29,113 nt of DNA from the IMG/VR virus record IMGVR_UViG_3300020220_000247, positions 1 through 29,113 of that record; one strand, 5' to 3'. The notes beneath the pieces are model-generated. The model saw nothing but the letters and a program-made list of their open reading frames with translations. It had not been told where the DNA came from and ran no database searches. Each line of letters begins with the position of its first letter. The first letter of the stretch is position 1. Positions 1 to 29,113 of the stretch are shown in pieces. Source of the stretch: a virus. The position numbers were made by a program, and so were the translations under genes.

Positions 1-39
1 ATCACGGGTATAGTCAACAACAACGGTCTGGTTGGTCAT
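1..39 (-). CDS. 5' end of an unidentified gene, cut by window edge
   Basis: Only the first 13 codons are present (MTNQTVVVDYTRD), running off the left edge of the window. The ATG lies 4 bases after the ThyX stop codon, and AGGA about 8 bases upstream can serve as ribosome binding site, so it looks like the next gene of the same transcription unit. Nothing about its function can be read from so short a piece. Confidence 0.5.
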   Translation of the reverse strand, partial: MTNQTVVVDYTRD

Positions 40-43
40 GGTG

Positions 44-715
44 TTAGTCCTGTTCTAGTGCTTGCGTAATGGTTGGAAATTCTTGTTGGAGGATTGTCCA
101 ACAGGCTTCTGCAATTTCTTGATGTTCTAGTTGTGTTCCATTTTTTCGTCGCAAGTCGCAATAATGAATCCAGCTTCGAATGGTCCCAGCCATATAGAGT
201 CGGCTCATCGTGCAACCTTCCGGCAGAACTGCTCGCGCTTGTTCTTTCGCAATTCCGTTTCTAACTGCCCACGCATAGATTGTTTGGGCTTTTAGAATTA
301 TATCTTGTTGTCGCACCTCCCATTCTTGTTTGAGTGTATTATCGGTAGTAATCAAACTATTTTGACGATTCTTCATATCTTGAAGCCGTGCGTCCTTCGT
401 AATAAACTTCAAATCTTTTGTTGGATCAGCATAGCGTTGAGAAAATTCCTGAAATGAAAATGATCGATGCCGCAAGATTTGTCGAGCAATATCACGAGTG
501 GTATTAATCTCCAGCGTTAAACTCACCATTTCAAGTGGACTCCAATGTTTGTTCTTGAGAAGATACCGAATCAATTTGGGTCCGGTGTCCATGTTTGATT
601 GATTAGCAGGATTAGACACGCGAGCACAATATGCAATCAAGTCCTCAGCAGTCTTGACGCCATCAATTTTAGGAGTTGAGACGGCTACAAGTTTGACGAG
701 GTGTTCTGTGGTCAT
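44..715 (-). CDS. thyX: Flavin-dependent thymidylate synthase ThyX
   Basis: Makes dTMP from dUMP using methylenetetrahydrofolate, FAD and NADPH, supplying thymidine for phage DNA synthesis. The ThyX signature RHRxxSxxExSxRY is complete at residues 82-95 (RHRSFSFQEFSQRY). The C-terminal half carries the conserved LPEG...R region that contributes to substrate binding. The length of 223 aa is normal for the family. An upstream in-frame start would add 20 residues but would run deep into the primase gene; the ATG at 715 directly follows the primase stop (717), fits translational coupling, and begins where ThyX homology begins. It is the last complete gene in transcription order and follows primase immediately. 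Phage ThyX enzymes are common and usually complement or replace host ThyA. The family call is secure. Confidence 0.95.
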   Translation of the reverse strand: MTTEHLVKLVAVSTPKIDGVKTAEDLIAYCARVSNPANQSNMDTGPKLIRYLLKNKHWSPLEMVSLTLEINTTRDIARQILRHRSFSFQEFSQRYADPTKDLKFITKDARLQDMKNRQNSLITTDNTLKQEWEVRQQDIILKAQTIYAWAVRNGIAKEQARAVLPEGCTMSRLYMAGTIRSWIHYCDLRRKNGTQLEHQEIAEACWTILQQEFPTITQALEQD

Positions 716-716
716 T

Positions 717-1745
717 TTACACTTTTTTCCAAAACGCGAGTTTTGTTTTCGCGGTAAGTCCTGATGCGGAGTCACGATAAATTGCCTGTGTTAATTCTTC
801 ACTGGTGTGCCCATTTAAAATCATTTCGTTAATGTCTTTTCCACGAATTGTCTCAGACCAGAACATCACTCGATATCCTCCGTAAATGGCTTTGCGCATC
901 ATTTCTACAATTTCTTTATTGCGTCGTTCATTATCAAAGACCAAATATACATCCGAATGATTGACCTGTGCCGCAACTGTCATCAAATTCACATCCCCCG
1001 ACGCGACGGCATTTTCAAAGAACAAACTATCCAATGGACCTTCTGTGATGATCAGAGGTTGATCGGATTTGATTCGTTCAAGCCCATATACCAACTTTTC
1101 TGTGCCATCTGTAAGACGAATCGTGACATAGCGTAACTCAGCAGCGGCAGCAAGAGCGCGACCAGACATCGCTGCCAGGGACCCATATGTATCATAAAAA
1201 GGAATTAGTAATCGGGCATCAGCGCGAACTTTCTTCAATTCGTCAGGAGCTAAGTGACGAATTACTGTTTCATAGTTATCGGTATAATGAAGCAATGACC
1301 ATCGGGACACCGGAATCTGTCGGCGCATCAAGTACAACCGACAATGATGTTGATCAGGAAGATAATCGCATCGTTCAGCACCTTCAATTGTAGTCTGTTT
1401 GACTACATCAAATCGGACCGCAGGAATACTTTGTACTCGCGTCTGCTGAATCTTCTTTTGATGCTGGTGTGAATCACTGTATGATTCAAGCAGATACTCC
1501 TTATATAGTAAAGAATCGAATTGTTTAAGAATCGTTCGAATCTGATGCGTTCTGGCGCAATTGTGACATTTATAGATGATCCGATCCTTCTCGCGAAAGA
1601 AGTACCCACGCATCTTGGTTTTCTTTTTTTGTGAATCGCCACAAAGAAAACATCGACAGTTCCATAAATATTCAGACTTACGATGAAAGCCTTCTAGACG
1701 TACCGAGATCAGCTGCAAATATTTAATATCGATGAATAAGGACAT
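717..1745 (-). CDS. 61: DNA primase, T4 gp61 type
   Basis: Synthesises RNA primers for lagging-strand synthesis and works with the gp41-type helicase also encoded here. The N-terminal zinc ribbon is visible as CxxC at residues 32-35 (in CRCFLCGDS) and CxxC at 60-63 (CHNC). The C-terminal Toprim domain shows the catalytic glutamate in LIITEGPLDS (about 231-240) and an acidic DNE cluster near 271-273. The 342 residues match T4 gp61 in size. The start is placed at the ATG giving MSLFIDIKY, because this aligns with the T4 gp61 N-terminus just before the zinc finger. In T4 and many relatives helicase and primase are close; here a large accessory block separates them. A sigma70-like promoter lies almost on top of the start codon. 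Confidence 0.9.
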   Translation of the reverse strand: MSLFIDIKYLQLISVRLEGFHRKSEYLWNCRCFLCGDSQKKKTKMRGYFFREKDRIIYKCHNCARTHQIRTILKQFDSLLYKEYLLESYSDSHQHQKKIQQTRVQSIPAVRFDVVKQTTIEGAERCDYLPDQHHCRLYLMRRQIPVSRWSLLHYTDNYETVIRHLAPDELKKVRADARLLIPFYDTYGSLAAMSGRALAAAAELRYVTIRLTDGTEKLVYGLERIKSDQPLIITEGPLDSLFFENAVASGDVNLMTVAAQVNHSDVYLVFDNERRNKEIVEMMRKAIYGGYRVMFWSETIRGKDINEMILNGHTSEELTQAIYRDSASGLTAKTKLAFWKKV

Positions 1746-1751
1746 TGACTC

Positions 1752-1780
1752 ATTATATATTATTCACAACTAAATGACAA
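1752..1780 (-). promoter_or_regulatory. Sigma70-like promoter before primase
   Basis: Reading the minus strand, TTGTCA (1780-1775) is followed after exactly 17 bases by a perfect TATAAT (1757-1752). The predicted transcription start falls at about 1745, the A of the primase ATG, so a transcript from here would be leaderless for gp61. This is the only gap of any size near the primase start. The region is AT-rich, which raises the chance of a coincidental match. Confidence 0.45.
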
Positions 1781-1781
1781 A

Positions 1782-2252
1782 TTATTTCAGTAGATTTTCA
1801 ATTATAGGAACTTGTATTTTTGCAGTGTAATATCCAATAAAGAAAATTAGAACCAGAATTGCCCAAATGACCTTACTGATTCTTCCAAGATCAAAGATTG
1901 AGAAAAATGATTCATTTTGTTTTTCACACTTATCAGCTGTATTGCGTGCATTGATATAGTCCAGAATTTTTTGTTCTTTTCGTTCAATCATATCTTCAAT
2001 ATCGCGGACAACGGTGGCGATCCGCGCATACAAATCCTTAATATCCTGTTGAAAAGAAGTTTGAAATCGTTCATGCTGCTCATGTTTTTCCTCATGAAGA
2101 GCAATCATGCGCAGCAAATTGACATTGACTTCTTGGATTTTTTCAATAGACTGAGATAACCGATCAAACAACATCATAGTCTGTTGAATGTCTCGTGTCA
2201 ATAAACCAGATTCCAACTTCAACTGTGAAACGTCTTCTTGTAAATCAGACAT
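1782..2252 (-). CDS. Coiled-coil protein with C-terminal membrane anchor
   Basis: Unidentified protein of 156 aa. Most of it is predicted helical coiled coil rich in Gln, Glu, Leu and Ile (about residues 1-110), followed by one strongly hydrophobic segment (VIWAILVLIFFIGYYTA) near the C-terminus and a short tail, so it should be tail-anchored in the inner membrane. The start is chosen at the ATG at 2252 because AAGGA sits 6 bases upstream and it lies just after the previous stop at 2261; the longer in-frame start at 2288 would overlap the preceding gene. Tail-anchored coiled-coil proteins of this layout are common in T4-like phages, where their role is generally unknown. It lies directly upstream of primase. 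Confidence 0.8.
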   Translation of the reverse strand: MSDLQEDVSQLKLESGLLTRDIQQTMMLFDRLSQSIEKIQEVNVNLLRMIALHEEKHEQHERFQTSFQQDIKDLYARIATVVRDIEDMIERKEQKILDYINARNTADKCEKQNESFFSIFDLGRISKVIWAILVLIFFIGYYTAKIQVPIIENLLK

Positions 2253-2260
2253 GGAATTCC

Positions 2261-2620
2261 TTATTTCTTTCCATACCGAAGATAACACATGGCGCCCGTT
2301 CGCTCATCCTGAATCACGATAGGACGGCTGTAGTCTTCATGAGCATATGCACGAATGGCTTGCCCAATCTCATCATCACCAACATAATTCTCGTAGCGAG
2401 TATATTTCTTTTTACCCAATCGTGCTTTATGAAACCAGTCAGCATTGACTTCAAAGACTTCAGCGCCAGCGAACTTTTTCCGACGCACTATACTTCTCGG
2501 TGGTGCACCAGGTTCTCCCTGCGCCCCCACACCGATTCCTGCAATATCACCGCTTCCTGCTGACATCGTTGGAGCATCTTCAGTTTGCATAGATGGTGAA
2601 TTTTTTTGTTGTTGGTTCAT
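2261..2620 (-). CDS. Conserved T4-like phage hypothetical protein
   Basis: A 119-aa protein. The first 45 or so residues are low complexity (Gln, Ser, Gly, Pro) and probably disordered. The rest forms a compact basic domain with motifs FAGAEVFEV, FHKARLGKKKY and TGAMCYLRYGKK. I recall similar small proteins in marine T4-like phages, with the same GDDE-G-AI-Y and TGAM-YLR pattern, but know no function for them. A weak GGAA lies about 8 bases before the ATG. It sits in a row of small genes between the coiled-coil protein and the DUF7207-like protein. Confidence 0.8.
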   Translation of the reverse strand: MNQQQKNSPSMQTEDAPTMSAGSGDIAGIGVGAQGEPGAPPRSIVRRKKFAGAEVFEVNADWFHKARLGKKKYTRYENYVGDDEIGQAIRAYAHEDYSRPIVIQDERTGAMCYLRYGKK

Positions 2621-2631
2621 AGTATGTTCCG

Positions 2632-3018
2632 TTATATTTTTCTTAAAGAATTAATAACATGCTCATTCATGGGAATGAGCGATGTAATGATGTCGCCATC
2701 TCGTATTCCTCGAACAATCTTTGGTAAAACATTCAATAAAATTAAAAACGGTTTTAACACTGAATATTCTGATGACCGAATAAAGTAAAACAATAATCGC
2801 GTTGAAGGTTCTACACCAAACACATTATAAATTGCAACTAAATGATTTAAAATTAATCGCTCTCGTAATTCTCCCGTCTTTTGATATCGACGAAACAAGC
2901 GACCCAGATAACTGAATCGCTTGAAATCGTCTCTAAATTCGCTCTTGATACAGTTGGGGCGCTCATACGCCTTGACTGCATAGAGCATTACATTTTCATC
3001 TGTCAACATCTCAAACAT
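2632..3018 (-). CDS. Conserved T4-like hypothetical protein (DUF7207-like)
   Basis: A 128-aa, basic, probably all-helical protein. The pattern FKRFSYLGRLFRRYQKTGEL followed by RERLILNHLVAIYNVFG and EPSTRLLFY is one I recognise from small conserved proteins in many T4-like cyanophages and pelagiphages; I believe they are grouped as DUF7207, from memory. Function is unknown. Two in-frame ATGs (3018 and 3009) are possible and neither has a clear ribosome binding site; the longer is reported. The gene begins 3 bases after the previous stop, so coupling to the upstream gene is likely. Confidence 0.8.
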   Translation of the reverse strand: MFEMLTDENVMLYAVKAYERPNCIKSEFRDDFKRFSYLGRLFRRYQKTGELRERLILNHLVAIYNVFGVEPSTRLLFYFIRSSEYSVLKPFLILLNVLPKIVRGIRDGDIITSLIPMNEHVINSLRKI

Positions 3019-3021
3019 TTG

Positions 3022-3432
3022 TTAAGTGTCGAGCGGCTCACCCTCATCATCTTCTGCAGAAAATAAAAAATCATTCAGGGTTGGCTCGTCCATAATTTCC
3101 GCATAAAAATCATACAATCCATTATCATTTTGAACATATGCGAGATACAAAAACAATTGCTTAGAGCCATTAATTAAGTATATATGTTCATCCTCCATGG
3201 GGTCTAATGAATGGGCAAATACAGGCAAAATTAATTTATAATTTGACATCAATTGATGCACACGCCCGTATCCAATCGCAGGACTTAAAATTGGCATTTC
3301 AAATGCATCAGAAAACTGATCGTTCAATGCATTGTGCCAATTATCCCCCAAGGTCTGATCCATGGGTCCTGCTAAACCCACGGTAACTATATCTTCTTCA
3401 TCAATGGCAAATTGTTTAAATGAAATTGCCAT
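3022..3432 (-). CDS. Hypothetical acidic protein
   Basis: A 136-aa acidic protein I do not recognise. It has no signal peptide or membrane segment, begins MAISFKQFAIDEEDIV, and ends in a strongly acidic tail (SAEDDEGEPLD). Residues near the middle (LILPVFAHSLDPMEDEHIYLINGSKQLFLYLAYV) look like an alternating beta structure. AGGAGA about 8 bases before the ATG supports the start. It is expressed between the possible virion protein at 3460-3753 and the DUF7207-like protein, with short gaps on both sides. Confidence 0.75.
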   Translation of the reverse strand: MAISFKQFAIDEEDIVTVGLAGPMDQTLGDNWHNALNDQFSDAFEMPILSPAIGYGRVHQLMSNYKLILPVFAHSLDPMEDEHIYLINGSKQLFLYLAYVQNDNGLYDFYAEIMDEPTLNDFLFSAEDDEGEPLDT

Positions 3433-3459
3433 AATAGATTCTCCTACATGTTATACATA

Positions 3460-3753
3460 TTATGTTATTGACCCCATGGCAACGATTGTTTCAACATGAG
3501 TACGTCCAGCACGGCCACCCGTGCCTGTTCTCTTAAGTACCCATCCCGCATGACCACCCTTCACCGTTCCCGCTGTATTTTGTTCCGTAGCAGTCACACC
3601 AAACACGCCATCCGTTGAGCCTGTAAAAAATACATTTGCTGTCGTGTTCTCAAAGGCTAAATCCATATTAGCCTGAGTCTGGGCGACTCTAAGTTGTGAA
3701 AGCACAAGCTTTGGTGCGCTTGTATTTGCGTCAGTTGATTTCCATAGAGACAT
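3460..3753 (-). CDS. Small Gly/Thr-rich protein, possible virion protein
   Basis: A 97-aa protein rich in Gly, Thr, Ala and Asn. It has motifs SLWKSTDANTSAPK near the N-terminus, GVFGVTATE in the middle, and HAGWVLKRTGTGGRAGRTH followed by ETIVAMGSI at the end. From memory this strongly resembles small proteins of T4-like marine phages that begin the same way and end in GGRAGR-H-ET-VAMGS; some are listed as virion-associated, but I cannot confirm that for this one. AAGGAG 8 bases before the ATG makes the start secure. The composition fits an exposed beta-rich structural or decoration protein, which is inference. Confidence 0.75.
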   Translation of the reverse strand: MSLWKSTDANTSAPKLVLSQLRVAQTQANMDLAFENTTANVFFTGSTDGVFGVTATEQNTAGTVKGGHAGWVLKRTGTGGRAGRTHVETIVAMGSIT

Positions 3754-3774
3754 TGTATTACTCCTTGTAAAAAG

Positions 3775-4275
3775 TTAATAAATCCCGTGCTTCTTTAATT
3801 GATCTAGTGTATGACTCACACTCTGATGATAAATAGTTTTACCCCCAGCCCGTTCAAACTCAATAATGTTATCTTTAAAATCATCAATTAACAAATTCGA
3901 ACCTGCTTCCGATTGTGCATAATATTTCTTCTCTGATCGTTTCACAATATGAACTCGATTCAACGAAACTCCTAGATTCTTTTTGACCCACATCATTTTA
4001 CCAATTCGTGAATACTTTACTCCCGCTTCGCGATCCCAGGAGGCTTCTGCGGACAAGATTTGTGCGTCATATTTAGTAATTACACGCCATAACCGCATCG
4101 CATCAGGCATCATCGGTAGATTGCTCCAAAATATCTCTTTCAACTTCAGAATTCTTTCCTGATCTTCTTTCTTCACCGAATCTAACACCGAAGACATAAA
4201 ACGATGCCCGACAGCGAGTTCAGCCCCACGCTCGAAATTGACCAACACCCCATCCATATCACAGTAAATAATCAT
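3775..4275 (-). CDS. HAD-superfamily 5'(3')-nucleotidase-like phosphatase
   Basis: A 166-aa HAD hydrolase. The nucleophile motif DMDGV is at residues 6-10, preceded by hydrophobic residues and followed by LVNF, which is typical of 5'(3')-deoxyribonucleotidases. A later acidic motif LLIDDFKDN (near residue 128) fits the last HAD motif that holds magnesium. The likely reaction is dephosphorylation of a (deoxy)nucleotide, fitting phage nucleotide metabolism, but HAD substrates cannot be assigned from motifs alone. Its ATG overlaps the stop of the upstream gene (ATGA), indicating translational coupling. Confidence 0.8.
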   Translation of the reverse strand: MIIYCDMDGVLVNFERGAELAVGHRFMSSVLDSVKKEDQERILKLKEIFWSNLPMMPDAMRLWRVITKYDAQILSAEASWDREAGVKYSRIGKMMWVKKNLGVSLNRVHIVKRSEKKYYAQSEAGSNLLIDDFKDNIIEFERAGGKTIYHQSVSHTLDQLKKHGIY

Positions 4276-4853
4276 GGTGTTATTGTAAGAATAGGACGAT
4301 ACTCTGGATCTTTCTCAAATTCTGTTTTACCATTTAATTTTGTCTTTTGCTTCTCCTGTGCAGACTTGATGGTATCTTTAAGAATTTTATTTTTGCGATT
4401 CTCTTTGGGGACATCTTTATTTTCTTGTTCAACTTCTTCATGCATTTTGTATCCTTGTTTTTTCAAACCGGCTACAACATCTTCATGTGATTTTTTATGT
4501 GTTTCTTTCTTTTTTGATTTTGTATGTTCAACTTCATAGTTATAACCACCCTCACCACCTTTATGCCAGATATATGCTTTACCGTGTTCTGGATGGCGCA
4601 TGATATTAACAAGTTTTACTTCATCAATCTGTTCTGCTTCTTCTGTACGGACTTCAGACACTGTATGTGGAGTTAAATCTTCTGGATGAGCAGTTGCTGC
4701 TCCCAGTCGATATCGATTTTTACTTGGATGTATATTCTTAGGTTGAATATTTACATGACCTGAATTGTGAACGTGAATCACCGCATGGGGATGCCCCTTA
4801 TGCGGTCCAATCTTTGGAACAACTAAATCTCCAACTTTATATTTGTGCGTCAT
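4272..4853 (-). CDS. His/Lys-rich hypothetical protein, KOW-like N-terminus
   Basis: A 193-aa, strongly basic and His-rich protein without hydrophobic segments. The N-terminus (HKYKVGDLVVPKIGPHKGHPHAVIHV) resembles the small KOW/SH3-like barrels that bind RNA or ribosomal partners. The middle (about residues 83-135) contains HPEHGKAYIWHKGGEGGYNY, then a Lys-rich stretch and KKQGYKMHEEV. The C-terminal third is charged and probably disordered. Function is unknown and the KOW resemblance is only a pattern impression. It lies between the repeat-rich basic protein and the HAD phosphatase, overlapping the latter by 4 bases, so the three are likely co-translated. Confidence 0.75.
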   Translation of the reverse strand: MTHKYKVGDLVVPKIGPHKGHPHAVIHVHNSGHVNIQPKNIHPSKNRYRLGAATAHPEDLTPHTVSEVRTEEAEQIDEVKLVNIMRHPEHGKAYIWHKGGEGGYNYEVEHTKSKKKETHKKSHEDVVAGLKKQGYKMHEEVEQENKDVPKENRKNKILKDTIKSAQEKQKTKLNGKTEFEKDPEYRPILTITP

Positions 4854-4857
4854 AAAA

Positions 4858-6033
4858 TTAATCTTTCTTGGCTATTTTAGTGGCTGTTGCGTACATAACT
4901 TCTTTCGCACGCTCACCATAGTGTTCCTTGAACCCAGGCAGTTTCTTCTTCATACTCATCACTACTTCTTCTTTCTTCTTTTTCTCAGCAGATGTCAATT
5001 CACGTTCCTCCATTTTGTGACCACCGCGCAACGCAGTCAAATCGTGCTGATCAATCTTGTGTGGATTACCCGCAACTTTCGCGACGTTTTTCTGCTTTGG
5101 TGTCATCTCAGTTTCTTGCATCAGTTCAGTTGCTTCTTTTCGCAACGTCTTGATCGTTTTCCACACACCCCGACTCTTCTCTGTTTCGTCTTCGCGAATG
5201 TGTGCGCCAGCTCTGGTTTTGTAAGCCTTGTTTGCATGTGTGTCCCTTAGTCTTTCGTATTTGGACTCTGGGTCCTGCTCGTAAGGACGAGGCGCATCAT
5301 GTCTGGCTTTGATTTTGGCCTTTAAAGTCTCGATATTTGCCCTCGATACCATACCTTTTCTTTTGCCCGATTCAATGTCTGATCTATAGCGTTTGCCTCT
5401 AATAAAGGACGCACCGCCTATAGAGCCTTGAGGCCGTTGACTCAAATCGCCGTATTTTGGAGGTGTATCTGATACAGCTCTCATTCTACCACTTGAGGGA
5501 CGACCGTGCCACCACTCGTCCTCAGCACCACTTATTTTCTGTGCCACACCAGTTTTTGTTTTATAATTATATGGATAATTCCGCCATTTCGCTCGTTCTG
5601 TAATCGTTTCAACTGTGACGCCATTGATCGCATCAGCATCAAACATTTCTATTTCTTCATTCTTTACTGCTTGAACTGCTGGCTTCGCAACTTCAGCCTT
5701 CTTGCCCTTGCCTTCTGCCTTCTCTTGCGCTGCCTTAACTTCTTGTGTGAACTGCTCACTGTCGGGCTCTTCTGATACAGTTTTCATTCTACCAGTTGAG
5801 GGGCTACCGTGGTGCTGCTCTTCCTCACCACCACTTATTTTCCTTGCTGCTCCAGAAATTCCAGAACGAGCGAGTCTTGCTGCTCCAGAAATTCCAGAAC
5901 CAACGAGTCTTGCTACTCCAGCGAGTCCAGCGATTTCAGTCAGCTGATCTAGCTGCGCAGTAGTCCGATGTTCCATCAATTTCTTATAATCAAACTTTCC
6001 ATTCGTCTTAAATTGTTCTGCGAATCGTGCCAT
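4858..6033 (-). CDS. Repeat-rich basic protein with VMYATATK C-terminal motif
   Basis: A 391-aa, very basic, mostly disordered-looking protein. Near the N-terminus an 11-residue unit (consensus GSGISGAARLA) is repeated about 2.5 times at residues 34-66. A longer block, KISGxExExxHGxPSxGRM, occurs twice (about 65-90 and 167-190), followed by VSE/VSD. The C-terminus ends in KKKLPGFKEHYGERAKEVMY and ATATKIAKK, a tail I recall from several T4-like marine phage proteins of unknown role. A WKTIKTLRKEA stretch (291-301) resembles WKTIKKFTEQGA in the next upstream gene product. AAGGAG 8 bases before the ATG makes the start secure. Function is unknown; a structural, scaffold or nucleic-acid-binding role is possible. 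Confidence 0.8.
   Translation of the reverse strand: MARFAEQFKTNGKFDYKKLMEHRTTAQLDQLTEIAGLAGVARLVGSGISGAARLARSGISGAARKISGGEEEQHHGSPSTGRMKTVSEEPDSEQFTQEVKAAQEKAEGKGKKAEVAKPAVQAVKNEEIEMFDADAINGVTVETITERAKWRNYPYNYKTKTGVAQKISGAEDEWWHGRPSSGRMRAVSDTPPKYGDLSQRPQGSIGGASFIRGKRYRSDIESGKRKGMVSRANIETLKAKIKARHDAPRPYEQDPESKYERLRDTHANKAYKTRAGAHIREDETEKSRGVWKTIKTLRKEATELMQETEMTPKQKNVAKVAGNPHKIDQHDLTALRGGHKMEERELTSAEKKKKEEVVMSMKKKLPGFKEHYGERAKEVMYATATKIAKKD
5468..5842. repeat. Imperfect 72-bp direct repeat (5468-5539 and 5771-5842)
   Basis: Two copies of a roughly 72-bp segment, both starting TCTGATACAG on the plus strand and ending at CACCACTTATTTTC, about 230 bases apart inside the repeat-rich gene. They encode the duplicated KISG...HGxPSxGRM block. 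Divergence is concentrated in the centre, where different His, Trp and Gln residues are encoded. Confidence 0.75.
5843..5941. repeat. 33-bp tandem repeat, about three units
   Basis: Three consecutive 33-base units at 5843-5875, 5876-5908 and 5909-5941, each starting CTTGCT(G/A)CTCCAG on the plus strand. The first two are nearly identical (CTCCAGAAATTCCAGAAC shared) and the third is degenerate. They encode the 11-residue Gly/Ser/Ala repeat near the N-terminus of the repeat-rich protein. The unit is a multiple of three, so copy-number change keeps the frame. Confidence 0.8.
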
Positions 6034-6071
6034 AAATAACTCCTTCTATTAGAGAATTTCAGTTAACAATA

Positions 6072-8072
6072 CTAATAATTGCTTTGCGAGTCGGTCTTCC
6101 TTTTTTTCTTTCGCAAAAAAATTGTTCGTTTAACTGGTGCGGACGCTTGCCCATCTAACTTGAAATTAATCTCATCTTTCCCAGGACCAAATAAAGGTGG
6201 CGTTGTTTCATCATATCCAAACGACGTTTCGCGAATAGACTTTTTAATTTCTGATAACGATTTTGGCTTCACAGATTTAGTTTCCATCAGTTGTGTGTAA
6301 TAGTCGGGACGCTCCTTTAGATGGTCCAGCGCAATCTGCATGGCGAGAGTGTCATTCTGCGCGTGTTCACATTCCATTTCAATTCCCATTTCTAACTGCG
6401 CAACAATCGTTGATGGTGAAACACCATGCGCTTTCGCGAGTCTATCCACATCACTTTCGCTAGTTTCCTCAGTAATATAGAATTCGCGCAATGGTTTGGT
6501 GTTGCGTGAATTCATTCCAGGCGCGGGCATTCCTGGCGCTGCGGGCATCTTAATATCATGTGTGACTGGAACAAGTTTACCTTGTTTTGTTATATGTGTG
6601 ATTTTCCCCATCTTTCCATAGCGACCAAATCCATAATATTGAAGACCCAGTGCATGTGCGGCTTTGCCCACTTCTGAATGTTTGACAGTTTCCCCCCCTG
6701 TCAACACTCCCATTCCAAATTGATGTTGAGTGTGCGCGTGTTGGACCTTTTTTTCCAGTGACGCATCAATCCAAGCTTGCGCTTTGGGATCTTCAGCCCC
6801 CTGTTCAGTAAACTTCTTGATGGTTTTCCAAATATTTTCAAGTTCTTTCGTTTTCTGTTTGCGAATGGTCGAATCTAAATTAGAATTTGCTCGTAGATCA
6901 TCAGAATTATCAAAATTTATAAAATTGTCTCCAAACTCTTTTTCAAATTCAGATTTAAATTTTTGTGAGGTTGCCCACTTTTCTTTACGAATTTCTTCAG
7001 GCACAGTACGTCCGCCGCGCTCACCGCGTTCAACATTTCGTTGTTTAGAGATATTATCAGCGGTATTCACAAAAATCATCAGAGTTGAGTACCCCAAATC
7101 TTCTAAGTTCTTTTTGATACGCAGTGTCTTCTCTGGGTTATCAGCGGTTCCATTAATAATTAATCCATTACGACCATCTAACGCCAATTGTTGTCGCACA
7201 TCCGTTATCGACTTGGCGCGTTTCCGCACTCCTTCATGTTTCTCTCGTTCTGCGTCGGGCATTTTCTTATTCAGGTGTTCTTTATCCATCAAAAATTCAA
7301 AGGCTTTGTCAGAGTTGATTTCAGTAAGACCGTGCCCATCCAGCGTTTTCTTGAGAACAAAATCTTTGCCTGATCCAGGACCACCGACAAGAAATACCGC
7401 TTTAAAGATCGCGGCATCATGAACACCCTCTGTTAATTCGGCTGATTCTTTTAAACTCATACCTTGACGAACGTCATGATAGAGTTCTTTGGTATGAGCA
7501 TCCGAGAGATGTCGCGGAACGCCTTTTCGAAATTCTTTGAAGTTGCCCGATTGAGCATATTCGCGCATCTTGGACGCACTTACGCCCTCTACACCTTCCG
7601 CATCGGGATCGCGTTTTCCAGCAGAGACGATTTTGATAGACTTAAATTTGTACTCTTTGCCATTATATTTGTTAAGCAATTGCTTAAAGTCGTGCGTTCG
7701 GTCACTACCTGCCACGAAGATTAGATGCTTATGCCCTGCCTTATTCAAGCGTTTGGCGTGGTGAATCAACGTTGGAGCATCAGCGGATGCTACAGTAATT
7801 GTAATATCAGGAAAATATCGCTTGAGATGTTTTAGTTTTTGTTTGGGAGATAGCGGATTATTTTTAGCATCTTGTGTCGAGGAGACAACAAGTTCTTTAT
7901 AATGCCCATCACCCGCCGCGTGAATTGCATCCACCAATTTGACATGACCAATCGTTGGAGGATTTAGACGACCAAATGCCATAACAGCAGTGGTTTCTTT
8001 ATCTTCCAAAAGAAGATGTGGAGAATTGTCAGAAGTGTTAGTATTAGAAGAAAAGACCGAATTCGTTGACAT
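6072..8072 (-). CDS. Nucleotidyltransferase-kinase-DUF5661 fusion protein
   Basis: A 666-aa multidomain protein. Residues about 27-200 form a cytidylyltransferase-like (NMNAT/pantetheine-phosphate adenylyltransferase superfamily) domain with GRLNPPTIGH (34-43) in place of the HxGH-type motif and SASKMREY (165-172) as the C-terminal phosphate-binding motif. Residues about 222-400 form a P-loop kinase with Walker A GGPGSGKD (230-237), resembling zeta-toxin or polynucleotide-kinase-type folds. Residues about 544-597 match the pattern of DUF5661 (HGVSPSTIVAQLEMGIEMEC followed by ALDHLKERPDYYTQL). The linker (412-530) is Gly/Met/His-rich. GAGG before the ATG supports the start. The NMNAT-like plus kinase pairing recalls NadR-type NAD salvage enzymes, but the real substrate is unknown. 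Confidence 0.85.
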   Translation of the reverse strand: MSTNSVFSSNTNTSDNSPHLLLEDKETTAVMAFGRLNPPTIGHVKLVDAIHAAGDGHYKELVVSSTQDAKNNPLSPKQKLKHLKRYFPDITITVASADAPTLIHHAKRLNKAGHKHLIFVAGSDRTHDFKQLLNKYNGKEYKFKSIKIVSAGKRDPDAEGVEGVSASKMREYAQSGNFKEFRKGVPRHLSDAHTKELYHDVRQGMSLKESAELTEGVHDAAIFKAVFLVGGPGSGKDFVLKKTLDGHGLTEINSDKAFEFLMDKEHLNKKMPDAEREKHEGVRKRAKSITDVRQQLALDGRNGLIINGTADNPEKTLRIKKNLEDLGYSTLMIFVNTADNISKQRNVERGERGGRTVPEEIRKEKWATSQKFKSEFEKEFGDNFINFDNSDDLRANSNLDSTIRKQKTKELENIWKTIKKFTEQGAEDPKAQAWIDASLEKKVQHAHTQHQFGMGVLTGGETVKHSEVGKAAHALGLQYYGFGRYGKMGKITHITKQGKLVPVTHDIKMPAAPGMPAPGMNSRNTKPLREFYITEETSESDVDRLAKAHGVSPSTIVAQLEMGIEMECEHAQNDTLAMQIALDHLKERPDYYTQLMETKSVKPKSLSEIKKSIRETSFGYDETTPPLFGPGKDEINFKLDGQASAPVKRTIFLRKKKRKTDSQSNY

Positions 8073-8101
8073 TCTTCGCCTCTACAGCAAATAGTCTATT
8101 C

Positions 8102-9076
8102 TTATTTAGTCTTTTTGTGATTTGCGACAGCAAGAATATCGTCGACGGTGTTACCTATTAGGTGCGTAGACCGCACATACTGATACCCCGCCAGGAGCTG
8201 TTCGCAATTGACGGTATAAGACTTCAAAATGCCTTCTAATTCCGACTCAGTTTCATAGACAGTGCCATATGGCTGAAGCACACGCGCTCCAGCGATGTTT
8301 CGTGCTATCCAAGGTGTCTGATTCAAGAGACATTCTAGGAGTACCAATCCGAATCCTTCTTCGCTAGAATTCATAATGTAGACATTAGCATCGGCAATCG
8401 CATTGGCAACGTCCTGTTCATCCTCAAGCATCAGTGGGCGAACACAAGAAGAGGGAGTCGGCATGAGATTCATAGAATTATCATATCCTGTGGTGACCAA
8501 TAGTGCGTTGTCGAGTTGGGCTCGTTCAAATGTCTGTGCTAACTCGCGCATGCGTTTGTGTGCCCAGTATCCTCCACACGACACAAAAAGACGCACTGTC
8601 GGAGAAATGTCATATTTTGCGCGAAATGCGCCACGTATACCAGTGCGCCGCTGTGAATCAATTCCATGACGCACCGTGAATGATCGAGCCAGCACGTCAT
8701 AATGTTTCGCATGATCCCAATCTTCTCGCGTAGAACAGCCAATCGCTGCAGCATAATTCATAGCCAGCTGGCAGACTTGACTATTAGAAGGCTTGATAAT
8801 CAAATATAAGACAGGAGAAGTCAAACGAGGAATTGCGGACAAAACAGCATTTTGAATATAGACATCTCCTCCATGTACAACAATTAAATCAAAGGGATCA
8901 TCAAAAATAATTCCATCAGACGTAACTCGAACGCCATTCAAATCACCGCCATGTTTTCCTGTAAATACTGTAACATCGTGCCCACGTCGTACACACTCTT
9001 CTGCCATCCACTGAACATAATACTCTGAGCCGCCAGGAAACGGCGCATATCGGTGAACCACAAAACAGAGTTTCAT
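8102..9076 (-). CDS. GT4-family glycosyltransferase
   Basis: A 324-aa GT-B-fold enzyme transferring a sugar from an activated donor. The N-terminal acceptor domain begins MKLCFVVHRYAPFPGGSEYY, with the Gly-Gly-Ser loop typical of GT4 enzymes. The C-terminal donor domain has the EX7E pattern in SSEEGFGLVLLECL, followed by the TPWIARNIAG segment. The start is set to the ATG at 9076, which overlaps the stop of the methyltransferase gene as ATGA; the longer frame to 9103 would add nine residues before the family start. It is the last gene of the glycan cassette. Substrate cannot be read from sequence. Confidence 0.9.
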   Translation of the reverse strand: MKLCFVVHRYAPFPGGSEYYVQWMAEECVRRGHDVTVFTGKHGGDLNGVRVTSDGIIFDDPFDLIVVHGGDVYIQNAVLSAIPRLTSPVLYLIIKPSNSQVCQLAMNYAAAIGCSTREDWDHAKHYDVLARSFTVRHGIDSQRRTGIRGAFRAKYDISPTVRLFVSCGGYWAHKRMRELAQTFERAQLDNALLVTTGYDNSMNLMPTPSSCVRPLMLEDEQDVANAIADANVYIMNSSEEGFGLVLLECLLNQTPWIARNIAGARVLQPYGTVYETESELEGILKSYTVNCEQLLAGYQYVRSTHLIGNTVDDILAVANHKKTK

Positions 9077-9780
9077 CGTTTCTCCGTTCTCAACCACAAC
9101 CACTGAGGATGCTCATCCTTACACGGCTCAGTCAACACAATATCAGTATGATGAAATCCCGCACGTTCTACATCCGCTGTCAAGACAGACAAATCTTCCA
9201 CTCGCACATCTTTGTCCACGAATTCTTTTTCATTTGTATATGAATCGGTGAAATAATCCACGGAACGAGGATGTCCTGAACCATATCCCGTTTGAAAACA
9301 AAAATATCCGCCAGGTGTCAAAATTCGCTGAACTTCGCGATACAGATTCAAACGCACCGATCGCGAAGTAATATGTTGATGAGAAATCACCATAAACACT
9401 ATATCGTAACTCGCATTTCCAATCATTGGCAAAGACTTGCCGTCCATAGCCCAAAGATTAGGAATAGGCACTCGTGCATCTGAAAGATTGATACGTGCTT
9501 TATTCAAGGTATCAGGAGCAATATCTACTCCATCAATTCGTTTGAACCAATTATGAAACAGAATCATATTGCGCCCAGGACCACATCCGATCTCTAGTAC
9601 CAGTTTCTCTTTCATGTTCTCAATGCCACGAAAAAGATGACTTTTATAATAAGGAAACTTGTTGTGAAAATCATACCAACCCACTACGGGATTTTTATTC
9701 TCAAGTGACCATCCCTGAGAAATTTGATTCCAGAAATCAGATTGTCGCTGTAAGAATGTCTGTTCACTCAGCTGTGCCAT
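9073..9780 (-). CDS. SAM-dependent methyltransferase (class I)
   Basis: A 235-aa class I methyltransferase. Motif I is LVLEIGCGPGRNM (about 60-72), the acidic end of the second strand is in RIDGVDIAPD (81-90), and the post-II region has YDIVFMVISHQHI. The C-terminal half includes a typical LTPGGYFCFQTGYG loop. A strong ribosome binding site (GGAGGG) precedes the ATG. Position inside a run of glycosyltransferases suggests it methylates a sugar or glycan intermediate rather than DNA, which is inference. Its stop overlaps the GT4 start. Confidence 0.88.
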   Translation of the reverse strand: MAQLSEQTFLQRQSDFWNQISQGWSLENKNPVVGWYDFHNKFPYYKSHLFRGIENMKEKLVLEIGCGPGRNMILFHNWFKRIDGVDIAPDTLNKARINLSDARVPIPNLWAMDGKSLPMIGNASYDIVFMVISHQHITSRSVRLNLYREVQRILTPGGYFCFQTGYGSGHPRSVDYFTDSYTNEKEFVDKDVRVEDLSVLTADVERAGFHHTDIVLTEPCKDEHPQWLWLRTEKR

Positions 9781-9781
9781 G

Positions 9782-10579
9782 TTACCCTCCGTTCAAATAC
9801 TTGGTGGTGAACCAAGGATACCAATCAATTTCAGGAAATTGTGGCGGAGCGGTATATTGAATCATACTTCCTATACCATTGATCCCATTTCCCGGCGTTG
9901 CCCATTTGGCTTTGAAGTGTGACTGAGATTGTTGCAGGGCAGTATTCCGATGTTGCAGTTTTCCCTCAGTTTCTTCGTGTTGATTGACATAAGTTGAATC
10001 GCAGGCTTTTGCATGCACATCTGTTGGAATCAGCCGCGCTATTCCAATATCGTTATGTGTAAATCCCCAATCATGACTATCAATGATAGAAAGGCGATCG
10101 CGATCATTGAGCAACCATACCCGCTTGAGAAAATCTGCATCGCCACAGTAACACCCTAGATATCGTTCATCAAACCAGCCCGTGCGTTGAAGAATCGTCT
10201 TGGTCAGATAAAAGAACTGATCTCCTGCAGGACCCCAAATAAAATCATACTTAGATTGTTGCTCTTCTATGAGCGCACGAAACGCAGAAGGATTTGTAAT
10301 ACAGGTATCATCTTGAATACAAATCAACCGATCTTCTGTTTTAAAATCCTTGAGAAAGATGTTATTCCATGATCGAGCGCAATATGAGTTAGATTCAGAA
10401 TCGGAGAGTGTGTTGTAAAAAATATGAAGTCGACCGTCTTTCCATAAGAGATGATTGTCTTCGGACAATTCAATCTTCGGATGATTTGAAAAGATGTGGA
10501 TTTCAGCCCAATCCTTAAACGCATTAATTTGACGATTGAGGGCCCGAGGACGATTGAATGTCAAAATCCAGACATGCAT
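9782..10579 (-). CDS. GT-A-like glycosyltransferase
   Basis: A 265-aa protein beginning MHVWILTFNRPRALNRQINAF, which resembles the N-terminal strand and helix of family 2-like glycosyltransferases. A QDD acidic motif in RLICIQDDTC (84-93) is in the position of the metal-binding DxD. A later segment, TGWFDERYLGCYCGDADFLK, fits the acceptor and catalytic-base region. GGAG 6 bases before the ATG supports the start. It follows the nucleotidyltransferase fusion gene by 11 bases. Sugar specificity is unknown. Confidence 0.8.
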   Translation of the reverse strand: MHVWILTFNRPRALNRQINAFKDWAEIHIFSNHPKIELSEDNHLLWKDGRLHIFYNTLSDSESNSYCARSWNNIFLKDFKTEDRLICIQDDTCITNPSAFRALIEEQQSKYDFIWGPAGDQFFYLTKTILQRTGWFDERYLGCYCGDADFLKRVWLLNDRDRLSIIDSHDWGFTHNDIGIARLIPTDVHAKACDSTYVNQHEETEGKLQHRNTALQQSQSHFKAKWATPGNGINGIGSMIQYTAPPQFPEIDWYPWFTTKYLNGG

Positions 10580-10590
10580 TGCGACTCCAT

Positions 10591-11964
10591 TTATTTGTGG
10601 TGCTGAAGAAATACCTGTAAATCTTCAGGCGTACCCAGCCCCCACATTTCTTGAACCGATTTCACCCGCACACGCTTCCCCGCTTCAATGGCTTGATTGA
10701 ACACGGGGCACACATAAAACTCATTATTAAAGCGAATGTTTTTCTCAATCATCTGTTCGGCGCATGTCACATAATCAGACCCTTTGCGCCAGTAGTAAAT
10801 TCCTACGGTGGCAATATTAGAAATGGGCCGTTTTTCCGCCACTTCTTTGACGAATCCGTGATCATCTAATGCCGCATAGGACCACTTCGGATGCGTAGCC
10901 GTGAATGTGAGAATGCCGCCGTCCACGCCATCCGCCGTAAACGCATACAAACATTCATTGGAATTCCACTTGACATATTGATCGGAATTGGCAATCACCA
11001 AAGGATTATCAGTATTGATAAACTCTTTGGCTAAGAGCGTGGTACAAGCTGCACCTTGCGTTATACCGTCAACTTGTACAATCGTCACTTTATCCGATAA
11101 CAGATTTAGCAGATACTTCAGATTGTATTTTTCATAGTGTTCTTTCTGCACTAAGAAAATATAGTTGGCATCAATGTTCAGATTTTCTACTACGAGCTGA
11201 ATCATAGGTTTGCCGTTCACTTCAATGAGTGGCTTGGGAAATGTATATCCCGCCGCCGCAAATCGTGATCCTGCTCCTGCCATAGGAATCAAGACATTCA
11301 TTTTCTTGTCTCGCCATGGCACAGGCTTCGTGCGATCTTGCCCCTCAAATTCATCAATCCATGCCATGAACTGATTCTCTTGTAAATCTGCGACATTCTC
11401 AACAGGATATAAATGAGCCCCAGAATCAAGCGCACCCTGTCGTCCAATATGACTATCTTCAATAATTACCGTGTGCTTGGGCAACGCTCCCGTCTCTGTC
11501 ATACATCGCCAGTACATTTCTGGAAAGGGCTTGGGGCGCGTAACTTCTTCATTACTGACAATATAATCTACATGCGGCAAAAGTTGAATGGCATCTAATG
11601 CGGTAACAATAGTTTTTTGAATAGCATTACTTGCTACAGCAATTTTCCATCCCCTCTGGCGCAATGCTTCTGCGATATTAATTGCGGTTTTATTAATTCC
11701 CAGTTGTGCTAGTAATTGTATCGTGAATTCTTGTTTTGATTTCCATATGACATCAAATAATTCACGGGACAATCCTCGCGTCTCTGCTAAAATTTCTAGT
11801 TTCTTTGTTGTGGGCAGCCCATCAAAAACACTCAAATGATCTTCCCGACTAATCACATACTTTTGATCAAAGACACCCAGAGCATGATTGAGGGCTTCAA
11901 AGTGCGCGTCGCGAGAATCTATAAGCACTCCATCAAGATCAAAAATGAGCAGTTTTTGCGGCAT
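10591..11964 (-). CDS. HAD phosphatase fused to sugar nucleotidyltransferase
   Basis: A 457-aa two-domain enzyme. Residues 1-210 are a beta-phosphoglucomutase-like HAD domain with FDLDG at 8-12, Ser-Asn at 112-113, the lysine motif RPKP at 143-146 and the acidic motif IIEDSHIG at 168-175. Residues 222-457 are a nucleotidyltransferase with MAGAGSRF (228-235) and FPKPLIEV (242-249), typical of sugar-1-phosphate activation. Together they could dephosphorylate a sugar phosphate and activate a sugar-1-phosphate with NTP, giving the donor for the neighbouring transferases. The start is the ATG at 11964, where the HAD fold begins, with AAGG about 9 bases upstream; the long upstream extension is in the preceding gene. 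It overlaps that gene by 26 bases. Confidence 0.88.
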   Translation of the reverse strand: MPQKLLIFDLDGVLIDSRDAHFEALNHALGVFDQKYVISREDHLSVFDGLPTTKKLEILAETRGLSRELFDVIWKSKQEFTIQLLAQLGINKTAINIAEALRQRGWKIAVASNAIQKTIVTALDAIQLLPHVDYIVSNEEVTRPKPFPEMYWRCMTETGALPKHTVIIEDSHIGRQGALDSGAHLYPVENVADLQENQFMAWIDEFEGQDRTKPVPWRDKKMNVLIPMAGAGSRFAAAGYTFPKPLIEVNGKPMIQLVVENLNIDANYIFLVQKEHYEKYNLKYLLNLLSDKVTIVQVDGITQGAACTTLLAKEFINTDNPLVIANSDQYVKWNSNECLYAFTADGVDGGILTFTATHPKWSYAALDDHGFVKEVAEKRPISNIATVGIYYWRKGSDYVTCAEQMIEKNIRFNNEFYVCPVFNQAIEAGKRVRVKSVQEMWGLGTPEDLQVFLQHHK

Positions 11965-12577
11965 CGCGATGTACCTTATTGTGGCGGACAATAGCATGTC
12001 CATTACAGACAATTTTACATTTGTTGCGAACTCTGAGGGACCACTCAATATCTTCAGCTGATCCCCATAGCATTGACTCATTGAGAGGATATGTCAGCGC
12101 GATATTCTTTTTGAGTAAATAATAGCCTCCCGAAATATACATGTACTTCGTCAAACCCCATTCAGCATAGTCAACAGGAGTGTATCGTGGAATCGTGGGA
12201 TGATCCCACATCACCCAATCTGTGAAATGTCGCGCGCCCGTGATCAGTTGTTGCTGATTGGAACAAATGTCCCAGTCACTACCAAAAAGCAGGAATTCAT
12301 TATACCACTCATTATCAAACACATAATAATCATGCATCAGAACAATAATATCATATATTGCTTGTTGACAGAGAATATTCTTTTTTCGTGTAATCCATCC
12401 GGGCTTGAGAGATTCATCAAATGAAATACACCGCACATCACCATTGCGCCCGTTTCTTCCAGGACCAATAATGAGAATTTCATAATACGGAATATGAAGT
12501 CTACGAATAGATTCAACAATCTTATCTAAACGTCCATCATCCGCATAATCAGTGGTGATGGCAAAAGTCATGTTCAT
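11939..12577 (-). CDS. GT2-like glycosyltransferase
   Basis: A 212-aa protein with the features of a short GT-A glycosyltransferase: an N-terminal strand (MTFAITTDYADD), a YYEILIIGPG segment, LMHDYYVF in the region of the metal-binding acidic motif, and GSAEDIEWSLR near the C-terminus matching the ED-W catalytic/acceptor motif of family 2. It starts 4 bases after the small gene upstream and has no clear Shine-Dalgarno sequence, so coupling is likely; the second in-frame ATG (12571) is also possible. It is part of the glycan cassette. Confidence 0.8.
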   Translation of the reverse strand: MNMTFAITTDYADDGRLDKIVESIRRLHIPYYEILIIGPGRNGRNGDVRCISFDESLKPGWITRKKNILCQQAIYDIIVLMHDYYVFDNEWYNEFLLFGSDWDICSNQQQLITGARHFTDWVMWDHPTIPRYTPVDYAEWGLTKYMYISGGYYLLKKNIALTYPLNESMLWGSAEDIEWSLRVRNKCKIVCNGHAIVRHNKVHRDAAKTAHF

Positions 12578-12580
12578 AGA

Positions 12581-12766
12581 TTAATAACATGTGCTGAGTG
12601 AAGGTTTGGGATGACCCAGAGCCTTTGCCATTTCAGCTTCGTTTCGATCATGCCGATTCGTTGTTTTTTGATTTTCTTTAAATTGTCTAATTTTGCCACC
12701 GCAACTAAGATACTCATTCACAATCTCATTAAGTTCGGCTCTTGTCATTTCTTTTTCACTTTTCAT
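12581..12766 (-). CDS. Small conserved phage protein with CGGKI motif
   Basis: A 61-aa charged protein. The segment TRAELNEIVNEYLSCGGKI resembles short phage proteins with an N-terminal helix ending in a Gly-Gly-Lys-Ile turn; function is unknown. The start is fixed by GAGGAG about 8 bases upstream and by an ATGA overlap with the upstream glycosyltransferase stop. It sits between two glycosyltransferase genes but has no sign of being one. Confidence 0.7.
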   Translation of the reverse strand: MKSEKEMTRAELNEIVNEYLSCGGKIRQFKENQKTTNRHDRNEAEMAKALGHPKPSLSTCY

Positions 12767-13626
12767 TGATATGTCTCCTCAATTAATGTTTTCCATTCGG
12801 GGACTCGATCATACTGATGAACCAAATAAAAGGGTGTACCATGTTCAGTGCAAATCATTCCATCTTGAAGAATTGGTTGCCCCTCCAGAAGATGCGACTG
12901 AAACTCTAGAAGTTTATTGGGGTCTTTCGTCGTGCCTAATTGTGCAGCCCACGCATCATTTGCTACCGTAAATCGAGTGATATCTCGATACGCAGCGGTA
13001 TGAATTAGAATGTTGACAGCCGCTTGATCTGGACCACCCCCACCAGGCACATGCATCGGTGCACCCAGACAAGAGAGATAAACACTCAAAAAGAAGTCTA
13101 AAATATATGAAAATCGTCCAGAGAGTGTTCCCGCATTGTAGATGTAATTGTCTTTGTGACAATCATAGAGTAAAGAACCAAATGATCTATACAGATTGTT
13201 TCGCCCCCATGGTTCATCGCGATAGCGAATGGATTCACATGCAACGTTAATCTTATATGGATCAATAAGATTCTGTTCTAACCATTCAGAAGGATTGCGC
13301 TGAAACACGACATCCTTCACATCCGTGGCAATCACATAACGATAATCTGTTTTGTTTTCGAGCTTATTGAGAAAATACCACATGTGCAAGAATCGCTCTC
13401 GCACAACATTGAAATCACCGTTATATGTTAAATCTTTGGTGTCTGGGTTTTGATGGAATGCCAGAATCATGTAGCCACGCTCAGACAATTCCTTCACAAC
13501 ATCCAGTTTAATATTGTAACACAGTAACGCTTTCGCGCCAGTGAATCCACAGCGATCTAGCGAATTGACCCACGTTTTGATTTGTGGGAAAGAATAATCT
13601 GTGATAGCACCAATCACAAGATCCAT
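12763..13626 (-). CDS. GT-A-fold glycosyltransferase (nucleotide-sugar type)
   Basis: A 287-aa protein with a nucleotide-diphospho-sugar transferase layout. It opens with MDLVIGAITDYSFPQIKTWV, has an acidic metal-site motif in ATDVKDVVFQRNP (100-112) and a Gly-rich PGGGGPDQAAVN loop near residue 193. This arrangement resembles families found in T4-like phages and large DNA viruses. GAGG 6 bases before the ATG supports the start. It is the first gene of the glycan cassette and is coupled by ATGA overlap to the next small gene. Donor and acceptor are unknown. Confidence 0.8.
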   Translation of the reverse strand: MDLVIGAITDYSFPQIKTWVNSLDRCGFTGAKALLCYNIKLDVVKELSERGYMILAFHQNPDTKDLTYNGDFNVVRERFLHMWYFLNKLENKTDYRYVIATDVKDVVFQRNPSEWLEQNLIDPYKINVACESIRYRDEPWGRNNLYRSFGSLLYDCHKDNYIYNAGTLSGRFSYILDFFLSVYLSCLGAPMHVPGGGGPDQAAVNILIHTAAYRDITRFTVANDAWAAQLGTTKDPNKLLEFQSHLLEGQPILQDGMICTEHGTPFYLVHQYDRVPEWKTLIEETYQ

Positions 13627-13666
13627 AATAACCTCATTATCTTCTATGAATATTTAGTTAAACTTT

Positions 13667-13939
13667 CTATGCTCTAGTGAGTGTTAGAATCTTTTTAATT
13701 TGATCCTCTAACAATGCCTTTCTATTCGGCCAATAGATATAGGCTTTGTCTGATGTTTTTAACATCTTGACCAAGAACGGCATCACCATCTTTTCGACTT
13801 GTTGAAGACGTTCCTTGAGTTCCTCTACAGTGTCAGCTGAATCTGAAATTGCTTTATTATATTCTTCCTCAGATACAGCTGAAAATCCAAATGCGTCATC
13901 GTCGTATTCTTTGATAATTTGTGATAAATCTATTGCCAT
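13667..13939 (-). CDS. Small conserved T4-like protein (YIYWPNR type)
   Basis: A 90-aa protein with an N-terminal DDDAFGFSAVSEEE motif, a central helix/coiled coil (about 30-60) and the C-terminal motif YIYWPNRKALLEDQI. I recognise this arrangement from small proteins widespread in T4-like cyanophages, where it is uncharacterised. AAAGAGG 7 bases before the ATG sets the start. It lies after the DUF6267-like gene and may share its late promoter. Confidence 0.8.
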   Translation of the reverse strand: MAIDLSQIIKEYDDDAFGFSAVSEEEYNKAISDSADTVEELKERLQQVEKMVMPFLVKMLKTSDKAYIYWPNRKALLEDQIKKILTLTRA

Positions 13940-13976
13940 GAAAAACCTCTTTCAGTTTTGATTTCTTCTGTGAGTT

Positions 13977-15203
13977 TCATTTATCCCAATTTTTCGTCGT
14001 TTGAAAATTTGCTCTCGAAAATTCAAGACGATCTACCAATTTAACAGCATTTCCCTTTTTTAAATTCACTGCTACAAATCCCTCTGGTGTAGTTGCTTTG
14101 AAGCCGTTATCTGTGCGTAAAAACGTTCCCAAACTTTTTATTTCTTGAATCTTTCTGAGTATAAGCAATTTTGCCTCAACTAGCGAATTCATCAATTGAA
14201 TTATTGCTACTAATGAAGCATAGTTGGCGCGCAAAAAACTGATCGACTGTGTTTTTTCTTTCGTCCGATTAGTTTTAGTGTCAGCTTTTTTCGCACCCAA
14301 AACAGTTTGATTTAATTCAGTTTCATATGTTCGAATAAATTGATTGACAAACAGAGGTGGTTTCTCAATGCTCTGCCCCAAACGAATTTGCGAATTCTGA
14401 AACTTCTTTAACGCAGCAACGATCTTTTGTTGAACAAGCAATTGCCCCATAAATCGTGGAGGAATTGTGTGTAACAAACGTCCCGCACCACTCAACACAT
14501 CGGTAATCTCATTGGTTTCCTGTTGAGTGAAGTTTGCGCTTCCTGTTGCATCCACAAAAGAAGCATCGCGAAACCAGACAGACTTGGTTTGCTTCAGATT
14601 TGAAATATCAACATTGAAAGAGGCTTGCATATCACTAATCGTTTTTCCCTGATAGGACGTATGAAAGATAATTCCCAGTTCAGCATCGCGCATTCGTGTC
14701 ACTAATGAGGAATTAGCAGGAACCGCATATACAATTGTGTTCGGTTGAAATGTGAAATATTTCACACCCTCAATCGTTTCAGGCTTCAGGTCCCCTTTGG
14801 TAAAAAGTAAATCACCTTGAAGAATGCCTTTAATCCCAAGTCCTGAAAGATGTCGTAGCGCAACTTTTAACTTGTCATTTAACCCAGGATTTGGGTGATT
14901 GGCATCAATATCCGCATCTGTAAAGTTGAGCTTGGATGCTTTTGCAAAGACTGACTTGGTCCCCACAAAGAACTTCTTGGTTTCTGGATCAATGCCGCAG
15001 ATAATCGCCGGTGCACCATCCCACTTCGTTGTGATGTTCACCTGACGATCTGCATCACCGGAGAGCATATCGCGCAGAGAACGAAGAAAATTAATCGCCT
15101 CACGCGCACCAGCGATGCCACGATTAAGAACTTCGTCCTCAATATGCTCAAGGTGAACATTCTTACCCTCTTTGCCCTCGGTTAAAAATTCTGTAAAGTT
15201 CAT
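13977..15203 (-). CDS. DUF6267-family protein, nucleic-acid-ligase-like
   Basis: A 408-aa protein matching, from memory, the DUF6267 proteins of T4-like phages (N-terminal HLEHIEDEVLNRGIAGAREA). Several segments resemble the nucleotidyltransferase core of DNA/RNA ligases: KWDGAPAI at 60-67 as motif I (KxDG), GILQGDLLF followed by TFQPNTIVYAVP as the motif III region, EGFVAVNL at 374-381 as motif IV, and AVKLVDR at 386-392 as motif V. A large helical insert (about 220-360) separates the last two. If the resemblance is real, K60 would carry a covalent nucleotide. A perfect T4 late promoter motif lies about 36 bases upstream of the ATG. Confidence 0.85.
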   Translation of the reverse strand: MNFTEFLTEGKEGKNVHLEHIEDEVLNRGIAGAREAINFLRSLRDMLSGDADRQVNITTKWDGAPAIICGIDPETKKFFVGTKSVFAKASKLNFTDADIDANHPNPGLNDKLKVALRHLSGLGIKGILQGDLLFTKGDLKPETIEGVKYFTFQPNTIVYAVPANSSLVTRMRDAELGIIFHTSYQGKTISDMQASFNVDISNLKQTKSVWFRDASFVDATGSANFTQQETNEITDVLSGAGRLLHTIPPRFMGQLLVQQKIVAALKKFQNSQIRLGQSIEKPPLFVNQFIRTYETELNQTVLGAKKADTKTNRTKEKTQSISFLRANYASLVAIIQLMNSLVEAKLLILRKIQEIKSLGTFLRTDNGFKATTPEGFVAVNLKKGNAVKLVDRLEFSRANFQTTKNWDK

Positions 15204-15238
15204 TGTTGCCAGCCCATACCTCTATAAATTTCTTAGAA

Positions 15239-15246
15239 TATTTATA
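15239..15246 (-). promoter_or_regulatory. T4-type late promoter motif TATAAATA
   Basis: The minus strand reads TATAAATA here, an exact match to the T4 late promoter -10 element recognised by gp55-type sigma with gp45/gp33. It overlaps the stop codon of the DNA methyltransferase and is placed so that transcription would start near 15232, giving a leader of about 29 bases for the DUF6267 gene. The correct position ahead of a gene makes chance less likely, though AT-rich sequence yields some random matches. Confidence 0.6.
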
Positions 15247-16510
15247 CTGTTAAAAATGCCTCTAGGGTACTCTTTTTGTTGAATTCATAGTCAGAACTAG
15301 ACTTACGAAAGACCCACACCGGCTCAATGAACACCTTTTCCAGTTTTTCTGCGTCAGGTCTTGCCACCATACGCATACCAATCTTCCCAATATAATTGGA
15401 TTCTGGTAATGCAGCAAAATGGTCTACCATGTCATCACACAGATTCAATCTCCCACCACTCTTTGCTTTCGGTTCAATAATATTGATCATCATAAACCCA
15501 TTTTGTCGAATTGTCGTCCATACCATCTCTGTCACTTTAAAGAAAAAATCATACTTCCAACGGTCAAATGAGTTATATCTTGACCAAGATTGGTCAGATA
15601 CCGCATCAGTATCAGACGCATACCGTTCCGTTTCAAAATACGGTGGTGATGTGAAATACAAATCAAATGTATCTGTGTACAACGACCAATTTACATCTTC
15701 TGAGGGTTTACGCCAAATCTTGACTGTCTTTTTCCCATGACATTCAAAATAATTTTCTTGCTCAATGAGTTGTGGGGTGTCACCAATAATTTTTTCATAT
15801 TCTACACATTGTTTTTTGTAGACTTCAAACACATCTGGGTTTGGATCACACCCCACATATAGTTTGGTTTTTGGTGTGCCATAAAACCCAGCCAGCCGAT
15901 CCCCCCAACCACAAGAGGTATCTAAGATGTTTTCTGCACGATGACGTTCATACAATGCTTTGGCAACTGATGGTTTGAACTGTGTTGCAGTATATGCGCC
16001 AATTCTGAATGCTTCTCGAAATACGGCATCATCAATACCACTATCTTCCATAACACCAGCTCTCCAAAAGTGCCAATTCATCTTTGCTAACTTGTCTTCA
16101 TTAGACCATATTTCCATCGGTGATTCTTCATAAATTGAACCGCACTTCATACGATTTATTTGTTGAAAATAATCGGAAATATCATTGTAATAATGTGACC
16201 TATCAATTACACCTAATGGTGTATCTTTATATTTGTAGTCATATCGTTCCGATACAACATCAAAGTCTTTGTATAACGTTTCCATCGATGTGTTATAGAA
16301 CTCATAAAACAACTCACACATATCTTGTTTGGAAATTATTTTCAATGGAAACTCAGTGCCCACTTTTATTATAAAAGAAGCTAAAGAATCTCTGATGTCA
16401 TCTTTCTCATACTTACTAATCAGCGCATTCCATTCTTCTTTTGTTAGATTAGGAATTTTTCTTTGATCTTGATGCTGACCAAAATAATCTACTATCTCAC
16501 TTAATATCAT
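15242..16510 (-). CDS. DNA methyltransferase (N6-adenine/N4-cytosine type)
   Basis: A 422-aa protein. The catalytic motif IV is TSPPYF (287-292), typical of amino-methylating DNA methyltransferases, and the SAM-binding region is ILDTSCGWGDRLAGFYG (195-211) with VGCDPNPD (219-226). The N-terminal 150 residues are a separate helical region with no motif I recognise. It may protect phage DNA from restriction or change promoter activity. No restriction endonuclease is seen nearby, so it looks like an orphan methyltransferase. The target site cannot be read from sequence. Confidence 0.88.
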   Translation of the reverse strand: MILSEIVDYFGQHQDQRKIPNLTKEEWNALISKYEKDDIRDSLASFIIKVGTEFPLKIISKQDMCELFYEFYNTSMETLYKDFDVVSERYDYKYKDTPLGVIDRSHYYNDISDYFQQINRMKCGSIYEESPMEIWSNEDKLAKMNWHFWRAGVMEDSGIDDAVFREAFRIGAYTATQFKPSVAKALYERHRAENILDTSCGWGDRLAGFYGTPKTKLYVGCDPNPDVFEVYKKQCVEYEKIIGDTPQLIEQENYFECHGKKTVKIWRKPSEDVNWSLYTDTFDLYFTSPPYFETERYASDTDAVSDQSWSRYNSFDRWKYDFFFKVTEMVWTTIRQNGFMMINIIEPKAKSGGRLNLCDDMVDHFAALPESNYIGKIGMRMVARPDAEKLEKVFIEPVWVFRKSSSDYEFNKKSTLEAFLTV

Positions 16511-16543
16511 CTTTGCACACCAACGACCTTATTCTTTGTGCGC

Positions 16544-16560
16544 ATGTTTAGTTTAAACAT
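16544..16560. repeat. Perfect 7-bp palindrome at a gene end
   Basis: ATGTTTA-GTT-TAAACAT is a perfect inverted repeat with a 3-base spacer, sitting across the stop codon of the 2OG-Fe(II) oxygenase gene in the 42-base gap before the DNA methyltransferase. It may be a weak hairpin or an operator-like site; there is no U-tract on the transcribed side, so a terminator is unlikely. Confidence 0.45.
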
Positions 16561-17128
16561 AATGCAGATAAGTGCCAATAATATACTTGGTCTCACTAAT
16601 GGGTTTGGTCCCCGCATGAGGGAACATCCAGAGCGGCGGAAACATCAATAAAGTACCTTGTAGGGGTTTAACAATTCTCGTTGATCCATCATGAGATAAA
16701 TCAGGAAACACCGTTTCACCCCCCACATCAACGGTATTCAAGTACCAAAAGCAGACCAAAAATCGTCGGGCGGATGAATGATCACCTACATCCACATGCA
16801 ATTGAAATTCTTCACCGGTCTGAGGACGATAGCGTTTAAGACGAATCTGTTCAAATCCATATTGTTCTGGAAACTGTCGTAAATTAAGACTGAGATCCTT
16901 ACAATACTGAGGAATCATATCTATTGTCTTATTCACCAATAAATCATGAATATCCTTCCACGTTGGAACAACACTAATGTTAATCTCCGTGAATGACCGA
17001 TGCCCCGCTAAGAACACCTGCTGTTGGTGTTCTGAATCACTCTCAAATCGCTCAATAATACGAGCACAAACATCCGACTCCAGTGACTGCGAATACTCAC
17101 ACACAAAATCATTTAATGTTCTCATCAT
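16553..17128 (-). CDS. 2-oxoglutarate/Fe(II)-dependent oxygenase (prolyl hydroxylase-like)
   Basis: A 191-aa protein with all iron and cosubstrate ligands of the 2OG-Fe(II) superfamily: HVD at 111-113, the distal histidine in FPHAGTKP (H171) and the basic 2OG-binding residue in KYIIGTY (K181). The fold order matches prolyl 4-hydroxylase-like enzymes common in T4-like marine phages. The substrate may be protein, nucleobase or glycan and is unknown. Two ATGs in a row (17128, 17125) are possible starts. The gene begins 10 bases after the outer-membrane-like protein. Confidence 0.9.
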   Translation of the reverse strand: MMRTLNDFVCEYSQSLESDVCARIIERFESDSEHQQQVFLAGHRSFTEINISVVPTWKDIHDLLVNKTIDMIPQYCKDLSLNLRQFPEQYGFEQIRLKRYRPQTGEEFQLHVDVGDHSSARRFLVCFWYLNTVDVGGETVFPDLSHDGSTRIVKPLQGTLLMFPPLWMFPHAGTKPISETKYIIGTYLHYV

Positions 17129-17138
17129 ATACTGATGC

Positions 17139-18002
17139 TCATTTCAGCCATTTAAATTCATAGCGCATTTGAATCGCTATGTATTTCTGAATCAGCCCAT
17201 TTTGGTCGAGCGGTATGTCCTGTTCATGTAACACAGACAGTTCGTAATTATTCCATCGCAGAGCGAGACCGATTATCCAGTCTAACTCAGTTGGGGTAAA
17301 CATGTTGCTTTTTGTCCGATCAGTTAACCAGTTGGTGTCGAAAAAAATGATGACTTGGTTTTTATATAGATCAAGATCACCATGTGCAACATAGCGAAAA
17401 AGAGCTTGCCCAGTATTGTCGGGACGGGCAAAATGATTTTCATTATAAAACAACCAGCCGTTACCCATGTAAAAGGTTAAGTTCTGATTAGGAAATCGTT
17501 GTCGCCACCAATCATATTGATTACTTGGTGTGAAGTTAAAATTGACAAGTACGTCTGCGTAAGTCTGCTTGATGCCTTTCCTGTCCAATGGCACGTCTTG
17601 TTCATATTGTACTCGCCAATTCCATTGCCGAGCGGTTCCGGTGAAGGTGAAAATCTTAGTCCATTCGGAAAGCTCGATAAAACCATTCCCACGATCTGAG
17701 AAAAAGTTTTGATCTGTATAGAACTGCAGATAGTCGCCAATAAGATCGGTTTCTAGGTGAATCATATACCGCATTCCTATCAGTCCGCTGTTGTCGGGAC
17801 GTGAGGCAAAGGTTGGGTTGTATGGATACGTCGCAGTTAGTAGATAACCTTTCAACCAAGTGGCACTCTCGTCTAGTTGATCGTTTAGTGTAGGAAGTGG
17901 ACGGCCGTGTTTTTCCATCGCCTCTAGAGGAGAGGGGCACAACAGCAGCAGAAAAATTATTACCAGCGTTTTCAATAACGGCAAATATTTACTAATAATC
18001 AT
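17139..18002 (-). CDS. Signal-peptide beta-barrel-like outer membrane protein
   Basis: A 287-aa protein with a clear signal peptide (Lys near the start, then LVIIFLLLLC, cleavage predicted after LEA at residue 28). The mature part has alternating aromatic/hydrophobic strands and ends in a hydrophobic/aromatic strand, suggesting a small outer-membrane beta-barrel. It is an internal duplication: residues about 49-157 and 177-283 share RPDN(S/T)G, then TDxNxxxDR, then EQD(V/I)PLD followed by a Gln-Tyr strand. It has no T4 counterpart. The ATG overlaps the helicase stop by one base (TAATG) and has no clear ribosome binding site. It resembles bacterial outer-membrane proteins more than phage ones. 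The role (superinfection exclusion, porin or host surface change) is unknown. Confidence 0.8.
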   Translation of the reverse strand: MIISKYLPLLKTLVIIFLLLLCPSPLEAMEKHGRPLPTLNDQLDESATWLKGYLLTATYPYNPTFASRPDNSGLIGMRYMIHLETDLIGDYLQFYTDQNFFSDRGNGFIELSEWTKIFTFTGTARQWNWRVQYEQDVPLDRKGIKQTYADVLVNFNFTPSNQYDWWRQRFPNQNLTFYMGNGWLFYNENHFARPDNTGQALFRYVAHGDLDLYKNQVIIFFDTNWLTDRTKSNMFTPTELDWIIGLALRWNNYELSVLHEQDIPLDQNGLIQKYIAIQMRYEFKWLK

Positions 18003-19384
18003 TATACAATCAATGTCGAATATCGATTTGACTTTTTCTGATCTTCCTGCGCATCTTTATTATCTTTTCCTGAATCACTTAACTGTTGTGCTGAGTGTTC
18101 CACATCATAGAGTTTCATTTTCGCACGATCTACTCCAACCACAAACCGTTTATTGATGGTGGGATCACCATATCGATTTTTCAACTGTTTGACCATCATT
18201 TGATTGAGTTGTTCTAATTCTTCTGTGACAATCAGGGCAAACATAAAATCGGCTGTGGCTGGCAATCCAAACGATTCACTGGTGTCTGTTAAATCTGGAT
18301 CAGAATTTGCGAATCCGCTTCGTGTGGTTTGTGTTGCACTCATCAACGGAACGGCAAACTCCACTGCTAGTCCACGCAATTCTTCCGCGATACACTTGAT
18401 GTAGGTATAGGAATTGATCGTGGCACCAGGCTTGACGCGAGATGAGGTGCAAATGTTGATATAGTCCACAAAAATAATATCAGGGCGAAAATTCTTTTTC
18501 AATTGTAGTTCATTGATCAACGCACGAAAATGGAGCACCGAGGCTGAGGCGGTTGGATATTCTTTGATAATAAGCTTTCCGTGTGTTCGCGAGCGTAAGG
18601 ATTGAAACTTGCGTTCATAATCTGCTTTGGAAATCTTCTTTAATGTATTCAAATCCAAATTCAAAAGATTTGCGTCAATTCGTTCTGCAATACGTTCTTC
18701 TGCCATCTCTAGCGTGATATACAAGACATTGTATCCCGCCGAAAGACACGCAGAAGTCATATGACACATGACCAAACTTTTTCCAACATTGGTTCCACCC
18801 AACGCAACATTTAATGTCTTTTTTGGTAATCCACCTCCAGTAATTCGATTAAAGAAATCAAGATCAAATGGAATACGTTCCTCTTTCTTATGATAAAACT
18901 CATATCGTTGATCCGATTGTTCAATATAATCGTGCCCCACGTGTGGATCAAACGACACACCCAGAGCTTTCTTGAGTAACTCAGGAATTTCACCCTTTGC
19001 GCGGCGATCTTTCTTGTTCTCAAGAATCGCGACTGATTCTAATACTGCGTTGTAAACTGCTTTGTCCTGACAGAACGATTCGGTTTGAGCAATCAACCAA
19101 TCACGATTCGTCTCGTCTTGACGATGTTCGTGTAGGGTTGAGAGGAGATCCAAAATGTGTTGAAGCTCATCCTCTCTGAATTGCGTCTGCTCCGTAATGG
19201 AGATAATCAAAGCTTCATAAGTAGGTGTAGTTTTGTATTTCTCTAGAAAGTTCGCAATAATCTGAAATAAAACCTTTTCAGACTTTTCAAGAAAATAGTC
19301 TTCTTTGAGAAACGGCAAAACTTTTCGCGAGTAAGATTCATCAAACGCTAAGTGGCGCAGAATAATGTGTTCGAGACGAGTCAT
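18002..19384 (-). CDS. 41: Replicative DNA helicase, DnaB family (T4 gp41)
   Basis: Hexameric 5'-3' helicase that unwinds DNA at the phage fork and partners with the gp61-type primase encoded at 717-1745. The 460-aa product begins like T4 gp41 (EHIILRHLAFDESYSRKVLP), and residues 196-203 (GGTNVGKS) are the Walker A motif. ITLEMAEERIAERIDAN follows at about 223, and PDIIFVDYINI is Walker B. The start is fixed by AAGGAG 6 bases before the ATG at 19384; the in-frame extension to 19423 would overlap the upstream gene further. It is preceded by UvsX and a small protein, the usual T4-like order. Confidence 0.95.
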   Translation of the reverse strand: MTRLEHIILRHLAFDESYSRKVLPFLKEDYFLEKSEKVLFQIIANFLEKYKTTPTYEALIISITEQTQFREDELQHILDLLSTLHEHRQDETNRDWLIAQTESFCQDKAVYNAVLESVAILENKKDRRAKGEIPELLKKALGVSFDPHVGHDYIEQSDQRYEFYHKKEERIPFDLDFFNRITGGGLPKKTLNVALGGTNVGKSLVMCHMTSACLSAGYNVLYITLEMAEERIAERIDANLLNLDLNTLKKISKADYERKFQSLRSRTHGKLIIKEYPTASASVLHFRALINELQLKKNFRPDIIFVDYINICTSSRVKPGATINSYTYIKCIAEELRGLAVEFAVPLMSATQTTRSGFANSDPDLTDTSESFGLPATADFMFALIVTEELEQLNQMMVKQLKNRYGDPTINKRFVVGVDRAKMKLYDVEHSAQQLSDSGKDNKDAQEDQKKSNRYSTLIV

Positions 19385-19676
19385 GCAACTCCTTGTTATC
19401 AAGTAAGGAACAGAGAATATCACCCGCTGTCGTATGAAATTCTTGAGTATACCCTATAAATGAGGGGTCTGTCAAGATTTCTGTAGCAAAATGTAATGTC
19501 GCAAACCCCTCCGATTCTGTTAGATAGGACCACCGATAGCGATAACACATACCCGAAAACGGTCCAGTAAGCACTTCAATCGATTGCCCAGTTTCATCCT
19601 CAGTAATACGATAATCTTTATTCAGAATTTTCTTCGGTGTTGTAGCGTGGGAGAATCGATCCGTAAGCCACTTCAT
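19341..19676 (-). CDS. Small conserved protein between UvsX and helicase
   Basis: Fills the 230-base space between the UvsX stop (19618) and the helicase start (19384), overlapping both. The visible domain (TGPFSGMCYRYRWSYL, SEGFATLHFATEI, then TTAGDILCSLLDNKEL) recalls the small proteins that commonly sit at this place in T4-like cyanophages, with a GPF...Y strand pair followed by a GDIL helix. The start is uncertain: the ATG at 19676 has no clear ribosome binding site and overlaps UvsX by 59 bases, and a non-ATG start nearer 19620 is possible. The frame stays open further into UvsX but that part is likely not translated. Function is unknown. Confidence 0.7.
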   Translation of the reverse strand: MKWLTDRFSHATTPKKILNKDYRITEDETGQSIEVLTGPFSGMCYRYRWSYLTESEGFATLHFATEILTDPSFIGYTQEFHTTAGDILCSLLDNKELHDSSRTHYSAPLSV

Positions 19677-20652
19677 ACCGTTTGCGAATATAATTTTCAA
19701 ATGCTTCATCTTCAAGAATGTCCTTCCAAAATTCTGTTGTTTGTGTGTTTTCAAAACGAACCTTGGATTTTTCACCCCTTTTCTGGTACCACCCAGGAGA
19801 CGGCTTGGTGACAAATTCACCCTCAATCGCTACTTCCAATAATCCTGAATACTGTTGAATCCCACCCTCAAAAGATACAGTAATTGGAATTTTAGATTTT
19901 TCACGGACAAAGCGCGATTTTTCAATATTAATCACAAAATTATATCCAGTGAGTTCTGTGCCATTTTTATCCTGCTGGCGACCGATGACCCAGACAGTAT
20001 CAGACGAATACATCACACCTGTACCCCCAGAGACAATATCTTTGGGATACAATCCAATCTCTTTATAAGTATGATTGACGATCAACATCGGAATATCTTT
20101 AATACGAAGATGTGGCGTTACCATTCGACACAAAGACTTCACGGCTTTGGCGCGAGTCATATCAGCCACACTTTTGCCCTCTAGTGCATCCTCCACTTCT
20201 TTCTTAGAAGCAAGATTCCCAAGCGAGTCCACGATAATTATCACTCTGGTTTTTGATTGAATGCCCTCCAGTTGTTTCATAATATCGTGCTTGAGTTGTT
20301 CTACATCCGTAATGGGTGTATGAAATACTCGTTCAGTATCTATACCAAACGTCTTGAAGTATCCCTGTGGCGAACCAAATTCAGAATCATAAAACAAAAT
20401 GACACTATCCTCATACTTCTTTTGATAGGCTGCGCCCATGAGAAGGGCAAAGCACGTTTTAAAGTGTTTTGGAGGACCAGCAAAAACTGTCAGACCAGGT
20501 GTCAATCCACCCCCCAACCGTCCAGACAATGCCACGTTTATCATCGGGACATCCGTTTGGATCATATCATGATCGGTGAAAAATTTTGATGTGGATAAGA
20601 CGGACGCAGCATCAATGGTGGTATTTTTCTTGAATTGATCAAGAAGATTCAT
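19618..20652 (-). CDS. uvsX: RecA-like recombinase UvsX
   Basis: Strand-exchange protein for recombination-dependent replication and repair in T4-like phages. The 344-aa product has Walker A GPPKHFKT (59-66), Walker B in VIIIVDSLGNL (137-147), and the MINVALSGRLGGGLTPGL N-terminal core. The C-terminal tail is charged and rich in Glu/Asn, as in other UvsX proteins. AGGAA about 8 bases before the ATG supports the start. It lies between the membrane coiled-coil gene and the small gene that precedes the helicase, matching the T4 layout. Confidence 0.95.
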   Translation of the reverse strand: MNLLDQFKKNTTIDAASVLSTSKFFTDHDMIQTDVPMINVALSGRLGGGLTPGLTVFAGPPKHFKTCFALLMGAAYQKKYEDSVILFYDSEFGSPQGYFKTFGIDTERVFHTPITDVEQLKHDIMKQLEGIQSKTRVIIIVDSLGNLASKKEVEDALEGKSVADMTRAKAVKSLCRMVTPHLRIKDIPMLIVNHTYKEIGLYPKDIVSGGTGVMYSSDTVWVIGRQQDKNGTELTGYNFVINIEKSRFVREKSKIPITVSFEGGIQQYSGLLEVAIEGEFVTKPSPGWYQKRGEKSKVRFENTQTTEFWKDILEDEAFENYIRKRYEVAYGSILPRYNTEENSE

Positions 20653-20664
20653 ACGGTATTCCTC

Positions 20665-21411
20665 TCAATGAAATGTAACAATATTTGATTTCGGAACTAA
20701 TATACTTGATTCTACACTCGATGAGGGGGTAAAATCAAATTTTTCTTTGTGTAACAATCCCATATTTACAGCAATCAGTAACAAAATAGCCAGCGGATCA
20801 AAAACCACAATAATCATAAGAATAACCACTCGCACCGCTTTGTCGATAAAAGTTGACTCGGCTCGATCATACAGAAGTTCTGCCACATATCGAATAGGTC
20901 CAATTTCTGCCATTAGTTTATTTTCGGATTGCTTGAGTGGTAATTTGGCTGTACCAATATTCTCTAGTTGTTTTTGAATGCGTTGAAGTTCACGCGATTC
21001 TTGTGGAGTCGGGCCCTCAGGACGCTCTGTCTGTTTCAATACAAAATTCATGCGTTTCTGTAACAGTTGTTCTCGCGCTTCCAACGATTGAATTTGAATC
21101 GTCGTAGAGGATGTGACCGAAACTGTTTGAAGATGGGCAGATGATAGAAATCCAAAAATACCCATAGAGGTAATTAACATCAAAATAAGAACAGCACCAG
21201 TAAAATAACTTTTCAAGACCCAATGAATCTGTGTCCAATTACGATAGAGCCAAGATGCTGTCACTAGTTTGGCAAGTTCCAGTGTCGATCCCATAATGAC
21301 AATTGACCAAAATGCACCAGGAAAAATCTGAACCAAACCTAGCACTGAATAATACGCAGCTACACTAGAGAGTAGAATAGCAGTGACAAATAATATCACT
21401 AAGAAAATCAT
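20665..21411 (-). CDS. Membrane protein with central coiled coil
   Basis: A 248-aa protein. Hydrophobic segments lie at about 1-24, 30-50, 69-90 and 193-222, with a charged helical coiled coil at about 100-175 that contains ERPEGPTPQESRELQRIQKQ. The segment GSTLELAKLVTASWLYRNW and the MLITSMGIFGFLSSAHL stretch resemble a membrane protein I recall from many T4-like marine phages, usually left unnamed. The loop lies on one side of the membrane between segments three and four. It overlaps the polymerase start by ATGA and has AAGGA 8 bases before its own start. A role at the membrane during replication is only a guess. Confidence 0.8.
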   Translation of the reverse strand: MIFLVILFVTAILLSSVAAYYSVLGLVQIFPGAFWSIVIMGSTLELAKLVTASWLYRNWTQIHWVLKSYFTGAVLILMLITSMGIFGFLSSAHLQTVSVTSSTTIQIQSLEAREQLLQKRMNFVLKQTERPEGPTPQESRELQRIQKQLENIGTAKLPLKQSENKLMAEIGPIRYVAELLYDRAESTFIDKAVRVVILMIIVVFDPLAILLLIAVNMGLLHKEKFDFTPSSSVESSILVPKSNIVTFH

Positions 21412-23984
21412 GCGAAAAATCCTTCAAGGGATTGTGTTTCTTCTGTTTTCCACCCAATAGCGTCTAAGACAATTTTGAGAGGTTCCACAAATGATTTCTC
21501 AAACTGCGTGTCATAGTCAATCATTGTTTCTAGTTTCCACTGTTTGGGCGGCTGTTGAATGAATGAAATCACAGAAGAACGAAATTGATTGGGTTCTTTC
21601 AAATACACAAACTTAATCTTTTCGCCCTCTTGAATCGTTTCATATTGCGTTTCCAGATGATCCTGAATCAATTGATGATTATACACCAAGGCACCTTTTA
21701 CATGAATCGGTGTGCCCTTGGCTTTCAAGAGATCATCATCAGACGCAATCGTGTTGGATATTCGTGTTGCCCTTCTATACTTAGACAATCCATTGACTGA
21801 ACGAGGAAACGATACTTCTTGTGCTGGAAACGTTTTAAACTCTTGACGAAACGTATTAATAAATTCAATCACCGCAGATTGATTGCCAGAAAAAATCAAA
21901 TTCAAGATTTCTTTAATTTTTTCACGACAAGCAGATGGCGTCGAAGACTTAATCGCCTCTAAGCCCTGAATCTTCAATTGTGGTTCAGAGAATCGGACAC
22001 CTTCAAGATCATAGACATTCATCAGATATCGCTTTTTCGCTGTCCAAATGGCTTGATCAGCAATCGCCTCGCGCTTCATCTGCATTTTTTGTGCATACGC
22101 ATTGACATAAGACGCAAGATTCTGATATGAGCGATCAATTTGTGGTTGAATTTTCTCTTGACAAAACTGATCTAGGGTTGAGACAATTTTATCTTTAGAA
22201 ATTCCAGGAGTAGACAATTTCTTAACTAGTGGTCCAAGATTCAAATACACCGAATCAGTATCAATCGCAATTACATAATCTACATGCTGCGTCTTGAGCA
22301 ACTGATTTAAATATTGATTCAGAGTTCGTTCAATCCAGCGAATAGATAATTGCCCCGAAAGTGTGATGGCTTCTGCAATACGAATGTCATAGAATCTGAA
22401 ATAGTTATTTCCCATCGCGCCATACGCTGAGTTCAATCCCACTTTCTTAGACAATTGTAGATTGTTATATCGAGAAATCTCATATCCTAGCTGTTGAATG
22501 CGTGCCGGAGGTGCTTTGGGATCTTTCTTCAAGGCTTCCAATTGCTTTTTCGCTTCAAGCATTTTTGTCTTATAGAGTGAGCGATCCTTAAACATACGAT
22601 CCATAATCTCAGGCAGAAATCCCTGCTTTTCTGTGGAAAAGGTTTGTTTATTCGGTGTGATCGTCACTCGATGTGCCTTGAGGTCGGCTGTTGCCACAGT
22701 CTGATTTAAGAGCGTCTCAACTGTTGCTGCAGAAGTCATGGAGGAAAGTTCAGGAATTACTCGCAAAGTTTCAGGTGATAGATTATACTCCATAATCAAG
22801 TGTGGATACAGTGAGGCTAAGTCAAATGAAACAATCCACTCAAACAATCCAATTTGAGGGTCTTTGACATACGCACCCTCATAAAATGTCTTATCTTGTT
22901 TGACACCAGGAGGCACAACAATATTCTTTGCGCGCAAGTGATTGTAACAAATAACATCCCACATTCGAACCTGCGTAAAGACATCCTCATAATTTACTTT
23001 GTTATCATAGGCAAGTGTCAATGCCATCTCAATGAGACGCCCCTTGGCGTTGAGTTGCTCGACCAATGCGACGTCTTTGATGTTGTATTCAATAAACTTT
23101 TGATGATTGAGTTTGTAAAGTTGATGTAGTGTTTCATATTCATCAAATGAAAGTTTTTTCTGTTTGAGTTCTACGAACGCAATATGATCCAGTTTATAAC
23201 TTTCTTGAGAAGCATTGGGAGCATACTTACGAAACAACTGAAGATAATCCAGTGTAGCAATGCCCACGAGATCATAGGTGATAACGTTTTTTTGATAGAA
23301 CTGCTCTTCATCTTCCAGCACCACTCCAAACGGCGAGAGTCGTTTAGCCATTGACTCGCCAAAGAGTTTACACACACGGCGATAGAGATACGGAATATCA
23401 AAGCTCTTGATATTCCATCCCGAAACAACATCAGGTTCAGCTTCTATCCAGAATTGTAAAAAGTTCTCTAAGAGATCGCGTTCATTGAGACAATGCCGAT
23501 AGAAAATATTGTCTTGTGTGTTGTTGAAAACGCCCGTTCCCCAAACATAATAATTGGGTGAGTTGGAAAGTTTGACGGTAATTGCTGTGACGGGGCAGTC
23601 TGCTGTGCGTGGCTCAGGGAATCCACTCTCTGAACCGGTTTCAATATCAAGAAAGGCAATGACGATATTATTGACATTCCACTCAATCACCGCTTCGGGA
23701 TGTTCATCTGAAATATAGGTATACTCAAATCGCGTTTGCCCGTAAATCGTAAATCCCGTCACATCTTTATATTGATTGAGAAAATTTCGCGCATCTCGAA
23801 TCTTATCAAAGAATTTCGGTTCAACGGGGGTCCCCTCAAGTGTGCGGAATTCGCTGTGTTGATTAGTTGAGGGCAAAAACAACACAGGCGAATACTCGCG
23901 CCGTTCCTTGATGTGCTGCCCATCGCGGACACCACGATAATACAAAGTGGATCCGATACAACGGACGTTAGTGTAATACGTCAT
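21408..23984 (-). CDS. 43: Family B DNA polymerase (T4 gp43)
   Basis: Replicative polymerase with proofreading exonuclease. The exonuclease motifs are FLDIETGSESGF (Exo I, D113 and E115), SGWNIKSFDIPYL (Exo II) and YNIKDVALVEQL (Exo III, about 300-311). The polymerase motifs are FDLASLYP (A, 387-394), KKVGLNSAYGA (B, 513-523) and IDTDSVY (C, 574-580). The 858 residues are close to T4 gp43. I take the ATG at 23984; an in-frame TTG at 23996 would add four residues but has no ribosome binding site. It overlaps the membrane-protein gene by 4 bases and follows the Sm-like gene by 12. Confidence 0.97.
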   Translation of the reverse strand: MTYYTNVRCIGSTLYYRGVRDGQHIKERREYSPVLFLPSTNQHSEFRTLEGTPVEPKFFDKIRDARNFLNQYKDVTGFTIYGQTRFEYTYISDEHPEAVIEWNVNNIVIAFLDIETGSESGFPEPRTADCPVTAITVKLSNSPNYYVWGTGVFNNTQDNIFYRHCLNERDLLENFLQFWIEAEPDVVSGWNIKSFDIPYLYRRVCKLFGESMAKRLSPFGVVLEDEEQFYQKNVITYDLVGIATLDYLQLFRKYAPNASQESYKLDHIAFVELKQKKLSFDEYETLHQLYKLNHQKFIEYNIKDVALVEQLNAKGRLIEMALTLAYDNKVNYEDVFTQVRMWDVICYNHLRAKNIVVPPGVKQDKTFYEGAYVKDPQIGLFEWIVSFDLASLYPHLIMEYNLSPETLRVIPELSSMTSAATVETLLNQTVATADLKAHRVTITPNKQTFSTEKQGFLPEIMDRMFKDRSLYKTKMLEAKKQLEALKKDPKAPPARIQQLGYEISRYNNLQLSKKVGLNSAYGAMGNNYFRFYDIRIAEAITLSGQLSIRWIERTLNQYLNQLLKTQHVDYVIAIDTDSVYLNLGPLVKKLSTPGISKDKIVSTLDQFCQEKIQPQIDRSYQNLASYVNAYAQKMQMKREAIADQAIWTAKKRYLMNVYDLEGVRFSEPQLKIQGLEAIKSSTPSACREKIKEILNLIFSGNQSAVIEFINTFRQEFKTFPAQEVSFPRSVNGLSKYRRATRISNTIASDDDLLKAKGTPIHVKGALVYNHQLIQDHLETQYETIQEGEKIKFVYLKEPNQFRSSVISFIQQPPKQWKLETMIDYDTQFEKSFVEPLKIVLDAIGWKTEETQSLEGFFA

Positions 23985-23996
23985 AGTGCGCGTCAA

Positions 23997-24308
23997 TTAG
24001 TGTGTGAGCGCAGAAGCGAGAACAATTCCCGAACCAAAGATTGAGTTATATTGATTGAGCAATTCTGTGACGGGGGTGGTAATAGTTAACACATCATCTC
24101 GTTTAATGGTAATACCACTAGAAAATTCTTTAGTGTAATTGAGAAAAGGAGCAATCGCAATAGAAGAAGTATCCGATGATGTGCGAGGAGGAACAGTAAT
24201 CACCATCACAGGATTTTTGAGTATCAGTTGACCAATACCGTCATCAGAGATCTGCGCCATAAGTGTGTGCATGATCCCCTTCATTGTAACACATTTCACA
24301 TCTATCAT
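23997..24308 (-). CDS. Conserved T4-like protein, possible Sm-like fold
   Basis: A 103-aa protein with an alternating beta pattern: GQLILKNPVMVITVPP, IAIAPFLNYT and VLTITTPVTELLNQYNSIFG, ending GSGIVLASA. The NPVMV/APF/Y-S-FGSGI-L order matches a family of small T4-like marine-phage proteins. From memory, a crystal structure of a putative cyanophage protein of this kind showed an Sm-like barrel, but I cannot verify that it is the same family. If so it might bind RNA. AAGGAG sits 6 bases before the ATG. It lies between the MazG-like gene and the polymerase. Confidence 0.8.
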   Translation of the reverse strand: MIDVKCVTMKGIMHTLMAQISDDGIGQLILKNPVMVITVPPRTSSDTSSIAIAPFLNYTKEFSSGITIKRDDVLTITTPVTELLNQYNSIFGSGIVLASALTH

Positions 24309-24318
24309 AATCTACTCC

Positions 24319-24669
24319 TTAAATAAATGGTTGAAGATTGGGTGGGCTAAAAGTTTTGGGCTTGAGAATTTTTCCGTCATTGCGTTTTAAAACTCTTCCC
24401 GTAACGGGATCAATCTTACTCATATTGGATCGAACAACTTCATTCCATGCACCTTCTACATTATAACCTTTCGCATGACAATATCCCAAAATAACCCAAA
24501 TCAAATCCATACATGCATCCAGTTCTTCAATACGAATGGATGCATCTGTTAATTCATGGAATTCTTCAAGAATAAGTTTGTAATACAACGATGCGTCAAC
24601 TTCGACTTGCTTTAACTGATCACATGCGACTTGAAAAGTTTTGACATCATGAGACATATCACAAGGCAT
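24319..24669 (-). CDS. MazG-like nucleotide pyrophosphohydrolase
   Basis: A 116-aa protein of the MazG/phosphoribosyl-ATP pyrophosphohydrolase-like all-alpha NTP pyrophosphatase superfamily. The acidic metal-binding pattern is EEFHELTDASIRIEELDACMD, with EExxE and ELDACMD helices, followed by WVILGYCHAKGYNVEGAWNE. The C-terminus (SNMSKIDPVTGRVLKRNDGK) is typical of phage members. It may hydrolyse NTPs or ppGpp-like alarmones. Three ATGs stand in a row; the third (24669) is chosen because GAGGAG is 6 bases before it but touches the first. Between it and hsp20 lies the structured RNA element. Confidence 0.85.
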   Translation of the reverse strand: MPCDMSHDVKTFQVACDQLKQVEVDASLYYKLILEEFHELTDASIRIEELDACMDLIWVILGYCHAKGYNVEGAWNEVVRSNMSKIDPVTGRVLKRNDGKILKPKTFSPPNLQPFI

Positions 24670-24694
24670 CATCATCTCCTCATAAAAAAGAAAG

Positions 24695-24756
24695 TGGGCG
24701 ATCTATCCTAGTGTGTGCTAGGAACGTACACCTTACGGTGACAATTCAATCGCCCA
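24695..24756 (-). ncRNA. Three-way-junction RNA after hsp20, possible branched terminator
   Basis: The minus-strand transcript can fold into a closed three-way junction. The outer stem of 8 perfect pairs is UGGGCGAU (24756-24749) with AUCGCCCA (24702-24695). One arm is CACC-GUAA-GGUG (24740-24729), closed by a GNRA tetraloop. The other arm is UCCUAG-CACACA-CUAGGA (24723-24706). It is followed at once by a U-rich tract (CUUUCUUUUUU) and then the MazG-like ribosome binding site. It lies in the 98-base gap after the hsp20 stop. Upstream, UUGAACG/CGUUCGA (24785-24760) may form another hairpin across that stop. Candidate roles are a branched terminator, a processing/stability element or a cis-regulator of the MazG-like gene. 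It fits no RNA family I know. Confidence 0.6.
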
Positions 24757-24773
24757 ACCTCGAACGTGTGAAG

Positions 24774-25229
24774 TTATTCGTTCAATAACTGCGATGAAGC
24801 AGTTGTGAGCGAAATTTTCCGCGCCTTACGAGATTCCGGCACGACATTTTCTAATTCAATTCTCAACATTCCATTAATCAGTGACGCATTGCGCACTTCC
24901 ACAGAATCTGCGAGTTGAAAAGTTTTCACAAAGGACCGATTCGCAATCCCACGATAAACATAATCAGTTTTATCGTCGTCTTTCGGCTCTTTTAATCCCT
25001 GAACAGTCAGAGTAGAATTTTTGAGTGTCAAATCAATCTCTTTGTATTCAAATCCTGCAACTGCCATTTCAATCACGAAATGATAATCATCTTTCCGCAC
25101 GATATTGTGTGGCGGAAATTTTGCAGGTTGAATGTCTGATTGAAGCAGACGCTCAAACGAGTCAAAAAACCGGTCAAAACCGACCGTGGTGGGAAGTAAC
25201 GGACTAAAAGATAAATGACCAACTGTCAT
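24774..25229 (-). CDS. hsp20: Small heat shock protein Hsp20 (alpha-crystallin)
   Basis: A 151-aa small heat shock chaperone, IbpA-like. The alpha-crystallin domain starts at about residue 45 (HFVIEMAVAGFEYKEIDLTL), with YRGIANRSFVKTFQLADSVE and NGMLRIELENVVPE as the hallmark strands. A short basic C-terminal extension follows, and KARKISL is similar to the PRxIxI tail. The start is the ATG at 25229 because the perfect ribosome binding site AAGGAGG lies about 5 bases before it; the frame stays open to 25283 but that portion is the structured leader. hsp20 is a common gene in T4-like marine phages and may assist virion assembly. Its leader looks like an RNA thermometer. Confidence 0.93.
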   Translation of the reverse strand: MTVGHLSFSPLLPTTVGFDRFFDSFERLLQSDIQPAKFPPHNIVRKDDYHFVIEMAVAGFEYKEIDLTLKNSTLTVQGLKEPKDDDKTDYVYRGIANRSFVKTFQLADSVEVRNASLINGMLRIELENVVPESRKARKISLTTASSQLLNE

Positions 25230-25293
25230 AACATCCTCCTTGGTTAAGCGAGAAATACATACTGCATGCTCACCATGAGCCATGCAGTGTATT
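25230..25293 (-). promoter_or_regulatory. ROSE-like RNA thermometer in hsp20 leader
   Basis: The untranslated leader folds into two hairpins. Hairpin I (25291-25256) is stable: ACUGCAUG/CAUGCAGU (25288-25281 with 25268-25261), an inner CUCA/UGAG stem with loop UGG and a single bulge, and extra outer pairs. Hairpin II sequesters the ribosome binding site: UUCUC-G-CUU (25254-25246) pairs with AAGGAGGA (25241-25234) across the loop AACC, with the G at 25249 bulged and one U-G pair. The bulged strand contains UCGCU, matching the U(U/C)GCU motif of ROSE-type thermometers that pair imperfectly with AGGA. The ATG follows 4 bases later. This is the architecture expected of a heat-opened switch before a small heat shock gene. 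Confidence 0.7.
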
Positions 25294-25304
25294 CATACTA
25301 CTCT

Positions 25305-25333
25305 AATATAATACTAAAAAGACAAAAAGTCAA
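25305..25333 (-). promoter_or_regulatory. Sigma70-like promoter for hsp20
   Basis: TTGACT (25333-25328), 17 bases of spacer and TATATT (25310-25305), read on the minus strand. Transcription would start near 25298 and give a leader of about 69 bases containing both hairpins of the thermometer. The -35 lies inside the end of regA and inside the descending arm of the terminator-like hairpin. Overlapping it, TATGAATA (25297-25290) is one base from the T4 late motif and could give a shorter, late transcript. Confidence 0.6.
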
Positions 25334-25350
25334 GTTTTAATTGACTTTTT
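25324..25350 (-). terminator. Terminator-like hairpin at the end of regA
   Basis: AAAAAGTCAA (25350-25341 on the minus strand) pairs with TTGACTTTTT (25333-25324) across a 7-base loop, a perfect 10-bp stem, followed by GTCTTTTTAG. The regA stop codon lies within the second arm. The stem is AT-rich and so only moderately stable; it could terminate or attenuate the clamp-loader/regA transcript. It is a near-symmetric structure, so it could act in either direction. Confidence 0.55.
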
Positions 25351-25734
25351 TCCGATAGTATATTTTGGAGTCAGAATCCAATCATGCTTTTCTTTAAAGG
25401 GAATAATCTTGATTTGATGTAGTGGTGCAAGATTGCCCACAATCTGAGCAGGAACCACAATTTCAATCAATCCCCACTCTTCCAATAATTTCGCAATCGC
25501 ATTCCGACGAGCGTAGTCAGCATCACTAATATCAGAATTCTTGCCATCAAGCAAAAACATTTCCTTGAAATGGACCAGATAGTATTTGCCTTTTTTGTGA
25601 AGAATATGGCAAGATTGATAGAGTGATTTATCTTTATGAGAAGCAACTCCGATACGAGTCAGGGTTTCGCGTACTTTCAAAAAGTCTTCTTCAGATTTCA
25701 AACGTATTTCTAAAAACGTTGATAAATCTGTCAT
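25330..25734 (-). CDS. regA: Translational repressor RegA
   Basis: RNA-binding repressor that in T4 blocks initiation on many early mRNAs, including its own. The 134-aa product closely follows T4 RegA: KSEEDFLKVRETLTRIGVAS, then YQSCHILHKKGKYYLVHFKE and LLEEWGLIEIVVP, ending KHDWILTPKYTIGKK. The N-terminus has a short extension compared with T4. The ATG overlaps the gp62 stop as ATGA, and GGAG precedes it by about 8 bases. It follows gp44-gp62, the standard T4 order. Likely targets include its own start region and those of the clamp-loader genes, by analogy. Confidence 0.95.
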   Translation of the reverse strand: MTDLSTFLEIRLKSEEDFLKVRETLTRIGVASHKDKSLYQSCHILHKKGKYYLVHFKEMFLLDGKNSDISDADYARRNAIAKLLEEWGLIEIVVPAQIVGNLAPLHQIKIIPFKEKHDWILTPKYTIGKKSIKT

Positions 25735-26129
25735 TTTGTCGCTCCACCTATATCAGTGATCTTTCTCAAATCTGCTAATTGTTCAGGAGTTAGAAGGAAA
25801 AGAATCTGACGGGCTTTAGAATTGGAATAGCCGTACACCAATTTCACACATTCCAAATCGTCAGGTATCTCCGCTTTACTCCACTTAACATAGGGTCGTT
25901 TTCGACCTCTTACTGTATTTATAAGATAAGAATATTGTAATTTCTTATCTAGGTGGTGGCGACGATTCATTTCATTCGCAAACATCACACAATCTAGATG
26001 ATATGAGAGTGAACGATTCGTGAGAAAGGGCACATAGGCTTTCTCTGTGATCTCGTCTACCATCAAATCCTTCTTACCCTGAGTAATCTGCTTGACGTAA
26101 TCAAAAGGATTGATCTGAGATTGTGTCAT
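25731..26129 (-). CDS. 62: Clamp loader small subunit (T4 gp62)
   Basis: Partner of gp44 in the clamp loader that opens the gp45 sliding clamp. The 132-aa product matches the short gp62 proteins of T4-like marine phages: INPFDYVKQIT, KAYVPFLTNRSLSYHLDCVM, FANEMNRRHHLDKK, and a C-terminal LLTPEQLADLRKI. It is shorter than T4 gp62 (about 187 aa). It starts 2 bases after the gp44 stop and is coupled to regA by ATGA. A TATAAATA motif inside the gene (25916-25923) is probably a coincidence of codons. Confidence 0.9.
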   Translation of the reverse strand: MTQSQINPFDYVKQITQGKKDLMVDEITEKAYVPFLTNRSLSYHLDCVMFANEMNRRHHLDKKLQYSYLINTVRGRKRPYVKWSKAEIPDDLECVKLVYGYSNSKARQILFLLTPEQLADLRKITDIGGATK

Positions 26130-26130
26130 T

Positions 26131-27075
26131 TTAAACCCACTCAGCAGTAATCATGATTTCAGTCAAGGCTGCGACATTGTTGATTTCTTGGTCCGCACAG
26201 AACGCTGACTTGTACTGATAATCTGCCAGCAACACTACGATCTGCGGAATAGATGCAGGCTTCATATGTTCCGCCAGTCCATCATAGATTCGACGAAACA
26301 GTGTGACTGAATCAGGATTGGTAGTCGCAACCCACTTTCGCATGGAACTAAAATCTTTTCTCTTCAGCATTTCCACCAATTCTTGAATGGCAATATCACC
26401 CAGTTGCGTGAGAATGCCCACATCAATCTTTCCGAATTGTGAATATCGCTGAAGTTCGTTTAGAACACGGCGAAAGTCAGGAAAATACTTGGTGATGAGT
26501 TCAGCAACCACTTTCTCGTCATACGCAATTGTTTCAGACTTGAGAATGGTCTGCACTCGCTTGAAAAAGGCAGCAGCCATTTTCTGTTTTTCACCATTGC
26601 GTAAAGTAAAATCAATCACCGCGCAACGAGAATGAAGCGGTTCAATGATACGAGACTTGTAATTGCAGGTGAAGATAAATGTACAGTTGGTAGAAAATTC
26701 TTCAATCGCATTACGCAAAGCGGGTTGAATACTATTCGGATTCAAATAATCCGCTTCATCAATCAAAATGATTTTGCGCCCACCACCCAACGACATTGAT
26801 GACGCATAATGCTTGATTTTCGTGCGGAAAACATCAATGCCACTTTCGTCTGATCCGTTAATCACAAGCATATCGGAATCGATCTCTCGTGCCATTGCTT
26901 TGGCTACGGTCGTTTTCCCGACGCCGGGACCACCACAGAGCAGTAAATTAGGAACTTTGTGTTGTTTGACGTATTCCTTGAACGGAACTTTCAACCGATC
27001 TGGTAGGATACACTCATCAATCGTCTGCGGACGATACTTCTCAACAAACAGAAAATGATCTGCACGAATATCCAT
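26131..27075 (-). CDS. 44: Clamp loader ATPase subunit (T4 gp44)
   Basis: AAA+ ATPase that loads the gp45 clamp onto DNA. The 314-aa product has EKYRPQTIDECILP at the N-terminus, Walker A GGPGVGKT (48-55), Walker B ILIDEADYL (103-111), and sensor/SRC-type motifs in FTCNYKSRIIEPLHSRC. It has the RFC/gp44 three-domain organisation. AAAGAG 9-10 bases before the ATG is a modest ribosome binding site. It lies between the zinc-ribbon gene and gp62 in one operon. Confidence 0.95.
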   Translation of the reverse strand: MDIRADHFLFVEKYRPQTIDECILPDRLKVPFKEYVKQHKVPNLLLCGGPGVGKTTVAKAMAREIDSDMLVINGSDESGIDVFRTKIKHYASSMSLGGGRKIILIDEADYLNPNSIQPALRNAIEEFSTNCTFIFTCNYKSRIIEPLHSRCAVIDFTLRNGEKQKMAAAFFKRVQTILKSETIAYDEKVVAELITKYFPDFRRVLNELQRYSQFGKIDVGILTQLGDIAIQELVEMLKRKDFSSMRKWVATTNPDSVTLFRRIYDGLAEHMKPASIPQIVVLLADYQYKSAFCADQEINNVAALTEIMITAEWV

Positions 27076-27090
27076 AATGTATTACTCTTT

Positions 27091-27453
27091 CTAAACAAAG
27101 AAAAATGGTTCAAGAGAAAGGTGGCTTTCATCGGTTTCATCAATAGTATTGCGAACTTTTCTAGGAACGCGCTCAATAGTATACGTTCCACCAAACAAGT
27201 CGTTAACTATCTGAGGTGGTTCATCTAATCTCGTTTTCCCATTCTTTTCTTCCCAACAAAGAATACACTGATTTCTCGTGGCATTTGGACGCCTTGAATC
27301 CAAATAAAAATTATTCAGGTCCACATACTGTCCACAAGAAGGACACCATTTATGTTTTCGATTAACATTTCCATAAATATCACTATAATACAATTCATTT
27401 TTCGTTAAAACTTGTCGATATACTCTAGCAATTTGATCTTTTCGATATATCAT
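27091..27453 (-). CDS. Small zinc-ribbon protein between gp45 and gp44
   Basis: A 120-aa protein with a likely zinc ribbon: KWCPSCGQYVDLNNFYLDSR and then NQCILCWEEKNGKTR, giving CxxC...CxxC. This pattern (CxxCG...F...CxxC) occurs in small phage nucleic-acid-binding proteins and in endonuclease VII-like or HNH-associated zinc modules, but no HNH residues are visible. The N-terminus is basic and the C-terminus acidic (TDESHLSLEPFF). The start at 27453 has GGAG 6 bases upstream; the longer frame would include the hairpin. It may regulate the clamp or clamp-loader operon, which is speculation. Confidence 0.75.
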   Translation of the reverse strand: MIYRKDQIARVYRQVLTKNELYYSDIYGNVNRKHKWCPSCGQYVDLNNFYLDSRRPNATRNQCILCWEEKNGKTRLDEPPQIVNDLFGGTYTIERVPRKVRNTIDETDESHLSLEPFFFV

Positions 27454-27465
27454 AATCACTCCATC

Positions 27466-27496
27466 ATTATAAAATTGAATGGAGCATCGCTCCACC
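27466..27496 (-). terminator. Hairpin after gp45 with adjacent TATAAT
   Basis: TGGAGC-GAT-GCTCCA (27494-27480) is a perfect 6-bp hairpin 14 bases after the gp45 stop, extendable by two G-U pairs and followed by TTCAATTTT. A perfect TATAAT lies just downstream at 27471-27466, but no recognisable -35 stands 17 bases before it because the hairpin occupies that position. It may be a weak terminator, a 3'-end stabiliser of the clamp mRNA, or part of a phage-specific promoter for the zinc-ribbon gene. Confidence 0.45.
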
Positions 27497-27507
27497 CATA
27501 TCGCCCA

Positions 27508-28188
27508 CTACTTCTGTGTCTTTGAGCCAACTTCCAAAGCCAGCCAATACGTCAATTTCCGCGTAGGATTTTCAAACTTCGCAATACCCTTCGAGGAAAT
27601 TTTGACACGATATGCGCCTGGCATCATTTTCCAATTCTCTGTGCGAAAGACCATTCGACAGATTTGAGATGTCTTATTAACTTCAATCGAGTATTGATTT
27701 GACGAATCGTTGTTCACATCAATGGCAGTTAAACTGAGAACCGAGCCATCACCCTCCACAACAATATGCGGCGCACTCAAAATAGAAGTGGCTTTCAAAA
27801 TTCGCGATAGCATTTCTTCAGACAAATCAAATTCTACATCTGGTGTACCCAAATCAAGTTCTTTAGCGGGTGGCGTAACCAACATCTTTTCTTCACAACA
27901 CCGAAATTTAGTGGTTTCGGTATCGCGAATCTTGACGATCAAATTGGATTCTTGATATGACACCGCAGGAGTTTGTGCACTGTCAAATGTCAACACCGCC
28001 AATAAGTTGTTCAGATCATAGATGCCAAAAGATGACGGAATGTTTTCCTCTAGCTGGACTTCTGCGAACACTGTTTTGGTGGGGGAAATGGTACGCTGCT
28101 TTTTGCCTTCGCGAAACATCAATCCAGAATTGATGGATGCGAAATTCTTTAAGACTTCAATGGTTGCCGGAGATAACTGAACGGACAT
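27508..28188 (-). CDS. 45: Sliding clamp (T4 gp45)
   Basis: Trimeric processivity clamp for gp43 and co-activator of late transcription in T4. The 226-aa product follows gp45: LSPATIEVLKNFASINSGLM at the N-terminus, GIYDLNNLLAVL, and WKMMPGAYRVKISSKGIAKF in the C-terminal domain. Length is normal. AGGTGA before the ATG sets the start. A consensus TTGACA promoter lies upstream. Its presence beside a TATAAATA promoter elsewhere in the window is consistent with T4-type late transcription, though gp33/gp55 are not in this window. Confidence 0.93.
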   Translation of the reverse strand: MSVQLSPATIEVLKNFASINSGLMFREGKKQRTISPTKTVFAEVQLEENIPSSFGIYDLNNLLAVLTFDSAQTPAVSYQESNLIVKIRDTETTKFRCCEEKMLVTPPAKELDLGTPDVEFDLSEEMLSRILKATSILSAPHIVVEGDGSVLSLTAIDVNNDSSNQYSIEVNKTSQICRMVFRTENWKMMPGAYRVKISSKGIAKFENPTRKLTYWLALEVGSKTQK

Positions 28189-28230
28189 AACTCACCTCAT
28201 AATAAATGGTTAAAAAACACAACACAAACT

Positions 28231-28259
28231 ATATTAAACCAAAACCGTGTGCTTGTCAA
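28231..28259 (-). promoter_or_regulatory. Sigma70-like promoter for the sliding clamp
   Basis: A perfect TTGACA (28259-28254), 17-base spacer and TAATAT (28236-28231) stand on the minus strand; an alternative TATAGT (28233-28228) has a longer spacer of 20. The -35 is in the last codons of the kinase gene and the start would lie about 36 bases before the gp45 ATG. gp45 also has a dedicated promoter in T4, so the position is plausible. Confidence 0.5.
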
Positions 28260-28898
28260 GTATTTGAAGCACCTTTTGTTGAAATGCATGAATCGTTTCA
28301 TTATTATCAATAACATAATCAAACTCACAACCAATCCAATCCCATTCTGACCGATGAACATTTAAATCAATCATCGTCTGAATTGCATCCTGATTTCCTC
28401 GATTGGCTTGTTCCGCTGTCAAAAACCATGTCGGTTCATTGCCGCGACGAATACGAACAATGATACCACCCAGTTCTTGAATGGCTTGAACTTCATTTTC
28501 AAATCGCACATCCGACACCACAAACTTTTGACGTGAAGATGTTTGAATTCGGCGCATCAATGATTTCACCCAAATATCGTCATGAAATACATCCCGCATC
28601 GATTCTGTTCCAAATTTCTGCAACACCACACGAGGCAGGACATCGCACCCAACACCACACGAGGCATTACATCGCACCCAAAAGCAGCAGACCAATACGA
28701 ATCTGGTATCTCACGCCAAGCACGAGATTCTTCTGTTGCTCCCTCAATCAATTCGCGATCCCATGAAAAGATTTGCGCGACCGCATCTTTTATGGGAGCC
28801 GCAAACGAGTCTTTCGTAAATCCACGCGAGACAAATATATTGGCAGCGGTATCTTTGCCTGATCCTTTAAACCCCACCAATCCCACTATAAGTTTCAT
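28234..28898 (-). pseudogene. Deoxynucleoside monophosphate kinase (T4 gp1-like), frameshifted
   Basis: The N-terminal half is a P-loop kinase (VGLVGFKGSGKDTAANIF) in one frame from 28898, with FSWDRELIEGATEESRAWRE and GCDVMPRVVL. The C-terminal half continues in another frame with VLQKFGTESMRDVFHDDIW, FVVSDVRFENEVQ and IVRIRRGNEPTWF, ending at 28234. The pieces together look like a T4 gp1-type dNMP kinase. A 29-bp tandem duplication at 28622-28679 shifts the frame; removing one copy restores a continuous product of about 211 aa with MPRVVLQKFGTES. AGGAGGTGA before the ATG is a strong ribosome binding site. As it stands only a truncated product is made, unless frameshifting occurs or the sequence holds an assembly error. 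Confidence 0.85.
28622..28679. repeat. 29-bp tandem duplication inside the kinase gene
   Basis: Copy 1 is 28622-28650 and copy 2 is 28651-28679, both AACACCACACGAGGCA then two variable bases (GG versus TT) then ACATCGCACCC. The unit is not a multiple of three, so the second copy breaks the reading frame. The two differences between copies mean it is not a simple exact slippage product. Confidence 0.95.
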
Positions 28899-28909
28899 AC
28901 TTCACCTCC

Positions 28910-29113
28910 TCACAAGCGACCAGTTAGTTCCGCAATCTTTGGCATATTCCCACTAAACGCATAGGTGCCCACGTGTTGGGCGCGCATCCACGGACACAAC
29001 CAAACTTGAAACCCAATCTTTCGCGCCCACTGACAAAACATATAATCTTCACTTAGATATCGTTGACTTTCAGGATCAATCACCGTATCAAAATATGCAT
29101 GAATATATCGTGT
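28910..29113 (-). CDS. C-terminal part of a glycosyltransferase-like protein
   Basis: The right edge of the window cuts this gene; the last 67 codons remain. The segment YLSEDYMFCQWARKIGFQVW, followed by PWMRAQHVGTYAF, is typical of the acceptor/catalytic end of a family of GT-A-like proteins found in bacteria and T4-like phages, with the acidic SED and a late Gln-His-x-Gly. The stop lies 12 bases before the kinase ATG, and the kinase ribosome binding site overlaps its end. The donor domain is outside the window, so substrate cannot be judged. Confidence 0.75.
   Translation of the reverse strand, partial: TRYIHAYFDTVIDPESQRYLSEDYMFCQWARKIGFQVWLCPWMRAQHVGTYAFSGNMPKIAELTGRL

Follow-up and report, generated by a model that had tools for sequence, protein, structure and literature searches.

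A putative two-hairpin, ROSE-like RNA thermometer upstream of phage chaperone genes

The leader of the hsp20 gene in a 29,113-base virus fragment from IMG/VR (the whole stretch of DNA that was analysed, from now on referred to as the window) is probably a short two-hairpin RNA thermometer of the ROSE-like kind, of a type carried by phage chaperone genes. The element is not confined to hsp20 but is found in many phages and also upstream of dnaK, and is thereby wider than proposed in a first-pass annotation of the window. The two hairpins, the conservation of the anti-Shine-Dalgarno arm, the covariation of hairpin I and the link to chaperones are well supported by comparison of sequences, and we infer the melting range, and that the signal is temperature and the controlled step translation.

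Results

The hsp20 gene and its surroundings

The gene downstream of the leader encodes, as had been proposed, an HSP20 protein (PF00011, E = 1.7e-15; PHROG 432 Hsp20, E = 7.4e-35) and has as neighbours regA (PF01818, E = 4e-47), located directly upstream, and a gene that encodes a PRA-PH (MazG-type) domain. The clamp loader, sliding clamp and polymerase encoded in the vicinity are of the T4-like kind, and a 66-kb record that is a near-copy of the window (L001) contains the T4 capsid protein Gp23 and a terminase. A search of bacterial genomes for a possible source, using the Hsp20 of the window, gave four distant matches.

When analysing the region upstream of hsp20 a putative σ70-like promoter was identified (Table 1), from which the transcript would begin about 70 nt 5' of the AUG; the promoter scan found one such site against 1.1 expected in shuffled sequences, which makes it weak when taken alone. 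Its -35 hexamer is situated inside the 3' arm of an inverted repeat that resembles a terminator, where regA ends, and to which the scan gave no terminator score. Directly 3' of hsp20, ahead of the PRA-PH (MazG-type) gene, lies an Rfam DUF3800-IX RNA (24689-24758, minus strand, 50.8 bits, cut-off 36.8). An in-frame upstream ATG at 25283 (minus strand), inside hairpin I, would if used extend Hsp20 by 18 residues, and an open frame from the upstream ATG was seen by eye in the leader L006 too.

Table 1. Position of the features in and around the hsp20 leader of the window
Feature	Position	Strand	Remarks
hsp20 coding sequence	24774..25229	minus	151 aa, ATG at 25229
Hairpin II	25234..25254	minus	from fold and sequence; motif common to 123/123 unique leaders
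Match of model R1	25234..25285	minus	20.8 bits, E = 3e-4
UCGCU, the U(U/C)GCU motif of ROSE-like thermometers	25247..25251	minus	counted from sequence
Hairpin I, stable	25261..25288	minus	single bulged G (25280/25281) on the 5' side
Putative σ70-like promoter, TTGACT-N17-TATATT	25305..25333	minus	10/12 match to consensus
Inverted repeat AAAAAGUCAA...UUGACUUUUU, terminator-like	25324..25350	minus	end of regA; read from sequence

Structure of the leader

The first-pass annotation described a very stable first hairpin followed by a second one over the ribosome binding site, and both form in the predicted fold of 25325-25222 (-27.8 kcal/mol, z = -1.87). This stability was matched by 7 of 200 shuffled sequences; for the single sequence of the window it is only mildly unusual, and it is the conservation that exceeds chance. 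Hairpin II consists of the anti-Shine-Dalgarno arm UUCUCGCUU (25254-25246), the loop AACC and the Shine-Dalgarno arm AAGGAGGA (25241-25234), with CUCGCUU paired with AAGGAG, G25249 bulged and one U-G pair, which is the ROSE layout and agrees with the bulged G, single U-G pair and 4-base loop described earlier. The UCGCU, located opposite AGGAG, corresponds as claimed to the motif U(U/C)GCU by which ROSE-like thermometers are defined (PMC11182007, PMC11342760; papers are cited here by PMC number). The other features of the ROSE-like class are likewise found in the window leader, i.e. imperfect pairing of the motif to the Shine-Dalgarno sequence, a bulged G in the motif (G25249), two to four hairpins (here two) with the Shine-Dalgarno sequence in the last, and a heat-shock gene downstream (HSP20, with dnaK in relatives). 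ABC transporter genes have also been reported behind ROSE-like elements (PMC11342760).

Conservation and covariation among phage leaders

Viral contigs were scanned by protein only, blind to the leaders, which gave 205 hsp20 loci (two hsp20 scans were represented by the best 80 of 245 and the best 80 of 122 relatives); three loci were left out (a missing start in one, short leaders in the other two) and identical leaders were merged, leaving 123. In all 123 unique leaders the 50 nt nearest the start contain U(U/C)GCU and, after it, (A/G)GGA, compared to 4.05 in a control where the sequence 5' of the Shine-Dalgarno was shuffled and the Shine-Dalgarno itself retained, start codons having been picked partly by the latter. 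The anti-Shine-Dalgarno arm is thus kept throughout although the leaders otherwise align poorly. Among 31 representatives with less than 66% leader identity 30 carry U(U/C)GCU, the exception being cyanophage S-TIM5, in which CCACGCUU opposite AAGGUGG constitutes a two-sided change in hairpin II (one isolate). Three loci (L001-L003) are identical to the window in both protein and leader and are not independent evidence, and in L004-L007, with 82-90% protein identity, hairpin II is unchanged letter for letter while hairpin I varies.

Together with isolates the set comprised 133 unique leaders, and 11 of 508 matching phage records were examined individually. The best hairpin I contains a single 5' bulged G in 127 of the 133, and its GCC-N3-5-GG core was found in 110 (88 distinct). 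When the flanks of hairpin I in these 110 were picked regardless of pairing, 87.7% pair, compared to 59% (maximum 64.8%) when dealt randomly. Covariation was counted in pieces of equal length picked by a GCC-N4-GG core and not by pairing; in the 33 distinct pieces with equal loop length 97.7% of the cells pair, and the covariation is 0.836 against 0.225 in shuffled sequences (reached by 0 of 500) and at most 0.208 in slid ones. Below the bulge there is a C-G, U-G or U-A pair, which is the local pattern of hairpin II as well.

Hairpin II showed no two-sided changes in 65 distinct rows, only one-sided exchange between C-G and U-G, in a whole-element alignment that was fitted to the covariance model R1 (see below) and leans towards structure. 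This invariance is expected since the helix is bound to the Shine-Dalgarno sequence. From 33 leaders in a plain MAFFT alignment RNAalifold recovered only four pairs, all in hairpin I and none in hairpin II, because the loop and linker lengths differ among the leaders. When hairpin II was extended outwards, the first pair exceeded all shuffles (0.44 versus a maximum of 0.38), and the second and third pairs fell inside the shuffle range. The idea that relatives would show conservation or covariation of the fold therefore held for the arm, conserved in 123/123, and for hairpin I, which covaries, but not for covariation of hairpin II, which is invariant apart from the exchange between C-G and U-G and the change in S-TIM5.

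The exact word TATAAATA, which we take to be the T4-type late promoter word, stands no more than 45 nt 5' of hairpin I in 57 of 125 leaders compared to 2.3 in shuffled sequences, and in 45 of these 57 it ends 5-7 nt before hairpin I. If it is a late promoter the message would start at hairpin I and the element would make up about the whole leader. The window has TTGACT-N17-TATATT in its place.

Covariance models and elements upstream of dnaK and other genes

Model R1 was built from 15 leaders without L001-L007, and its sole match at E ≤ 10 in the 29,113 bases of the window is the hsp20 leader (Table 1). Model R2, built from 70 leaders with L001-L007 again left out, was run on 23 whole records, of which 22 match at E ≤ 1. 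In nine out of ten named phages (one of them, AG-345-P14, an unannotated record) the best match is located directly 5' of hsp20, with S-TIM5 as the miss. Of these nine, Melnitz-3, S-PM2, P-TIM40 and AG-345-P14 are themselves training rows of R2 and Mosig has a near-copy among them (L153), leaving HTVC008M, C48C1, Atu_ph07 and HTVC115P outside the training set; among the 13 other records the sources of L012, L018, L037, L047 and L066 were also used in training. Weak matches were obtained for HTVC008M (E = 0.025), Atu_ph07 (E = 0.028) and the record of L006 (E = 0.012). Outside the leaders of chaperones and small proteins a single match below 0.01 was seen, in a regA-like gene (G003, E = 0.007; gene named by eye).

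A leader-blind scan with a phage DnaK provided the best 80 of at least 578 relatives, a sample that represents one related group and not all phage dnaK genes. After leaving out two short leaders and merging the rest, 52 of 53 unique dnaK leaders in this sample contain the motif, compared to 1.9 when shuffled, the miss being L547, and in 72 of the same 80 loci there is a second motif followed by hsp20. Model R2, trained on none of the 80 dnaK loci, gave 153 matches at E ≤ 1, before and after dnaK. Three whole records of 266, 356 and 383 kb have two R2 matches each (E < 1e-3), at dnaK and at hsp20, and in the record of L547 (G019) both matches are weak (0.21 and 0.52). Gp23 or terminase was found above cut-off in 6 of 14 records, including the three just mentioned, G019 and G009, while neither was above cut-off in the remaining 8, including the record of L366, so that these hallmark genes do not establish a viral origin for every contig. 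The 215-kb record G009, with a terminase, carries three elements, before hsp20, dnaK and a gene for 73 aa.

Searches with DNA words gave a similar picture; CTCGCTTAA..AGGAG occurs at no fewer than 80 loci, at least 52 of them before a recognisable hsp20 and others before an hsp20 cut by contig ends, and CTTGCTTAA..AGGAG at no fewer than 81 places, at least 53 of them before hsp20. The remaining word matches include chance matches, a peroxiredoxin (L023) and proteins of 70-90 aa without known family. The peroxiredoxin gene is AhpC-type (PF00578) and the element before it is situated at L023:2477-2523 (minus strand, 31.4 bits, E = 1e-5). Small proteins of 70-90 aa stand behind this same two-hairpin leader in L032, L034, L057, L059, L081, L086, L357 and L022, and some of them are phasin-like as judged by eye; the four that were scanned gave no Pfam match above cut-off and one weak PHROG match of unknown function.

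Predicted folding at different temperatures

Taken alone, hairpin II has a predicted energy of -6.1 kcal/mol at 25°C, -4.0 at 37°C and -3.1 at 42°C. When the window leader was folded at 25°C from 70 nt before the AUG, close to the predicted transcript start, to +0, +3, +9 or +20, the core pairs of hairpin II reached a probability of 0.89-0.93 and the GGAG was 2-5% unpaired, while an end at +12 gave 0.24 and 61% unpaired, and an end at +33 gave 3% unpaired with the GGAG paired with other partners. Starting at -75 and ending at +12 the GGAG was 78% unpaired, starting at -45 it was 49-81% unpaired except with the +33 end, and at -72/+12 the unpaired fraction was 0.59 at 25°C and 0.62 at 42°C. The ribosome binding site of the window is thus predicted to be open at low temperature for some transcript ends and closed for others, and energy models of this leader are ambiguous, the predicted fold depending on the ends chosen. 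With the ends -72/+12 at 25°C the GGAG was also predicted to be largely open in Melnitz (0.97), L018 (0.69) and the two genes of L366 (0.95 and 0.94).

Over all 133 leaders at 25°C the GGAG was unpaired to 0.18 compared to 0.37 when linker and anti-Shine-Dalgarno arm were shuffled (3' end +3) and to 0.29 compared to 0.42 (+12); another setting gave 0.27 for the leaders, 0.42 for shuffled ones and 0.44 for 302 other phage genes. According to these models the phage leaders conceal their Shine-Dalgarno sequence better than the controls do. From 25 to 42°C the change is shallow, 0.18 to 0.24 (+3) and 0.29 to 0.33 (+12), and the ROSE_3 control, Y7, also shifts little (0.05 to 0.17). In minimum-energy folds at 20°C no more than 81 of 123 leaders pair the motif with the Shine-Dalgarno, and 56 of these have the bulged G, in the pattern AG-GA. 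Nearest-neighbour models may handle the bulged-G motif poorly.

Discussion

Relation to known thermometers

The likeness to ROSE did not extend to an Rfam match, as no ROSE or thermometer family was found in the window at gathering cut-off or at E ≤ 10. Closest to the phage leaders is the family ROSE_3 (RF02523), an externally built model with matches in 9 of 24 phage records, at ten places (E from 3e-16 to 0.006), all at known leaders. Among the 24, the gathering cut-off of 43 bits is exceeded by Pseudomonas phage Y7 alone, whose record is unverified and may contain host DNA. In control genomes 6 of 14 match ROSE_3 at E ≤ 1, none above cut-off. A further scan, of 16 of the loci at E ≤ 5, gave three ROSE_3 matches. 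The window leader, giving no match at E ≤ 10 to a family whose members score at least 43 bits, is here filed as ROSE-like by its motif and layout and not as a member of RF02523.

The Pseudomonas ibpA thermometer, represented by ROSE_3, shares with the phage leaders the two hairpins, a hairpin I of the type AUGCC...GGGU with a bulged position, a hairpin II in which U(U/C)GCU with a bulged G pairs with the Shine-Dalgarno, and a small heat-shock gene 3' of it. The elements described here differ in that they are located in phage genomes, in many cases have a shorter inner helix of hairpin II, and also precede dnaK. Probing of the Pseudomonas RNA is reported to show that hairpin II melts between 25 and 42°C with hairpin I closed, and that hairpin II alone is sufficient (PMC3669281); in the ROSE-like element of oppF deletion of the bulged G lowered the heat induction (PMC11342760). 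In rhizobial ROSE1 and longer ROSE elements the last hairpin likewise hides the Shine-Dalgarno of heat-shock genes (PMC4166951, PMC3669281), but these have three or four hairpins instead of two. The cyanobacterial hsp17 thermometer, again of a small heat-shock gene, likewise encloses the ribosome binding site in a stem, although in one hairpin with a 1x3 internal bulge (PMC4477652).

Thermometers in phage genes have been described before, in λ cIII and SPβ blyA (PMC11182007, PMC4166951), and a σ70 gene has been added to these (PMC11182007). Neither of the two is a chaperone gene or of ROSE type; λ cIII has two alternative folds and closes with heat, and blyA is of the fourU type. The genes themselves are known, with hsp20 in the 25-gene core of marine cyanophages (PMC3037559), phage DnaK, DnaJ and Hsp20 described in 'moraphages' (PMC12619734) and small heat-shock proteins of cyanophages in PMC3827213, a text in whose excerpt the words 'thermometer', 'promoter', 'upstream', 'untranslated' and 'regulat' are absent. 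In the open-access literature searched, mostly titles and beginnings of abstracts, no thermometer before phage hsp20 or dnaK was recognised, in line with the first-pass annotation, which knew of none in a T4-like phage, and no account of the control of cyanophage hsp20 was found.

Alternative explanations

A structured leader could also lower translation in response to a signal other than heat, such as a metabolite, a protein, ribosome load or RNA decay late in infection, or set a fixed low level. The shallow thermal opening of the models is compatible with this, the temperature response of the leaders being something we infer, and so is TATAAATA, since its presence in 57/125 leaders means that timing may outweigh heat. 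However, the element is tied to genes for heat-shock chaperones and has the bulged-G motif of ROSE, and the alignments made contain no conserved core outside the two hairpins, so that we regard a non-heat leader as rather unlikely. That hairpin I, the stable and covarying part, only protects the 5' end of the message and the anti-Shine-Dalgarno arm is incidental appears very improbable, as U(U/C)GCU is not needed for protection of a message and is nevertheless kept in 123/123.

RegA, the translational repressor of the phage, acts on ribosome binding sites, and regA adjoins hsp20 in the window. No RegA was found, however, at E ≤ 0.001 in 8 of 18 records (several of which may be fragments), and in 7 of these 8 the element is matched by the model at E ≤ 1, in five at E ≤ 1.2e-4; an operator for RegA was rejected as a general explanation and is given still less weight than a mere 5' stabiliser. 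The conserved strand could finally be a site in DNA, a Pho box or a site for another transcription factor, since ATTCAAACTCGCTTAAATA upstream of the S-PM2 hsp20 is listed as a predicted Pho box (PMC10976474). According to the same paper this site was not bound by PhoB, and the gene showed no differential expression under low phosphate. The paired changes in hairpin I indicate a folded strand, and the conserved strand adjoins the ribosome binding site; the Pho box was rejected on the published binding data, and a DNA site of any kind is almost certainly not the explanation. The published prediction in S-PM2 (leader L145) includes the 5' arm of hairpin II (PMC10976474).

Proposed mechanism and significance

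A ROSE-like thermometer would act as follows. At low temperature hairpin II would pair the Shine-Dalgarno with U(U/C)GCU around the bulged G, leaving hsp20 poorly translated, and upon warming the imperfect helix would melt and expose the ribosome binding site; the fold and the 5' end would meanwhile be maintained by hairpin I, which is stable. The same element is placed ahead of hsp20 in many phages, and ahead of both dnaK and hsp20 in related phages from metagenomes. The first-pass annotation was right on the object and most likely also on its function. With somewhat less confidence than for the leader itself, we consider it fairly likely that tailed phages of several lineages have a heat-shock regulon of their own, with ROSE-type thermometers on hsp20, dnaK and small proteins of unknown function, which would make folding and virion assembly responsive to temperature or stress without the heat-shock sigma factor of the host.

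If such a regulon is real, no family of viral RNA thermometers would be larger, and to our knowledge this would be the first ROSE-type set on dnaK. In the one phage group whose dnaK also has the element, the supply of chaperones would be coordinated by RNA. A thermometer would also explain the predicted Pho box of S-PM2 that PhoB did not bind (PMC10976474), and S-PM2, pelagiphages and Melnitz-type phages are systems in which a temperature switch could be tested. The sequences compared here point to a widespread, putative temperature switch in viruses, on hsp20 and dnaK of many phages, and such a built-in switch would couple warming, and heat stress in the host, to the infection of abundant aquatic bacteria.
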